Below, piece after piece: positions 1 to 64,000 of a DNA stretch of 64,000 nt. The notes beneath the pieces are model-generated. The model made no database searches. It was not told the origin of the DNA and saw nothing but the letters and a program-made list of their open reading frames with translations. The DNA comes from Paraburkholderia sp. Tr-20389. Lineage in GTDB: Bacteria > Pseudomonadota > Gammaproteobacteria > Burkholderiales > Burkholderiaceae. The translations under genes and the position numbers were made by a program. The first letter of the stretch is position 1, and each line of letters starts with the position of its first letter. The DNA lies in contig NZ_JAAGPD010000009.1 of NCBI RefSeq assembly GCF_017104565.1, positions 62,001 to 126,000 of the forward strand, written 5' to 3'.

Positions 1-502
1 CCGAATCGAGCTTCGGCTTCACGACGCGCAGAAGATAGTCGGTGACGTTGTTGCTTGGCAGCACGGTGCTGTAGAAGCCCATGTACATCGCATCGGTAGT
101 CTGACCGACCTGCACGGTGAGCACGGGCTGCTGCGCCTGCGGCGGCAACTGGTTGCGCACCGACGCGATCTGCGTGTTGATCTCCGTCAGCGCGCGATTC
201 GAGTCGTAGTTCAGGCGCAGCGTCGCGGTGATCGTCGATACGCCCGTCGTGCTCGTCGACGACATGTAGTCGATGCCCTGCGCCTGCGCGATCGCCGCTT
301 CGAGCGGCTGCGTGATGAAGCCGGCCATCGTGTCCGCGCTTGCGCCGTAGTACGAGGTCGTGATCGTGACGACGCCGTTCTCGGTCTGCGGATATTCGCT
401 GACCTTCAGCGTCGACAGCGCTCGCAGGCCGAGCACGAGAATCAGCAGGCTCACAACCGATGCGAGCACCGGCCGTTCGATAAAGATGTCGGTGAATTTC
501 AT
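1..502 (-). CDS. RND multidrug efflux permease, N-terminal part (runs off left edge)
   Basis: Inner-membrane proton-driven pump of the resistance-nodulation-division (HAE1) family. Only the first 167 codons are in the window. The start ATG at 502-500 gives MKFTDIFIERPVLASVVSLL, the typical first transmembrane helix. It is followed by the start of the periplasmic pore domain (YPQTENGVVTITTSYYGA, then QAQGIDYMSSTS and RNQLPPQAQQPVL). The subtype looks closer to MexI/MdtC-like pumps than to AcrB, which I infer from these motifs only. It lies 10 bp after the adaptor stop and is the last visible gene of the operon outer-membrane factor, adaptor, permease. Substrate cannot be told from sequence. 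Confidence 0.93.
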   Translation of the reverse strand, partial: MKFTDIFIERPVLASVVSLLILVLGLRALSTLKVSEYPQTENGVVTITTSYYGASADTMAGFITQPLEAAIAQAQGIDYMSSTSTTGVSTITATLRLNYDSNRALTEINTQIASVRNQLPPQAQQPVLTVQVGQTTDAMYMGFYSTVLPSNNVTDYLLRVVKPKLDS

Positions 503-512
503 CGGCGGCCCC

Positions 513-1664
513 TTATTGTTCCTGAGGCGTCGGATTCGGGCTGTCCGCAGGCTGTACGCGATTGTCGATCACGAGCGGCGTGCCGTTCTTCAGCTTCAAC
601 TGGCCGCTCGTCACGACCTGCGTGCCTTCGGCAATGCCCTTGAGTATCGCGACCTGATCGCCGCGCGTCGGTCCCGGCGTGACGAACACCTGCTGCGCGA
701 CGGGCATGATCTTGCCTTGCGCGTCCTTGTGTTCGCCGGGTTTGACGACGAACACGGTCGCGCCGTACGGGTTGTACGTGATGGCCGTCTGCGGCAGTGT
801 CAGATAGCGCTCTTCGCCGCCCGCATCGATCTTCACGTTCGCGTACATGCCGGGCAGCAGCTTGCGTTCGCGGTTGTCGACGGTGGCTTCGATCTGCACG
901 TTGCGCGTCGTGCTGTCGACGCGCGGATTGATCGAGCGGATCCTGCCGTCGAAGGTGCGGCTGCTGTACGCATTCGTATCCACGACGACGGTTTGTCCCA
1001 CCTGCAATTGCCCGAGTTGCTGCTGCGGCAGATAAAAGTCGGCGTAGATGGGATCGATGGCCTGCAACGTGACGATGGCATCGCCGGGGTTCATGTACTG
1101 GCCGGGATTGACCGTCGTGATGCCGACGCGTCCTGCGAACGGCGCGCGGATCGTTTTCTTGTCGACGAGCGCGGCCTGCTGATCGACCTGCGCACGCTTG
1201 CTCTTGAGGTCGGCGGCATCGGCATCGAGTTGCGCCTTGGCGATGGCCTGAATGTCGAACTGAGCTTTGTCGCGCTTGTAGACAGTTTGCGCGAGGTCGG
1301 CGGCCGCTTGCAGCGACGCGAGTTGCGCGCGGTCCGAATCGTCGTTCAGGCGCAGGAGCACCTGGCCTGCCTTCACTTCCTGCCCCGAGTTGAACGCAAT
1401 CTCACGCACGAGCCCAGGCACTTCCGTCGTCACGTCGACGCCGCGCACGGCGCGCAGGCTGCCCACGGCAATCAGTTGCGGCTGCCACTGCTGATAGCGC
1501 GCGACGGCGGACGTGACGGTCGCGGAGGGCACCGCGTTGCTCGCCATGAACTTGCGGATCATGTGCGCCTTGAACAGATTGAAACCGATCAGTGCGCCGA
1601 GCAGTACACCCACGCAGATCAGCATGATGATCATCCGCTTTGCCATCGGTCTTTTCGTCGTCAT
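513..1664 (-). CDS. RND efflux periplasmic adaptor (membrane fusion protein)
   Basis: Adaptor linking the inner-membrane RND pump to the outer-membrane channel. The protein is about 383 aa: a short basic N-terminus, one membrane anchor (MIIMLICVGVLLGALIGFNLF), then biotinyl-lipoyl-like halves around an alpha-hairpin. The motifs VTTEVPGLVREIAFNSGQEV, IRAPFAGRVGITTVNPGQY and LLPGMYANVKI are family hallmarks. The reading frame is open upstream to 1748. I place the start at 1664 because AAGGA sits 7 nt ahead of this ATG, whereas the ATG at 1670 is too close to it. It lies 101 bp downstream of the outer-membrane lipoprotein gene, so the two are probably co-transcribed. Confidence 0.93.
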   Translation of the reverse strand: MTTKRPMAKRMIIMLICVGVLLGALIGFNLFKAHMIRKFMASNAVPSATVTSAVARYQQWQPQLIAVGSLRAVRGVDVTTEVPGLVREIAFNSGQEVKAGQVLLRLNDDSDRAQLASLQAAADLAQTVYKRDKAQFDIQAIAKAQLDADAADLKSKRAQVDQQAALVDKKTIRAPFAGRVGITTVNPGQYMNPGDAIVTLQAIDPIYADFYLPQQQLGQLQVGQTVVVDTNAYSSRTFDGRIRSINPRVDSTTRNVQIEATVDNRERKLLPGMYANVKIDAGGEERYLTLPQTAITYNPYGATVFVVKPGEHKDAQGKIMPVAQQVFVTPGPTRGDQVAILKGIAEGTQVVTSGQLKLKNGTPLVIDNRVQPADSPNPTPQEQ

Positions 1665-1765
1665 CGTCATGTCCTTGCACGGCAAACTGAGGCACAAACC
1701 TGTCCGGCGGCGCTGCGTTTCATCGCCTGCGCTGCCCGGTGACTGCATGAAGAATCACTGCGGAA

Positions 1766-3406
1766 TCACTGCGATGTAGCGACGGGCGGTGCTGCGCCCG
1801 TCGCCGCGTCGTTCCACCAGCCGCCGCCGAGGGCCTGGAACAGCGCCGCCGTGTCCGCGTAGCGCGCGGCCTGCGCCTGCGCGAGATTCACGACGGTCTG
1901 CTGGTACTGGCGCTGCGCATCGAGCAGCGCCAGATAGCTGACGCCGCCGACACGAAACTGGCCGCGCGTCAGGTCGAGCGAATCGCTGGCCGAACGCCAC
2001 GCGTCCGTTTGCGCGGCAAGTCCCGTCGCATCGTGTTCGAGCGCGCGCAGCGTATCGGCGACGTTCTGGAACGCGAGCAGCACGGTCTGGCGATACTGCG
2101 CGTTGGCCTGATCGAAGGCGGCCTCGGCCGCGCGTTTTTGCGCGCTCAACTGGCCGCCGTGAAAGATCGGCTGCGTGATGCCTGCGCCGATGCTCCAGAT
2201 CATGTCGGCGTACTTGAGCAGGCCGGCAGGCGTCAGCGCTTGCGGACCGTAGCTCGCGGACAAGGTGATCTGCGGATACATATTGGCCGTCGCCACGCCA
2301 ACCTGTGCGCTGGCCTGATGCAGCGTCGCGTCGGCGGCGAGAATGTCGGGCCGCTGCCTGACGAGCGAAGAGGGCAAGCTCACAGGCAGGCTTTGCGGCA
2401 GCGTGAACATCGACAGCCTGAATTCGGGCACACCCGTGTCGCTCGGCGGCTTGCCGGCAAGCACGGCGAGCTGATGCCGCGTCTGGTCGAGCGATTGACG
2501 CAGCGGCGGCAAGGTCGCCCGTGTTTGCGCGAGCAACGTTTCCTGCGAGAGTACAGCCGTGCGGCCCACGCCGCCCAGATCGAACTGCTTGTGCAATACG
2601 TCGAGCTGCGATGCCTCGTCGTGGGCAATGCGTTCGGTTGCGTCGATCTGTTCGCGCAACGACGCTTCCTTGACGGCCGCCGTGACGATGTTCGCCGACA
2701 GCGCCAGATACGCGGCCTGCAACTGATAGCCCTGGTAGTCGATCTGCGAGCGCAGCGATTCGAGTTCGCGCCGCGAGCCGCCGAACACGTCGAGGTTGTA
2801 CGAGACGTTCACCGACGCGTTATACAGATTCAGCACTTCCGTAAGCCCCGGCTGGCCGAACGTGACGCCGTTGAACTTCTCGCGCGTCGCATTGAGCTTC
2901 GCATCCACTGAGGGATAAAGCGCGCTGCCCACTTCCGCGCGATAGTTCTCGCTCGCCTGCCGCAGTGCAGCCTGCGCAGCCGCGACGTTCGGGCTGTTGG
3001 CGAGCGCTTCGCGGATCAGCGCATCGAGCGGCTCGCAATGAAAGAGCGTCCACCATTGCGCGGGGATGTCCTGCCCGCCGACGAATTGCTGCGGCACGCC
3101 CGTTGCGCCCGGCGAGGACGCCGTCTGATCGGGCAAGGGCGTGGGTGTATAGGTTTCGGTGGCGGGCGGGGCAGGCGTGCGGTAATCGGGGCCGACCGTG
3201 CAGCCGGACAGCGGCATCACGGACGTGCTGACGATGGCGAAGATGCTGAACGATACGGTGATCGAAGCTGTGATCGAAGCTGTGATCGAAGCTGTGATCG
3301 AAGCGGAATGCGTGCCGCACGCACGAAGAGGATGGCGGCATGACGCCAGGCATGAAAGTCTGTGCGAGCGACTGCGACTGAAACTGCCATTGACGTCATC
3401 GATCAT
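1766..3406 (-). CDS. RND efflux outer-membrane lipoprotein, NodT family
   Basis: TolC-like outer-membrane channel of the tripartite pump. The frame has 546 codons. A lipobox LSGC places the acylated cysteine at about residue 69, followed by TVGPDYRTP, the usual NodT/OprM mature start. Two OEP repeats follow (YNLDVFGGSRRELES; later YPQITLSASYGPQ and ALLDAQRQYQQTVVNLAQAQ). It is the first gene of the efflux operon. Oddity: the predicted export signal is unusually long (about 68 aa) and contains SITA repeated in tandem, encoded by a 12-bp DNA repeat at 3258-3305. The ATG at 3406 has only a modest upstream GGGTGG, so a later non-ATG start is possible. Confidence 0.88.
   Translation of the reverse strand: MIDDVNGSFSRSRSHRLSCLASCRHPLRACGTHSASITASITASITASITVSFSIFAIVSTSVMPLSGCTVGPDYRTPAPPATETYTPTPLPDQTASSPGATGVPQQFVGGQDIPAQWWTLFHCEPLDALIREALANSPNVAAAQAALRQASENYRAEVGSALYPSVDAKLNATREKFNGVTFGQPGLTEVLNLYNASVNVSYNLDVFGGSRRELESLRSQIDYQGYQLQAAYLALSANIVTAAVKEASLREQIDATERIAHDEASQLDVLHKQFDLGGVGRTAVLSQETLLAQTRATLPPLRQSLDQTRHQLAVLAGKPPSDTGVPEFRLSMFTLPQSLPVSLPSSLVRQRPDILAADATLHQASAQVGVATANMYPQITLSASYGPQALTPAGLLKYADMIWSIGAGITQPIFHGGQLSAQKRAAEAAFDQANAQYRQTVLLAFQNVADTLRALEHDATGLAAQTDAWRSASDSLDLTRGQFRVGGVSYLALLDAQRQYQQTVVNLAQAQAARYADTAALFQALGGGWWNDAATGAAPPVATSQ
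3258..3305. repeat. 12-bp tandem repeat, four copies
   Basis: GTGATCGAAGCT is repeated at 3258, 3270, 3282 and 3294; the fourth copy differs at its last base. On the minus strand it encodes Ala-Ser-Ile-Thr units inside the predicted signal region of the efflux outer-membrane lipoprotein. The 12-bp period keeps frame, so copy-number change would lengthen or shorten the signal by four residues per unit. Confidence 0.95.
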
Positions 3407-3578
3407 CTATCCACCCTGGCTTGCCTGCGCGGACTACGAACGAAACAGCGGATGCAGCATTCAACAGCCTGATGCCGCGCATAGCCTAGCATGGGTCGTT
3501 ACAAACGCAATCATGCATGCAGAAGCTTTAGGGGATTAGACGCGCATGACGATCGACAAACGTTAAATGCAGCAGCGA

Positions 3579-3617
3579 AAACGCCGCAGGCATCCTGTGT
3601 CGATGCATGCGGCGTTT
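3579..3617 (-). terminator. Probable rho-independent terminator (minus strand)
   Basis: A 10-bp perfect inverted repeat pairs AAACGCCGCA (3579-3588) with TGCGGCGTTT (3608-3617). On the minus strand the stem ends in four Ts. It lies about 120 bp beyond the stop of the ferritin-like gene and could end that transcript. The rest of 3407-3738 shows no convincing gene. Confidence 0.5.
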
Positions 3618-3738
3618 GTCGAAGGGCAGGTAGATGAACGATTCGGTGAGCGATCGAATATCGCTGCACCAGGTGATTTGACAATCGAATGCGGGCACAT
3701 TCAAAAGATGCGTTCGCGCCCTTACAGCAACGAAGGAT

Positions 3739-4209
3739 TCAATGCGTCGCGCCGCGCTCGCCCGATGTCGCGACCGTACCCGGCTTGCGCAGCATCTTGT
3801 CGACTTCGCCTGCATGCATCTCTTCGGTGGCGATCATCTGCCGAGCATATTCTTCGAGCGCGACGGAGCGGTCTTTCACCAGCGCGAGCAGATCGCGATA
3901 GAGGCCGAGCGCGACCTCTTCGGCCGTCAGCGACTCGCGCAGGATGGAGGCGATATCCGTCGTATGCGAATCGAGCAGCGGCCCGATGCCGAGCGACGGA
4001 TACTCGCCGAGCGTCGTGATCCATTCGCCCGCCAGATGCGCATGCGTGAGCGATTCGTCAGCCTGCTGGCGAAGCCACGACACGATGGGAATACGGCCAA
4101 AGCCGAACACGAGGAAAGAGTAGTGCGTATAGCGAACCACGCCTGCCAGCTCGGATTCGAGAATCTGGTTCAGTACGGCGATGACCTTGTCCTTTTCGAT
4201 CTCCGGCAT
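3739..4209 (-). CDS. Bacterioferritin-like / ferritin-like protein
   Basis: A 156-aa four-helix-bundle protein, probably binding a di-iron centre and storing or detoxifying iron. The first helix reads VIAVLNQILESELAGVVRYTHYSF, with a Glu that may bind metal. The middle has the pair ESLTHAHLAGEWI, and the last helix has YARQMIATEEMHAGEVDKML with an ExxH pair. The length matches bacterioferritin (about 158 aa), but the haem-ligand Met typical of true Bfr is not obvious, so a broader ferritin-like label is safer. It is monocistronic and flanked by intergenic DNA. Confidence 0.75.
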   Translation of the reverse strand: MPEIEKDKVIAVLNQILESELAGVVRYTHYSFLVFGFGRIPIVSWLRQQADESLTHAHLAGEWITTLGEYPSLGIGPLLDSHTTDIASILRESLTAEEVALGLYRDLLALVKDRSVALEEYARQMIATEEMHAGEVDKMLRKPGTVATSGERGATH

Positions 4210-4324
4210 GTGGCCCTCCGTGGTGCTCGTCGAAAGTCGGTGGATGTTGCGAGAGCAGAGGTTTCATTGTTGGACGCACCTCTGCAAAGATCAAGTGAAT
4301 CGCCGTATGGAAACCAACGACACA

Positions 4325-4681
4325 TCAGCGCGTGACGACGACGGGCACCGCTGCAACCGGCTGCGCATAGACGATGCGGTTGCCGGGCACGACGGCATAC
4401 GCGGGTGCCGCGGCGATGGGAACGGCGACCGTCGCGTAGGGCAAAGGCTTCGCGGGCGCGGGTGGCGGCACGACGGCCACGTAGGGCACGACAGGCGCAG
4501 CGGGCACGACGGGCACGGCGTAATGCGGTTGCGGCGGCACGTAATAGAGTGTACGCGCCGGCACATACAGCGCGGCGGGCACATAGGCCGCGTGAACGAA
4601 GACGGTGCCGGCGAAGGCGCTGGTCGAACAGGCGATCCCCATTGCGGCGATCGCGGACGTATAAGCAGAGCGAATGTTCAC
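4325..4681 (-). CDS. Exported Pro/Val/Ala/Tyr-rich protein of unknown function
   Basis: About 118 aa. I choose the GTG at 4681, read as Met, because an AGGAG lies about 7 nt upstream and it opens a clean Sec signal (NIRSAYTSAIAAMGIACSTSAFA, cleavage after AFA). The mature part is low-complexity: repeated Val-Pro, Pro-Tyr and Ala-Pro pairs (PAAPVVPYVAVVPPP), with no cysteine. It recalls the PXPV-type repeat proteins of Burkholderia, a weak resemblance only. No function can be assigned; a periplasmic or envelope location is inferred from the signal. Confidence 0.65.
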   Translation of the reverse strand: MNIRSAYTSAIAAMGIACSTSAFAGTVFVHAAYVPAALYVPARTLYYVPPQPHYAVPVVPAAPVVPYVAVVPPPAPAKPLPYATVAVPIAAAPAYAVVPGNRIVYAQPVAAVPVVVTR

Positions 4682-4842
4682 ATGAAACTCCTGAAGCGGA
4701 CATCGTCGGCGGATGCGAGGTGAAGTCCTGACGTTGCCGCCGACGTGCAAACGATACGCATCGGGTCCGTCGAAGGGCAGCGATAACTTGTTTCATTCGA
4801 TGTCGGAAAAAGCACGCTCATATATGAAGCGCATGCTTCGGG

Positions 4843-4862
4843 GCGAACGATGCATCGTTCGC
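4843..4862. promoter_or_regulatory. Perfect 20-bp palindrome in a divergent intergenic region
   Basis: GCGAACGATGCATCGTTCGC is its own reverse complement. It overlaps a second palindrome, GTTCGCGAAC (4857-4866), and GCGAAC recurs at 4861 and 4872. A short hairpin GAAGC-GCAT-GCTTC lies just upstream (4826-4839). The cluster sits between the divergent exported-protein gene (start 4681) and the EF-hand gene (start 5015), so it may be an operator. The binding protein is unknown. Confidence 0.45.
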
Positions 4863-5014
4863 GAACATGCGGCGAACAACGCGCAAAGCGACGACATATT
4901 TCGACATAACTTTGAAATTGCCTTCTCCCCGTCCGGCTACCAGAATTCGCTTCGCCAACGACGAATCGCAACACCGCGTAGCGAAGAAGTTGAATGAAAC
5001 GATGGAGATGGGAA

Positions 5015-5308
5015 ATGAAGAAGCTGATCGCTATCCTTGCTTTGTGCATTGCATCGACGGCCGCCATGGCGCAGACGGCGCCGCAACAGATGTCGGCCTC
5101 GCCGCGCATGGAGCGCATGATGTCCCAGTTGCAGGAGCGCTTTGCGGCCGCCAACACGACGCACGACGGCAAGCTGACGCTGGCCCAGGCGCAGACGGGC
5201 ATGCCACGTGTGGCGCAGTATTTCAGCGAGATCGACACGCAGAAGCAGGGCTACGTGACGCTCGCGCAGATCGAGGCGTTCATGGCGCAGCGAGCGGGAT
5301 CGCACTGA
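5015..5308 (+). CDS. Exported EF-hand-like protein
   Basis: A 97-aa protein with a Sec signal (MKKLIAILALCIASTAAMA, cleavage before QTAPQQ). An upstream in-frame ATG at 4994 exists, but GGAG is well placed for 5015. The mature part has two EF-hand-like loops: NTTHDGKLTLAQAQ and DTQKQGYVTLAQIE, each with the Gly and hydrophobic residue at the right places. The first loop starts with Asn and lacks some acidic ligands, so calcium affinity may be low. It lies just upstream of the two-component pair but has its own spacing. Confidence 0.7.
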   Translation: MKKLIAILALCIASTAAMAQTAPQQMSASPRMERMMSQLQERFAAANTTHDGKLTLAQAQTGMPRVAQYFSEIDTQKQGYVTLAQIEAFMAQRAGSH

Positions 5309-5380
5309 CCTAAAAACGGGTCGGCATGAAGCTACACTGTTTGCAGTACGGCCAATCGCATGAGCGACGAAGGAGTCTTC

Positions 5381-6094
5381 ATGGACCGACCCGCCCGCAT
5401 CATCGTGCTCGACGACGAAGCGGAACTCCGCAACATGTTGCAGCGCTTCCTGAGCGGACACGGCTTCGAAGTGCGTGCCGTCGAAAACAGCAAGCGGCTC
5501 GAACGCTATCTGCAGCGCGAGCCCTATGACCTGCTCGTGCTCGATCTGATGATCGGCGAAGAAGACGGCCTGCAGATCTGCGCAAAACTGCGTGCGGAAG
5601 GGCACACGCTGCCCATCCTGATGCTGACGGCCAAGGGCGATCCGCTTGACCGTGTGATCGGGCTCGAAACGGGTGCCGACGATTACCTCGCCAAGCCCTT
5701 CCTGCCGCGCGAACTGGTGGCGCGCATCAATTCGCTGCTGCGCCGCCAGAAAATCGCATCGAACGATCCGACCGTCACCACGCAGACGCTGCGTTTCGGC
5801 GACTTCCGGCTCGATGTCGGCAAGCAGTGTCTGTACCGGCAGGACGATCCGCTCGAACTGCACTCGGCGCAGATGTTGCTGCTGACGGCGCTCGCGGCAT
5901 CGCCAAATCGGGCGGTGAGCCGCGACAACCTGATTGCGCGCGCGCGAGGCCGCGATCACGATGCGCTCGATCGCAGCATCGACGTGCAGATTCTGCGGCT
6001 GCGGCAAGCGATCGAACACGATCCATCGAAGCCGCGTTTCATCAAGACCGTGTGGGGCGTCGGCTATATGCTCGTCGCCGACGTCGAAGCATGA
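5381..6094 (+). CDS. OmpR-family response regulator
   Basis: A 237-aa DNA-binding response regulator. The receiver domain has acidic residues D11/D12, phospho-acceptor D55 (LLVLDLMIGEEDG), T83 and K105 (DYLAKPF). The C-terminal winged helix ends RQAIEHDPSKPRFIKTVWGVGYML. I chose the ATG at 5381 over 5360 because GAAGGAG lies 5-6 nt upstream of it. Its stop overlaps the start of the sensor kinase gene by four bases (ATGA), so the two are translationally coupled. It resembles OmpR more than PhoB or KdpE, but the target genes are unknown. Confidence 0.92.
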   Translation: MDRPARIIVLDDEAELRNMLQRFLSGHGFEVRAVENSKRLERYLQREPYDLLVLDLMIGEEDGLQICAKLRAEGHTLPILMLTAKGDPLDRVIGLETGADDYLAKPFLPRELVARINSLLRRQKIASNDPTVTTQTLRFGDFRLDVGKQCLYRQDDPLELHSAQMLLLTALAASPNRAVSRDNLIARARGRDHDALDRSIDVQILRLRQAIEHDPSKPRFIKTVWGVGYMLVADVEA

Positions 6095-7488
6095 GCGCGC
6101 GCATGCTGCGGTATCTGTTGCCGCGCAGCGTGCTCGGGCGCAACATCGCGCTGCTGATCGTGCTGGTGGCATTCAGCCAGATCTGCGCATTGAGCGTGCT
6201 GGTTCACTACGTGCAGAAGCCGCGCGTCGAACGCGCGGCTGCCGTGTTCGGCGCGTACATCAAGACGCTGGATAACGCACTGACGGCATCCCCGGAGAAC
6301 GCGCGCGAGACGCTCGTCGCGCGGCTCGATGCGCGCAGCGAGCCGCCCGCAGAAGCCGTGTCCGAGCCGAGCGTTCGCTTGCTGGCGTTCTATCGCACGT
6401 ATCAGCTGGTGACGTTTCTGGAGACGCTGCATCGCTATCTGCCGCCCGGCACGGAAGTGCGCTGGCAAGGCGTGCCGCATCCGCGCATGTGGATACGCAT
6501 GCACGTGGCCGCGACGCCGTACTGGATCGGCTTGCAGGTGCCGGAGGAAGCGCAGGGCGGCGGCATGCTGACGGCGGTGCTGCTGTCGATCGGCCTCGGC
6601 CTGCTCGCCGCGCTGACGGGTTTCGCGCTGCAGGCGTACCTGAACCGTCCGCTGCGCGAACTGGCGCACGCGGCGCGGCGCGTGAGCGCGGGCGAGACAC
6701 CGCCGCCGCTGCCCGTCGACGGTCCGACGGAAATCGCGCAGGTGAGCGGCGCGTTCAATCAGATGACGCAGGCGCTGCAGCAGGCGGAAGCGACGCGCGC
6801 GTTGATGCTCGCGGGCATTTCGCACGACATCCGCACGCCGCTGACGAAGCTGCGTCTCGCGATGGCGATGGCCAACGACACGAACGGCGACGAAGCGTTC
6901 GTAGGCGCTGCGGAGTCCTATCTCGACCAGATCGATACGATCCTTCAGCAGTTCATGGACTATGCGGGCAGCGGCGAGCGCGAAACGCCGCAACGGGGCG
7001 ATCTGAACGCGCTCATCAGCCAGCTGGCCGCGGACTTCGCGGGGCTGGGGCACGAGTTCGACTTGCAGCCGGGCGAGTTGCCCGAACACGCGTTCAGGCC
7101 GATCACGATGATGCGGCTCGTGATGAACCTGATGCAGAACGCCGTCGTCTATGGGCAAACGGGACTCGCCGTCAGGACATGGGCGGATGCGCAGGCGATA
7201 TACGTGGCCGTCGGCGATCGCGGCAAGGGCTTGAGCGCGGAAGAACTCGAACGACTCAAGGCGCCGTTTCAGCGCGGCAAGAACGCGCATGGGAAAACGG
7301 GCGGCACGGGGCTCGGGCTCGCCATCGTCGAACGCATTGCGCGCCTGCATGGCGGCACGCTGGAGTTTCATGCGCGCGAAGGCGGCGGGCTCGAAGTGTG
7401 GGCCGTGCTGCCGATCCAGATCGCCGCGCGTGCGGCGGGCGCGCCGTCGGCTTCGGGCGAGCCGTCCGCGGCACAGCCGGCCGCGTGA
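6091..7488 (+). CDS. EnvZ-type sensor histidine kinase
   Basis: A 465-aa membrane sensor that should phosphorylate the response regulator overlapping its start. It has TM1 at about residues 17-40, a periplasmic loop of about 110 aa, TM2 at about 158-182, a HAMP linker (NRPLRELAHAARRVSAGE), an H-box with His245 (AGISHDIRTPLTKLRL), an N-box (MNLMQNAVVYG) and G-boxes (DRGKGLS, GGTGLGLAIVERIARLHGG). All catalytic motifs are intact. The domain plan matches EnvZ. The signal sensed cannot be deduced. Confidence 0.92.
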   Translation: MSARMLRYLLPRSVLGRNIALLIVLVAFSQICALSVLVHYVQKPRVERAAAVFGAYIKTLDNALTASPENARETLVARLDARSEPPAEAVSEPSVRLLAFYRTYQLVTFLETLHRYLPPGTEVRWQGVPHPRMWIRMHVAATPYWIGLQVPEEAQGGGMLTAVLLSIGLGLLAALTGFALQAYLNRPLRELAHAARRVSAGETPPPLPVDGPTEIAQVSGAFNQMTQALQQAEATRALMLAGISHDIRTPLTKLRLAMAMANDTNGDEAFVGAAESYLDQIDTILQQFMDYAGSGERETPQRGDLNALISQLAADFAGLGHEFDLQPGELPEHAFRPITMMRLVMNLMQNAVVYGQTGLAVRTWADAQAIYVAVGDRGKGLSAEELERLKAPFQRGKNAHGKTGGTGLGLAIVERIARLHGGTLEFHAREGGGLEVWAVLPIQIAARAAGAPSASGEPSAAQPAA

Positions 7489-7586
7489 GCCGGTCGAGCC
7501 GCTCACGCGTGCAAGACAATTCGCGTGTGAGCCGCTAATCTGTCGGCTGTCCGGATTCCGCCCGCCGGCGCTCGGCGGCAACAGCG

Positions 7587-9539
7587 ATGACACGCGTCGA
7601 CTCTCCCTTCGATATCGAACATCTGGAAGACGAGTGGCTCGAAGCCGATGGTGTGGGCGGCTTCGCGTCCGGCACTGTCGGCATGCTGCGCACGCGCCGT
7701 TACCACGCGCTGCTGCTGACGGCGACGCGCCCGCCGTCGGGCCGCGTGGTGCTCGTCAATGGGATCGAAGCGTGGGTCGAAGCGAATGGCGCGCGTTATC
7801 CGCTGACGATGCAGCGTTATGCGCCCGATATCATCTATCCCGACATCGCCGCGAGTCTGGTCTCGTTCGAGACGGCGCCTTGGCCGACATGGCGATTTCG
7901 TATCGACGACACAACGTGCGTGATCGCCGAAATCTTCGTCGTGAAGGAAACATGCGAGACGGTACTGCGCTGGCGTATCGCGTTCGATAACGATGCACCC
8001 CGCGATGTGCCTCTCACATTGCATGTCCGTCCATTGATGTCGGGCCGTGACTATCACGCGCTGCATCATGAAAACGGCGCGTTCGATTTCGCTGCCGCGA
8101 TCGACGGCGGACGCGTTCAGTGGCAGCCGTATCGCGATCTGCCCGCCGTTCGCGTCGTGACGAACGGCGCCTACGAGCATGCGCCCGACTGGTATCGCAA
8201 CTTCTGCTATGTGCGCGAACGTGAGCGCGGCCTCGACTTTACGGAAGACCTCGCGACACCGGGTGTCTTCACGTTCGACCTGCTCGCCGGCGATGCGGCG
8301 ATGATCCTGAACGCGAGCGTATCGAACGACGCCGTGCGTGTTCCTGCGCAAGCGGCGATCGATCATGCAAACGCGCTCGCAGAGAAAGAAGCCACCCGCC
8401 GAGCGACGTTCGCTTCCCGTTTGCATCGCTCGGCCGATGCCTATGTCGTCGCGCGTTCGGCGGGCCGCACGATCGTCGCGGGCTTTCCGTGGTTCACGGA
8501 TTGGGGCCGAGACACGTTCATCGCGATGCGCGGCCTGCTGATCGCGACGGGGCGGCACGCGGAAGCCGAAGCGATCCTGCTCGCGTGGGCAGGCACGATA
8601 TCGCAGGGCATGTGCCCAAACCGCTTTCCCGATTACGGCGACGAGCCTGAATACAACTCGGTGGATGCGTCGCTGTGGTTCGTCATCGCCGTGCACGACT
8701 ATCTGGCGACGGGACATGTGTCGAACGCGACGCGCGACCGCCTGCATGAAGCCGTCGAGACGATTCTGTCCGGCTACACGCAGGGCACGCGCTACGGCAT
8801 ACGCGCCGACGGCGACGGCCTGCTGCGCGCCGGCGTGCCGGGCGTGCAACTGACGTGGATGGACGCCAAGGTCGGCGACTGGGTCGTGACGCCGCGTATC
8901 GGCAAGCCGGTCGAAGTGCAGGCGCTGTGGTTCAACGCGTTGTGCATCGCGGCGCAGTGGAACGCGCGATGGAATGAAGCGGCTGGGCGCGCAGCAGCTT
9001 CATTTGTGCAGCGCTTCGTCGATCTGCAATCGGGCGCGCTGTTCGACAACGTCGATGTCGATCATGTGCAAGGCAGCGTCGATCGCTCGATCCGGCCCAA
9101 TCAGATTTTTGCCGCGGGCGGTTTGCCGTTTGCACTGGTCGAAGGAGAGACGGCACGCGCGGTCGTCGCGCAGGTTGAGGCGCACCTGCTGACACCGCTC
9201 GGATTGCGTACGCTGTCGCCGGAAGCTCCTGGGTATCGCGGGCGTTATGGCGGCTCGCCGCTCGAGCGCGACGGCGCCTATCACCAGGGGACGGTGTGGC
9301 CATGGCTGCTCGGACCGTTCGTCGAAGCATGGCTGCGCGTGCAGCGTCCGGACGATGCAGCACGCCGCGCGGCGCGTGCACGCTTTCTCGCGCCGCTCGA
9401 TGCGCATCTGGATCGGGCGGGCCTCGATCATCTGTCGGAAGTCGCGGACGGCGATGCGCCGCATGCGCCCGGCGGTACGCCGTTTCAGGCGTGGTCGCTG
9501 GGGGAACGGTTGCGGATCGGCGTATTGCTGGGCGAATAA
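7587..9539 (+). CDS. Amylo-alpha-1,6-glucosidase-like glycogen debranching enzyme (GH133 type)
   Basis: A 650-aa cytoplasmic enzyme predicted to hydrolyse alpha-1,6 branch points of glycogen or a related glucan. The N-terminal domain begins EWLEADGVGGFASGTVGML and TRRYHALL, the usual start of bacterial debranching enzymes of this class. The C-terminal (alpha/alpha)6 domain has FPWFTDWGRDTFIAMRGLL, PNRFPDYGDEPEYNSVDASL and GAYHQGTVWPWLLGPF. It heads a group with a GH63-like glucosidase, zwf and a glucokinase. There is no signal peptide. Substrate assignment rests on family motifs. Confidence 0.9.
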   Translation: MTRVDSPFDIEHLEDEWLEADGVGGFASGTVGMLRTRRYHALLLTATRPPSGRVVLVNGIEAWVEANGARYPLTMQRYAPDIIYPDIAASLVSFETAPWPTWRFRIDDTTCVIAEIFVVKETCETVLRWRIAFDNDAPRDVPLTLHVRPLMSGRDYHALHHENGAFDFAAAIDGGRVQWQPYRDLPAVRVVTNGAYEHAPDWYRNFCYVRERERGLDFTEDLATPGVFTFDLLAGDAAMILNASVSNDAVRVPAQAAIDHANALAEKEATRRATFASRLHRSADAYVVARSAGRTIVAGFPWFTDWGRDTFIAMRGLLIATGRHAEAEAILLAWAGTISQGMCPNRFPDYGDEPEYNSVDASLWFVIAVHDYLATGHVSNATRDRLHEAVETILSGYTQGTRYGIRADGDGLLRAGVPGVQLTWMDAKVGDWVVTPRIGKPVEVQALWFNALCIAAQWNARWNEAAGRAAASFVQRFVDLQSGALFDNVDVDHVQGSVDRSIRPNQIFAAGGLPFALVEGETARAVVAQVEAHLLTPLGLRTLSPEAPGYRGRYGGSPLERDGAYHQGTVWPWLLGPFVEAWLRVQRPDDAARRAARARFLAPLDAHLDRAGLDHLSEVADGDAPHAPGGTPFQAWSLGERLRIGVLLGE

Positions 9540-9643
9540 CACGAAGGCAGCGTGCAGGCGGAACTGCCCGTTCCGCAACGCGACTCACCCATTCCGCGCT
9601 ACGATGTGACTCCCACCGTCACCCGAGAGACGAGGACGCCGTC

Positions 9644-12379
9644 ATGCCTCCGCTGCGCGCTGGAAATCTGCTTGCCACGGTCGAAGGGATCCGCCTGCAT
9701 TCCAGCGAGTGCGCGCGATGGCAGCGTTGGGGCCCGTACCTGAGCGAGCGTCAGTGGGGCACGGTGCGCGAAGACTACAGTCCCAACGGCACCGCGTGGG
9801 ACTACTTCCCACACGATCACGCGCGCAGCCGCGCCTACCGATGGGGCGAAGACGGTATCGCCGGTTTCGGCGACGACACATTGAACTGGTGCGTGTCGAT
9901 CGCCATGTGGAATCGCGCCGATCCCATCCTCAAGGAGCGCCTGTTCGGTCTCACGAACCAGGAAGGCAACCACGGCGAAGACGTCAAGGAACTGTACTTC
10001 TATCTCGACGGTACGCCGACGCATTCGTATATGCGGATGCTTTACAAATATCCGCATGCCGCGTTTCCGTATCAGGATCTCCTTGAAGAAAACGCGCGGC
10101 GCGGCGCGGACCAGCCCGAATACGAAGTGCTCGATACGGGCGTATTCGACGACCTGTGCTATTTCGACGTGACGGTCGAATACGCGAAGAACACACCCGA
10201 AGACATCGTGATGCGCGTGACCGTCGAGAATCGCGCGGACGAATCGGCATCGCTCGATCTGCTGCCGCAAATCTGGGCGCGCAACAAGTGGTCGTGGAAA
10301 GAGACGGACCAGCGTCCGAAGCTCACGAAGGAAACCGTGCATGGCGTCACGCGTCTGCTCGGCACGCATCCGGGCCATGAGCCGATCATCGTGACGGCAT
10401 GGTCGCCTGACACGACCGTGCTCGAATGGCTGTTCTGCGAGAACGATACGAACGTCAGGCGCCATTTCAACATGGACGCGCAAGGTCCGTTCAAGGACGG
10501 CTTCAACGATTACCTCGTGCATGACGACGCCGACGCGATCCGGCGCGACGGCGGCACCAAGGCGGCTCTGCACGTGCCGCTGAATCTGCCGCCGCAGGGC
10601 AAGGCCGTGGTCTATCTGCGCTGGCGGCCGGAGTTCGCGGTCGACGAAACGCCGCTTTGCGCAGACGATCTTTTTACGCAGCGCATCGCCGAGGCCGACG
10701 CTTTCTATGCCGCGTTGCAGCACGATATCGCAGGCGCCGACGAACGGCTTGTGCAGCGTCAGGCGCTCGCGGGCATGTTGTGGTCGAAGCAGTACTACCA
10801 GTTCGACGTGCAGCGCTGGATGGACGGCGACCCTTTGCAGCCGACGCCGCCCGCGTCGCGCAAGAACGGCCGCAACCGCGACTGGCGGCATCTGTGCAAT
10901 GCCGACATCGTGTCGATGCCCGACAAGTGGGAGTACCCGTGGTACGCGTCGTGGGACCTCGCCTTTCATGCGGCGGCATTCGCGTTGATCGATCCCGCGT
11001 TTGCGAAGCGCCAGTTGCTGCTGCTGGTGAAGGACCGCTACATGCATCCGAACGGGCAGATTCCCGCCTACGAGTGGGCGTTCAGCGATGCGAATCCGCC
11101 CGTGCATGCATGGGCGGCATGGCGTGTCTACGAAATCGATCGCGCGCTGACGGGCAAGGGCGACCGCGATTTTCTGGAACTCGTCTTTCACAAGCTGCTG
11201 CTCAACTTCTCGTGGTGGGTGAACCGCAAAGACGCTGATGGCCGCAATATCTTCCAGGGCGGCTTTCTCGGGCTCGACAACGTCGGCATTTTCGACCGCT
11301 CGTCGCCGCTGCCGACGGGCGGTCATATCGATCAGGCCGACGGCACCGCATGGATGGCCGCCTATGCGCTGGACCTGATGCGTATCGCGCTGGAACTCGC
11401 CTTCGCGAATCACGTGTTCGTCGATATCGGCGTGAAGTTCTTCGAACACTTTCTGTATATCGCGCAGGCGGTGAGCTGCGAAGACGGTTGCGATACAGGC
11501 TTGTGGGACTCGGAAGACGAGTTCTTCTACGACAAACTGCGCCTGCCCGACGGCACCAGCGTGCCGATGCGCGTGCGCTCGATCGTCGGCCTGATTCCGC
11601 TGCTCGCCGTTCATGTGCTCGAAGAGCGTTTGCATGGCTCGCTGCCGGGCCTGCGCGATCGTCTCGTCTGGTTCCTGCGCAACCGGCCCGATCTCGCGAG
11701 CCTCGTGTCGCGCTGGAATGAACCGGGGCGCGGCAACAACCTGCTGCTGTCGCTATTGCGCGGGCATCGGATGAAGGCGCTGCTCAAACGCGCGCTCGAC
11801 GAAGCGGAGTTCCTGTCCGATCACGGCATACGTGCACTGTCGCGTGTGCATCGCGACGAGCCGTATGTCTATCGTCACAACGGTCAGAGCTTCTGCGTGA
11901 AGTATTTGCCTGCCGAATCGGATTCGCGTGTGTTCGGCGGCAATTCGAACTGGCGCGGGCCCGTGTGGATGCCCGTGAACTATCTGCTGATCGAGTCGTT
12001 GTACGAATTTCACCGCTATTACGGCGACGATTTTCGCGTCGAGTATCCGACGGGCTCGGGCAACAAGCTCTCGCTGTCCGAAATCGCCGATGCGCTCGCG
12101 CAGCGCACCACGACGCTCTTCCTGAAGGACAGGAACAACGAGCGTCCCGTGATGGCCGCGTATCCATTGTTGCAGGCGGACCCGCGCTCGCAGGATCTCG
12201 TCCTCTTTCATGAATACTTTCACGGCGATAACGGGCGCGGTGTCGGCGCGTCGCATCAGACGGGATGGACGGGCCTTGTCGCGTTGCTGCTGCAGCCGCG
12301 CAAACACGCAAGCTCGGGGATCTTGCCCGCGACGGGCGAGGTGCCGGAATCCGAACGGGTCGCGGCTTCCGTGAAATAG
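9644..12379 (+). CDS. GH63 / MGH1-like glucosidase
   Basis: A 911-aa cytoplasmic glycoside hydrolase. The start ATG at 9644 follows GACGAGGAC. The N-terminal third is beta-rich with ERQWGTVREDYSPNGTAWDYF. The C-terminal (alpha/alpha)6 domain has PDKWEYPWYASWDLAFHA, WVNRKDADGRNIFQGGF and the late GH63-like stretch ending GASHQTGWTGLVA. It is likely to cleave a glucosyl oligosaccharide. Eukaryotic GH63 trims N-glycans, whereas bacterial relatives act on varied alpha-glucosides or mannosyl-glycerate. It lies 104 bp after the debranching enzyme and 103 bp before zwf. Confidence 0.82.
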   Translation: MPPLRAGNLLATVEGIRLHSSECARWQRWGPYLSERQWGTVREDYSPNGTAWDYFPHDHARSRAYRWGEDGIAGFGDDTLNWCVSIAMWNRADPILKERLFGLTNQEGNHGEDVKELYFYLDGTPTHSYMRMLYKYPHAAFPYQDLLEENARRGADQPEYEVLDTGVFDDLCYFDVTVEYAKNTPEDIVMRVTVENRADESASLDLLPQIWARNKWSWKETDQRPKLTKETVHGVTRLLGTHPGHEPIIVTAWSPDTTVLEWLFCENDTNVRRHFNMDAQGPFKDGFNDYLVHDDADAIRRDGGTKAALHVPLNLPPQGKAVVYLRWRPEFAVDETPLCADDLFTQRIAEADAFYAALQHDIAGADERLVQRQALAGMLWSKQYYQFDVQRWMDGDPLQPTPPASRKNGRNRDWRHLCNADIVSMPDKWEYPWYASWDLAFHAAAFALIDPAFAKRQLLLLVKDRYMHPNGQIPAYEWAFSDANPPVHAWAAWRVYEIDRALTGKGDRDFLELVFHKLLLNFSWWVNRKDADGRNIFQGGFLGLDNVGIFDRSSPLPTGGHIDQADGTAWMAAYALDLMRIALELAFANHVFVDIGVKFFEHFLYIAQAVSCEDGCDTGLWDSEDEFFYDKLRLPDGTSVPMRVRSIVGLIPLLAVHVLEERLHGSLPGLRDRLVWFLRNRPDLASLVSRWNEPGRGNNLLLSLLRGHRMKALLKRALDEAEFLSDHGIRALSRVHRDEPYVYRHNGQSFCVKYLPAESDSRVFGGNSNWRGPVWMPVNYLLIESLYEFHRYYGDDFRVEYPTGSGNKLSLSEIADALAQRTTTLFLKDRNNERPVMAAYPLLQADPRSQDLVLFHEYFHGDNGRGVGASHQTGWTGLVALLLQPRKHASSGILPATGEVPESERVAASVK

Positions 12380-12482
12380 ATCGCACTGCATGCCGCCCAT
12401 GCTGCTGTTCGATTGAACCACGCGGCATCGCGGCAGGTCTTTCAGATATCGCCACTCGTGGCTCATCGACGGAAAGCGTGCC

Positions 12483-14069
12483 ATGTCCAATGACGCGAAA
12501 CATACCGACGCTTCACACTCCCAGCCCGCAAGCTGCAAGATCGGCGCGGGGCCGCATGCAGCGGGCGGCCCCGCAGGCAAGCAGCCCGCGCCGCCGTGCA
12601 CGCTCGTCATTTTCGGCGCGGGCGGCGATCTCACCAAACGGCTGCTGACACCGTCGCTCTATAACCTGAGCGTAGACGGCCTGCTCGACGACGGCATGAA
12701 CATCATCGGCGTCAATCACGGCGAACGCGAAACGAAAGAGTGGATCGACGATCTCGGCCAGTCGCTGAAGCAGTTCGCCGCCGACAAGGCCAGCGAAGCT
12801 CACACCGGCAAGGTCGACGAGAAAGCCTGGAAGCGGCTGTCGTCGCGCATGGAGTACATGGCGGGCGAATTCGAAGCGGATGACGTTTTCGAAGCGCTCA
12901 AACAACGCATCGATCAAACCTCGCATGGCAATGCGATCTTCTATCTGGCCGTGGGCGCGCGCTTCTTCAAGCCGATCGTCGAGCGGCTCGGCAAGCATGG
13001 CTTGCTGAAAGAAGACGCGCAACAGCAGGTCCGCTTCCGGCGTCTCGTGATCGAGAAGCCGTTCGGCACGGACCTCGCTTCTGCGCGCGATTTGAACGCA
13101 CACATCCTGCGCTATGCAAGCGAATCGCAGGTGTTTCGCATCGACCACTTTCTCGGCAAGGACACCGTGCAAAGCGTTCTGGCCGTGCGCTTCGCCAATG
13201 CGATGTTCGAGCCGGTGTGGCGGCGCGAATACATCGACAACGTACAGATCACGGCGTCCGAAACGCTCGGCGTGGAAGGGCGCGGCAAGTTCTACGAGCA
13301 GACGGGCGCGTTCCGCGACATGGTGCCGAACCATCTGTTCCAGCTGCTGGCGATGGTCGCGCTGGAGCCCCCCAATTCGTTCGATGCCGAAGCGGTGCGC
13401 GATAAGAAGGCTGAACTGTTCGACGCGATCGAGCCGCTCAAGCCATCGGACGTCGTGCTCGGCCAATACGAAAAGGGCGATGCGGGCGTGGGCTATCGCG
13501 ACGAACCCGATGTCGCGCGCGACAGCACGACGGAGACCTATGCGGCTGCGCGCGTGTTCATCGACAACTGGCGCTGGGCCGGCGTGCCGTTCTATTTGCG
13601 CACGGGCAAACGCATGGCCGCGCGGCGCACGGAAATCGCCGTGCAACTGAAGCGCGTGCCGTTCCTGCTGTTTCGCGACACACCTGTCGAAGCGTTGACG
13701 CCGAACGTCTTCACGCTGCGCATCGATCCCGCTCACGGCACGCGGTTCGACTTCAACGTGAAAGTACCGGGACCGACGATGCAGATGGGCGCGGTGCGTT
13801 CGGCCTTCAACTACAACGACTTCTTCGCGGAGCGCGCGAACGTCGGCTATGAAACGCTGCTGTACGACTGCATGCTCGGTGACGAGACACTGTTCCAGCG
13901 GGCCGACAGCATCGAGTCGAGCTGGTGTGCGGTCGATCGCGTATTGCATCCCGAAGGCGGCGCGCTGCCCGTGCATGGCTATGCGGCGGGCGGCAATGGG
14001 CCGGTGCAAGCCGACGAACTGCTCGCGCGCGATGGCCGCGCGTGGCGCCCGTTGCAAGACGCGGAATAG
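12483..14069 (+). CDS. zwf: Glucose-6-phosphate 1-dehydrogenase
   Basis: Oxidises glucose 6-phosphate to 6-phosphogluconolactone with NADP/NAD, entering the pentose-phosphate and Entner-Doudoroff routes. The 528-aa protein has the nucleotide-binding motif FGAGGDLTKR near residue 45, the lysine motif EKPFGTDL, and the active-site signature RIDHFLGKDTVQ with His at about 222. It has a roughly 35-residue Ser/Gly/Pro-rich N-terminal extension compared with the usual length of about 490. The ATG at 12483 is the first in frame. It stands just upstream of a glucokinase-like gene, which would supply its substrate. Confidence 0.95.
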   Translation: MSNDAKHTDASHSQPASCKIGAGPHAAGGPAGKQPAPPCTLVIFGAGGDLTKRLLTPSLYNLSVDGLLDDGMNIIGVNHGERETKEWIDDLGQSLKQFAADKASEAHTGKVDEKAWKRLSSRMEYMAGEFEADDVFEALKQRIDQTSHGNAIFYLAVGARFFKPIVERLGKHGLLKEDAQQQVRFRRLVIEKPFGTDLASARDLNAHILRYASESQVFRIDHFLGKDTVQSVLAVRFANAMFEPVWRREYIDNVQITASETLGVEGRGKFYEQTGAFRDMVPNHLFQLLAMVALEPPNSFDAEAVRDKKAELFDAIEPLKPSDVVLGQYEKGDAGVGYRDEPDVARDSTTETYAAARVFIDNWRWAGVPFYLRTGKRMAARRTEIAVQLKRVPFLLFRDTPVEALTPNVFTLRIDPAHGTRFDFNVKVPGPTMQMGAVRSAFNYNDFFAERANVGYETLLYDCMLGDETLFQRADSIESSWCAVDRVLHPEGGALPVHGYAAGGNGPVQADELLARDGRAWRPLQDAE

Positions 14070-14103
14070 ACCTGTGAACACGAAGACGAATGGAGGGGAC
14101 GAC

Positions 14104-14916
14104 TTGGCCAAGACTAAAGAAGCGCGGCAACGCAAGGCCGCGAGCAGCGGCGAACGGATACTCGCAATCGACATCGGCGGAACGGGCCTGAAGGCGGCCG
14201 TGATCGACGCAGGCGGCGAGATGAAAAGCGAGCGCGTGCGCGTGGCGACACCGCATCCGTGCAAAGCGGAGCAACTGGTCGATACGCTGGCGACCCTCGT
14301 GCAGCCGCTCGTCGACACACATCATCCGACACGGATGTCGATCGGCTTTCCGGGCGTCGTGCGCGACAACCGCGTGCTCACCGCACCGAATATCGGCGAC
14401 CCGAGCTGGCGCGGCTTTCCGCTTGCGGACCAGCTTGCCGCGCGAGTCGGTGGTTTGCCCGTACGCATGATCAACGACGCCGAGATGCAGGGCTTCGCGG
14501 CGATCGAAGGGCACGGCCTCGAATTCGTGCTGACGCTCGGAACGGGTGCGGGCACCGCGCTCTTTCGCGACGGCGAGTTGATGCCGCATCTCGAACTCGC
14601 GCATCATCCCGTCAGCAAGGGGCGCACGTATGACGAGTACATCGGCAATGCGGCGCGCGAGAAAGCGGGCAACAAGCGCTGGAACCGGCGTGTCGAGAAG
14701 GTGATCGGCATCCTGGCTTCGCTCGTGAATTACGACAAGCTGTGGATCGGTGGCGGCAATGCAGAGCGTCTGGCATTCGAATTGCCGCCCGATGCGGCGA
14801 TCGTGTCGAACGCGGCGGGCATCGAAGGCGGTGCGAAGCTGTGGCATCCGCAGTCGGTTCGCGAGACGAGGCAATTGCCGCAAGCGAACGGGAAGACAGG
14901 GGCCTCCGGAAAATGA
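14104..14916 (+). CDS. ROK-family glucokinase, polyphosphate-glucokinase-like
   Basis: About 270 aa. It is predicted to phosphorylate glucose, possibly with polyphosphate as donor. Motifs: phosphate-binding IDIGGTGLKAAVID; substrate loop IGFPGVVRDNRVLTAPNI; catalytic Asp in RMINDAEMQGF; adenosine motif LGTGAGTALF. The ROK zinc-finger cysteines are absent, as in PpgK-type enzymes. I set the start at the TTG at 14104 because GGAGGGG ends 6 nt before it; an in-frame GTG at 14074 has no such site. It lies 34 bp after zwf, so the pair is probably one operon making and oxidising glucose 6-phosphate. Confidence 0.85.
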   Translation: MAKTKEARQRKAASSGERILAIDIGGTGLKAAVIDAGGEMKSERVRVATPHPCKAEQLVDTLATLVQPLVDTHHPTRMSIGFPGVVRDNRVLTAPNIGDPSWRGFPLADQLAARVGGLPVRMINDAEMQGFAAIEGHGLEFVLTLGTGAGTALFRDGELMPHLELAHHPVSKGRTYDEYIGNAAREKAGNKRWNRRVEKVIGILASLVNYDKLWIGGGNAERLAFELPPDAAIVSNAAGIEGGAKLWHPQSVRETRQLPQANGKTGASGK

Positions 14917-15011
14917 CTCTGACCACACGTGCGGAATAAAACGGCATGCCCGTTCGTTTCGTTCCATGCAGCCGCAACGTGCGGCTGCATCTCTTTCGAC
15001 GGAGCCGCACG

Positions 15012-15569
15012 ATGAAAACGCTTCTGTATTACGCCCGGCTCGCAGCGTTGGCTGGCGCGTGCCTGTCGACAGACTTCACACATGCCGTCGCGGCGGAGCC
15101 TTTCGAAGTCACGTCGCCGGGCACGGCCGATGGCGGCACCATCGATTCGAGCCACGCAGCTAGCGCGAACAATTGCGGCGGCGGCAACCAGTCGCCCGCC
15201 GTGCAATGGCGCAACGGGCCTTCGGGCACGCGCAGCTTCGCGGTGACGTTGTTCGATCCCGACGGCGCCAAGGGCCTCGGCGTGATTCATTGGGTGTTGT
15301 ACGGGATACCCGCGTCGATGAACGCGATGGCGCATGGCGCGCCGGCTCCCTCGGGAAGCGTGAGCGGCATCAATCGCACGGGGCAGCCCGGCTATTACGG
15401 ACCGTGTCCGCCCGTCGGCGATGTGCCGCATCACTATGTGCTGCAGGTCTATGCGCTCGACCTCGCGCCCGATGCGCTCCCGGCCAATCTCAATCACGAT
15501 GCGTTTCTCGCAGCCGTCACCAACCACGTGCTGGCCGCGAGTAGCACCGTGCTGCGCTATGGACGCTAG
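15012..15569 (+). CDS. YbhB/YbcL-type PEBP (Raf-kinase-inhibitor-like) exported protein
   Basis: A 185-aa protein with a Sec signal of about 28 aa (ending HAVAA before EPFEV) and a phosphatidylethanolamine-binding-protein fold. Motifs: GNQSPAVQWRNGP, AVTLFDPDGAKGLGVIHWVLYGIP and GYYGPCPPVGDVPHHYVLQVYALD, which include the anion-pocket Asp, His and Pro residues of the family. Bacterial members have no firmly established role. Its stop is 20 bp from the stop of the convergent aldo/keto reductase gene. Confidence 0.88.
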   Translation: MKTLLYYARLAALAGACLSTDFTHAVAAEPFEVTSPGTADGGTIDSSHAASANNCGGGNQSPAVQWRNGPSGTRSFAVTLFDPDGAKGLGVIHWVLYGIPASMNAMAHGAPAPSGSVSGINRTGQPGYYGPCPPVGDVPHHYVLQVYALDLAPDALPANLNHDAFLAAVTNHVLAASSTVLRYGR

Positions 15570-15589
15570 CGATGAACTGAGCTGCGTGT

Positions 15590-16585
15590 TCAGCGCTGCG
15601 CATCGCCCCAGCGATACTCGACGGTCGCTTCGTCGAGTTGCTTCTTGATCTCGGGATCGAGCGCATAGTCGACGGCAGCGAGCGAGTCGTTCAACTGTTC
15701 GACGCGGCTCGCACCGATGATCGCCGAGGTAATGGTGGGATTCGCTAGCACCCATGCGATGGCCGTCTTCGTCATCGGCTCGCCCGTTTTCGCGTTGATG
15801 TCGCGCAGCGTGTCGATGGTCTTGAACTCGCGCTCGTGCCAATAGCGCTCCGAGTACATTGCGCCAGCCTTGCCGACCGTTTCGGTGAAGCGTCCGTCCG
15901 TGGGCTTCGCGTCGTGACGATGCTTGCCTGTCAACAGTCCGCCCGCGAGCGGGTTGTAGGGGATCACGGCCAGGCCTTCTTCGTCGGCGAGCGGCAGCAG
16001 TTCGCGTTCGATCTGCCGGAACAGCAGGTTGTAGCGCGGCTGCACTGACACGAAGCGCGCGGCGCGCAGCACGTCCGAACGTCCCAGCATGCGCGCGAGC
16101 CGGTATGCGAGATAGTTCGACACGCCGATATAGCGTGCCTTGCCCGAGCGCACGATCACGTCGAGCGCTTCGAGTGTTTCGTCGAGCGGTGTGTCGCGGT
16201 CGTCGGAGTGCAACTGGTAGAGGTCGACGTAGTCGGTGTTCAGGCGCCGCAATGAATCGTCGATGGCATCGAGCAGATGTTTGCGCGATGCACCCTGATT
16301 CCACGGATGCGGGCCCACCTTGCCGACGGCTTTCGTCGCGAGGATGAAGCGCTCGCGCTTGCCCTTGAGCCAGCGCCCAATGATCTCCTCGGTGCGGCCT
16401 GCGAGATCTTCGCCGCCGCCGAGCGGGTAGACGTCGGCGGTATCGATGAAATTCACGCCGGCATCCGTCGCCTTGTCGAGAATGCCGCGCGATACGTCTT
16501 CTTCAGTTTGCAAACCGAACGTCATCGTTCCGAGACACAAACGCGAGACAGTCAGGCCCGTATGGCCGAATTTGCGGTATTGCAT
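15590..16585 (-). CDS. Aldo/keto reductase
   Basis: A 331-aa NADP-dependent oxidoreductase with a TIM barrel. The start ATG at 16585 has GGAG about 7 nt upstream, although the frame is open further. The catalytic tetrad is visible: Asp and Tyr in FIDTADVYPLGGGED, Lys in ILATKAVGKVG, His in DLYQLHSDDRDTP. The late NADP-binding motif is IGASRVEQLNDSLAAVDY. It resembles YghZ/Tas-like reductases, and the physiological substrate is unknown. It is transcribed divergently from the lipocalin gene with about 200 bp between. Confidence 0.92.
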   Translation of the reverse strand: MQYRKFGHTGLTVSRLCLGTMTFGLQTEEDVSRGILDKATDAGVNFIDTADVYPLGGGEDLAGRTEEIIGRWLKGKRERFILATKAVGKVGPHPWNQGASRKHLLDAIDDSLRRLNTDYVDLYQLHSDDRDTPLDETLEALDVIVRSGKARYIGVSNYLAYRLARMLGRSDVLRAARFVSVQPRYNLLFRQIERELLPLADEEGLAVIPYNPLAGGLLTGKHRHDAKPTDGRFTETVGKAGAMYSERYWHEREFKTIDTLRDINAKTGEPMTKTAIAWVLANPTITSAIIGASRVEQLNDSLAAVDYALDPEIKKQLDEATVEYRWGDAQR

Positions 16586-16784
16586 GATCGACTCCGCGAG
16601 AAGGGTAAGGGTTGTGTGCAGCAGGTTGAGATGCAGAAGATAGAGCATAGCGGCTATTGCGAGTCGGCGTCGCGGCGCTGCCATCGCGCATACATTGTGC
16701 TGACAACGGCGTGGGCTGTGCTCAGAAAACTTTTTATCGGCGTCGGGTCTAAACGGCTTTGTCGCGCGTCGAGGTTCTTCTCCG

Positions 16785-17375
16785 ATGAGTGTCGAAAGAA
16801 GTGAGCATCTCAAACACGGCGGTTTGCCGGCACGCGCAGTGCTTGCGGGCGCAGCTGTCGTCGCGGTAGGTTTGCTGGTCGCGTGCGCCGTCGCCATCAA
16901 AAGACAGCGAGGTAATGCGCGAGTGCCCGAGCCGGCGAAGCGCGTCGATCTGGACCGCTATGCGGGGCACTGGTACGAATATGCGCGCTACGACAATCGC
17001 TTCGAACGCGGCCGCGATTACGTCACGGCCGACTATGCGAAACGCGATGACGGATTGATCAGCGTGATCAACACGGGGCGCGAAGGCGGCGCGAACGGAC
17101 CGCGGCGCATCGCGCGCGGCAAGGCGCGCGTGACGCCCGGCTCGAACAACGCAAAGCTGAAGGTGTCGTTCTTCGGTCCGTTCTATGTCGGCGACTACTG
17201 GGTGCTCGATCATGACGACGATTACCGCTGGTCGATCGTCGGCGAGCCGGGTGGAACCTATCTCTGGATCCTCACGCGCGAAGCAAAACCCCCAGTCGAA
17301 CTGCAACACGCGCTGCTGGAACGCGTGCGCGCATTGGGCTATGACCTGTCGATGCTGCGGCGTACGCAGCATTGA
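16785..17375 (+). CDS. Blc-type lipocalin, probable lipoprotein
   Basis: A 196-aa lipocalin that should bind lipids or other hydrophobic ligands in the cell envelope. An N-terminal hydrophobic segment ends in LVAC at about residues 31-34, which fits a lipobox. The lipocalin signature RYAGHWYEYARYDNRFER follows, with KVSFFGPFYVGDYWVLDHD and LWILTREAKPP later. The length fits bacterial Blc plus a longer N-terminal region. Membrane anchoring is inferred from the lipobox; the Arg/Lys stretch right after it is unusual for a mature lipoprotein. Confidence 0.85.
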   Translation: MSVERSEHLKHGGLPARAVLAGAAVVAVGLLVACAVAIKRQRGNARVPEPAKRVDLDRYAGHWYEYARYDNRFERGRDYVTADYAKRDDGLISVINTGREGGANGPRRIARGKARVTPGSNNAKLKVSFFGPFYVGDYWVLDHDDDYRWSIVGEPGGTYLWILTREAKPPVELQHALLERVRALGYDLSMLRRTQH

Positions 17376-17656
17376 GGGTGCCCTCGATTGCCGATTGAAA
17401 TTTTTTCTACCGCTCTTTCCTTTTGCGCAAGCGAGCCCCGCACATCCTTCAATTGCGGCCGGAAACCACGCTCAACGCGGTAATACTTCCCTTCGGTTCG
17501 CGCGCTTTCGCGCAATTACTTCCGCTTTTTCGCATCGGCATGAATTTCGCATCGCAGGTCATATTGCGACTCCGCATCGATCCGCGCTGATCGATGTGGC
17601 CTTTCGAACCGGAGTGTGACCTGCCCACGTAAAGCATCGAGTGAAGGAACCGTGGC

Positions 17657-19285
17657 TTGTCGCACCATACTGCGTCAAATGTCATGGATACCAACTCTAC
17701 TGTCACGACCATCCGGAGCGGCGCGCACCGTATCACCGACCATCGGGACGATATCTTCTTCGCCGCCGTATCGACGACCCGCATGCCGATGGTCGTCACC
17801 GATCCCAATCTGCCCGACAACCCGGTGATCTTCGCGAACCATGCGTTCCTGCGCATGACGGGTTACGAGCTGACGGAGATCATCGGCAGCAACTGCCGCT
17901 TTCTGCAAGGACCGGAGACCGATCGCGCGACCATCGACGAAGTGCGCGCCGCGGTTGCGGATCGCCGCGAACTCGCGACGGAGGTGCTCAACTATCGCAA
18001 GGATGGTTCGACGTTCTGGAACGCGCTGTTCATTTCGCCCGTGTTCAACGAACAGGGCGAACTCGTCTATTTCTTCGGCTCGCAGCTGGACGTCAGCCGC
18101 CGCCGCGACGCGGAGGACGCATTGCATCAGGCGCAGAAGATGGAGGCGCTCGGCCAGTTGACGGGCGGCATTGCGCACGACTTCAACAACCTGTTGCAGG
18201 TGATGGCGGGCTATGTGGACGTGCTGCAAATGGGCATCGAAGGCAATGCGCAAAGCAGCGTGATGGCGCAAAGCCTCGATCGCATCCGCGGCGCGGTTGC
18301 GAAGGCGACGACGCTCACGCAGCAGTTGCTCGCGTTCGCGCGCAAGCAGAAGCTCGTGGGCCGCACGGTCAATCTGAACACGCTGGCGGACAGCATGGTC
18401 GAGCTTGCGCGGCGCACGCTCGGTGGCAACATTTCGTTGAGAACGGAATACGAGGAAGGACTCGGCAATTGCCGCGTCGATTCGACCCAGCTCGAAGTCG
18501 CGCTGCTCAACGTACTGCTCAATGCGCGCGATGCGCTCACGTCGCGGCGCGATGGCGTGGTGACGGTGCGCACGGAGACCGTCGAACTGGAGCAGCAGGA
18601 GACGGTCGGGTTCGCCGACTTGCGCGCGGGTTGCTATGTGACCATCGCGATTTCCGACAACGGCTGCGGTATCCCGCCTGAAATACTCGACCGCGTGATG
18701 GACCCGTTCTTCACGACCAAGGACGAAGGCAAGGGTACGGGTCTGGGGCTGTCGATGGTGTATGGCTTTGCAAAGCAGTCGGGCGGCGCGGTGAACCTTT
18801 ATTCGGAGCCCGGCGTCGGCACGACGCTGCGGCTTTATTTCCCCGCTGTCGGAGGCAATGCGCAACGCCGGCCGTCCGCACCGAAAGCGATCGAAAAGGC
18901 GGGCAACGAAATGATCCTGATCGTCGACGATCGTGTGGAAGTGGCCGAGGTCGCACAAGCGATGCTCGAGCAGATCGGCTATCGCACGCGCGTCGTGCTG
19001 AACACGAAGGAAGCGATGGACATCCTGCAGGAAGGCACGCACCTCGATCTGCTGTTCACCGACCTCATCATGCCCGGCAACATGAACGGCGTGATGCTCG
19101 CGCGCGAGGCGCGGCGTCTGCATCCGAAGATCAAGGTGCTGCTGACGACAGGCTACGCCGACGCGTCGTTGGAGCGAACCGATACGAACGGCAGCGAGTT
19201 CGACATGATTCACAAACCATACAGGCGCGCCGAACTGGCGCGCAAGGTGCGGATCGTTCTCAACGGACCGACAGGGGTCGGATAA
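17657..19285 (+). CDS. LOV-domain hybrid histidine kinase (probable blue-light sensor)
   Basis: A 542-aa soluble protein: LOV/PAS domain (about 35-150), HisKA (about 160-225), HATPase_c (about 265-405), receiver (about 415-535). The LOV core has [13 protein letters not shown], with the flavin-adduct Cys at residue 80, so photoreception is plausible. The kinase His is 174 ([13 protein letters not shown]), and the ATP lid reads DNGCGIPP and [14 protein letters not shown]. Receiver phospho-Asp is about 469 (TDLIMPG) and Lys about 520. I use the TTG at 17657 because AAGGA lies 8 nt upstream; an in-frame ATG at 17684 is the alternative. The plan matches the LOV-HK-receiver type known in Pseudomonas syringae. 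Confidence 0.9.
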
Positions 19286-19453
19286 CTTTCAATGCAGTTC
19301 AGGTCGATCAGCGCGGTTATCGAATGAACACGTTGTGATCCTTTTCATTTGTTGCCACTCGCGGATAAAATTTATGTTCGGTTCCGTTCAACCTGCGGCG
19401 ACACGCGGGGTGCTAAAACAGCATCGCGCGTTCGTGTTTTAACCGGACCTCGA

Positions 19454-20413
19454 ATGTTGCGACCACCTATACCAGACAACGAAAGCGAGCGCGTGGAGAC
19501 ATTGCGTTCGTTCCATATCCTCGATACACCGCCAGAAGAGCGGTTCGACCGTCTAACGCGCCTCGCGCGACGCCTGTTCGGCGTGCCCATTGCAGCCGTG
19601 ACGCTGGTCGACAGTCATCGCCAGTGGTTCAAGTCGCATCCCGGCCTCGAAGCGTCTGAAACGCCGCGCGATGTATCGTTTTGCGGCCATGCCATTCTCG
19701 ACGGCGACCTGTTTCTCGTGAACGACGCATCGCTCGATGTGCGTTTCGCCGACAATCCGCTCGTGACGGGCGATCCGAACATCCGTTTCTATGCGGGTTA
19801 TCCGCTTACCGTCGACAACGGCAGCCGGCTCGGCACGCTATGCCTGATCGACGTGAAGCCGCGTGCGCTCGACGACGAGGAGCGCGTGCTGTTGCGCGAT
19901 CTCGCACGCATGGCCGAGCAGGAAATCGCCGCCGTGCAGCTCGCGACCACCGACGAGCTGACGGGCCTGTCGAACCGCCGAGGCTTCGAAGCACTCGCGC
20001 AGCATGCGATCAAACTCTGCAAGCGCGCGCAGAAGGCTGCCTCGTTGCTGTTCTTCGACCTGAACGGCTTCAAGCAGATCAACGACGTGTATGGTCACGC
20101 GGAAGGCGACCGTGCGTTGATTGCATTTGCGACGGTGTTGCGCACGGCGCTGCGCGACAGCGATGTGATCGGCCGGCTAGGCGGCGACGAGTTCGTCGTG
20201 CTGCTGACCGAGTCGGACCACGAAGGCACGCTGCAGACCGTCGAGCGGCTGCGGCATCAGCTGGATCTGCACAACCAGGCGGCGCAAACGCCTTATCAGC
20301 TGCATTGCAGCGTGGGCACGGCGACCTGCGAGCCCGACAGTCCGCAGACTATCGACGACCTGCTGGCGCAAGCCGACGTCGCGATGTACGCGAACAAGCG
20401 CGCACAACGCTAA
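19454..20413 (+). CDS. GAF-GGDEF diguanylate cyclase
   Basis: A 319-aa protein predicted to make cyclic di-GMP. The GAF domain covers about residues 10-155 (DTPPEERFDRLTRLARRLF, then SHRQWFKSHPGL, VSFCGHAI, FYAGYPL). The GGDEF domain covers about 165-319, with an intact GGDEF signature at 243-247 and an RDSD inhibitory I-site five residues before it, so product feedback is likely. There is no membrane segment. The ATG at 19454 is chosen because the GAF domain starts right after it; the ribosome-binding site is weak. It lies 168 bp after the LOV kinase gene and could act in the same response. Confidence 0.9.
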   Translation: MLRPPIPDNESERVETLRSFHILDTPPEERFDRLTRLARRLFGVPIAAVTLVDSHRQWFKSHPGLEASETPRDVSFCGHAILDGDLFLVNDASLDVRFADNPLVTGDPNIRFYAGYPLTVDNGSRLGTLCLIDVKPRALDDEERVLLRDLARMAEQEIAAVQLATTDELTGLSNRRGFEALAQHAIKLCKRAQKAASLLFFDLNGFKQINDVYGHAEGDRALIAFATVLRTALRDSDVIGRLGGDEFVVLLTESDHEGTLQTVERLRHQLDLHNQAAQTPYQLHCSVGTATCEPDSPQTIDDLLAQADVAMYANKRAQR

Positions 20414-20418
20414 ATACT

Positions 20419-20450
20419 GGGCGACTGCGCAAACGTTCGCGCAGCCGCCC
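20419..20450. terminator. Hairpin between convergent genes, possible bidirectional terminator
   Basis: GGGCG-A-CTGCGC (20419-20430) pairs with GCGCAG-C-CGCCC (20439-20450), with one mismatch and an 8-nt loop. It sits between the stops of the GGDEF gene and the MerR-type gene. There is no T-tract, so termination is inferred from position and stem strength only. Confidence 0.45.
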
Positions 20451-20474
20451 GCCGCGCGTTCGCTTCATCGTCGT

Positions 20475-21458
20475 TCAGCGGTTTTCCAGCACCCACCTTT
20501 CTTCGCGCTCCAGCCTGAGCAGCGCATGCTCGAACATCGCACGCGCGCGGCCCGAGATATTCGAGAGATAGACATGCAACAGTGCATCGGCGGGCGTGCG
20601 CGAAGCGCAACTGACGCTGTACTGCTCGAACGCGCTCAACTGCATGATGATGTTTGCCAGATGCTTGGGGCACTCGCATGCGATGGTGGTCGACGCATGC
20701 GCCATCGCCATCAATGCTTCATCGGTGTAGTGGCGTTGCGGCGCGGGCTCGCGCATGTCGGGCTGCGCGGCCTTCGTGCCCGTCTTGCGCTGAAAGTCGC
20801 CCAGCATCTGCGAGACCGACGGCTGGTCGAGCGGCTCGCGTATCGTGCGTACGCCGACGCGTTCCAGCAGGTTGATCGTGTTGGCTGCGGCGAACGAGTA
20901 CACGACGACGATGTTTTCCGCATGCGTCGATGCGCTCAAGGCAAGCACGCGTTCGACATCGTCGGTGTGCAGCGACGGCAGATGAATGATCAGCACGTCG
21001 GCAGGCTGATTCATGCGCTCGGTGAACGCGGCCGTCATGTTTTCGAAGACCTTCGGCTCGCCGGCGAGTTCGGCCTGCATCGCGTGCAGGTGCTGGCGGA
21101 TCGTATTGGCGAGCGCCGTGCCGACGATGCGCAGACGCAAGCCCGGCCGGCCTTCCGTGAGCGGCGACACGGGCGTCTTGTCGACATGCATGAACGCGAG
21201 GCGTTCGAGTTCGCCCGTCTGCAAGGTGGCGATCGAGCCGATCGAATAGCCGCGATCGACGAGCCCCTTGATCATCGCCACGCGCCGCACGTCGGCTTCG
21301 CTATAGAGGCGGTGGCCGGACTGCGTGGTAGGCGGCGCAACGACGCCATAGCGGCGCTCCCAGATGCGCAGCGTGCCCACGGGGAGATTCGCCATGCGAG
21401 CGACAGCCCCGATGCGATAGCGCGGCACGACTTCGGGATCATCCACTGTGTTGTTCAT
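20475..21458 (-). CDS. MerR-family regulator with a LitR/CarH-like plan but no B12-binding motif
   Basis: A 327-aa transcription factor. The N-terminal MerR winged helix is clear (YRIGAVARMANLPVGTLRIWERRYGVVAP, HRLYSEADVRRVAMIKGLVDRGYSIGSIA). The rest has a Rossmann-like region (PADVLIIHLPSLHTDDVERVL, NIVVVYSFAA, GVRTIREPLDQPS), as in the B12-binding half of LitR/CarH. The DxHxxG cobalamin motif is not present, so adenosylcobalamin sensing is doubtful. It ends convergently with the GGDEF gene. Its nearness to a LOV kinase hints at, but does not prove, a light-response role. Confidence 0.78.
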   Translation of the reverse strand: MNNTVDDPEVVPRYRIGAVARMANLPVGTLRIWERRYGVVAPPTTQSGHRLYSEADVRRVAMIKGLVDRGYSIGSIATLQTGELERLAFMHVDKTPVSPLTEGRPGLRLRIVGTALANTIRQHLHAMQAELAGEPKVFENMTAAFTERMNQPADVLIIHLPSLHTDDVERVLALSASTHAENIVVVYSFAAANTINLLERVGVRTIREPLDQPSVSQMLGDFQRKTGTKAAQPDMREPAPQRHYTDEALMAMAHASTTIACECPKHLANIIMQLSAFEQYSVSCASRTPADALLHVYLSNISGRARAMFEHALLRLEREERWVLENR

Positions 21459-21741
21459 GAATCGAAAACCCTTGGAGAAGTCGATTCGAGTCTAACAAGC
21501 GCGACGATGTTTTGAGGCGGATTTTTTTGTTCAATGATGCCGCAAAGCCGCATGCACAAACGTTTCGCGGGGCGCGACCCTTTGAATCGCAAGCGTTTCG
21601 AGGGTTCTTGCACGCATTCTGTCCTGCCTGTTGCGCGTGCGTGCGGAAAAGGTGCTTGTACCGCTTTTGACCAGGATCGAACGATTCGGAGCTTGTGCTA
21701 CGCATTCATGCGATGTATGGACGCGCGTGCGCCGAAGGCAT

Positions 21742-22776
21742 CTAGCGTGCGTGCTTGAGCGTAGAGCCGCGCACGATCAGTTTCGGTTCGGACGTCACGC
21801 AGATGCGCGGTGCTTTCTGATGCGAGCCATGCGCGCGCGCGGGCCGTTCGATCAGCTCGCGCAGCAGCGACACGGCGAGTTCGGCGGCTTCGACCGTCGG
21901 CACCGCGACGGTCGTGAGAGGCGGGCGCGATTGCTGCGCGAGTTGAATGTCGGTGATGCCGACTACGGAGAGATCGTGCGGCACATCGCGCCCGAGATCG
22001 GCGGCTGCGTGAATCGTGCCGAGTGCGGGCAGGTCGTTGGTCGCGAAGATGGCTGTGAGCTTTGCGTCGCGCTCCAGCAGATCGCGCGCGGCCGTGTAGC
22101 CCCCTTCGATCGTATCGGGCGCGTAGCGCACGTTTTTCGCGGGCACTTTCAAACCAGCTTCGCGCATCGCGTCGACGAAGCCTTCGTAACGCGATCCGTG
22201 GATGCCGGACGGTTTGCTGCCGACCACCGCGCCGATCCGCGTGTGACCGAGTTCGATCAGATGCCGCGCGGCGAGCCGGCCTGCGAGCCGGAAGTCGACG
22301 GCAACACACGGCAAGCCGGGCGGATCGTCGGGGCGTTCCCACATGCACAACACCACGGGCGTTCCGCGCGCTTCGGCCTTGCGCAGATCGTCGAAGTCGA
22401 GGTTGGCGTTCATCACGAGCACGCCCTCGGAAAGCGAGCCCGCGAGCTGGTCGAGATAGGTGCGACCCGCGTGCGGGTCTTCGTTCGTGTTGCAGATGAT
22501 GACGAAGTGCCCGCTCGTGCGCGCCGCGCGTTCGGCGGCGAGCGCGAACTCGGGATAGAACGGATTCGCGATACTCGACACCATCAGCGCGATGGTCGGC
22601 GCGCGGCCTTCGGCGAGCGCGCGGGCTGCGAGATGCGGACGATAGTTGAGCGCCTCGACGGCTTCGAGCACGCGCTGGCGTGTCTGTTCTCCGACGCGTC
22701 CGCGATTGCGCAGCACGTTCGAAACGGTGGCCGACGTGACGCCGGCGCGCCGCGCGACTTCGCTCAAGGTGGACAT
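21742..22776 (-). CDS. LacI-family transcriptional repressor
   Basis: A 344-aa sugar-responsive regulator. The N-terminal helix-turn-helix is STLSEVARRAGVTSATVSNVL, with hinge helix HLAARALAEGR. The periplasmic-binding-protein-like core has TIALMVSSIANPFYPEFA, GVLVMNANLDF, RLAARHLIELGHTRIG and IFATNDLPALGTI. It is transcribed divergently from the ABC/GH42 operon. The palindrome at 22951-22966 between them is a natural operator, so it probably represses that operon until a galactoside-type inducer binds. The effector is unknown. Confidence 0.93.
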   Translation of the reverse strand: MSTLSEVARRAGVTSATVSNVLRNRGRVGEQTRQRVLEAVEALNYRPHLAARALAEGRAPTIALMVSSIANPFYPEFALAAERAARTSGHFVIICNTNEDPHAGRTYLDQLAGSLSEGVLVMNANLDFDDLRKAEARGTPVVLCMWERPDDPPGLPCVAVDFRLAGRLAARHLIELGHTRIGAVVGSKPSGIHGSRYEGFVDAMREAGLKVPAKNVRYAPDTIEGGYTAARDLLERDAKLTAIFATNDLPALGTIHAAADLGRDVPHDLSVVGITDIQLAQQSRPPLTTVAVPTVEAAELAVSLLRELIERPARAHGSHQKAPRICVTSEPKLIVRGSTLKHAR

Positions 22777-22950
22777 GGTTCGTAGCGTATCCTCAATATG
22801 TGGGACATGCGTTCATCATTTGCATTGGCTACGAAGGCGGGGCACCATGCGCAAAACGACAGAACGATTCACGGAGACAAGCCTTACTGTCTGACAGAAG
22901 GCCTTCAGAAGGACCAGCGATCGCATAGCGGTCGTTTTTTCGGTCATTCA

Positions 22951-22966
22951 GATTAAGCGCTTAATC
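22951..22966. promoter_or_regulatory. Probable LacI-family operator
   Basis: GATTAAGCGCTTAATC is a perfect 16-bp palindrome with the central CG dyad typical of LacI/GalR-family operators. It lies 36 bp before the start codon of the ABC ATPase gene and in the divergent region shared with the LacI-type gene, so it can control one or both. Confidence 0.75.
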
Positions 22967-23002
22967 TCCGCTTCGGGCTGATTAAATCACGGAGTCGAAG
23001 CG

Positions 23003-24154
23003 ATGGCGAGCATTTCGTTGAAGGGCGTGCAAAAAGCGTATGGAGACAACGCGCCCGTGATCCGCAACGTCGATCTTGAGATCGGCGAAAACGAGTTTTG
23101 CGTGTTCCTCGGTCCGTCGGGCTGCGGCAAGTCCACGCTGCTGCGCATGATTGCAGGGCTGGAGGACGTGACGGACGGCGACCTGTCGATCGGCGGTCGC
23201 ATCGTCAACGACGTGCCCGCTGCCGAGCGGGGTGTCGCGATGGTGTTCCAGAGTTACGCGCTGTTTCCGCATATGAGCGTGTACGAGAACATGGCCTTCG
23301 GCCTCAAGCTCGCGAAGAAACCGAAAGCGGAAATCGACCGCAAGGTGCAGGAAGCAGCGCGCATCCTGCAACTCGAAGCGCTGCTCGACCGCAAGCCGCG
23401 CGCGTTGTCGGGCGGCCAGCGGCAGCGTGTCGCGATCGGCCGCGCGATCGTACGCGAGCCCGGCGTGTTTCTGTTCGATGAACCCCTGTCCAACCTCGAT
23501 GCGACGCTGCGTGGCCAGACGCGCATCGAGATCGCGCGCCTGCACAAGCAGTTCGCTACGGCGAGCGTCGTCTATGTGACGCACGATCAGACGGAAGCGA
23601 TGACGCTCGCCGACAAGATCGTGCTGCTGCACTCGGGCAAGGACACGGAACGCTACGGCAGCATCGCGCAGATCGGCGCGCCGCTCGAGTTGTATCACCG
23701 GCCGAACAGCCGCTTCGTCGCGGGCTTCATCGGCTCGCCGCGCATGAACTTCCTGCCCGGCAGAGTGACGGCGCTCGATGCGCAAGGCGTCGACGTCACG
23801 CTCGATCACACGAACGAAGTCCTGCGCGTCGCTGTCGACGGCAGCACCTTGCAAGGCGGACAACCCGTCACGCTCGGCGTGCGTCCCGAGCATCTCGAAC
23901 TCGTGACGGACGATGCATCACGACATGATGCAACGCTCACGCGCACCATCTCGCTGATCGAGCGTCTGGGCGAGCACAGCTACGTGCATCTCGAACAGCC
24001 CGGCGGCAACGTACTGATCGCCAAGGTGCCGGGCAATGCCCGCATCGAACAGGGCGATCGCGTGGTCTTCGCCGCGCCCGTCCGTGCCTGCCATCTTTTC
24101 ACCGAAGACGGATTCGCCGTGAAGGCGCTCGATACCGTCGAACACTACATTTAA
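23003..24154 (+). CDS. Sugar ABC transporter ATP-binding protein (UgpC/MalK type)
   Basis: A 383-aa ATPase energising a carbohydrate importer. Motifs: Walker [11 protein letters not shown]-loop [10 protein letters not shown], signature [15 protein letters not shown], Walker [14 protein letters not shown], switch His in YVTHDQTEA. The C-terminal TOBE-like region (about 240-383) holds [13 protein letters not shown] and [10 protein letters not shown], as in MalK-type subunits that can bind regulators. It is the first gene of the operon with a GH42 enzyme, a binding protein and two permeases; the start has GGAG 8 nt upstream. Confidence 0.93.
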
Positions 24155-24165
24155 GGGACACGCGC

Positions 24166-26148
24166 ATGCGCCTAGGAGTCTGTTATTACCCGGAGCACTG
24201 GCCGGAATCGATGTGGGAAGACGACGCGCGCCGCATGAAGGCGCTCGGCATCGAGCAGGTGCGAATCGCGGAGTTCGCGTGGAGCCGCATGGAGCCGACG
24301 CCCGGCGAATACGACTGGGGCTGGCTCGATCGTTCGATCGACGTGCTCGGCAAGGCGGGCCTGCAAGTGGTGATGTGCACGCCGACGGCCACGCCGCCGA
24401 AGTGGCTGATCGACCGTCATCCCGACATTCTGCCTGTCGGTGCCGATGGACGTCCGCGTGCGTTCGGCTCGCGCCGTCACTACGATTTCTCGTCGCCGTC
24501 GTATTTCGAAGCGTCGCGCAAGATCTGCACGGCGGTGGCCGAGCGCTACGGCAAGCATCCCGCCGTCGCTTACTGGCAGACGGATAACGAGTTCGGTTGC
24601 CACAACACGGTAGTCAGCTATTCGCCTGCTGCCGTCGCGCGGTTTCGCGAGTGGCTCAAGGAGCGCTATCAGACCATCGACGCGTTGAACCGCGCATGGG
24701 GCACCGTGTTCTGGAGCATGGAGTATCGCAGCTTCGACGAAATCGATGCGCCCGTTGCGACCGTGACGGAAGCGCATCCTTCGCATCGGCTCGACTATCG
24801 CCGTTTTGCATCGGATGAAGTCGCGCGCTACAACCGCATGCAGGTCGAGATCATTCGCGCGCATTCGCCGGGTCGTCCCGTCGCGCACAACTTCATGCAG
24901 CTGTTCACCGAGTTCGATCACTACAAGGTCGCGCGCGATCTCGACGTGGCGACGTGGGACAGCTATCCGCTCGGTGCGCTCGAAGAGCAGTGGTACGCAC
25001 CGGAGATCAAGGCGAAGTTCCTGCGCACGGGGCATCCCGACTTCGCATCGTTCAATCACGACGTGTATCGCGGCATGTCGAAGCTGCCGTTCTGGGTGAT
25101 GGAGCAGCAGCCCGGACCGGTGAACTGGGCGCACTGGAATCCGTCGCCGCTGCCAGGCATGGTGCGTCTGTGGAGCTGGGAAGCGTTCGCGCACGGCGCG
25201 GGCTGCGTGTCGTACTTCAGATGGCGTCAGGCGCCGTTCGCGCAGGAGCAGATGCACGCGGGCCTGAACACGCCGGACAATCGCCTCGATATCGGCGGCA
25301 GCGAAGCGGAAAAGGTCGCGCATGAAATCGCGCAGGTGTCGTCCGCAGGTGCCGATGCTGACGCGAACGTGCGCAGCAAGATCGCGTTGATCTACGACTA
25401 CGAAGCGAAGTGGCTCTTCGAGATTCATCCGCAGGGCGCCGACTTTCACTATCCGCGTTTCGCGTTCGAATACTACTCGGCGCTGCGTGCGCTCGGCTTC
25501 GACGTCGACGTGATTTCCGCCGATGCGCCGCTCGACGGCTACAAGATGATCGTCGTGCCGCCGCTGCCCGTCGTGCCCGGCGATTTCGCCGTGCGGCTCG
25601 CGGCATCGGGCGCGCAGATCGTGCTCGGTCCGCGTACGGGTTCGAAGACGCCTGACTTGCAGATTCCCGCGAACCTGCCGCCCGGCGCGCTCGCGTCGCT
25701 GCTGCCCATTCGCGTGTGGCGCGTCGAATCGATGCGGCCCAACGTGACCGAGCCGGTGCAGATCAACGGCGCGGGCGACGGACTGCGTGAAGGCCATGCA
25801 CGTCACTGGCGCGATCTGATCGATGCCGCCGACGAACGCAGCTTCGGCGTGCGCGCGCGTTTCGCCGACGGCCATCCCGCCTACGTGCAGCATGGTTCCG
25901 TGCATTACTTCGCGAGCCTGTTCGACGATGCGCTCACGCAATCGCTGTTCGCGCGCATCGCGACGGAAGCCGGCCTCACGCCGACGCCGCTCGGCGACAG
26001 CCTGCGCATCAGCCGGCGTGGCAAGCTCGCGTATGTCTTCAACTACGCGAATGCACGGCATACGATCGAAGGCGTCGATGCATCGCGCTTCGTGATCGGC
26101 ACGCGTGAAGTCGAGCCGCAAGGCGTATCGGCATACCGGTTGGAGTAA
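24166..26148 (+). CDS. Beta-galactosidase, GH42 family
   Basis: A 660-aa enzyme that releases beta-linked galactose. The A-domain TIM barrel starts [18 protein letters not shown]. The acid/base Glu is about 142 in [10 protein letters not shown], and the nucleophile Glu is about 313 in [13 protein letters not shown]. The trimerisation domain and a short beta-domain follow ([19 protein letters not shown]; late [17 protein letters not shown]). There is no signal peptide, so it acts in the cytoplasm on imported sugar. It is encoded 11 bp after the ABC ATPase gene, which supports uptake and hydrolysis of a galactoside such as a galacto-oligosaccharide. Confidence 0.93.
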
Positions 26149-26215
26149 CCCATTTACTTCGCAACGCAGCAGTGATCCAGCATGTAAGAACCAGGACGCA
26201 AAAGGAGACAGGAGC

Positions 26216-27481
26216 ATGACAGCAAAACGATTCAATGCGCGCACCGCGATTGCAGCGGCTGCCCTCGCAGTGGCGGCGGCCGTTGCGCCGTTCGCGGCAA
26301 GCACGGCGGAAGCCGGCACGCTGACGATGAACATCGCGTTCAAGGGCGCAAGCCAGCGTGCGGTGTGGCAGTCGGTGATCGACGACTTCAAGAAAGCGCA
26401 TCCCGACATCGACGTGAAGGCGTCGTTCATCGATGAAGAGGCGTACAAGGTGCAGTTGCCGGGCTGGCTGTCGACGGTGCCGCCCGACGTGCTCAACTGG
26501 CACAACGGCGAGCGCATGGCGTACTACGCGCGCCGCGGCCTGTTCGAGGACCTGAGCGGCGACTGGAAGAAGAACGGCTGGGACACGATGTATGCGTCGA
26601 CCAAGGAATCGTCGACCTACAACGGCAAGCAGTACGCGGCGCCGACCGTGTACTACTCGTGGGGCCTGTTCTACCGCAAGGATCTGTTCCAGAAAGCGGG
26701 CATCGCGTCTGAGCCGAAGACGTGGGATCAGCTGATGGACGCATGCAAGAAGCTGAAGGCGGCGGGCATCACGCCGTTCGCGGTCGGCGGCCGCGATGCA
26801 TGGACGCTGGCGGGCTGGTTCGATTATCTCGACCTGCGCATCAACGGCAATGCATTCCACCAGAAGCTGATGGCGGGCGAAGTGCCGTACACCGATCCGC
26901 GCGTGAAGAAGGTCTACACGACGTGGAAGCAACTGCTCGACGACAAGGATTTCATCGACAACTCGCTCTCGTACGATCTGGATGCCGCGCAGCCGTTCCT
27001 GTTCCAGGGCAAGGCCGCGATGATGCTGATGGGCACGTTCATCACGGGCGGCTTCCCGCCGAACGTGAAGCCGAACATGAGCTACTTCCAGTTCCCGATC
27101 ATCGACTCGAATGTGCCGACGGCGGAAGATGGTCCCGTCGAATCGCTGCATATTCCGGCGAAGGCAAAGAACAAGGCGGACGCGCATACGTTCCTCGCGT
27201 TCGTCGAAACGCCTGAGCAGGGCGCGAAGCTCGCAACGGGTCTCGGCTCGCTGTCGGCGAACAGCAAGTCGCCGGAACCGGAAGATCCCATTTCGAAGAT
27301 CGGTTTCCAGATCCTGTCGAACACGAAGGGCGGCATTGCGCAGTTCTACGATCGCGACATGACGAAGGAAATGGCCGACGAAGGGATGAAGGGCATGCAG
27401 CAGTTCATCGCCGATCCGACCAAGCTCGATGCGATCCTCGCGCAACTCGAGCAGACGCGTAAGCGCATCTACAAGAAGTAA
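26216..27481 (+). CDS. Carbohydrate ABC transporter substrate-binding protein
   Basis: A 421-aa periplasmic binding protein of the extracellular-solute-binding family 1. The ATG at 26216 follows AGGAGACAGGAGC. The Sec signal runs to about residue 36 (ending ASTAEA before GTLTMNIAF). Mature motifs: WQSVIDDFKKAHPDIDVKA, PDVLNWHNGERMAYYARRG, YNGKQYAAPTVYYSWGLFYR, GKAAMMLMGTFITGG. It captures the sugar for the two permeases encoded next. The likely ligand is a galactoside, inferred only from the GH42 neighbour. Confidence 0.92.
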   Translation: MTAKRFNARTAIAAAALAVAAAVAPFAASTAEAGTLTMNIAFKGASQRAVWQSVIDDFKKAHPDIDVKASFIDEEAYKVQLPGWLSTVPPDVLNWHNGERMAYYARRGLFEDLSGDWKKNGWDTMYASTKESSTYNGKQYAAPTVYYSWGLFYRKDLFQKAGIASEPKTWDQLMDACKKLKAAGITPFAVGGRDAWTLAGWFDYLDLRINGNAFHQKLMAGEVPYTDPRVKKVYTTWKQLLDDKDFIDNSLSYDLDAAQPFLFQGKAAMMLMGTFITGGFPPNVKPNMSYFQFPIIDSNVPTAEDGPVESLHIPAKAKNKADAHTFLAFVETPEQGAKLATGLGSLSANSKSPEPEDPISKIGFQILSNTKGGIAQFYDRDMTKEMADEGMKGMQQFIADPTKLDAILAQLEQTRKRIYKK

Positions 27482-27550
27482 GCTTGTGAAGCAATGCCGT
27501 CGGGCCGTTTGCATCGCGGTCCGGCGCGCAGCACCACTTGGAGAATCGTC

Positions 27551-28504
27551 GTGTCGCACTCCGTCACACGTCAGGACATCAACGGCACGCCGCCTTCGCA
27601 GCCGCAGGCGTCGCCGTTGCCCCGCGCCGCCGGCAAAAAGCGCGGGCCGTCGCCCACCGCGCGGCGCCAGCGCAAGGCCGCGTTGCTGTTTCTCGCGCCC
27701 GCGTGCTTCATGGTTGCCGTTTATGTCGTCTGGCCAATCCTGTCGTCGATCTGGCTGAGCTTCTTTAACTGGGACGGCATGACCGACAAGGTCTTCGTCG
27801 GTCTCGCGAATTACATCGAGCTGTTTCAGGCGCCGACCTTCTATACCGCGCTGAAGAACAACCTCATCTGGCTCGTGCTGTTCCTGCTCGCGCCGCCGAT
27901 GGGTCTTGCCGTCGCGCTGTACCTGAACCAGGCGGTGTCGGGCATTCGCGTTGTGAAGTCGCTGTTCTTTGCGCCGTTCGTGTTGTCGGGCGTGGTGGTC
28001 GGGCTGATCTTTTCATGGTTCTACGATCCGACCTTCGGCCTGTTCGCGGTGATACTCGGCCACGGCATACCCGTGCTCGGCGATGCGCACTACGCGACTT
28101 TCGGCATCATCTTCGCCGCGCTGTGGCCGCAAACCGCGTACTGCATGATTCTGTATCTGACGGGTCTGACGTCGCTCAACAGCGAGCAGCTCGAAGCCGC
28201 GCGCATGGAAGGCGCGAAGGGCTGGGCGATGCTATGGCATGTGGTGCTGCCGCAATTGCGGCCCGTCACGTTCATGGCGATCGTCGTCACGGTGATCGGC
28301 GCGCTGCGCAGTTTCGACCTGATTTCGGTGATGACGGGCGGCGGTCCGTTCGAAAGCTCGACGGTGCTCGCGTACTACATGTACGACCAGGCGATCAAGT
28401 ATTACCGCATCGGCTACTCGGCATCGATTGCCGTCGTGCTGTTCGCGATCATGCTCGTCTACATCGTCTATCACCTGCGCCGCATGCTGCGCAACGAACA
28501 GTAA
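27551..28504 (+). CDS. Sugar ABC transporter permease (first subunit)
   Basis: An approximately 317-aa inner-membrane subunit with six predicted helices after a basic N-terminal tail of about 45 residues (ARRQRKAALLFLAPACF). The coupling EAA loop reads EQLEAARMEGAKGWAMLWHVVLPQLRP. The start is taken as the GTG at 27551, since GGAGAA lies about 6 nt upstream; the longer frame from 27494 lacks such a site. It pairs with the permease gene 15 bp downstream. Confidence 0.9.
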   Translation: MSHSVTRQDINGTPPSQPQASPLPRAAGKKRGPSPTARRQRKAALLFLAPACFMVAVYVVWPILSSIWLSFFNWDGMTDKVFVGLANYIELFQAPTFYTALKNNLIWLVLFLLAPPMGLAVALYLNQAVSGIRVVKSLFFAPFVLSGVVVGLIFSWFYDPTFGLFAVILGHGIPVLGDAHYATFGIIFAALWPQTAYCMILYLTGLTSLNSEQLEAARMEGAKGWAMLWHVVLPQLRPVTFMAIVVTVIGALRSFDLISVMTGGGPFESSTVLAYYMYDQAIKYYRIGYSASIAVVLFAIMLVYIVYHLRRMLRNEQ

Positions 28505-28519
28505 AGCAAGGAGCGACTC

Positions 28520-29371
28520 ATGTATCCGATGCCCGTCGCCAAATGGAAACCGGTCAACCGGCGGCTGTACAAACTCTCGTTGCCGGTTGCGCTGCTGATC
28601 TGGCTGCTGCCGATGATCGCCGTGCTCGTCACCTCGGTGCGTTCGACGGAAGAACTCAGCGAAGGCAATTACTGGGGCTGGCCGAAGCACATCGCGCTGA
28701 TCGACAACTATCGCGAAGCGCTCACCACGTCGCCGATGCTGCATTACTTCTGGAACAGCGTGCTGATCACGGTGCCGTCCGTGATCGGTTCGATTGCGCT
28801 GGCGGCGATGGCAGGCTTCGCACTCGCCATCTACAAGTTCCGCGGCAACACGACGCTGTTCGCCACGTTCGTCGCGGGCAATTTCGTGCCGATCCAGATC
28901 CTGATGATTCCCGTGCGCGATCTGTCGCTGAGCCTCGGCATCTTCAATACGCTCAGCGCCCTGATTCTTTTTCACGTGGCGTTTCAGACGGGTTTTTGCG
29001 CGCTTTTTCTGCGCAACTTCATCAAGCAGTTGCCGTATGAACTCGTCGAAGCGGCGCGTATCGAAGGCGCGGGCGAGTGGACCGTGTTCTTCAAGATCGT
29101 GCTGCCGCTGATTCGCCCGGCGCTTGCCGCGCTCGCCATTCTTGTCTTCACGTTCGTATGGAACGATTACTTCTGGGCGCTGTGTCTGACACAGGGCGAC
29201 GAGGCCGCGCCGATCACGGTCGGTGTCGCGGCGCTCAAGGGTCAATGGACGACAGCCTGGAATCTCGTATCGGCGGGATCGATACTGGCCGCGCTGCCTT
29301 CCGTCGCAATGTTCTTTGCGATGCAAAAGCACTTCGTGGCAGGGCTTACGTTCGGCGCCACGAAAGGCTAA
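28520..29371 (+). CDS. Sugar ABC transporter permease (second subunit)
   Basis: A 283-aa MalG-type permease with six predicted membrane helices. The first is LPVALLIWLLPMIAVLVTSV. The EAA coupling loop is YELVEAARIEGAGEWTVFFK, followed by IVLPLIRPALAALAI. AAGGAG lies 8 nt before the ATG. It is the last gene of the operon; a rho-independent terminator follows 34 bp after the stop. Confidence 0.92.
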   Translation: MYPMPVAKWKPVNRRLYKLSLPVALLIWLLPMIAVLVTSVRSTEELSEGNYWGWPKHIALIDNYREALTTSPMLHYFWNSVLITVPSVIGSIALAAMAGFALAIYKFRGNTTLFATFVAGNFVPIQILMIPVRDLSLSLGIFNTLSALILFHVAFQTGFCALFLRNFIKQLPYELVEAARIEGAGEWTVFFKIVLPLIRPALAALAILVFTFVWNDYFWALCLTQGDEAAPITVGVAALKGQWTTAWNLVSAGSILAALPSVAMFFAMQKHFVAGLTFGATKG

Positions 29372-29404
29372 CCGTGTTTCGTCGATGTCTCCTGGTAGAA
29401 GGTT

Positions 29405-29426
29405 GCCCGCGTAAGCGGGCTTTTTT
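29405..29426 (+). terminator. Rho-independent terminator of the ABC/GH42 operon
   Basis: GCCCGC-GTAA-GCGGGC forms a perfect 6-bp GC stem with a 4-nt loop and is followed directly by six Ts, 34 bp after the last permease stop. Confidence 0.88.
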
Positions 29427-29440
29427 CTATCGACGGCCTG

Positions 29441-29752
29441 TTACTGGCCCGGCATCACGGCAGTGTGCACGCCCGCGAGCGGCGAACCATAGCCGCCCGA
29501 CTGCGCATTGTTCGGCGTGCCGTTGACGAGTTGTGCGCGCGGATCGGTCGGATTCAGATTGAGTTCGCCCGCCTGCTGGTTGCCGTGCGTCGGATACTCG
29601 CTGCCGCGTGGGGCGTTGGGCATCAGGCGCGTGCTGTTGGCGGGCGCGTTGACGTCGTCATATACGGAAAGCCCTTGCGCATGCGTCAGCGCCGCGCTCA
29701 TCGAAAGCGCGAGGGCAGCAGTCAGTTGAAGAAAAGCGGTGGTCTTGCGCAC
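29441..29752 (-). CDS. Small exported protein of unknown function
   Basis: A 103-aa protein with a clear Sec signal (FLQLTAALALSMSAALTHA, cleavage before QGLSVYDD). The mature 78 residues are rich in Asn, Pro and Gly (NLNPTDPRAQLVNGTPNNAQ) with no cysteine or known domain, and look disordered. AAGGAG lies upstream of the ATG. It is convergent with the ABC operon. A periplasmic location is inferred. Confidence 0.7.
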   Translation of the reverse strand: MRKTTAFLQLTAALALSMSAALTHAQGLSVYDDVNAPANSTRLMPNAPRGSEYPTHGNQQAGELNLNPTDPRAQLVNGTPNNAQSGGYGSPLAGVHTAVMPGQ

Positions 29753-29938
29753 GATGAACTCCTTGCTCGAAGAAAGGGCGCGCGTGATGAACGGGCACCG
29801 GGCGCACGCCGCTGAGACGCTTTAACTATTGGACATCGCCTTCGCGAGTTCAAGGCGCAGCGCTTGTGCGTGACGGGTGCGCGCGGGTCGCGTCGCGCTT
29901 TTGTTGCGGTTCTTCGTTAAACCGGCTCAGCGCTCGAC

Positions 29939-30523
29939 TTATTCCCCCGCGATCTCGCCGACCGTGCGCCGTACCGCGCGCAGTATTTCATTCGCGAATT
30001 CCGGCTGCGCCTTCAGCGCCGCACGCGACGCCGAGATCGCGCCGATCAGCGCCGCCGAAATCGCAATCGCTTTCTCGCGGTGGTTGCCCTTCGCCTTGTG
30101 CGCGTGCAGGTGCTTTTCGAACACGGCGGACATCTTCTCGAAGCCGTCGCTGTAGCGCGCGCTGATCGCCTCATCCTGCCGGCCGATTTCGCTTGCCGTC
30201 GCGGCCAGCGCGCAGCCGTTCGCAATGTCGTCGCGTCTTTCTTCCGATAAATAGCTATCGAGCAGTTCGCTCAGAGTAGGCAAACGGCCGTCGTGCGCAG
30301 AGACCATCCGCGAGTGGCTGATTGCCAGCCCGTGCGCGAGCGCTTCGGCCGCGAGCGCTTCCTTCGACGGGAAGTGCGCGTACAGCGCGCCATGCGTGAG
30401 CCCCGCCGCCTTGCCGATTTCGGCCACGCCGACGCCGTCGATGCCGCGTTCACGGAAAAGGCGCGCGGCCGTTTCGACGAGGGCCGCGCGGTTTTGCGCC
30501 GCCTTTTCCTTGCTGACTTTCAT
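29939..30523 (-). CDS. TetR-family transcriptional repressor
   Basis: A 194-aa regulator. The helix-turn-helix is at about residues 12-58: LVETAARLFRERGIDGVGVAEIGKAAGLTHGALYAHFPSKEALAAEAL. The ligand-binding half is helical and of the AcrR/NemR-like kind. The ATG at 30523 has AGG upstream; the frame is open further but without domain content. It is divergent from an SDR gene, and the shared 164-bp region holds a strong promoter and an inverted repeat, so it likely represses that gene and itself. Confidence 0.9.
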   Translation of the reverse strand: MKVSKEKAAQNRAALVETAARLFRERGIDGVGVAEIGKAAGLTHGALYAHFPSKEALAAEALAHGLAISHSRMVSAHDGRLPTLSELLDSYLSEERRDDIANGCALAATASEIGRQDEAISARYSDGFEKMSAVFEKHLHAHKAKGNHREKAIAISAALIGAISASRAALKAQPEFANEILRAVRRTVGEIAGE

Positions 30524-30577
30524 CACTGACCTACCTTGTCCGACATACGCCAATGAAACGCGATCGCGAAAAAATGC

Positions 30578-30607
30578 TTGACACGCATTGATTGCGATCA
30601 CTATCAT
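30578..30607 (+). promoter_or_regulatory. Sigma-70-type promoter of the SDR gene
   Basis: A perfect -35 TTGACA at 30578-30583 and -10 TATCAT at 30602-30607, separated by 18 bp, point to the SDR gene at 30688. Confidence 0.65.
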
Positions 30608-30616
30608 TAATTTAAG

Positions 30617-30630
30617 ATTGCAGTTGCAAT
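30617..30630. promoter_or_regulatory. Candidate TetR operator
   Basis: ATTGCA-GT-TGCAAT is an inverted repeat with perfect 6-bp arms about 10 bp downstream of the SDR -10 box, where a bound repressor would block transcription. Assignment to the adjacent TetR-type gene is inference. Confidence 0.5.
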
Positions 30631-30687
30631 TATAAGGCAGCTGCCGGCGGATGTCCGCCTCGAACCTCAACTTTTGGAGAATTGATC

Positions 30688-31461
30688 ATGTCATTCGCAA
30701 ACAAGACGGCGCTCATCACGGGCGGCAACGGCGGCATCGGTTTTGCGGCTGCGCGCATCCTGATCGAGCAGGGCGCGCGGGTCGCCATCACGGGCCGCGA
30801 CCAGAAAAAGCTCGACGAAGCGGCGGCCGAACTCGGCCCGAATGCGCTGGCGATCCGCGCCGACATCAACGATCCCGCCGCCATCGACGACGTGATGAAA
30901 ACGATCGCCGACAAGTTCGGCAAGCTCGATATCGTGTTCGCGAATGCGGGCGTGAGCGGTGCGACGCCCGTCGGCGAGACGACGGCGGAGAAGTTCGAGT
31001 CGATCATGCGTACCAACGTGACGTCCGTGTTCCTGACCGTGCAGGCCGCCGTGCCGCTGATGGGCGAGGGTGGCGCGATCGTGCTGAACGGTTCGGTGAT
31101 GCGTCAGTTGGGCGCGCCGGGTTCGTCGGCGTATTCGGCATCGAAGGCGGCCATTTCCGGCATGGCGCGTGTGCTCGCATCGGAGCTCGTCACGCGCGGC
31201 ATCCGCGTGAACACCGTGATCCCCGGCGGCACCCGCACATCGATCTGGACGCGCGGCGATCGCGAAGGCGCGACGCTCGATGCAACGGAAGCCGCGCTCA
31301 GCCCGATGATCCCGATGAACCGTTTCGCACTCGCCGAAGAAGTGGCGCAGGCGGCCGTGTTCCTCGCGTCGGATGCGGCGTCGGGCATGACGGCCGCTGA
31401 GATCGTCGTCGACGGCGGCAACACGGGTGCGCCGATGGGTGCGCCGGCGTTCCGCCGTTAA
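30688..31461 (+). CDS. Short-chain dehydrogenase/reductase
   Basis: A 257-aa NAD(P)-dependent oxidoreductase of the classical SDR family. Motifs: cofactor loop ITGGNGGIGFAAARI, NAG in FANAGVSG, catalytic Ser in VLNGSVM, and YSASK with Tyr and Lys. The C-terminus has ASGMTAAEIVVDGGNTG. The ATG at 30688 has GGAG 8 nt upstream. It is divergent from a TetR-type gene, a pairing common for reductases induced by reactive compounds; the substrate is unknown. Confidence 0.92.
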   Translation: MSFANKTALITGGNGGIGFAAARILIEQGARVAITGRDQKKLDEAAAELGPNALAIRADINDPAAIDDVMKTIADKFGKLDIVFANAGVSGATPVGETTAEKFESIMRTNVTSVFLTVQAAVPLMGEGGAIVLNGSVMRQLGAPGSSAYSASKAAISGMARVLASELVTRGIRVNTVIPGGTRTSIWTRGDREGATLDATEAALSPMIPMNRFALAEEVAQAAVFLASDAASGMTAAEIVVDGGNTGAPMGAPAFRR

Positions 31462-31484
31462 GCGTCAGCTAGCAGTACAAAGAA

Positions 31485-31516
31485 GAAGGGCGATGCGCCA
31501 TCGCGCATCGCCCTTC
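31485..31516. terminator. Perfect 14-bp hairpin between convergent genes
   Basis: GAAGGGCGATGCGC (31485-31498) and its exact complement (31503-31516) enclose a 4-nt loop, between the SDR stop and the stop of the convergent PepSY-type gene. T-richness is weak on both sides, but position and stem suggest a bidirectional terminator. Confidence 0.7.
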
Positions 31517-31539
31517 GATGTTTGCAGCGGCGCGAACCG

Positions 31540-32244
31540 TCAGGCCATCCCCGCGACGATCGCCGCCACGATCGATCCGAGCACCAGCACGGCGCCGATC
31601 GTGCGGCGCTTGTTCAACTGCGTCCACAGCAGCACGCCCGTCAGCGACAGCAGGATCACGCCGCCCGCGAACGTGTCGATCAGCAGCACCCAGCCGATGC
31701 TGAGCCCAACGCCCTTGTGCAGATTCGTCAGTGCCGCGAGGAAGGTGTTCGCGCTACGCTTGACGGTCACATAGTCATTGCCGACCCAGTATTCGGCCTG
31801 CGTGTTTTCGTTCGGCGTGGCAAACGACACCTGCCAGTGTTCCGGCTGCACGGCCGTGCGGTCGCCCCATGCGACGGGATGCGGCGGCTCTTTCTGCATG
31901 CGTCCGGGCTTGCCTTGCACCTTGAGTTCCTGCTTCAGCCATTTCGCGAGATCGCGTGGGGTTTCGGGCGCAGGCTGCGGCAACTTCACTTGCAGCGACT
32001 CGACTTGCGGCTCGCCCGTCGATACGCGCAGCGGCCCGCCGCGATGGTTCAGCAGAAAGCCGCTGGTGCCCATCAGCAGACCGAGCGCCGCGCCCCACAG
32101 GCCGATCCAGCTATGTACCTTGCGCAGCCAGCGGATGAACGTGATGCGGCGCGAGCCGGAAGGCGGTGCGCCATTGCCGGCGCTCTTGTTCTTGCTGTCG
32201 GTGCGCGGGGGGCGATCGACGGCAATGATTTCGGGTGTGTTCAC
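31540..32244 (-). CDS. PepSY-associated membrane protein
   Basis: About 234 aa. Hydrophobic segments lie near WLRKVHSWIGLWGAALGLLMGTSGFLL, WVLLIDTFAGGVILLSLTGVLLW and AVLVLGSIVAAIVAGMA. Between them is a periplasmic PepSY-like domain of about 110 residues (LAKWLKQELKVQGKPGRM, HWQVSFATP, AEYWVGNDYVTVKR). The HxW..G and LHKG patterns are typical of PepSY-associated TM proteins, often linked to iron or copper uptake. I use the GTG at 32244 because GGAG precedes it by about 7 nt; an ATG at 32286 lacks a binding site. Confidence 0.75.
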   Translation of the reverse strand: MNTPEIIAVDRPPRTDSKNKSAGNGAPPSGSRRITFIRWLRKVHSWIGLWGAALGLLMGTSGFLLNHRGGPLRVSTGEPQVESLQVKLPQPAPETPRDLAKWLKQELKVQGKPGRMQKEPPHPVAWGDRTAVQPEHWQVSFATPNENTQAEYWVGNDYVTVKRSANTFLAALTNLHKGVGLSIGWVLLIDTFAGGVILLSLTGVLLWTQLNKRRTIGAVLVLGSIVAAIVAGMA

Positions 32245-32533
32245 AGGTCGCTCCAGGTTGCACCTGACCTCAACCGTCGTCGACATGGCGGCGCACGCGT
32301 CGGGCCGCGAAGGCTTGCGACGCGCGTGATGCTTCGAGACGGAATGACCATCGACGGGGGGATGCGATGGCGTTGGCTGGCTGGCCGCGTCGCTTCAATG
32401 GCGCGCGCAGTGGGCTGGCTTTGCGATCAGATAAGGCTGCCTATGATTTCACGGCGTAATGAATGCCGCAATCGCCGGGCGCGATTTACAACAATGGCAA
32501 TGTTTCGACAGATTACGTAAGGAGTATGCAAGC

Positions 32534-33625
32534 TCAGCGCACGCCGAGGCGGTAGACCGTCGTGTGGCGATAACGCGCGCCGGGCCGCAGCACGACATCT
32601 TCGGCATCGGGCATGTTCACCTGATTCGGAAACGCCCCTGTTTCAAGGCACAACGCGGCGTGCTTGCCATACGTCTTGCCGTTGCGCCCGTTGACGCCAG
32701 CGAGAAAGTTGCCCGAGTAGAACTGCATGCCTTTCGCGTCCGTCGACACCGTCAGTTCGCGTCCGCTCGCGGGATCGTAGAGCGTGGCAGCCGGTCGCAC
32801 TGCGCCAGCGCCGTCGCGCAGCACGTAGCAGTGATCGAAGCCGCCTGCGCGCGCGAGTTGCGCATCGGGCCAGTCTAGGCGTGCGCCGATGGGCGCGCCC
32901 GCGCGAAAGTCGAACACGCTGCCGGCGACGTCCTTGCGTTCGATGGGGATCATCGTTTCGTCGACGGTGAAGAACGCGTCGGCATCGATCGAAATCACAT
33001 GGCCGCGAATTTCCGGTGCCTCGGCGAGTGCATCGCCCGACAGGTTGAAGTACGCGTGATTCGTCAGGCTGACAGGCGTGGGCGCATCGGCGGTGGCGTC
33101 GTAGTCGATCGTGAGCGCGCCGTTGTCGTCGAGCGCATAGCGAACGGTCGCCGTCACCGCACCGGGAAAGCCGGCGTCGCCTTCGGGCGATTCATGCGAC
33201 AGCACGAGCGCGCCGTCCACTTCGCGCGCCTGCCACAACGCCTTATGAAAACCGCTCGCGCCGCCGTGCAGCAGATTGTCGCCGTCGTTGCGATCGAGCT
33301 GATAGGTCACGCCGTCGAGCGTAAAGCGCGCCTGCGCAATGCGGTTCGCCCAGCGGCCGATTGTCGAGCCGAAGAACCAGCGGCTCGCGAGATAGTCGGC
33401 GGGCGTGTCGTGGCCGAGCAGCACATCGGCGACGCGGCCCGCGCGGTCGGGCGCATGCCACGAGACGAGCGTCGCGCCCAGGTCGCTGATCGCCGCGCGC
33501 ATGCCGTGCGCGTTGCGCAGCGTGAACAGACGGATGTCGCCGAGGCCGGGCAACGTGCCCCAGCGTTCGACCTGGACGCTGGATGAAAGAGGGGTGTCGG
33601 TGCTTTGCATGTCGGCGAAATTCAT
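32534..33625 (-). CDS. galM: Aldose 1-epimerase (mutarotase)
   Basis: A 363-aa enzyme interconverting alpha- and beta-anomers of aldoses. The catalytic His lies in SLTNHAYFNLSG and the catalytic Glu in LCLETGAFPNQVNMPDAED. Other family motifs are GRWANRIAQARFTLDG, LLHGGASGFHKALW and MQFYSGNFL. The start is placed at the ATG at 33625; an ATG at 33610 is also possible, and neither has a strong ribosome-binding site. It lies directly downstream of xylR on the same strand, 22 bp away, so it probably serves pentose or galactose use. Confidence 0.93.
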   Translation of the reverse strand: MNFADMQSTDTPLSSSVQVERWGTLPGLGDIRLFTLRNAHGMRAAISDLGATLVSWHAPDRAGRVADVLLGHDTPADYLASRWFFGSTIGRWANRIAQARFTLDGVTYQLDRNDGDNLLHGGASGFHKALWQAREVDGALVLSHESPEGDAGFPGAVTATVRYALDDNGALTIDYDATADAPTPVSLTNHAYFNLSGDALAEAPEIRGHVISIDADAFFTVDETMIPIERKDVAGSVFDFRAGAPIGARLDWPDAQLARAGGFDHCYVLRDGAGAVRPAATLYDPASGRELTVSTDAKGMQFYSGNFLAGVNGRNGKTYGKHAALCLETGAFPNQVNMPDAEDVVLRPGARYRHTTVYRLGVR

Positions 33626-33647
33626 GGCGGTCGCGGATCGAACCAGC

Positions 33648-34883
33648 TTAAGGCATTTGAGCGGAGGGCGCATCGGGCGCGGATTGTTCGGACTGCGCCG
33701 CTTGCAGGCGCTCTTGATACTCGCGCGGCGTGCAGTCGAGTTCGCGTCGGAACACGGCATACATGTACTGCAACGAAGTGAAGCCGCAGCGTATCGCGAC
33801 CTCCGCGCTCGACATGTCCTGCTGCGCGAGCAGTTGCTTCGCGACGTCGAGCTTGTGTTTGAGGATTTCCTGATGCACGGTGCAGCCGAGTTCGCGCCGG
33901 AAGTAGTCTTCGAGCGACGAACGCGATACGCCCACGTAATCGGCGACCTGTTCCGTCTTGATGCCCTGGCAGGCGTACTGGCGGATGTAGTGACGCGCCC
34001 GCATCACATACGGGCTGGCGAGCGGCTCGTGCTTGGTCGATTCGCATACGTTGATACCGACGGGCGGCACGAGAATGCGGCGGCCTGCAAAACGCGCACC
34101 GCCCAGCATCTGATGCAGCAGGTGCGCGGCCGTGCGGCCCATTTCCTCGGTGCCTTGAATCACCGATGAAAGCGGAATGCGCGTGAGCGAACGCGTCAAC
34201 GGATCGTTGTCGATGCCGATGATCGCAACCTGTTCGGGCACGGGAATCCCGCTGATCAGACACGCCTGCAATAGCTGACGCGCGCGCGCATCCGTCACCG
34301 CGATGATGCCGACGGGCTTCGGCAGGCTTTGCAGCCATTCAGTGAGTTGCACGCTTGCCTGGTGCCAAACGGGTGCGCTGGTGGGCAACCCGCGATGCAC
34401 GTCGCCTTCGAGTCCGTCCGCTTTCAATAGCGCGTTGAACGCGAGTTCGCGTTCCTGCGCCCAGCGGTTCGTCGGCGATTCGGGCAGGCTGTACAGCGCG
34501 AAGCGTTGCAGCCCCGCGCCGATCAGATGCTTGTAGGCGAGCGACACGAGCTGCATGTTGTCGGTCGCGATGTACGGCAGATTCGGCGGATACGCGGATG
34601 CGTCTTCATACGATCCACCCACGGCTACGACGGGCAGAGGCGAATCGGCGAGTGCTTCGCACACGGCGGGATCGTCGAAATCGGCGATGAAGCCATCGCC
34701 TTCGAAGTGCTCGATGCCGTTGAGCCGTGCGCGGAAGTCTTCTTCGAGAAACAGATCCCATGCGACGCGCGTCGACAGCAGGTAATTGCCGATACCCGTG
34801 ATGATCTCGCGGTCGTACACCTTGTTCGCATTGAAGAGCAGTGCGATCCGATGCGTGCGTTGAGCGGTGTGCTGTCGTGTCAT
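33648..34883 (-). CDS. xylR: Xylose operon regulator XylR (LacI-like sensor with AraC-type DNA-binding domain)
   Basis: A 411-aa transcription activator. The N-terminal two-thirds is periplasmic-binding-protein-like (HRIALLFNANKVYDREIITG, FEGDGFIADFDDP, VAIIGIDNDPLTRSL). The C-terminal about 100 aa is an AraC-type double helix-turn-helix (IKTEQVADYVGVSRSSLEDYFRRELG, SSAEVAIRCGFTSLQYMYAVFRREL). This plan is the signature of enterobacterial XylR, which binds D-xylose. GGGAG lies 5 nt before the ATG. It is divergent from xylA with a candidate operator between. Confidence 0.93.
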   Translation of the reverse strand: MTRQHTAQRTHRIALLFNANKVYDREIITGIGNYLLSTRVAWDLFLEEDFRARLNGIEHFEGDGFIADFDDPAVCEALADSPLPVVAVGGSYEDASAYPPNLPYIATDNMQLVSLAYKHLIGAGLQRFALYSLPESPTNRWAQERELAFNALLKADGLEGDVHRGLPTSAPVWHQASVQLTEWLQSLPKPVGIIAVTDARARQLLQACLISGIPVPEQVAIIGIDNDPLTRSLTRIPLSSVIQGTEEMGRTAAHLLHQMLGGARFAGRRILVPPVGINVCESTKHEPLASPYVMRARHYIRQYACQGIKTEQVADYVGVSRSSLEDYFRRELGCTVHQEILKHKLDVAKQLLAQQDMSSAEVAIRCGFTSLQYMYAVFRRELDCTPREYQERLQAAQSEQSAPDAPSAQMP

Positions 34884-35040
34884 CGAGTCTCCCGGCGCGC
34901 GCTGTTGCGCCGTTGTCTCCGTGATATCTACGCGTGCTGCGCCGCAAGGCAGCCGCACATTTAAGTGTTCTGCTTATTCTAGGCGTCACTCGCCCTGGCC
35001 CGCCAATGGATTTTTCCCGGTAACAAGAATCACCAGTCGC

Positions 35041-35070
35041 GCTGGCGGATTTCGCAATTGCCGCGCCAAC
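35041..35070. promoter_or_regulatory. Candidate XylR operator 1 (xylR-xylA intergenic region)
   Basis: The core GATTTCGCAATTGC (35048-35061) is flanked by an inverted TGGCG/CGCCA pair (35043-35047 and 35064-35068). The identical core with similar flanks recurs before xylF. Binding by XylR is inferred from this pairing and position. Confidence 0.7.
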
Positions 35071-35146
35071 GCACAAGCGTCAGCATGGCGTCACATCACG
35101 CACGGTTCGATGCGAGTGCATCGGCCGACACATACAGGAGACGCGC

Positions 35147-36472
35147 ATGTCTTACTTCGAACACTTGCCCGCTGTGCGCTACGAAGGCCCGCAGACGGAC
35201 AACCCGTTCGCTTATCGCCACTACGACAAGGACAAGCTGGTGCTCGGCAAGCGCATGGAAGACCATCTGCGCGTTGCCGTGTGCTACTGGCACACGTTTG
35301 GATGGCACGGCGCGGACATGTTCGGCCCCGGCACGTTCGAGCGTCCGTGGCACCGTGCCGGCGATGCGCTCGAAATGGCGCGTGCGAAGGCCGACAATGC
35401 GTTCGAACTGTTCTCGAAACTGGGTACGCCGTACTACACGTTCCATGACATCGATGTCGCGCCCGAAGGCGACAGCATCAAGAGCTACGTGAACAACGTC
35501 AAGGCGATGACGGATGTGCTCGCGCTCAAGCAGGAGCAGACGGGCATCAAGCTGTTGTGGGGCACGGCGAATCTGTTCTCGCATCCGCGCTATGCGGCGG
35601 GCGCGGCGACCAATCCGAATCCCGATGTGTTCGCGTTTGCCGCCACTCAGGTCTTTAACGCGCTCGAAGCGACGCAGCGTCTATCCGGCGCGAACTACGT
35701 GCTGTGGGGCGGACGCGAAGGCTACGAGACGCTGCTCAATACGGATCTCAAGCGCGAGCGCGAGCAGCTTGGCCTCTTCATGAGCATGGTGGTCGAGCAC
35801 AAGCACAAGATGGGTTTCAAGGGCGCGCTGCTGATCGAGCCGAAGCCGCAGGAGCCGACCAAGCATCAGTACGACTACGACGTTGCGACGGTGCATGGCT
35901 TTCTCACCCAGTTCGGCTTGCAGGACGAAATTCGCGTGAACATCGAAGCGAATCACGCGACGCTCGCCGGTCACTCGTTTCATCACGAAATCGCCAATGC
36001 GTTTGCGCTCGGCATCTTCGGCAGTATCGACGCGAATCGCGGCGACGCGCAGAACGGCTGGGACACGGACCAGTTCCCAAATAGTGTGGAAGAACTGACG
36101 CTCGCGTTCTACGAGATCCTGCGCAATGGCGGCTTCACGACGGGCGGCATGAACTTCGATGCGAAGGTCCGACGTCAGAGCATCGATCCCGAAGACATCG
36201 TGCATGGCCATATCGGAGCGATCGACGTACTCGCGGTGGCGCTCGAGCGTGCTGCGCATCTGATCGAGAACGACCGGCTTGCCGCGTTCAAGCAGCAACG
36301 CTACGCGGGCTGGGACAGCGACTTCGGACGCAAGGTGCTGGCGGGCGGCTATTCGCTCGAGTCGCTGGCAAGCGATGCCGTAGCGCGGAACATCGCGCCT
36401 CGTCATGTGAGCGGACAACAGGAGCGTCTGGAGAACATCGTCAATCAGGCGATCTACTCATCCGCGAAATAA
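35147..36472 (+). CDS. xylA: Xylose isomerase
   Basis: A 441-aa enzyme converting D-xylose to D-xylulose in the cytoplasm. Catalytic His at about 100 and Asp at about 103 lie in [11 protein letters not shown]. Metal-ligand motifs are [33 protein letters not shown] and [17 protein letters not shown]. The length fits class II xylose isomerases. CAGGAG lies 6 nt before the ATG. It is divergent from xylR and followed by the xylFGH transporter genes; no xylulokinase gene is seen in the locus. Confidence 0.97.
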
Positions 36473-36503
36473 CGCATCCACGCAGCACGAAAAATCGTTA
36501 GCA

Positions 36504-36536
36504 GCGCCGGTAGATTTCGCAATTGCTCCGCCGGCG
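36504..36536. promoter_or_regulatory. Candidate XylR operator 2 (upstream of xylF)
   Basis: The core GATTTCGCAATTGC at 36513-36526 is identical to operator 1, with GCCGG (36506-36510) and CCGGC (36531-36535) as an inverted pair centred on the same base step of the core. It lies 150 bp ahead of xylF, so xylFGH likely has its own XylR-controlled promoter. I see no gene in 36473-36685. Confidence 0.7.
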
Positions 36537-36685
36537 CGCACGGCACACGCTGACGTGCAACCAAAACTGGGGCAGCTTTCGACAATCGACGCTCGCGAAC
36601 AGGTATTCGCGGCGCATCCTGAGGTTAAGACGGCGGTTCGATTTCTCGCATTCGAAACCGCACGCAACCCTAAATGGAGTGAGAC

Positions 36686-37714
36686 ATGAAATCTGCAATG
36701 CGCCGTTCCGTATTGAGTTCCCTCGTTTGCGCCGCGATGGCCGCCGGCCTGACGATGATTGCGCCGCTCGCGCACGCGAGCAAGGACAAGCCCGAAATCG
36801 GCTTCTGTATCGACGATCTGCGCGTCGAGCGCTGGTCGCGCGATCGTGACTATTTCGTTGCGGCTGCGACGAAGCTCGGCGCGAAAGTTTCCGTGCAATC
36901 GGCCGATGCGAGCGAAGCGCGGCAAATCTCGCAGATCGAGAATCTGATTTCGCGCGGCGTCGATGTGATCGTGATCGTGCCGTTCAATTCGAAGACGCTC
37001 GGCAATGTCGTCGCCGAAGCGCACAAGGCGGGCATCAAGGTCGTGTCGTATGACCGCCTGATTCTCGATGCCGATGTCGACGCCTATATCTCGTTCGACA
37101 ACGAGAAGGTCGGCGAACTGCAGGCGCAAGGCGTCTATAACGCGCAGCCGAAGGGCAACTACTTCCTGCTCGGCGGCGCGCCGACCGACAACAACGCGAA
37201 GATGCTGCGCGAAGGGCAGATGAAGGTGCTCAAGCCCGCGATCGATCGCGGCGATGTGAAGATCGTCGGTCAGCAGTGGGTGCCGGAATGGAGTGCCGCG
37301 ACGGCGCTGCGCATCACGGAAGATGCGTTGACCGCGAACAACAACAAGATCGACGCGATCGTCGCGTCGAACGACGGTACGGCAGGCGGCGCGATTCAGG
37401 CGCTGGCCGCACAGAAGATGGCGGGCAAGGTGCCCGTGTCCGGCCAGGATGCGGATCTTGCGGCCGTCAAGCGTGTTGTAGCGGGTACGCAGACGATGAC
37501 TGTCTACAAGCCGCTGAAGCTGATCGCCGGCGAAGCAGCCAAGCTCGCCGTCGATCTCGCGAAGGGCGACAAACCCGCATACAACGCGAAGTACGACAAC
37601 GGCAAGAAGCAGGTCGATACCGTGCTGCTGCAACCGACACTGCTCACGAAGAGCAACGTCGACGTCGTGATCAAGGACGGCTTTTACACGCAAGCGCAAC
37701 TGGCTGGCAACTGA
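36686..37714 (+). CDS. xylF: D-xylose ABC transporter substrate-binding protein
   Basis: A 342-aa periplasmic binding protein with a Sec signal ([21 protein letters not shown], cleavage near residue 31). The mature start [21 protein letters not shown] is typical of XylF. Other motifs are [40 protein letters not shown] and [16 protein letters not shown]. It delivers xylose to XylGH. The start has GGAG 9 nt upstream. Confidence 0.95.
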
Positions 37715-37790
37715 TTGCGGGCACGGGCGCTTCCTCGTCTTCATGACGGGAAAGCGCCCGCGCATCTTTCATCCATCCAGGACATTACGC

Positions 37791-39368
37791 ATGGCACAAG
37801 CGCTTCTGGAGCTGCGCGGCATCGCCAAATCGTTTGCCGGGGTGAAGGCGCTCGACGGTATCGATCTCGTCGTCGCCCCCGGCGAATGCGTCGGACTATG
37901 CGGCGAGAACGGCGCAGGCAAATCGACGCTGATGAAGATCGTCTCCGGCGTCTATCCGCACGGCGACTGGTCGGGCGAGATTCTTTGGGACGGCAAGCCG
38001 CTCGTCGCGCAGAACATCCGCGATACCGAACGCGCGGGCATCGTCATCATCCACCAGGAACTGATGCTCGTGCCGCAACTGTCGGTGGCCGAGAACATTT
38101 TCCTCGGTAACGAAATCACGCTGCCCGGCGGTCGCATGAATTACGCGGCGATGTACCAGCGCGCCGATGAGTTATTGCGCGAACTCAACATCACCGGCAT
38201 CAATGTCGCGCAGCCGGTGATGAACTACGGCGGCGGGCATCAGCAACTGATCGAAATCGCCAAGGCGCTGAACAAGCAGGCAAAGCTGCTGATACTCGAC
38301 GAGCCTTCTTCATCGCTCACTGCTGCTGAGACGACAATCCTGCTCGATATCGTGCGCGATCTGAAGAAGCGCGGCGTCGCCTGCGTGTACATCTCGCACA
38401 AGCTCGACGAAGTGGAAGCCGTATGCGACACGATCACCGTGATACGCGACGGCAAGCACGTCGGCACGCAGCCGATGAAGCAGCTCACCACGGATCGCAT
38501 CATCGCGATGATGGTCGGGCGCGAGATCGCGAATCTCTTTCCGCACGAGCCGCATGACATCGGCGATGTGATCTTCGAGGCACGCAACGTCACCTGCTAC
38601 GACGTGACGAACACCAACCGCAAGCGCGTCGACAATGTGTCGTTCGCGTTGCGCAAGGGCGAAATACTCGGCGTGGCGGGTCTGGTCGGCGCGGGGCGCA
38701 CGGAGTTGATGCAGGCGATCTTCGGCGCGTATCCGGGCATGAGCGAAGCCGAAGTGTGGATGGACGGCAAGCGCCTGAAAATCCGCGCGCCCGCCGATGC
38801 GATTTCCGCAGGCATTGCGATGGTGCCCGAAGATCGCAAGCGTCACGGCATCGTGCCGCAACTGGGCGTGGGTCACAACATCACGCTCGCGGTGCTGCAA
38901 CGCTTCGCGAAGGGCGGGCGCATCGATACGGCATCCGAACTCGATACGATCAACTCGGAGATGAAGCGCCTGTCGGTGCGCGCGGCGTCGCCGATGCTGT
39001 CGATCGCGAGTCTGTCGGGCGGCAACCAGCAGAAGGCGGTGCTCACCCGCATGCTGCTCACCCATCCCTCCGTGCTGATACTCGACGAGCCGACACGCGG
39101 TGTCGATGTCGGCGCGAAGTACGAAATCTACAAGCTGATGTTCGCGCTCGCGAAGCGCGGCGTGTCGATCATCATGGTGTCGTCGGAATTGCCGGAAGTG
39201 CTCGGCGTGAGCGATCGCGTGCTCGTGATCGGCGAAGGCGAACTGCGCGGCGACTTCGTCAATGAAGGGCTCACGCAGGAACACATTCTCACGGCTGCCA
39301 TCGCGACGAATCCGAAAGGCGCGAACATCCACGGCAACGACCCCACTCAACTGGCGAGCGTCGCATGA
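37791..39368 (+). CDS. xylG: D-xylose ABC transporter ATP-binding protein
   Basis: A 525-aa ATPase with two fused ABC domains. Domain 1: Walker [11 protein letters not shown]-loop [10 protein letters not shown], Walker [12 protein letters not shown]. Domain 2: signature [15 protein letters not shown] and Walker [13 protein letters not shown]. As usual in this family, the second Walker A is degenerate ([11 protein letters not shown]). I chose the ATG at 37791 with AGGA 9 nt upstream over an in-frame ATG at 37743. Its stop overlaps the xylH start (ATGA). Confidence 0.95.
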
Positions 39369-40561
39369 CTCCTGATCTCACTTCTTCCGATAGCCAGACC
39401 AGGCACGGTACCGCGCTTGCCTCGGGGCAACGTATCAAGCTGCTGTTCGCGCGCTACAAGCTGCTCGCGTTGCTGCTGGCCGTCGCCGTCATCTGGGTGT
39501 TCTTCTCGTTCCTCACGGAAGGCGCATTCGTCACGCCGCGCAATCTGTCGAACCTGCTGCGGCAGATGTCGATCACGGGGATGCTCGCATGCGGGATGGT
39601 GTTCGTCATCATCGCGGGCGAGATCGACCTGTCCGTCGGTTCGCTGCTTGGATTGCTCGGCGGCGTCGCGGCGATACTCGACGTCACGTATCACTGGCCG
39701 CTCGCGGCAACGCTGCCCGTCGTGATGCTGCTCGGCGTGGTCGTCGGGCTCTTCAACGGGTGGTGGTCGACGTATCGGCGCGTGCCGTCGTTCATCGTCG
39801 GACTGGGCGGCATGCTCGCGTATCGCGGCGTGCTGCTCGGCATCACGGGCGGGTCGACGATCGCGCCGGTGTCCGACAATTTCGTCTTCATCGGTCAGGG
39901 CTACTTGCCGCGTATTGCGGGCGACACGCTCGCCGTCGTGCTGTTCGTGCTGCTCGCGGCGCTGACCGTGCGGCAGCGGCAAAAGCGTCAGCACTACAAG
40001 TTGAGCGTCGTGCCGGTGTGGCAGGACGCGGCGAAGATCGTCGCGGCGGGGCTGATCCTGCTCGCGTTCGTCGCGACGCTCAACCGTTACGGCGGTATTC
40101 CCGTGCCCGTGCTGCTGTTGCTTGCGCTGCTCGGCGTCTTCACGTACATCGCGACGCAGACGGTGTTCGGCCGGCGCATTTATGCCGTCGGCTCGAATCT
40201 CGAAGCGACGCGTCTGTCGGGCGTCAACACGAACCGCGTGAAGCTCGCGATCTTCGCACTGATGGGGCTGATGTGCGCATTCGGCGGCCTCATCAATACC
40301 GCCCGGCTCGCGGCGGGCTCGCCGTCGGCGGGATCGATGGGCGAACTCGATGCAATCGCGGCGTGCTTCATCGGCGGCACATCGATGCGCGGCGGTTCGG
40401 GCACCGTCTACGGCGCGTTGATCGGCGCGCTCGTGATGGCGAGCCTCGACAACGGCATGTCGATGCTCGATGTCGACTCGTACTGGCAGATGATCGTGAA
40501 GGGCGGCATTCTCGTGCTGGCCGTGTGGATCGACGTGATCTCGGGGTCCGACCGGCGGTAG
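39365..40561 (+). CDS. xylH: D-xylose ABC transporter permease
   Basis: A 398-aa inner-membrane permease of the RbsC/XylH family with about ten predicted helices. Motifs: [28 protein letters not shown] and [25 protein letters not shown] near the start. Near the end are [19 protein letters not shown] and [34 protein letters not shown]. It is coupled to xylG by a 4-bp overlap and ends the xyl operon; a terminator follows. Confidence 0.95.
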
Positions 40562-40569
40562 CGCAGAGC

Positions 40570-40584
40570 GCACGGCGGTGGTGC
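40570..40584. promoter_or_regulatory. Possible NtrC-type enhancer site
   Basis: GCAC-N7-GTGC (GCAC 40570-40573, GTGC 40581-40584) matches the NtrC half-site arrangement known from glnA. It lies about 240 bp upstream of the predicted sigma-54 start site. This is a single weakly specific match, so confidence is low. Confidence 0.3.
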
Positions 40585-40631
40585 GCTGCACCACTGCACA
40601 GCATCCGCGCGCTTCGTTGAGGCGCGCGCAG

Positions 40632-40654
40632 GCGCCCTGAAACGGGCGCTTTTT
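40632..40654 (+). terminator. Rho-independent terminator after xylH
   Basis: GCGCCC-TGAAAC-GGGCGC forms a 6-bp GC stem with a 6-nt loop and is followed by five Ts, 71 bp after the xylH stop. Confidence 0.85.
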
Positions 40655-40796
40655 CCTGGTGGGCTGCAACGGCGAAAGGACGCGCGCAAAAAAATCAGAG
40701 GCGTCGCGCAGGTCATGCCCAGCAAGCGATTGCGCGGTTTTCTTCTGCGCCTTCAGGTCCCTTTCTACCCGCATCCGCTGGCCCGAAACAGGCCGA

Positions 40797-40811
40797 TGGC
40801 ATACCTATTGC
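40797..40811 (+). promoter_or_regulatory. Sigma-54-type promoter
   Basis: TGGCATACCTATTGC matches the sigma-54 pattern with GG (-24) and GC (-12) exactly 12 bp apart. Transcription would begin near 40823, right at the base of the first leader hairpin. Sigma-54/NtrC control is usual for nitrate-assimilation genes. Confidence 0.7.
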
Positions 40812-40824
40812 GTTAATCCGTCGC

Positions 40825-40979
40825 GAAGCCAACGGCGGCTTCGACGTATCGACGAATTTTCGGGCACGCTCGCGACGCGAGCGGTCCCATGGGGCAACGG
40901 CGTCCCGAAGTGCAACGTGCGAGGAGCGTTCGATCCATGCGATCGGGCGACGCACATGCGCTTCGGGACGTTTTTTTTT
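40825..40979 (+). ncRNA. ANTAR-type antitermination leader RNA with terminator
   Basis: P1 is a 7-bp stem CGAAGCC/GGCTTCG (40825-40831, 40838-40844) with hexaloop AACGGC. P2 is a 5-bp stem GGGGC/GTCCC (40891-40895, 40902-40906, one G-U) with the same AACGGC loop. Both loops have A at position 1 and G at position 4, as known for RNA targets of ANTAR-domain antiterminators. The right arm of P2 lies inside the left arm of a terminator, CGTCCCGAAG (40901-40910) pairing with CTTCGGGACG (40961-40970), followed by nine Ts. P2 and terminator are therefore mutually exclusive. A further hairpin, CGCTCG/CGAGCG, sits in the linker. Confidence 0.72.
40901..40979 (+). terminator. Leader terminator with nine-T tract
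   Basis: A perfect 10-bp outer stem (CGTCCCGAAG with CTTCGGGACG), an inner GTGCG/CGCAC helix and a CGATC/GATCG top hairpin, then TTTTTTTTT at 40971-40979. It stands 37 bp before the next gene and shares its left arm with antiterminator hairpin P2. Confidence 0.85.
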
Positions 40980-41016
40980 GCGCAACCGAAACACGCGCAT
41001 CGACGCGACCAGCGCT

Positions 41017-41778
41017 ATGAACGAGCAGATCACCACGCAACGTATGGAAGTTTCCGGACAGACGATCGGCGAGCTGATCAATCTGTCGGGCCGTCAGCGG
41101 ATGCTGTCGCAACGCATCGTGCTGCATGTGCTGCTTGCATCGCACGGCGATGCGGCGGCGCTGGCGGTCGTGCGCGAATGCCTCGTGACGTTCGCGTCGA
41201 CGCATCGCGTGCTGGTGCATGGCGACGAGCGTCTGCCCGGCGCGTTTTCGGAGGCGTTGCAGCAGCTCTACTACGGCACGCGCAAGGCCGACGAGCGGGT
41301 GCAGCGATTCATCGCGCTCACGGATGAAACGGTGACGCGCGTCGATGCTAACGATGACGCGACAAGCGAATATGTCGATGCGCTCGTCGCACAAGCGACG
41401 CCGCTGCTCGAACTGCTGCAGGAGATCACGCTCGCGTATCAGAACGAGATGCGCGGCATCGAAGCGGCGACGCAGCGCCGTCAGTCTGCGATAGCAGAAC
41501 AGCTGTCGAGCATTTCGATGCAGGCGAACATCGTCGCCTTGAACGCACGCATTTCGGCAGCACGCGCCGGCGCTTACGGACGTGAGTTCGCCGTCATCAC
41601 GCAAGTGCTCGCCGACATCATCAAGGAGATGGACGCGCTCATTTATAGCGTCGTCGATCGCGGCGCGGACGAGCCGGCTTCGCGCCGCGATGTGTCGCGC
41701 AAGGCGTCGCATGGAGCAGCGCAATTGTCCTCACGCCCGCACGTCACCGCACGCAGTACCCAACGCATATCCCCTTAG
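41017..41778 (+). CDS. Soluble PilJ-type sensory-domain protein with MCP-like tip (candidate nitrate sensor)
   Basis: A 253-aa protein with no membrane segment or signal peptide. The N-terminal half resembles the PilJ/NarX-type sensory domain, with the P-box-like INLSGRQRMLSQRI at about residues 21-34. Residues about 168-201 (MQANIVALNARISAARAG, then FAVITQVLADI) look like the hairpin tip of a methyl-accepting chemotaxis protein. The long coiled coil, HAMP and methylation helices of a real MCP are missing. The Arg/Ser-rich tail from about 215 looks disordered. It is the first gene after the antitermination leader and 58 bp before a nitrate-type transporter. The ATG at 41017 lacks a strong ribosome-binding site; a TTG at 40978 is inside the terminator region and unlikely. 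A role as nitrate/nitrite sensor is inference. Confidence 0.7.
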   Translation: MNEQITTQRMEVSGQTIGELINLSGRQRMLSQRIVLHVLLASHGDAAALAVVRECLVTFASTHRVLVHGDERLPGAFSEALQQLYYGTRKADERVQRFIALTDETVTRVDANDDATSEYVDALVAQATPLLELLQEITLAYQNEMRGIEAATQRRQSAIAEQLSSISMQANIVALNARISAARAGAYGREFAVITQVLADIIKEMDALIYSVVDRGADEPASRRDVSRKASHGAAQLSSRPHVTARSTQRISP

Positions 41779-41836
41779 TTCTTCTTTGTTTGCCGGACCC
41801 ACGCACCAGCCTGCTTTCGTTCAATGAGAGAGACCC

Positions 41837-43234
41837 ATGAAAAACCTGTTGAATTCGCTTGCGAGCGGTAACTGGCGCGCGCTGCTCGCGTGCTTCCTTT
41901 ACTTCGATACCGGCTTCACCGTCTGGGTCATGTTCGGGCCGCTGGCGCCGTTCATCAACAAGAGCATCGCGATGTCGCCCGCCGAACTGGGCTTTCTCGT
42001 CGCGGTGCCCGTGCTCGGCGCGGCGATCCTGCGCGTGACGCTCGGCAATCTCTATCAGGCTTGCGACGGTCGACGCGTGGCGCTGATGGGCGTCGCGCTG
42101 TCGGCGATTCCTTCCGTCGTGCTGCTGCTGATGCCGGGCACGCCGTCATACACGTTGCTGCTGATTCTCGGCGTGTTCCTCGGCGTCGGCGGCGCGAGCT
42201 TCGCGGTCGCGCTGCCGATGGCGGGCAGCAACTATCCGCCGAAAGTGCAGGGCCTGGTGCTCGGCCTCGCGGCCGCCGGCAACATCGGCGCAGTGCTGGA
42301 CGGCTTCATGTTCCCGGCACTCGCCGATCAGTTCGGCTGGGCGAAGGCTGCGGGCGCAGCGTTGCCGCTGCTGGGTCTCGCTGCCGTCGCGCTGTTCTTC
42401 TGGGCCAAGGATCTCGGACAGAAGACGGGCAGCGGTGCACAGGCGCTGCGCAGCTTCATCGTGACGCTCGTGGGTCTCGTCGCGCTCGTCGTCGCCGTGC
42501 ATGCGGGCGTGTTCGGTGCGGGCAAGACGGGCGTGCTGCTGCTGCCCGTGCTCGGCGCGCTGCTCGCGATCGCCGTGCTGCCCAAGCACTATCGCAGCGT
42601 GCTCGTCGAGGGCGACACGTGGGTCGTGATGCTGGTCTACAGCATTACGTTCGGTGGCTTTGTCGGCATGTCGTCGTATGTGACGACGCTGCTGATCTCG
42701 CTGTATCAGATGCCGCGCCTCGAAGCGGGTCTCTTCATGTCGCTGCTGGCGTGTATCGGTGCGCTGGTGCGTCCCATCGGCGGGCTGGTCGCGGATCGTA
42801 TTTCGGGTGTGCGTGCGCTGGTGATTCTGCTGGCGGCGATCTCGCTGTGCGACTTCCTGTTCGCCGCGTGGATGCCGCCTGTGTCGGCGGGCATCGCGTT
42901 GCTGATCGCGATGTACGTGTGCTTCGGTCTCGGCAATGGCGCGACGTTCCAGCTCGTGCCGCAGCGCTGGAAGGGCAAGACGGGCCTGATGTCGGGCATC
43001 GTCGGCGCGGCGGGCGGCATCGGTGGATTCTATCTGCCTGTGATCATGGGCATTGCTAAGGAAGGCACGGGCAGCTATCAGATGGGCTTCGCGACGTTCG
43101 GCGTGCTGTCGGCGCTCGCGTTCGGTCTGGTGGTGCTGCATCGCGCGCGGTGGCTGGAATGGGCGCTGCCGAAGGAAAGCGCCATGGTTGTCGAGCCGAT
43201 TCGCGCAGGCGTGAGCGTGGACAGCGGGGCTTGA
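41837..43234 (+). CDS. NarK/NasA-type nitrate/nitrite MFS transporter
   Basis: A 465-aa inner-membrane protein with about 12 helices. Nitrate-porter features are VMFGPLAPFINKSIAMSPAE in the first helix pair, GGASFAVALPMAGSNYPP, and GLAAAGNIGAVLDGFMFPAL. The second nitrate signature region is GLGNGATFQLVPQRW and GIVGAAGGIGGFYLPVIMG. These Gly-rich repeats are characteristic of the NNP family. It would import nitrate for assimilation. No nirBD or nasA reductase genes follow in the window. It shares the sigma-54/leader-controlled transcript with the sensor-like gene upstream. Confidence 0.88.
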   Translation: MKNLLNSLASGNWRALLACFLYFDTGFTVWVMFGPLAPFINKSIAMSPAELGFLVAVPVLGAAILRVTLGNLYQACDGRRVALMGVALSAIPSVVLLLMPGTPSYTLLLILGVFLGVGGASFAVALPMAGSNYPPKVQGLVLGLAAAGNIGAVLDGFMFPALADQFGWAKAAGAALPLLGLAAVALFFWAKDLGQKTGSGAQALRSFIVTLVGLVALVVAVHAGVFGAGKTGVLLLPVLGALLAIAVLPKHYRSVLVEGDTWVVMLVYSITFGGFVGMSSYVTTLLISLYQMPRLEAGLFMSLLACIGALVRPIGGLVADRISGVRALVILLAAISLCDFLFAAWMPPVSAGIALLIAMYVCFGLGNGATFQLVPQRWKGKTGLMSGIVGAAGGIGGFYLPVIMGIAKEGTGSYQMGFATFGVLSALAFGLVVLHRARWLEWALPKESAMVVEPIRAGVSVDSGA

Positions 43235-43361
43235 GGGTTTCGTCTCCGTCTCGTGCCTTGCGGCGCAAACGATGCTGAAGTTGTCGTGTATGACCCTCCC
43301 GTCCGTCGTGCTTGAACTCTAGACTTCACCGCATGGACAGCACGATGGATCGGAGGAAGAG

Positions 43362-44192
43362 ATGGTCGACGCAGCAGGGATAGCGCAGCACTACGGGCCG
43401 GAAGGTTTGCTCGATCGCCTGACGGCTGCGCTGTCCACGATGGGGCGCGACGCAGGCCCGCTGCGGATGGAAGAGCTTGCGCCGCTCGATCAGTTCCACT
43501 CGCGCGGCCTGGCGGCGACGGTCGAACTTGCACGTGCACTCTCGCTCGACAGTTCGATGAGGGTGCTCGATATCGGATCGGGTCTGGGCGGCCCGTCACG
43601 TTATCTTGCGGCGACCTATGGCTGTACCGTGCATGGCGTCGACCTGAGTCTGCCGTTCGTCGAAGCGGCGACTTTCCTCGCGGAGCGAACGGGACTCTCC
43701 GGCCTCGTCAGCTATCGACGCGCCGATGCGCTTCATCTTCCGTTCGACGCCGGTGAGTTCGACGTGGCATGGACCCAGCATGTCGCGATGAATATTGCCG
43801 ATCGCGTTGCGCTCTATCGCGAGACGTCACGTGTTTTGCGTGCGGGCGGCCGCTTTGCGATCTTCGATGTCGTCGCGGCCTCCGACACGCCTTTGCATTT
43901 CCCCGTGCCGTGGGCACGTGGACCCGAAGCGAGTTTTCTCGTCACGGCGGATCGCATGCGTGCGTTGCTGGTCGAGCAGGGATTCCGGCCGGTTTCGCAA
44001 ATCGATACCACTCAGGCGGCGCTCACCTGGTTCTCGGAACGGGAAAAGGCCCGCGCGCAGCAAACGACGCCGCCCGCGCTCGGCCTGCATCTCGCGATGG
44101 GACCGGGCTTCGCCGAAATGACGGCGAACCTCGCACGCAATCTGCGTGAAGGGCGTGCAGCGCTCGTTCAGGCCATCTACGAAAAATCCTGA
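43362..44192 (+). CDS. Class I SAM-dependent methyltransferase
   Basis: A 276-aa cytoplasmic methyltransferase of the UbiE/SAM type. The SAM-binding motif I is MRVLDIGSGLGGPSRYLA. Motif II contains HGVDLSLPFVEAA, and the post-motif is FDVAWTQHVAMNIADR with RAGGRFAIFDVV. The N-terminal IAQHYGPEGLLDRL recalls sarcosine/dimethylglycine or tocopherol-type methyltransferases, but the substrate is unknown. GGAGGAAGAG precedes the ATG. It is probably monocistronic. Confidence 0.88.
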   Translation: MVDAAGIAQHYGPEGLLDRLTAALSTMGRDAGPLRMEELAPLDQFHSRGLAATVELARALSLDSSMRVLDIGSGLGGPSRYLAATYGCTVHGVDLSLPFVEAATFLAERTGLSGLVSYRRADALHLPFDAGEFDVAWTQHVAMNIADRVALYRETSRVLRAGGRFAIFDVVAASDTPLHFPVPWARGPEASFLVTADRMRALLVEQGFRPVSQIDTTQAALTWFSEREKARAQQTTPPALGLHLAMGPGFAEMTANLARNLREGRAALVQAIYEKS

Positions 44193-44484
44193 ACTCACGC
44201 GCGATACTCCCACTCCAACCTCGCCAGGCTCGCGACAGCTTGCCTGGCCGCGTCACCGTCGCGAATTCAAGCCGGCTTCCCAGGGTTTTCAACTAGGGTA
44301 CGATGCTCCTGGTCGCAAAATTCCCGCTTGCGAGGCCCGGAATTGCATCGGCTGCGAGCGGGTGGACGCTTGTCTATCTTCCCTAAGCTGCTGTATCTGC
44401 TAGGTTTTTCGGCGGCCGCAGCGGTACCGGCAGGCGCGCCGTCCGGCTCTTTTTGCAAGCCGACAATCATCATCCATCGCCTTC

Positions 44485-44513
44485 TTGAATTTGTAATTCC
44501 CCGTCCATATAAT
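44485..44513 (+). promoter_or_regulatory. Sigma-70-type promoter of groESL
   Basis: The -35 box TTGAAT (44485-44490) and a perfect -10 TATAAT (44508-44513) are 17 bp apart, with the CIRCE operator starting at the end of the -10 box. Upstream, 44193-44484 holds only a weak hairpin and no convincing gene. Confidence 0.8.
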
Positions 44514-44539
44514 TAGCACTCACCGCACGAGAGTGCTAA
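44513..44539. promoter_or_regulatory. CIRCE operator (HrcA-binding site)
   Basis: TTAGCACTC-N9-GAGTGCTAA is a perfect match to the CIRCE inverted repeat bound by the heat-shock repressor HrcA. It overlaps the expected transcription start of groES. Confidence 0.97.
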
Positions 44540-44612
44540 CAACATCGCTGGTTGGCGGTGCCAGCCGGCATACCTCAGCGTTCTTCAGTCCCAATCAAGA
44601 GAGGATCTATCC

Positions 44613-44903
44613 ATGAACCTTCGTCCTTTGCATGATCGCGTGATCGTCAAGCGTCTGGATCAGGAAACCAAGACCGCATCGGGCATCGTGATCCCCGACG
44701 CAGCCGCAGAAAAGCCGGATCAAGGCGAAGTGCTGGCTATCGGCCCGGGCAAGCGTGACGACAAGGGCGCTCCCATCGCGCTCGACGTGAAGGTCGGCGA
44801 CCGCGTCCTGTTCGGCAAGTACGCAGGCCAGACCGTCAAGGTCGACGGCAACGAACTGCTGGTGATGCGCGAAGAAGACATCATGGCCGTTGTCAACAAG
44901 TAA
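44613..44903 (+). CDS. groES: Co-chaperonin GroES
   Basis: A 96-aa heptameric lid of the GroEL chaperonin. Features are [18 protein letters not shown], the mobile loop [22 protein letters not shown], and [25 protein letters not shown]. The length is standard. GAGAGGATC lies before the ATG. It is under the CIRCE operator and 44 bp ahead of groEL. Confidence 0.98.
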
Positions 44904-44944
44904 GCACTTGTTCCCGGTTCATTCTCAAGAATTCAAGGAGTTAG

Positions 44945-46588
<1,644 letters not shown>

Positions 46589-46644
46589 TTCCAGGTCACT
46601 GGAATGCATGAGGGAGGCGCGCTGTGAAGCGTGCTTCCCGTGCC

Positions 46645-46680
46645 AAAAGAAAAAACCCGCAGTCGCGGGTTTTTTCTTTT
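46645..46680. terminator. Bidirectional rho-independent terminator after groEL
   Basis: A perfect 16-bp inverted repeat (46645-46660 and 46665-46680, loop AGTC) has a GC core (ACCCGC/GCGGGT) flanked by A-rich and T-rich arms, so it works as a terminator for groEL and for the convergent cysC-like gene. Confidence 0.93.
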
Positions 46681-46700
46681 GATGTTTCTGGTTTTAGTCT

Positions 46701-47567
46701 TCAGCGCTGTAGCACCAGAAAGCGTTCGCGCAGATGTTCGAGCACACACGATACGCTGGAAGCCTCACTCAGCGCCGCCGTATCGACGAGCAGTTCGGGG
46801 TTCTCGGGCGCTTCGTACGGCGCGGTCACACCCGTGAACGACTTGATGACGCCCGCCTGCGCCTTCGCATAGAGCCCTTTGGGGTCGCGTTTCGCGCAAT
46901 CGTTTGCTGAAGCGGCTACATAAGTCTCGACAAAGCTGTCATTGCCGATGATCGCGCGCGCCATGTCCCGGTCTTCGCGCATCGGCGAAATCAGGGCGGC
47001 AATCACGATGAGCCCGGCGTCGTTCATCAGTCGCGCGACGTGCGCAACCCGGCGGATGTTCTCCCGGCGGTCTTCCTTCGAAAAGCCAAGGTCGCTCGTC
47101 AAGCCGTGACGGATGTTGTCGCCGTCGAGCACGTAGCACGCGTGCCCCATGGACATCAGTTCGCGCTCCAGATGAAACGCGATGGTCGACTTGCCGGCGC
47201 CCGACAAACCGGTGAGCCAGACAGTGACGGGCTTATGGCCGAGCAACACGGCGCGGTCGCGGCCCGTGATCGTGCCGTTGAAACGTTGGACGTGAGGTTG
47301 TATGCGTTCGGCGGGCGCGCGGTTTTCCGGCTCATCGCGAGCGGCGCGACTGTTCGGCGCGCTGCTTTGAGCGCAGCGTGCGCGCGCGTCGGGAACGGCA
47401 GCAGCAGCGGCGCCAGGGCGGAGATCTTCCAATTCGGTTATCCGTTCGTTTTCCGCCGTAGAAACCGGCAGTCTGCCGTTGGCTTGGCCTAAATGTGGCG
47501 CGGTGTGCGTTGGAGTGAAACGCACGGCGCAGGCATCAAACGAGGTGTCAACCGGACAGCAGGGCAA
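46701..47567 (-). CDS. cysC: Adenylylsulfate kinase (APS kinase)
   Basis: Phosphorylates adenylyl sulfate to PAPS. Motifs: Walker A WLTGLSGAGKSTIA, DGDNIRHGLTSDLGFS, RRENIRRVAHVARL, ISPMREDRDMAR and the lid region DPKGLYAKAQAG. The kinase core spans about residues 95-288. The roughly 95-residue N-terminal part is low-complexity (Ala/Arg/Glu-rich) and contains no ATG. The outermost in-frame start is a TTG at 47567 without a visible binding site, and a GTG at 47525 or a TTG further in could be used instead, so the 5' end is uncertain. There is no cysD or cysN nearby, so it may supply PAPS for sulfation. Confidence 0.88.
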   Translation of the reverse strand: MPCCPVDTSFDACAVRFTPTHTAPHLGQANGRLPVSTAENERITELEDLRPGAAAAAVPDARARCAQSSAPNSRAARDEPENRAPAERIQPHVQRFNGTITGRDRAVLLGHKPVTVWLTGLSGAGKSTIAFHLERELMSMGHACYVLDGDNIRHGLTSDLGFSKEDRRENIRRVAHVARLMNDAGLIVIAALISPMREDRDMARAIIGNDSFVETYVAASANDCAKRDPKGLYAKAQAGVIKSFTGVTAPYEAPENPELLVDTAALSEASSVSCVLEHLRERFLVLQR

Positions 47568-47572
47568 GGAAT

Positions 47573-47637
47573 ATTACAGTTCGTAATTGTACTATTTAAG
47601 CGTTCGCCCTGCTGTAACAGATAATTACGGCTGTAAT
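47573..47637. promoter_or_regulatory. AT-rich region with repeated CTGTAA motifs upstream of cysC
   Basis: CTGTAAT (47631-47637) and CTGTAAC (47612-47618) are direct repeats, and ATTACAG (47573-47579) is the inverted form. The block is strikingly AT-rich for this genome and lies immediately upstream of the cysC-like gene. It probably holds its promoter and an activator site, but no binding protein can be named. Confidence 0.4.
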
Positions 47638-47720
47638 ATGTGGTTTGCGAATTCGCGCTTGACTGAAGCGATTTCTTTCGCTTAGCCAACACTCGACCAG
47701 CAGCCGATCAACTGCGGAAA

Positions 47721-48581
47721 CTAATGACGAGCCTCGCCCGGCGACGCGTCCGTCCCGCCCGCCAGCGGCACCTCGTCATCACTGCTTCGCGCCCAGAAGA
47801 AACGATCGGGAAGGTAAGCACCCATACCCGGACGGAAGGCGGCCTGGGTCGCCTGGAACAGATATTCCTGGGCTTCTCGCACGGCTTCGGCCGGTTCCTG
47901 GCCATTCGCCAGCAGCGCGGCGATCGCGGCGCCGAGCGTATCGGTGACGCCCATGATCCGTTGCTGTGTGCGATCCCACATGTCTTGCCGCAACTGGCCG
48001 TCCTCGCTGAACAGCGTATTGACGAGCCGGTGCGTGCCCGTTTCCGTCGACAGGATGTATTCACAACCCTGCGACAGCAAATGGGAAATCGCGGCATCGA
48101 GTGTCGGCGCTTCGGCGTCGCCGTCCGGTTGCGCGAGCGCAAGGAGGGCAGCGGTATCCGCGACCAGCAACGTGGTTTGCGGCGCGAGCAGATCCGCGAT
48201 CGCTTCGCGTAGTTCGTCGGCGGCGAGTACGTGCTCGTCGTCGAGCGTGAAGTCGGGCGCCAGGATGAGCGGGATGTCGTCGTAATCCGCGACGACTTCG
48301 GCGATCGCGCTGACCACTTCCGCGCGTGTCGCCGCGCCGACCTTGAAGGCGGCGATCGGCATGTCTTCCAGCAGCATCCGCGCTTGCGTCGCGACGACTT
48401 CCGGGTCGAGGCCGGTGACTTCGTCGCAGCTCGCCGAGTCGCGCACCGTGTAGCCCGTCAGCACGGAGACGCCGTGGCAGCCCATGCTGGCAAGCGTCAT
48501 CAGGTCGGCTTGCAGCCCGCCGCCGCCGGTCGGGTCGGACAGGCCGAAGGTGAGAACGATCGGAGGGGTGTCGCTGGCCAT
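47721..48581 (-). CDS. thiD: Hydroxymethylpyrimidine/phosphomethylpyrimidine kinase
   Basis: A 286-aa thiamine-biosynthesis kinase that phosphorylates HMP and HMP-P. Ribokinase-fold motifs: LTFGLSDPTGGGGLQADLMTLASMGCHGVSVLTG, with the second glycine-rich motif at VTDTLGAAIAALLANGQEP. The latter reads DTLGAA where most ThiD proteins have DTxGxGC, so the anion-hole region is slightly divergent. The region PLILAPDFTLDD differs from the common DPVM form too. The ATG at 48581 has no strong binding site. It is divergent from rubredoxin, a common order in this group. Confidence 0.87.
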   Translation of the reverse strand: MASDTPPIVLTFGLSDPTGGGGLQADLMTLASMGCHGVSVLTGYTVRDSASCDEVTGLDPEVVATQARMLLEDMPIAAFKVGAATRAEVVSAIAEVVADYDDIPLILAPDFTLDDEHVLAADELREAIADLLAPQTTLLVADTAALLALAQPDGDAEAPTLDAAISHLLSQGCEYILSTETGTHRLVNTLFSEDGQLRQDMWDRTQQRIMGVTDTLGAAIAALLANGQEPAEAVREAQEYLFQATQAAFRPGMGAYLPDRFFWARSSDDEVPLAGGTDASPGEARH

Positions 48582-48844
48582 GAAATTGTGGTGGGGTCGT
48601 TGAGCGGAACATTCGCAGGCCGTACGGCGCTCGCGCGCGTCCGTGCGGCCCACACAGACGGCTCAATTATGCGGCCATATACGATTGCGGGGCACTTTTT
48701 CGCATCTGTCGGCGCGCCGTGTCACACATAACGCCGCAAAATGTCGCGTCCGATCGCTCGGACCCCGCATCCGCTAGGCATGGGGGCGGCAACACGGTAC
48801 CATCATGGCTCCCGTTTCCACGGACTTTTCGACGCGACTCAAGA

Positions 48845-49015
48845 ATGGAATATAAGAGCTGGATGTGCCTGATCTGCGGCTGGATCTACGATGAAGAAGC
48901 CGGTCTGCCAGAGGAAGGAATCGCGCCGGGCACGCGATGGGAAGATGTTCCCATCAATTGGACCTGTCCCGAGTGCGGCGCGCGCAAGGAAGACTTCGAG
49001 ATGGTGCAGATCTGA
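48845..49015 (+). CDS. Rubredoxin
   Basis: A 56-aa iron electron-transfer protein. Two Cys pairs (CLICGWIYD and CPECGARKEDFE) bind one Fe, and the spacing and length are standard. The ATG at 48845 starts the conserved MEYKSWMC. It is divergent from thiD, 263 bp away; I see no gene in that interval. Confidence 0.95.
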   Translation: MEYKSWMCLICGWIYDEEAGLPEEGIAPGTRWEDVPINWTCPECGARKEDFEMVQI

Positions 49016-49067
49016 TCGATACGCGTGATGGTGGCGGGCTGTTTCTTGCCCGCCATGCAAGGCCGGT

Positions 49068-49088
49068 CGATTCGAAACGAATCGTTTT
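49068..49088 (+). terminator. Possible rho-independent terminator after rubredoxin
   Basis: CGATTCG-AAA-CGAATCG is a perfect 7-bp stem followed by TTTT, about 50 bp past the rubredoxin stop. A second GC-rich hairpin without a T-tract lies at 49033-49054. The rest of 49016-49404 holds no gene I can support. Confidence 0.6.
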
Positions 49089-49404
49089 CGCGCGGGATGG
49101 AACATCCGCGCACACGCGATGTCGCAGGTTAACGCGTGACTGAGCTTTCCATGCGGTTGATCGCGTTTTAGTCCTTTAGTCCAGCAGGTGCCGTTTCGTG
49201 TGCGTGGCGCTTTTTGCGCGCCGATGCCGCCGTGAGCGGCCGCTCGCAGCCGCGCCGCAGTCCGCGCGTTGGTTTGGGCTGGCGGCGCCGTTTTGGAGCC
49301 ATGCAGTCGGTGGCCCGGCAATTGCACTACTTTCGCCATACCGGCGGTTCCGGTGGCGCAGTTTCGATGCCGCCTGACAGTGCCGGCGTTCCCGAAGCCT
49401 GCTC

Positions 49405-50814
49405 ATGACTCTTCGATCCGCATCGCCCGATACGCTCGACGCTCTACCGAATCCCCGTGGCGGTGCCGTGCGCCCCGCGGAGCAGGCCATTGCCGACGCG
49501 CTCGACGCGTTCGAGCAGCGCCGCGACATGAACGGGCAACTGCTCGTCGCCGGACGCGCGTTGCGCGAGGCGGGCTGGATCGCCGCGCAACGTTTCACCG
49601 ACGCGCTGCTGCTCGTCTCGCCGATGGCCGCGAGCGGCCTCGCCGACGAAGCCTCCGCGCGCGCTGCATTCGGCGCGGCGCTGCGGGCGTTCCGCACGGC
49701 GCTCGAGCGCCGCAATCTGCGCGAACTCGGCTGCTCGGCTGCGCTTTTCGAGCACTATCGCTCGCTCAGCACGCATATCGCGCAGCACACGCCGGGCTAC
49801 AGCGTGGCCTTCGAAGACATCGCTCTGGCCGGTCGGCCCATACCTCCCGTTTCGCTGCGTTCGCAATCGGCGGCGCGGCTCGCGCATTTGCGCGCGCGCT
49901 ACGAGCAGGCCTTGCTGCCTGTGCTGCGCTCGAAAGGGCACGTCAGCACGAGCGCGGTCGCGGGCCTCGTCAATGCCGCGCTCGACGATCTCGATGCCTG
50001 CCTCGTCGAACTGGCAGGTCCCGATCCCTATGATTTCTGGCGGCTGGCGCTGGCGTGCACGCGGTCGATGCGCGCGAACGGGCACACCGTCGAAGACATC
50101 GAAACACGGCGTTTCTATGCCCGTTGCAACTTGGCGCTCGCCGACGAGCAGCGCGGCATTCCGCTCGCGCCGCGCTCGCTGGTGCGTGCGACGCTTGCGT
50201 TGCTGTGGCGCGACTATGCGCTGTTCGGCGCGGCTGCCGAAGACACGGAGAACGTCGAACTGCTGCGCGACTATGGCTTGACGGTCGACTGGCATATTGC
50301 CGGCACCCAGGCATCCGAAGCACTGTGGGAGGCAGGCGCGCACCAGGCGGAAACGCTCGCGGCGCACGTCGGCAAGTCGCGCGAACTCGGCATGCTGACC
50401 GTCAACGCCAACGCGTACGAAGACTTTCTACAAACCGCCGATGTCGCGATCTCCGCGCTAACGGATCACGCGCGCGCCGCTGACAATCCGCAGAAGGCGG
50501 ATCCCAGCGCCGCGTTGCAGGCGGGCGATGCCGCGTACCGTCTCGGCGCGGCGGCGTCGGCGCTCGGCCTTGGTCAGGTGGCGCTGCTCGCGGATGCGCT
50601 GGGCCTCGCGTGGCGCCGCCGCGCACACGCCGGCGTGTCGACGCCTGCCGTGCGGGCGCATGTGGTGGTCGACGCGCCCGACGCGCGTTCGCTCGAAGCC
50701 GCCGCCGAAGCATTGCGCGCGATGCTGCATAAAGTTGCCGCTGGCGTCGCGCCGCAGTCGGCTGCGAACGTGCTGGCTGCGCTGACGCGATCGATCGAGC
50801 AGGGCGGCGCATAA
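49405..50814 (+). CDS. Conserved protein of unknown function, possibly related to the ChpA/FimL N-terminal domain
   Basis: A 469-aa, alpha-helical, Ala/Arg/Leu-rich cytoplasmic protein with no signal or membrane segment. The C-terminal half (about 320-460) has helices reminiscent of Hpt/ChpA-N domains (KSRELGMLTVNANAYEDFLQ, RLGAAASALGLGQVALLADALGLAWRR). No phospho-accepting His motif (HSLKG type) is visible, as in FimL. It occupies the slot between rubredoxin and yqgE where, as I recall, related betaproteobacteria carry pilGHIJ-chpA. The family assignment is a hypothesis. Confidence 0.55.
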   Translation: MTLRSASPDTLDALPNPRGGAVRPAEQAIADALDAFEQRRDMNGQLLVAGRALREAGWIAAQRFTDALLLVSPMAASGLADEASARAAFGAALRAFRTALERRNLRELGCSAALFEHYRSLSTHIAQHTPGYSVAFEDIALAGRPIPPVSLRSQSAARLAHLRARYEQALLPVLRSKGHVSTSAVAGLVNAALDDLDACLVELAGPDPYDFWRLALACTRSMRANGHTVEDIETRRFYARCNLALADEQRGIPLAPRSLVRATLALLWRDYALFGAAAEDTENVELLRDYGLTVDWHIAGTQASEALWEAGAHQAETLAAHVGKSRELGMLTVNANAYEDFLQTADVAISALTDHARAADNPQKADPSAALQAGDAAYRLGAAASALGLGQVALLADALGLAWRRRAHAGVSTPAVRAHVVVDAPDARSLEAAAEALRAMLHKVAAGVAPQSAANVLAALTRSIEQGGA

Positions 50815-51070
50815 AAACGGGCACAGGCGAACCCGGCCCACATCACATGGGGACGGTCCTTCGTCCTATGCCATCCGCCGCGCGATAGCGCACGCGCGTC
50901 GTCCCCGGCAAGGTAGAGGCGCGTGATAGAGTGCAGTTTCATGGACTGCGGTTTTCCGGCGGCGCCATTGCAGACTGCCTGCCAGCAACGCCGGCAACCA
51001 GCCTGCTGCACGATTCTGGCGCAAGGAGCGAGCCCCGCAGTCGCGCATTGTCTTTGCTAAACTTCCACCT

Positions 51071-51646
51071 ATGCCCAAGAGTAACGATCGCATCAATCTG
51101 ACCAACCAGTTCCTGATCGCCATGCCGAACATGGCGGACCCGACGTTTTCAGGAACGGTGGTCTACCTTTGCGATCACAGCGAGCGCGGCGCGCTCGGCC
51201 TCGTCATCAACAGGCCGACGGATATCGACCTTCAGGCGCTCTTCAATCGCATCGATCTCAAGCTCGAGATCGAGCCTCTTCTGCATGTCCCTGTGTATTT
51301 CGGCGGCCCGGTGCAAACCGAGCGCGGCTTCGTGTTGCACGACGCATCGGAAAGTACGTATACCTCGTCGATGCAGGTGCCCGGCGGCCTCGAAATGACG
51401 ACCTCGAAAGACGTGCTGGAAGCCGTCGCGAGCGGTAAGGGCCCGGAGCGTTTTCTGCTGACGCTCGGCCACGCCGGCTGGGGCGCGGGGCAACTGGAAG
51501 ACGAAATTTCGAAGAACGGCTGGCTCACGGTTCAGGCCGACCCGAAGATCGTCTTCGACGTACCCGCCGAAGACCGTTTCGAAGCGGCGCTCGCGCTGCT
51601 CGGCATTTCGTCTTCGATGCTCTCCGGCGAAGCAGGTCACGCATGA
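51071..51646 (+). CDS. YqgE/AlgH family protein
   Basis: A 191-aa protein of the UPF0301 family. Motifs: [57 protein letters not shown] and [18 protein letters not shown]. The molecular role is not established; the Pseudomonas homologue AlgH influences alginate regulation. Its stop overlaps the ruvX start by four bases, giving translational coupling. Confidence 0.95.
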
Positions 51647-52083
51647 GCGGTGTGGCCGGACGTGAGGCGACGCTGCTCGCGTTCGACTACGGTGAAAAGC
51701 GGATCGGCGTTGCGGTCGGCAATTCGCTCACCCGCAGCGCGCGACCGCTCGTCGTTCTACAAAATCGCAACCGCGAATATCGCTTCGAAGCCGTCGGCAA
51801 GCTGATCGACGAATGGAAGCCGGACGCGCTCGTCGTCGGCCTGCCCATGCACCCCGACGGCACACCACACGAACGAACCCAGCTCGCGAAGCGGTTCGGC
51901 AACCAGCTGAACGGACGCTTCAATCTTCCCGTCTCATGGGTCGACGAACGCTATTCGTCGGTCGAGGCGGAAGCGGGCATCCGCAGCGGAACGCGGCAGG
52001 CGGGCATGCTCGACGCCGAAGCCGCGTGCATCATCCTTCAGCAATACCTGGACGGACTGACCGACGATCATGAGTTCCATTGA
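51643..52083 (+). CDS. ruvX: RuvX/YqgF family putative pre-16S rRNA nuclease
   Basis: A 146-aa RNase-H-fold nuclease: [20 protein letters not shown] with the first catalytic Asp, [18 protein letters not shown], and [12 protein letters not shown]. Its family is linked to 16S rRNA 5' maturation and was earlier predicted to be a Holliday-junction resolvase. It overlaps yqgE by 4 bp and pyrR by 14 bp, a conserved arrangement. Confidence 0.94.
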
Positions 52084-52582
52084 CGCCGAGGCGCTCTACC
52101 GCGCCGTGCTCGAACAGATTCGCGCCGCATACGGCGACGCGCTGGGCGGTTCCGGCGGCGCAGTGTTCGCCGGCATCTACAGCGGCGGCGCGTGGCTTGC
52201 CGAACGTCTCGCGAAAGATCTGAACGTGTCGACGTTCGGTGTCGTCAACGTCGCGCTGCATCGCGACGACTACGCGAAGAAGGGTTTGCACACGCAGGCC
52301 AATCCGACTTCGTTGCCGTTCGAAGTCGAAGGCCGGCGCATCGTGCTCGTCGACGACGTGCTGTACACCGGCCGCACCGTGCGCGCCGCGTTGAACGAAC
52401 TCTACGACTACGGGCGTCCCGCATCGGTCGAACTTGCGGTGCTGGCCGATCGCGGCGGGCGCGAGCTGCCGGTGGCGGCGCGCTTCGTCGGCGGCACGAT
52501 CGACGTGCCGGCCGATGCGACGCTCGTGCTGTCGCGCGACGGCGAGCGCTTCACGTTTCACACCGAGCCGCGCGCGGATTGA
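52070..52582 (+). CDS. pyrR: PyrR-type phosphoribosyltransferase
   Basis: A 170-aa PRTase-fold protein. The PRPP-binding loop reads [22 protein letters not shown]. In Gram-positives PyrR binds pyr mRNA and has uracil PRTase activity. In beta/gammaproteobacteria the protein is usually encoded just ahead of pyrB as here, but RNA control is not proven. I saw no obvious PyrR-binding loop or attenuator between pyrR and pyrB. It overlaps ruvX by 14 bp. Confidence 0.92.
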
Positions 52583-52650
52583 GCGCGGCACTTCGGCATC
52601 GAAAGCAATACGGGCAGCACACGCAGTCCCGAGTCTGATTCAGGAAGACC

Positions 52651-53691
52651 ATGAACACGCCCAACCTGGTTCCCCAAGGTTCCACCGCTTCCGCCGACAA
52701 CGCCGCGTCAACGGACCGTTTTCGCTACGGTTTCCTGAAGGGCAATCCGCAGCTCACAAAGAACGGCGAACTGAAGCATCTGCTGACCATCGAAGGCCTG
52801 CCGCGTGCAATCGTCACGCACATTCTCGACACGGCCGAGCAATTCGTCAGCGTGACTGATCGAGAAGTGAAGAAGGTGCCGCTGCTGCGCGGCAAATCGG
52901 TATTTAACCTGTTCTTCGAAAACTCGACGCGCACGCGCACCACGTTCGAAATCGCCGCGAAACGGCTGTCTGCGGACGTGATCAACCTGAACATCAACGC
53001 ATCGTCGACGAGCAAGGGCGAGTCGCTGCTCGACACGATCAACAACCTGTCGGCGATGCATGCCGACATGTTCGTCGTGCGCCACGCGTCGAGCGGTGCG
53101 CCGTATCTGATCGCCGAGCATTGCGCGCCGCACGTGCACGTGATCAACGCCGGCGACGGCCGTCACGCGCACCCGACGCAGGGCCTGCTGGACATGTACA
53201 CGATCCGCCATTACAAGCGCGATTTCACGAATCTGCGTGTGGCGATCGTCGGCGACATTCTGCATTCGCGCGTCGCGCGTTCGGACATTCATGCACTCAC
53301 CACGCTCGGCGTGCCGGAGGTGCGCGCGATCGGTCCGCGCACGCTGTTGCCGGGCGGTCTTGAGCAGATGGGCGTGCGCGTGTTCCACAATCTCGACGAA
53401 GGGCTGAAGGACGTCGACGTGATCATCATGCTGCGTCTGCAGAACGAGCGGATGAGCGGCGCATTGCTGCCGTCGGCGCAGGAATACTTCAAGAGCTGGG
53501 GGCTGACGCCGGAGCGCCTCGCACTCGCGAAGCCCGACGCAATCGTGATGCATCCGGGACCGATGAACCGTGGCGTCGAGATTGATTCGCAGGTGGCGGA
53601 CGGTCCGCAATCGGTGATCCTCAATCAGGTGACGTTCGGCATCGCGGTGCGCATGGCGGTGATGGGTATCGTCGCGGGCAATAACGACTGA
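52651..53691 (+). CDS. pyrB: Aspartate carbamoyltransferase catalytic subunit
   Basis: A 346-aa enzyme of the pyrimidine pathway that condenses carbamoyl phosphate and aspartate. Motifs: carbamoyl-phosphate site [54 protein letters not shown] and [14 protein letters not shown]. It carries an extension of about 25 residues at the N-terminus, as in Pseudomonas-type ATCases that form a dodecamer with an inactive DHOase-like partner. Such a partner is encoded next, 49 bp downstream. Confidence 0.95.
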
Positions 53692-53740
53692 CTCACATCC
53701 GTCTCAGAGACAGCAGGCAAGCAGGCAAAAAAGGCAGCGC

Positions 53741-55018
53741 ATGAAGATTCATATTCAAGGCGGCACGCTGATCGATCCGGTAGCGGGCACCGAGCAGCAA
53801 CAGGACGTATTCATCGCGGCGGGCAAGATCGTCGCGCTCGGCAACGCGCCCGCCGATTTCAACGCGGCGAAAACCATCGACGCGAGAGGCCTGTGTGTGG
53901 CGCCGGGCTTCGTCGATCTATCGGCGCGGCTGCGCGAACCCGGCTACGAGCACAAGGCGACGCTCGAATCCGAAATGGCCGCCGCGCTCGCCGGCGGCGT
54001 GACGAGTCTCGTGTGTCCGCCCGACACCGATCCTGTACTCGACGAGCCGGGCCTCATAGAAATGCTCAAATTCCGGGCGCGCAATCTCAACCGCACGCAT
54101 GTGTATCCGCTCGGCGCGCTGACAGTCGGACTCAAGGGGCAAGTCATCACCGAAATGGTCGCGCTGACGGAGTCGGGCTGCGTCGGTTTTTCGCAGGCCG
54201 ATACGCCTATCGTCGACACGCAGGTTCTGCTGCGCGCGCTGCAGTACGCGAACACCTACGGCTACACCGTGTGGCTGCGCCCGCAGGATGCGTATCTCGC
54301 GAAGGGCGGCGTGGCGGCGAGCGGCCCGCTCGCGTCGCGGCTGGGTCTGTCGGGCGTGCCCGTGTCGGCCGAAACGATCGCGCTGCATACGATCTTCGAA
54401 CTCGTACGTGTGACGGGTGCGCGTGTGCATCTGTCGCATGTGTCGTCGGCGACGGGCGTCGAGCTGATGCGCGCGGCGAAGGCGGAAGGGCTGCCTGTGA
54501 GCTGCGACGTCACGATCAATCATGTGCATCTGATCGATCTCGACATCGGCTACTTCGATGCCCAGTTCCGGCTCGATCCTCCGCTGCGTTCGCAGCGCGA
54601 TCGCGAAGCGATCCGTGCGGGCCTGCTGGACGGAACGATCGACGCGATCTGTTCGGACCACACGCCCGTCGACGACGACGAAAAGCTGCTGCCGTTCGCC
54701 GAAGCGACGCCCGGCGCGACGGGGCTCGAATTGCTGTTCTCGCTTACGGTCAAGTGGGCCGACGAGGCGGGCATTCCGCTCGCGAAGGCGCTGAACCGTA
54801 TTACGGCTGCGCCCGCCAACGTATTGAAGCTGCCCGCTGGGCGCATCGAAGCGGGCGCAACCGCTGATCTATGCGTATTCGACCGTAACGGCCATTGGCG
54901 CATCGAGCCGCGCGCGCTGAAGAGCCAAGGGCACAACACGCCGTTCCTCGGCTATGAACTGCCGGCTCGCGTGCGCGCGACGGTCGTGTCAGGGCAGATC
55001 GCGTTCGAGCAGCACTGA
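53741..55018 (+). CDS. Dihydroorotase-like protein lacking the metal-binding HxH (PyrC'/PyrX type)
   Basis: A 425-aa amidohydrolase-fold protein. Active dihydroorotases have DxHxH before LREPG; here the sequence reads VDLSARLREPG, so both His are replaced (Ser61, Arg63). The later HPED-type motif reads RPQD. One conserved His remains in HLSHVSSATG, and CSDHTPVDDDEK is kept. This pattern fits the non-catalytic PyrC' that supports the ATCase holoenzyme in Pseudomonas. A separate active DHOase should exist elsewhere in the genome. It lies downstream of pyrB. Confidence 0.9.
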   Translation: MKIHIQGGTLIDPVAGTEQQQDVFIAAGKIVALGNAPADFNAAKTIDARGLCVAPGFVDLSARLREPGYEHKATLESEMAAALAGGVTSLVCPPDTDPVLDEPGLIEMLKFRARNLNRTHVYPLGALTVGLKGQVITEMVALTESGCVGFSQADTPIVDTQVLLRALQYANTYGYTVWLRPQDAYLAKGGVAASGPLASRLGLSGVPVSAETIALHTIFELVRVTGARVHLSHVSSATGVELMRAAKAEGLPVSCDVTINHVHLIDLDIGYFDAQFRLDPPLRSQRDREAIRAGLLDGTIDAICSDHTPVDDDEKLLPFAEATPGATGLELLFSLTVKWADEAGIPLAKALNRITAAPANVLKLPAGRIEAGATADLCVFDRNGHWRIEPRALKSQGHNTPFLGYELPARVRATVVSGQIAFEQH

Positions 55019-55079
55019 GTGCGTCCGTACTCGTACGACACCCGGCAAAGAATGCAAAGATAAGCGGAAGACTCGCAAC

Positions 55080-55931
55080 ATGAAGCTCGCGTTTCGCAAG
55101 GTTCGACTGGTGGTGCATCTACTCCAGGGCATGTGGCTGCTCTCGACACGTTTTCCGCGCGCAAGCGCACAACAGCGTCTGGAACTGAACCGCGCCTGGT
55201 CGGTGCGCATGCTGCAGCTGTGCGGCATGCGCCTCGTCGTGCACAACGACGGCGCGCGGCTCGACGAAGGCGTGCTCGTCGTCGCGAACCACATTTCGTG
55301 GATCGACATTTACGTGATCAACGCGTGGCGGCCGACGCCGTTCCTGTCGAAGGCCGAGATCCGCAAGTGGCCCGTGGTCGGCTGGTGTGCGGAGCAGCTC
55401 GGCACCGTATTCATTCAGCGCGAGAAGCGCAGCGACGCGAAGCGCATCATGCATGATCTCGCTAGCCGGCTGAACGCAGGGGAACTGATGTGCGTGTTCC
55501 CGGAGGGCACTACGACCGATGGCGTGCAACTGCTGCCGTTTCACGCGAACATGTTTCAGGCGGCCGTATCGGCGTCGCGGCCCGTCCAGCCCGTGTGCAT
55601 GATGTACGAGGATGCGCAGGGAGGGCAGTCGACGGCGCCTGCGTATATCGGTGAGATGTCGCTCGGTCAGTCGCTCGATGCGTTGCTGCGCGGCGGCCCG
55701 CTGACGGCGCATGTGTATGTCGGCGCGCCGCTCGCACCGGGTGCCGACCGGCGTTTACTGGCGGCCGAAGCACAAGCCGCCGTGGGCGCGGCGCTCGCCG
55801 CGCTGCAAGACCCCGAAGCGCGCCGCTCGGGACAGATCGCGGATCGCACGCAGGAGTTCATCGACGCCGCTTCAAAGAGCCCGCAGGAGTCGCTGCCGGG
55901 TCCGGACGTCGACATGACGCGCCACGCGTAG
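55080..55931 (+). CDS. 1-acyl-sn-glycerol-3-phosphate acyltransferase (PlsC family)
   Basis: A 283-aa membrane-associated acyltransferase for phosphatidic-acid synthesis. It has an N-terminal hydrophobic segment (VRLVVHLLQGMWLLSTRF), the catalytic VANHISWIDIYV (HX4D), a glycerol-phosphate site around FIQREKRSD, and VFPEGTTTDGVQLLPF. The Arg/Ala-rich tail extends beyond the usual core of about 245 aa. The ATG at 55080 is chosen since the family core begins soon after. It follows pyrC' by 61 bp. Confidence 0.9.
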   Translation: MKLAFRKVRLVVHLLQGMWLLSTRFPRASAQQRLELNRAWSVRMLQLCGMRLVVHNDGARLDEGVLVVANHISWIDIYVINAWRPTPFLSKAEIRKWPVVGWCAEQLGTVFIQREKRSDAKRIMHDLASRLNAGELMCVFPEGTTTDGVQLLPFHANMFQAAVSASRPVQPVCMMYEDAQGGQSTAPAYIGEMSLGQSLDALLRGGPLTAHVYVGAPLAPGADRRLLAAEAQAAVGAALAALQDPEARRSGQIADRTQEFIDAASKSPQESLPGPDVDMTRHA

Positions 55932-55945
55932 CGTGTCGGCCGCGT

Positions 55946-56794
55946 TCAGTTCACATCGGCGCGGCAGCCTTCGCATTCCACTTGCGTGACGGTGCGTTCG
56001 GCGGGCGACTGGGCCAGCCGGACGGCCGACAACTGTTCGCCCCACACGCAGCCCGAATCGAGACCGATCAGGTTGTCGCGGACCATCAGGCCGAGTGCGG
56101 CCCAGTGTCCGAAGACAACCGTGATGTCGTCGGTCTTGCGGTCCGGCACATCGAACCACGGCATGAAGCCCGCGGGCGCCGACCCGACACCGCCGCTCGA
56201 CGAGAAGTCCATCACGCCGTCGGCATTGCAGAAGCGCATGCGGGTGAGCGCCGTGCACGTGAGGCGCAGCCGGTCGATGCCCTTGAGGCCCGGCTTCCAG
56301 CGGTTCGGCTCGTTGCCGTACAGGCCGGCGAGCGTTTCCTTCCAGCCCGGCGCGCGCAACGCACGTTGCAGTTCGTCGGCGAGTTCCAGCGTCAGGGCGA
56401 CATCCCATTGCGGCAGCACGCCCGCATGCACGAGCAGCATGCCGTTCTCGTAGTGAACGAGCGGCCGGTGACGAATCCAGTGCAGCAGATCGTCTGCGTC
56501 GGGCGCGGCGAGGATTTCTTCGATCGTGTCGCCTTTCTTCGACTTTCTGATTCCCGCCGACACCGACAGCAGATGCAAATCGTGATTGCCCAGCACGGGC
56601 ACCGCGCGGTCGCCTAGCGCGATGATGTCGCGCAGCGTCGCGAGCGACTCGCCGCCGCGGTTGATCAGGTCGCCCGCGAACCAGAGTCGCGCGTCGGCGG
56701 GCGGTGCGGCCTTCGCGAGCAATTGCTGGAATTGGGTACGGCAGCCCTGCAGATCGCCGAAAGCGAGGGGAGCGGAAGCGGTGGAAGCGGTCAT
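55946..56794 (-). CDS. apaH: Symmetrical bis(5'-nucleosyl)-tetraphosphatase
   Basis: A 282-aa metallophosphatase that splits Ap4A into two ADP. Motifs: [15 protein letters not shown] (GDxxG), [20 protein letters not shown] (GDxxxRG) and [10 protein letters not shown] (GNHD). The late His motifs are [10 protein letters not shown] and [10 protein letters not shown], with [16 protein letters not shown] near the end. The ATG at 56794 is used, while the frame is open to 56941. It is convergent with the plsC-like gene, only 14 bp apart. Confidence 0.94.
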
Positions 56795-57161
56795 CGGCAA
56801 GAAGTGGTGGTCCGAAGGGGGACAGTCGCGAGCGGTTTTCGCGCTGTCACGATGCGCCCGGCATTGAATTCGACGCGCTGGCAGCTGAGCTGCATTGCAC
56901 AACGCGACATGATAGCGCGCGTGCCCAGCGGTGTCCGGCAACGAAAACGGGTCCGGACGGCGGCCACGCCGTCATTGCCGCGATCCCGACGCAAGCACGG
57001 AATTATTTTGATTTTTTTCGGATTTTTTGAGGATTTTCTGGCGGTCAAACTACGCTTCCACGCCCATTGGGAATGAACAGGGTCGATTCATTCGTCCGAC
57101 ATAATCGGCCGATGCGCGCTTAAGGTGCACCTGGCGCACTCAGATCGAGGGAGGAAGTGAT

Positions 57162-58064
57162 TTGCGGCATCCGTCTCAACCAGTCATCCATCGCGTTCTC
57201 ATCACGGGAGCGAACGGTTTCACTGGGGCCTACGTCCGCGAAGAACTCGCCGACGCGGGTTACGAGGTCATCGGTACGACGGCGGGCGAGCCGGCGGCCG
57301 GCGAGCGGACGCTCGACATTACTTCCCTGTCGGATTGCCGCCGTCTGATCGGCGAGCTGAAGCCGGCGTTCATCGTGCATCTTGCGGCGATCAGCTTCGT
57401 CGCGCATGACGATCCGTTGGAAATGTACAACGTCAACGTGATCGGCACGACGAATCTGCTGCAGGCCTGCGTCGACGTCGGACACGAGCCGCGCAAGATC
57501 CTGATTGCGAGCAGCGCGAACATCTACGGCAACGCGGAAGGCGTCGTCGACGAGAACACGCCCGCCGCGCCCGTCAACCACTACGCGGCGAGCAAGCTGG
57601 CGATGGAGCATCTGGTGCGGACCTGGTTCGACCGGCTGCCGATCGTTGTCACACGGCCCTTCAACTACACCGGACGAGGGCAATCCGAGCGTTTCCTGGT
57701 TCCCAAAATCGTTTCCCATTTCGTCCGTCGGCGGCCGTTTATCGAGCTGGGAAACCTCAATGTCGCACGCGATTTCTCGGACGTCCGGATGGTGTCGCAG
57801 GCCTATCGGGCGCTGCTGGAATCGCCCGTCGCCGGGGAGACGCTCAATGTGTGCAGCGGCAGCCCGCGCACCCTGACGGATATCATCGACATCGCGCGCG
57901 AGGCGTCCGGGCATGATCTCGAAATTCGCGTAAATCCCGCCTTCGTCCGTCAAAATGAGGTCAAGGTGCTGGTCGGATCGGCCAGGCGGCTCAATCGCGT
58001 CGTGCCCGACATGCCCGCCATCGACCTCGAAGACACCATCGGCTGGATGCTTTCCATCGCCTGA
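57162..58064 (+). CDS. NAD-dependent epimerase/dehydratase, GDP-4-keto-6-deoxy-D-mannose reductase-like (RMD)
   Basis: A 300-aa SDR-extended enzyme. The cofactor loop is VLITGANGFTGAYVREEL, and YxxxK is in VNHYAASKLAMEHL. The Ser and later motifs (IASSANIYGNAEGVVDE, RPFNYTGRGQSERFLVPKIVSHF) are close to RMD, which makes GDP-D-rhamnose. It starts at a TTG (57162) because GAGGGAGGAAG lies just upstream and no ATG exists near. It opens the polysaccharide cluster. A GDP-mannose 4,6-dehydratase (gmd) would be needed and is not seen in the window. The exact substrate is inferred. Confidence 0.82.
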   Translation: MRHPSQPVIHRVLITGANGFTGAYVREELADAGYEVIGTTAGEPAAGERTLDITSLSDCRRLIGELKPAFIVHLAAISFVAHDDPLEMYNVNVIGTTNLLQACVDVGHEPRKILIASSANIYGNAEGVVDENTPAAPVNHYAASKLAMEHLVRTWFDRLPIVVTRPFNYTGRGQSERFLVPKIVSHFVRRRPFIELGNLNVARDFSDVRMVSQAYRALLESPVAGETLNVCSGSPRTLTDIIDIAREASGHDLEIRVNPAFVRQNEVKVLVGSARRLNRVVPDMPAIDLEDTIGWMLSIA

Positions 58065-58093
58065 TTTTCAAACTGCATCAGTTTGTTAGTGCG

Positions 58094-58122
58094 CTGGTGT
58101 TTCTCTTCGACACCTTTATAAT
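58094..58122 (+). promoter_or_regulatory. Possible promoter upstream of rmlB
   Basis: A perfect -10 TATAAT at 58117-58122 with a weak -35 (CTGGTG, 17 bp upstream) lies 140 bp ahead of rmlB. The 198-bp interval 58065-58262 suggests rmlBACD has its own start. Confidence 0.45.
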
Positions 58123-58262
58123 GGCCGGTTACGTACCCACGTGCGCCCGTGTGACGCCCGGTCAGTTTTGCCGGCGGCATCGACAGTCAGGTAATAATTG
58201 CCAGACGGCTGCCGCCACGGCACCCGGTCCACTCGGCCAAGAAAATCTCAAGAAGGAATCCC

Positions 58263-59324
58263 ATGATCCTGGTAACGGGCGGTGCCGGCTTTATCGGCGC
58301 CAATTTCGTGCTTGAATGGTTGAACGCCTCGGACGAGCCGGTCCTGAATCTGGACAAGCTCACCTACGCCGGCAATCTGGGCACGTTGAAATCGCAACAG
58401 GACAACCCCCGTCACGTGTTCGTGCGCGCAGACATCTGCGATCGCGACGCGCTCGACAAACTCTTCGCCGAGCACAAGCCGCGTGCGGTGCTGCACTTCG
58501 CCGCCGAAAGCCACGTCGACCGCTCCATTCACGGACCGGCGGACTTCGTGCAGACCAACGTCGTCGGTACCTTCACGCTGCTCGAAGCAGCCCGATCGTA
58601 CTGGAACACGCTGAATGCCGCAGACAAGGCAGCCTTCCGCTTCCTGCACGTATCGACGGATGAAGTGTTCGGCTCGCTGTCGGCGACCGATCCGCAATTC
58701 TCCGAAACGACGCCTTACGCGCCGAACAGCCCGTATTCGGCGACCAAGGCAGGCTCCGACCATCTCGTGCGTGCGTATCACCACACGTATGGTCTGCCCG
58801 TGTTGACGACCAACTGCTCGAACAACTACGGCCCCTACCAGTTCCCCGAAAAGCTCATCCCGCTGATGATCGCGAACGCGCTCGCGGGCAAGCCGCTGCC
58901 CGTGTATGGCGACGGTCAGAACGTGCGCGACTGGCTGTACGTCGGCGACCATTGCAGCGCGATCCGCGAAGTGCTCTCGCGCGGCGTGCCGGGCGAGACG
59001 TACAACGTCGGCGGCTGGAACGAGAAGAAGAACCTCGAAGTCGTGCATACGCTGTGCGACCTGCTGGATCAGAAGCGTCCGAAGGTGCAGGGCTCGTATC
59101 GCGACCAGATCACGTATGTGACCGACCGTCCGGGCCACGACCGCCGTTATGCCATCGATGCGCGCAAGCTCGAGCGCGAGCTGGGCTGGCTGCCGGCGGA
59201 AACGTTCGAAACGGGCCTCGCGAAGACGGTGCAGTGGTATCTCGACAACCAGGAATGGGTCGACGAAGTCGCTTCGGGCGAGTACCGCAAGTGGGTCGAA
59301 ACGAACTACGCGCAACGCGCGTAA
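58263..59324 (+). CDS. rmlB: dTDP-glucose 4,6-dehydratase
   Basis: A 353-aa enzyme, second step of dTDP-L-rhamnose synthesis. It has the cofactor loop [19 protein letters not shown], the catalytic region [13 protein letters not shown], the YxxxK motif in [34 protein letters not shown] and [29 protein letters not shown] precedes the ATG. It is the first of the rmlBACD set. Confidence 0.97.
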
Positions 59325-59334
59325 GGGCGGAACG

Positions 59335-60228
59335 ATGGCGCGCAAGGGCATTATTCTGGCGGGCGGCTCGGGCACCCGGCTGTATCCTATAACGCATGTC
59401 GTATCGAAGCAGCTGCTTCCCGTGTACGACAAGCCGATGATCTATTACCCGCTGTCGACGCTGATGATCTCGGGCATCCGCGACGTGCTGATCATCTCGA
59501 CGCCGCAAGATACGCCGCGCTTCGAAGCGATGCTCGGCGACGGCAGCCAGTGGGGGATGAACATCCAGTATGCGGTGCAGCCGTCGCCGGATGGCCTCGC
59601 GCAGGCGTTCATCATCGGCAAGGACTTCGTCGGCAACGATCCGTCGGCGCTGATTCTCGGCGACAACATTTTCTACGGTCACGATCTGGCGAAGCAGCTG
59701 GAACGCGCGAATGCGCGCACGGATGGCGCAACGGTTTTCGCCTATCACGTGCACGATCCCGAGCGCTATGGCGTGGTCGAGTTCGACAAGGACTTCCGCG
59801 CGCTGTCGATCGAAGAGAAGCCCGCTAAGCCGCGTTCGAACTACGCGGTGACGGGTCTGTACTTCTACGACAATCAAGTTTGCGATATTGCTGCCGATAT
59901 CAAGCCTTCAGCCCGTGGTGAGCTCGAAATCACGGACGTGAATTCGCGTTACCTTTCGCAGAAGACGCTCGATGTGGAAATCATGGGCCGCGGCTATGCC
60001 TGGCTCGATACGGGTACGCACGATTCGCTGATTGAAGCGGCGACGTTCATCGCGACGCTGCAGAAGCGGCAGGGTCTTGTGGTTGCGTGTCCGGAAGAGA
60101 TTGCGTACCGGCGTAAGTGGATCGGCGCCGAGCAATTGCTTGCGCTCGCCAAGCCGTTGTCGAAGAACGCATACGGGCAGTATCTGCAAAACCTTCTTAC
60201 GGACCAAGTCGCATGGCCATCAGCGTAA
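59335..60228 (+). CDS. rmlA: Glucose-1-phosphate thymidylyltransferase
   Basis: A 297-aa enzyme making dTDP-glucose. Signature motifs: [71 protein letters not shown] and [15 protein letters not shown]. The length is standard. It starts 10 bp after rmlB, and its last 16 bp overlap rmlC. Confidence 0.97.
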
Positions 60229-60764
60229 CTGCAACGGCGCTTCCTGAAGTCAAGCTCATCGAGCCGAAGGTGTTCGGTGATGCGCGCGGTTTTTTCCTGG
60301 AAAGCTTCAACGCACGGGAATTTGCAGAGAAGGTCGAGGCGGGCGTCGAGTTCGTGCAGGACAACCATTCGCGTTCCGCGAAGGGTGTGCTGCGCGGGCT
60401 TCACTACCAGATCCAGCATTCGCAGGGAAAGCTCGTGCGGGTGGCGGAGGGCGAAGTGTTCGACGTCGCGGTGGACATACGCAAGAGTTCGCCGAATTTC
60501 GGCAAGTGGGCCGGCGTCGTGCTGTCGGGCGACAACCACCGGCAACTGTGGATTCCGCCCGGCTTCGCGCACGGTTTCGTCGTGCTGTCGGAGTCGGCGC
60601 AGTTCCTTTACAAGACAACTGACTACTGGTCGCCGGAGCACGAGCGCAGCATCGTCTGGAACGATCCCGAGATCGGCATCGAATGGCCGATCGATTTCGA
60701 GCCGGTGCTGGCCGCCAAAGACGCAGCCGGAAAGCGCCTGAGCGAAGCCGAATGCTTTGCGTGA
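60213..60764 (+). CDS. rmlC: dTDP-4-dehydrorhamnose 3,5-epimerase
   Basis: A 183-aa cupin-fold epimerase, third step. Motifs: [33 protein letters not shown] with the catalytic His, [20 protein letters not shown], and [22 protein letters not shown] with the catalytic Tyr in YKTTDYW. It overlaps rmlA by 16 bp, so translation is likely coupled. Confidence 0.97.
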
Positions 60765-60771
60765 GGGTGAT

Positions 60772-61665
60772 ATGACGGCGTCTGCGCAACGGACCATCCT
60801 GCTGACGGGCGTCAACGGCCAGGTCGGATTCGAACTGGCTCGCAGCCTTCAGGGGCTCGGCACGATCGTCGCGCCGCGCCGCGGCGAACTCGATCTTTCC
60901 GACCTGGAGCAGGTTCGCCGTGTCGTGCGGGAAGTAAAGCCCGCACTGATCGTGAACCCGGCCGCTTACACGGCCGTCGACAAGGCGGAAACGGATGTCG
61001 ACGCCGCGATGCGGATCAATGCCGAAGCGCCCGCCGTGCTCGCCGAAGAGGCGAAGCGCCTGGGCGCGGCACTCGTCCACTATTCGACGGACTACGTATT
61101 CGACGGCACGAAAGACGGTGCGTATGTCGAAGACGACGCCGTCAATCCCATCAATGTCTACGGGCGCAGCAAGCTGGAAGGCGAGCAGGCGATTGCCGCC
61201 GTCGGCGGCGCGCATCTGATCTTTCGCACCAGCTGGGTGTACGGCACGCGCGGCAAGAACTTTCTGCTGACCATGTTGCGCCTTGGCGCGGATCGTGAGG
61301 AGTTGAGTGTCGTCGCGAATCAGTTCGGCGCGCCGACATGGTCGAACACGATTGCAACGTCGACCGCACACGTGCTGGCCCAGGCCACTGCCGCCGACGG
61401 CGAGCAATGGTGGCGCGAGCACTCGGGCGTCTACCATCTGACGTCCGGGGGCGTCACGTCGTGGCACGGCTTCGCCGAGGCGATCTTCGAGTTCTCGGAC
61501 CTGCAGAAAAAGCCGTCCGTGAAGCCCATTCCCGCCTCCGCCTACCCGACACCGGCAAGCCGGCCGACCAATTCGTCGATGTCGAACGACAAACTGGCTG
61601 CCGCATTCGGTGTGCGTGCCCCGGATTGGCGTGACGCGTTGCAGCTATGCATGGCGGCACCTTGA
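60772..61665 (+). CDS. rmlD: dTDP-4-dehydrorhamnose reductase
   Basis: A 297-aa reductase completing dTDP-L-rhamnose. Motifs: ILLTGVNGQVGFELAR, VNPAAYTAVDKAETDVDAAM, YSTDYVFDGTK, NVYGRSKLEGEQ (YxxxK) and FRTSWVYGTRGKNFLLTML. GAGGG lies before the ATG at 60772. Its end overlaps the following glycosyltransferase gene by 19 bp. Confidence 0.96.
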   Translation: MTASAQRTILLTGVNGQVGFELARSLQGLGTIVAPRRGELDLSDLEQVRRVVREVKPALIVNPAAYTAVDKAETDVDAAMRINAEAPAVLAEEAKRLGAALVHYSTDYVFDGTKDGAYVEDDAVNPINVYGRSKLEGEQAIAAVGGAHLIFRTSWVYGTRGKNFLLTMLRLGADREELSVVANQFGAPTWSNTIATSTAHVLAQATAADGEQWWREHSGVYHLTSGGVTSWHGFAEAIFEFSDLQKKPSVKPIPASAYPTPASRPTNSSMSNDKLAAAFGVRAPDWRDALQLCMAAP

Positions 61666-62558
61666 CGCAGAAGTCGGCTGCGCCCCGTGCCGGTGCGGTG
61701 GTCGTTTTTTTCAATCCGGACGCAGCGTGTATCGAACGAGCCAACCGGCTCGCGTCGACGATGCATTGCGTCGTGGTCGACAACACCCCTGCCATTCGCC
61801 CGGCTGCCAGCCTCGGCTTGTCGGAAGCTGTCGAGTATCTGCCGAACGGCGAGAACGTCGGCATTGCGACCGCGCTCAATCAGGGCATCGAGGCGCTCCG
61901 GCGCAACGGCGTCGAGATGGCGCTGCTGTTCGACCAGGACAGCGATCCGCCCGCCGCGCTCCTGACGGACCTTCCCGCCGAAGTCGCACGCTCGAACGAG
62001 GCGGGGGAACGGGTCGCGCTCGTCGGCCCCGCGTATGATGATCCGCGTCTTGGCGGCGTCGCGCCGTTCGTGAGGTTCCGTCACTGGAAACTCGAACGGC
62101 TGGTGCCCGAGGGCAACGAGCCCATCGATGTCGACTTTCTGATTACCTCCGGTTCCTGCATTAACCTGCGCTACTGGTCCGAGGTGGGCCCGATGGACGA
62201 CGCGCTTTTTATCGATTTCGTCGATCTGGAGTGGTGTGTGCGGGCGAAGCAGAAGGGCTACCGTATTCTGGGGCTGCCGTGGATACGGATGAGCCACGAA
62301 CTCGGCGCCGAACCCGTGCGGATTTTTGGCCGCCCGTACCCGATGCACGGGCCGTTGCGCCATTATTATCAGTTCCGCAACGTCATCGCTCTGCTCAAGC
62401 GCTCGTACATGCCGTGGAGCTGGAAAACCACGGAGCTGGTCAAGCTTCCCGTCCGGCTCGTGGTCTATTCGTTCTTCCCTGACCAGCGTTCGCAGCACAT
62501 CATGATGGCCTTGCGGGGCCTGAGAGACGGCTGGGCTGGCCGGCTGGGGCGCCACTGA
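61647..62558 (+). CDS. Family 2 glycosyltransferase, rhamnosyltransferase-like
   Basis: A 303-aa GT-A fold transferase of the RfbF-like group. Motifs: AVVVFFNPD at the start, VVDNTP, NGENVGIATALNQGIEAL, the metal-binding-like LLFDQDSDPP, then DVDFLITSGSCINLR, and DALFIDFVDLEWCVRAKQKGYRI. The C-terminus has hydrophobic stretches. It starts inside the end of rmlD (19-bp overlap) at an ATG without a visible binding site; a TTG at 61662 is an alternative. A role in adding rhamnose to an O-antigen is inferred from the neighbours. Confidence 0.85.
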   Translation: MHGGTLTQKSAAPRAGAVVVFFNPDAACIERANRLASTMHCVVVDNTPAIRPAASLGLSEAVEYLPNGENVGIATALNQGIEALRRNGVEMALLFDQDSDPPAALLTDLPAEVARSNEAGERVALVGPAYDDPRLGGVAPFVRFRHWKLERLVPEGNEPIDVDFLITSGSCINLRYWSEVGPMDDALFIDFVDLEWCVRAKQKGYRILGLPWIRMSHELGAEPVRIFGRPYPMHGPLRHYYQFRNVIALLKRSYMPWSWKTTELVKLPVRLVVYSFFPDQRSQHIMMALRGLRDGWAGRLGRH

Positions 62559-62716
62559 GGCGACGGAGCCCGGCCATTCGATTGCGACGTGGCCCGCGAG
62601 CGGCGGGCTGCGCGACTTTATGACTACGCGAGTGTGAGTGTAATTGGGCGGCGCAGGCAGAGCGGCCGCGTTGCCCGCGATCACGGATTGAAGGAGCTTA
62701 TTTTGGAGTGTTACGC

Positions 62717-63574
62717 ATGAACGTGCCGACGACCCGGGCGATCGACCCGCACGCGGCGACGCCTTGCGGCCCTGTTTCCCTGGTGTCGGGGCTGTGGCGC
62801 AACCGCCAGCTTATCGCGCAGATGACGCGCCGCGAGGTGCTCGGCCGCTATAAAGGTTCCGCGATGGGACTCGCATGGTCATTTGTCCAGCCGCTGTTCA
62901 TGCTGACCGTCTACACCTTCGTGTTTTCCGAAGTGTTCAAGGCGCGTTGGGGCGGTGCGGGCGCCGTGCAGAGCAAGACCGAGTTCGCCGTGCTGCTGTT
63001 CGTCGGGCTGATCGTGCTGAATCTGTTTTCGGAAGTGATCAACCGCTCGCCCACGCTGGTGATCGCGAACGTCAACTTCGTGAAGAAAGTGGTGTTTCCG
63101 ATCGAAGTGCTGCCGGTCTCCACGATGGGCGCGGCGCTCTTCCACAGTCTGGTCAGTGTCGCGGTGCTGTTGTGCGCGATCCTCATTTTCAACGGCAGCC
63201 TGCCCTGGACGGTCGTGTTCTTCCCGCTCGTGCTGCTGCCGCTCGTCATCGTCACGCTGGGCCTCGCGTGGATGCTCGCTTCGCTCGGCGTGTTCCTGCG
63301 CGACGTGGGGCAGACCATCTCGCTGCTGACTACCGTCCTGATGTTTCTTTCGCCCGTGTTCTATCCTGTTGACGCGGTGCCGCCGCGCTTTCGGCCGTTC
63401 ATCATGGCCAACCCGCTCACGTTTGTGATCGAGCAGGCGCGCGACGTGCTGGTTTGGGGAAAGCTGCCCAACTGGCTGGGGCTTGCCCTCTACCTGATCG
63501 CGGCGTGTCTCGTCGCGTGGGCCGGCTATGCGTGGTTCCAGAAGACAAGAAAGGGGTTCGCCGATGTCCTCTGA
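62717..63574 (+). CDS. Polysaccharide ABC exporter permease (Wzm type)
   Basis: A 285-aa ABC-2-type permease with six predicted helices that would export an undecaprenyl-linked polysaccharide. Motifs: [28 protein letters not shown] near the N-terminus, [54 protein letters not shown] and [21 protein letters not shown] lies about 9 nt before the ATG at 62717. Its stop overlaps the ATPase start by 11 bp. The preceding 158-bp interval has no gene. Confidence 0.93.
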
Positions 63575-64000
63575 CGATATCGCTATCGGCGTACACCAGC
63601 TCGCCAAACGCTACCAGATCTACGAAACGCCGCGCGACCGCCTGAAGCAGTTCGTGCTGCCGCGCATCCAGCGGCTCGCCGGCGGGCAGCCGAAGCACTA
63701 TTTCAGCGAGTTCTGGGCGCTCAACGACGTGTCCTTCGAGGTGAAGAAGGGCGAGACGGTCGGCATCATCGGCCGCAACGGCAGTGGCAAGTCCACCCTG
63801 TTGCAGATGATCTGCGGCACCTTGAGCCCGACGCAGGGTCATGTCGAGGTGAATGGCCGTGTCGCCGCGCTGCTCGAACTGGGCGCGGGTTTCAACCCGG
63901 AGTTCACGGGTCGCGAGAACATCTTCATGAACGGCACGCTGCTTGGTCTCAGCAAGCAGGAGATCGAGGCGCGCTACGACGACATCGTCGCGTTCGCCGA
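63564..64000 (+). CDS. Polysaccharide ABC exporter ATPase (Wzt type), partial at right edge
   Basis: The first 145 codons are in the window. It starts [20 protein letters not shown]. It has [19 protein letters not shown] and Walker [13 protein letters not shown], followed by the O-antigen-exporter hallmarks [20 protein letters not shown] and [11 protein letters not shown]. The signature and Walker B lie past the edge, and whether it carries a Wzt C-terminal carbohydrate-binding domain cannot be seen. It overlaps the permease gene by 11 bp. Confidence 0.93.

Follow-up and report, generated by a model that had tools for sequence, protein, structure and literature searches.

A probable ANTAR-type antitermination leader with long hexaloop spacing and a sigma-54 promoter ahead of a nitrate transporter transcript in Paraburkholderia

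Introduction

It is known that ANTAR proteins can prevent transcription termination by binding paired hexaloop hairpins in the leader RNA. In Paracoccus, nitrate frees NasT from NasS, and NasT then binds the nasA leader (PMC3795266), while NasR selects two hairpins, with a C-G closing pair and with A and G at the first and fourth loop positions (A1/G4; PMC7496416), as far as the available text of these reports goes. The distance between the hairpins has been addressed for EutV: in the accessible portions of PMC3369931 and PMC8934654, the linker cut to 3 nt or lengthened to 14 nt reduced induction in vivo, and an additional 20 nt abolished antitermination in vitro. From the same portions, the motif definition of Ramesh 2012 has a variable linker (PMC3369931), and Walshe 2022 describes an ANTAR dimer in contact with only a single hexaloop at any moment (PMC8934654).

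Here, we consider a leader from Paraburkholderia sp. Tr-20389, located in a 64,000-nt stretch of contig NZ_JAAGPD010000009.1 (positions 62,001 to 126,000, forward strand; hereafter, the window, numbered from its first letter). The leader is a long-spaced variant of the known switch type.

Results

Anatomy of the leader

All features described below are on the forward strand. The leader starts with a sigma-54 promoter of the TGGCAT-N5-TTGC type (TGGCATACCTATTGC, 40797–40811), and the predicted transcript start, 12 nt on from the −12 C, is at 40823. The first hexaloop hairpin, P1 (40824–40843), has 7 bp and the loop AACGGC (40831–40836), and begins at approximately +2 relative to this start. It is followed by an intermediate spacer hairpin, Px (40867–40883, extendable to 40862–40888; 7 bp, loop GAC), and by the second hexaloop hairpin, P2 (40891–40906), the putative antiterminator, again with the loop AACGGC (40896–40901), on the 5-bp stem GGGGC/GUCCC that includes one G-U pair. 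The linker between P1 and P2, with Px inside it, is 48 nt long. The intrinsic terminator (40901–40979) has the arms 40901–40913 and 40958–40970 and nine T at 40971–40979, and the right arm of P2 is a part of its left arm. Thus, the order in the window is the sigma-54 box, P1, Px, P2 and the nine-T terminator, and then two genes (41017–41778 and 41837–43234). The original prediction, made from the sequence alone, had proposed two hairpins with an identical hexaloop, starting at the predicted sigma-54 transcription start, and a P2 sharing bases with the terminator, and both can be read directly in the sequence; the same applies to the ANTAR-type geometry it had claimed, as both loops have A1 and G4, each is closed by a C-G pair, and P2 and the terminator are mutually exclusive.

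We defined the full geometry as two stems of 5 bp or more with A..G.. hexaloops, a T tract, and a terminator using the right arm of P2. It occurs once in the 64-kb window, both strands considered, and was not seen in 2000 mononucleotide-shuffled versions of the leader, one of which has the dual hexaloop alone. The fold energy of the leader is −83.4 kcal/mol (z −4.48), and none of 200 shuffles is as low. Folding with and without the P1 and P2 constraints gives two exclusive structures, as would be expected from the predicted switch, the terminator being the default (−82.7 kcal/mol versus −73.7 kcal/mol with P1 and P2 enforced) and favoured by 9 kcal/mol. Among the computed folds of prefixes, P2 is closed in those ending at 40912, 40940 and 40960 and missing from the one ending at 40920, and the terminator is formed in those that end at 40970 and 40976. 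A coding explanation of the leader was rejected, as the open reading frames that cross it are due to chance and its covariation pattern is that of an RNA.

Conservation and covariation

We fetched 46 loci related to the first gene, of which 43 were used (L003–L045), and additionally searched 200 Burkholderiaceae genomes. The sigma-54 box, a P1 stem of 4 bp or more, and P2 along with a T tract (only four T in L032) were observed together in 38 of the 43 loci, and in three more (L024–L026) P1 contains a single A-C mismatch. L036 retains P2 and the terminator, with no recognisable sigma-54 box or P1, and no leader elements were found in L044, a partial match. The arrangement is also present in 26 of 30 loci from the 200-genome set (one of them, L057, found by the leader model R1), some of these loci coming from the same genomes as the first set. 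Both hexaloops are kept and the T tract is absent in L059 and L060, and no such leader was found in L061 and L078.

The alignment A1 comprises 54 Burkholderiaceae leaders; it omits L040 and L071, where the linkers are shorter, as well as L059, L060, L036, L044, L061, L078, L057 and exact duplicates. All 54 rows have A1 and G4 in both the P1 and the P2 loop, in line with the loop conservation expected from the original prediction; since the hairpin scan sought only A..G loops, this invariance holds for leaders with such hairpins. The other positions of the P1 loop vary. Each loop is closed by a C-G pair in all rows (columns 34–41 and 113–120). The sigma-54 columns T1 G2 G3 C4 and T12 T13 G14 C15 are invariant as well, and the box precedes the P1 loop by 17–19 nt in every one of the 54 rows, in accord with the promoter spacing noted in the original prediction.

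Covariation bears out one half of the expectation for the two hexaloop stems. For P1, 94.8% of cells are paired and five of six pairs show double-sided changes; for P2, 92.6% of cells are paired, and only one pair of six covaries, in a single row. P2 has little covariation of its own, because its right arm doubles as a terminator arm. In the terminator 95.2% of cells are paired and eight of 13 pairs have double-sided changes. The terminator covariation score is 0.434 versus 0.194 in shuffled alignments, with none of 500 shuffles reaching it; one of the five measures used, the count of pairs with changes on both sides, is ordinary, as 103 of 500 shuffles attain it.

Other leader groups and the narK RNA

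The same genome has a second leader with the sigma-54 box, P1 and P2 (C19:855435–855529), behind which are genes for a putative transporter, nirB, and a molybdopterin nitrate reductase. Among 30 loci with orthologs of this transporter, P2 is present in all 30 and both hairpins in 24, the linkers of the latter being 31–53 nt; in the remaining six, P1 is absent by the scan rule. In four genomes of another genus (L168–L171) the leader is directly ahead of a NarK-like gene, and in some other loci, directly ahead of NrtA-like genes; therefore, the leader is a movable module.

The narK RNA, RF03032, is an orphan cis-regulatory family of Rfam. It matches the window with 28.5 bits at a permissive threshold, below the gathering score of 43.2, and at gathering it has no match in the window or in the 19 related loci searched. 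In its consensus we find the letters of the sigma-54 box, the hexaloop of P1, and a 3'-end CGAC-AAAGAC-GUCG annotated as unpaired, which can form a second A..G.. hexaloop. At E 0.001 or better, we found 13 matches in 12 of 274 genomes of the class, two of them above gathering. Dual hexaloops with linkers of 2–15 nt are present in 11 of the 13, including both above-gathering matches, and none was seen in L086 and L087. The best match is situated directly after nasS-nasT and before narK. Thus, as judged from sequence, this orphan RNA looks like a sigma-54 promoter plus a dual hexaloop with an unannotated P2. A literature search on this reading yielded no mention among the matches listed, the family's source paper lying outside the literature covered. 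With E up to 10, the model has ten matches in the own genome, two of which (L092, L093) are leaders; of the other eight, four (L094–L097) were examined and have no dual hexaloop.

The long linker and the spacer hairpin

The P1–P2 linker is 41–55 nt in the 54 rows of A1, corresponding to a loop-to-loop distance of 58–72 nt, and the linkers in related genomes span 1 to 61 nt, both with and without a spacer hairpin. The 48 nt observed here lie outside the 5–12 nt of the short-linker rule, which comes from EutV, not from NasT, in the available text. There are two alternatives: the hexaloops could be recognised as a pair despite the distance, or P2 could be the sole antiterminator, with P1 involved in recruitment or in protection of the 5' end. 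The latter would agree with the long linkers, with the position of P1 at about +2, with the six narK-nirB leaders having P2 without P1 by the scan rule, and with the contact of the ANTAR dimer to a single hexaloop at a time (Walshe 2022, PMC8934654, available part). On the other side, P1 retains A1 and G4 in all 54 rows and its stem covaries, and therefore the protein-binding features of P1 are under selection; moreover, in the accessible text of PMC7496416, NasR shows better binding to the two hairpins together than to P2 by itself. We thus regard separate action of the hexaloops as a serious competitor, on balance somewhat doubtful.

For the count, Px was taken as any hairpin with a stem of 5 bp or longer whose end lies no more than 8 nt from P2. 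The test set of linkers lacks the rows dropped from A1, the narK-nirB loci without P1 (L113, L121, L122, L124, L133, L137), L136 (linker identical to that of L134), L172 (P2 loop starting with G), L175 (1-nt linker) and L177. By this rule 75 of the 89 linkers contain Px (shuffled mean 14.2), as do 26 of the 35 left after clustering at 70% identity (shuffled mean 5.8, maximum 12 in 200 shuffles). Taken alone, the PilJ and the narK-nirB leader groups each show the excess; for the third group, with Px in five of ten clusters versus 2.0 expected, it is not clear. Px is absent by the rule from 14 of the 89 linkers, including that of the own genome's second leader; L171 has no Px and its sister leaders L168–L170 have it, and the short linkers of L040, L071 and L175 are further exceptions.

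If the linker length were meaningless and Px an accident of GC-rich sequence, linkers without Px would be expected, as seen in these 14, and compaction would not be maximised; indeed, folded linkers have 15.7 unpaired nt versus 10.2 nt in shuffled ones. Yet a hairpin abutting P2 in 26 of 35 distinct linkers, more than twice the shuffled maximum, and the separate excess in two groups, the third being unclear, argue against an accident, which we consider unlikely. The same unpaired counts do not support the idea that Px serves compaction alone. Since the unpaired part of the linker does not drop, we read Px not simply as compaction, and it may be a positioned spacer or kinetic element beside P2.

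Two further possibilities for the linker were rejected. Px is not a third hexaloop, as its loop in the window is GAC rather than A..G.., and a hexaloop at this place is seen only in L174. The 5' part of the linker is AT-rich (GC 0.45 versus 0.67 for the rest); a search for a common sequence motif in it gave weak words only, such as GTATT (10 of 53 versus 1.1 expected).

ANTAR proteins

The original prediction had assigned control to a NasT/NasR-like protein encoded outside the window, and the genome does encode a receiver plus ANTAR protein of the NasT type, adjoining an NMT1_2 protein of the NasS type; a second ANTAR protein, AmiR-type, is encoded elsewhere. Among the 200 Burkholderiaceae genomes, 134 have a NasT match (E 1e-33 or better) and 119, an R1 match (E up to 0.01): both are present in 112, R1 only in seven, NasT only in 22 under strict filters, and neither in 59 (Fisher 3e-24, relatedness not corrected). 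Five of the seven R1-only genomes have another ANTAR protein: in four (G002, G069, G089, G190) these are NIT-ANTAR proteins as in NasR, the fifth genome being G023. In the other two, G060 and G173, no ANTAR protein was found, and the R1 matches are weak (E 0.0074 and 0.0013). Thus, by domain content, NasR-type proteins appear to stand in for NasT in some leader-bearing genomes. All 31 genomes with a match to the first gene (E 1.2e-39 or better) have a NasT match.

That the terminator is constitutive and the conserved hairpins serve as targets of a small RNA or of a protein other than NasT, for which the AmiR-type protein could be cited, is highly improbable, given the ANTAR signature of invariant A1/G4 amid a variable P1 loop with a C-G closing pair, the co-occurrence of the leader with NasT and the NasR-type proteins in four exceptions, and the related RF03032 leaders that precede nitrate genes, one directly after nasS-nasT.

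Promoter control

An NtrC-type dyad, GCAC-N7-GTGC, is located at 40570–40584, 227 bp upstream of the sigma-54 box. Of 41 leaders in the window's group, 27 have such a dyad in the preceding 400 bp (shuffled expectation 0.44), as do all 30 narK-nirB leaders (0.52 expected); with other spacer lengths the counts are 0–3. We take it to be an NtrC site on the basis of the NtrC consensus. The full consensus TGCACC-N5-GGTGCA had 9.2 matched letters versus 8.0 in shuffles, little above them, and therefore the shorter dyad was used. With its −24/−12 box and upstream dyad, the region has the features of an NtrC/sigma-54 promoter and is likely to be one. In the accessible part of PMC5491218, nasT, nirB and a nitrate transporter are down in a B. 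cenocepacia ntrC mutant.

Downstream genes

The first gene (41017–41778) encodes a 253-aa protein with a PilJ domain and an MCP signalling tip, and the second (41837–43234), a NarK-type MFS nitrate/nitrite transporter (PF07690; TIGR00886 with 251.1 bits and E 1.7e-74, below the model cut-off of 311.7). The first-gene product is similar to MCP tips (E 6e-10) and to McpN (E 2.3e-4). Its N-box-like sequence, INLSGRQRMLSQ, has S where the N-box has A; the strict N-box of McpN-type nitrate-binding PilJ domains, [IVL]-[ND]-x-A-G-x-Q-R-M-L-[ST]-Q, does not occur in this protein and is exact in 11 of 37 orthologs; once A, S or G is accepted at that position, all 37 fit. The structure model (mean pLDDT 83) has an N-terminal half resembling 6GCV, with TM 0.73 by target length and Foldseek E 0.21. 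Because its only hydrophobic stretch is borderline (1.81, against a maximum of 2.16 in the family), we infer only provisionally that the protein is cytoplasmic.

The predicted pair of PilJ-type and NarK genes holds in the window itself; across relatives it holds in part. For 23 of the 43 loci (L003–L045) a NarK gene was found on the same strand, 1.4 kb off in two of them (L005 and L008); the other 20 showed none within the fetched flanks, which usually cover some 4 kb, less in L037. The gene that follows carries another PilJ-like motif in at least L031, L039 and L040. The usual first gene of this leader group encodes a predicted PilJ/MCP-tip protein. The N-box-like sequence of the window's first gene, Px and the NtrC-type dyad are additions to the original prediction.

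Discussion

Proposed mechanism

We conclude that 40797–40979 is very probably a nitrate-responsive ANTAR-type transcription-antitermination leader with an NtrC/sigma-54 start, at which nitrate-released NasT prevents termination. Under nitrogen limitation, NtrC and sigma-54 RNA polymerase would begin the transcript at about 40823, and the nascent RNA would form P1, Px and afterwards P2. If nitrate is absent, NasS would hold NasT, the terminator would displace P2, and transcription would stop at the T tract. Vice versa, in the presence of nitrate the freed NasT would bind the hexaloops and keep P2 closed, so that the polymerase would read into the PilJ/MCP-tip gene and narK. Hence, reading on would require both nitrogen shortage and nitrate.

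A broader interpretation is more tentative, and we hold it at slightly short of even: Burkholderiaceae may have a three-hairpin ANTAR antiterminator with Px stacked by P2, for which the EutV spacing rule fails in the case of NasT/NasR, the narK RNA would be its short-linker form, and the target in one group would be a nitrate-sensing chemoreceptor-like protein. If so, the nitrate sensor would be made only under nitrogen shortage and in nitrate. A PilJ/MCP-tip protein with a nitrate-binding-like box would be placed in the NasT regulon, tying nitrate assimilation to sensing or taxis, and the orphan family RF03032 would gain a mechanism, a sigma-54 promoter with an ANTAR dual hexaloop. The natural linker variants, from 1 to 61 nt, would make the disputed ANTAR spacing rule directly testable.

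Comparison with known systems

The first gene resembles McpN of Pseudomonas aeruginosa in the N-box region with the key arginine, in the combination of PilJ with an MCP signalling part, and in the modelled fold of its N-terminal half, which is similar to 6GCV, but it has no clear transmembrane segments or periplasmic placement, and only a short C-terminal tip. The mcpN transcript falls with nitrate, at least in the part of the literature available, whereas the gene considered here is predicted to be nitrate-induced.

As for the RNA, the eut leaders controlled by EutV share the dual hexaloop, the loop rule and the P2–terminator exclusion; according to the available text of Ramesh 2012 and Walshe 2022, they differ in linkers of 5–12 nt, longer ones failing, and in belonging to Firmicutes and ethanolamine use. 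The RF03032 narK RNA is similar in the sigma-54 letters, the P1 hexaloop and the second A..G.. hexaloop, but its linkers are 2–15 nt (11 of 13 matches) and the window scores 28.5 bits, less than 43.2. The NasR/nasF leader of Klebsiella and the NasT/nasA leader of Paracoccus have, as in the window, the A1/G4 dual hexaloop and the P2–terminator overlap, and are also alike in nitrate-assimilation genes, a NasT/NasR-type protein, and Ntr control. Unlike them, the window's group has a linker of 41–55 nt with an intermediate hairpin, and its usual first gene encodes a predicted PilJ/MCP-tip protein rather than an assimilation enzyme.

Linker length and the spacer hairpin

The spacer hairpin, situated in the P1-P2 linker beside P2, is missing from the leader L171 and present in its sisters L168-L170, the linker being 37 nt in the former versus 55-56 nt in the latter; the pairing amounts to a deletion experiment made by nature on this hairpin. 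In Cupriavidus numazuensis, the PilJ/MCP-tip gene, usually the first one behind leaders of the window's group, occurs twice in one genome (loci L040 and L035), and this pair comprises one short-linker and one long-linker leader.

The genome studied here carries a second NasT-type leader (L092/L110; C19:855435-855529, minus strand), with a linker of 31 nt, no spacer hairpin and a weak T tract. Downstream of it lie the gene of a putative transporter, then nirB and genes for nitrate reductase. Within the window, a groES-groEL-like pair (44613-46588) lies a short distance downstream of the leader region, and genes resembling, by eye in translation, xylose isomerase and a sugar ABC transporter occupy 35147-40561 upstream.

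Variant leaders and NasR-type proteins

No T tract was seen in the leaders L059 and L060, yet both hexaloops are retained; their output is possibly of another kind, e.g. translation control. In L174, three A..G.. hexaloops occur in one leader, the intermediate hairpin being one of them. Four family genomes with a leader and no NasT match, G002 (L162), G069 (L166), G089 (L164) and G190 (L163), encode NIT-ANTAR proteins, i.e. the NasR type.
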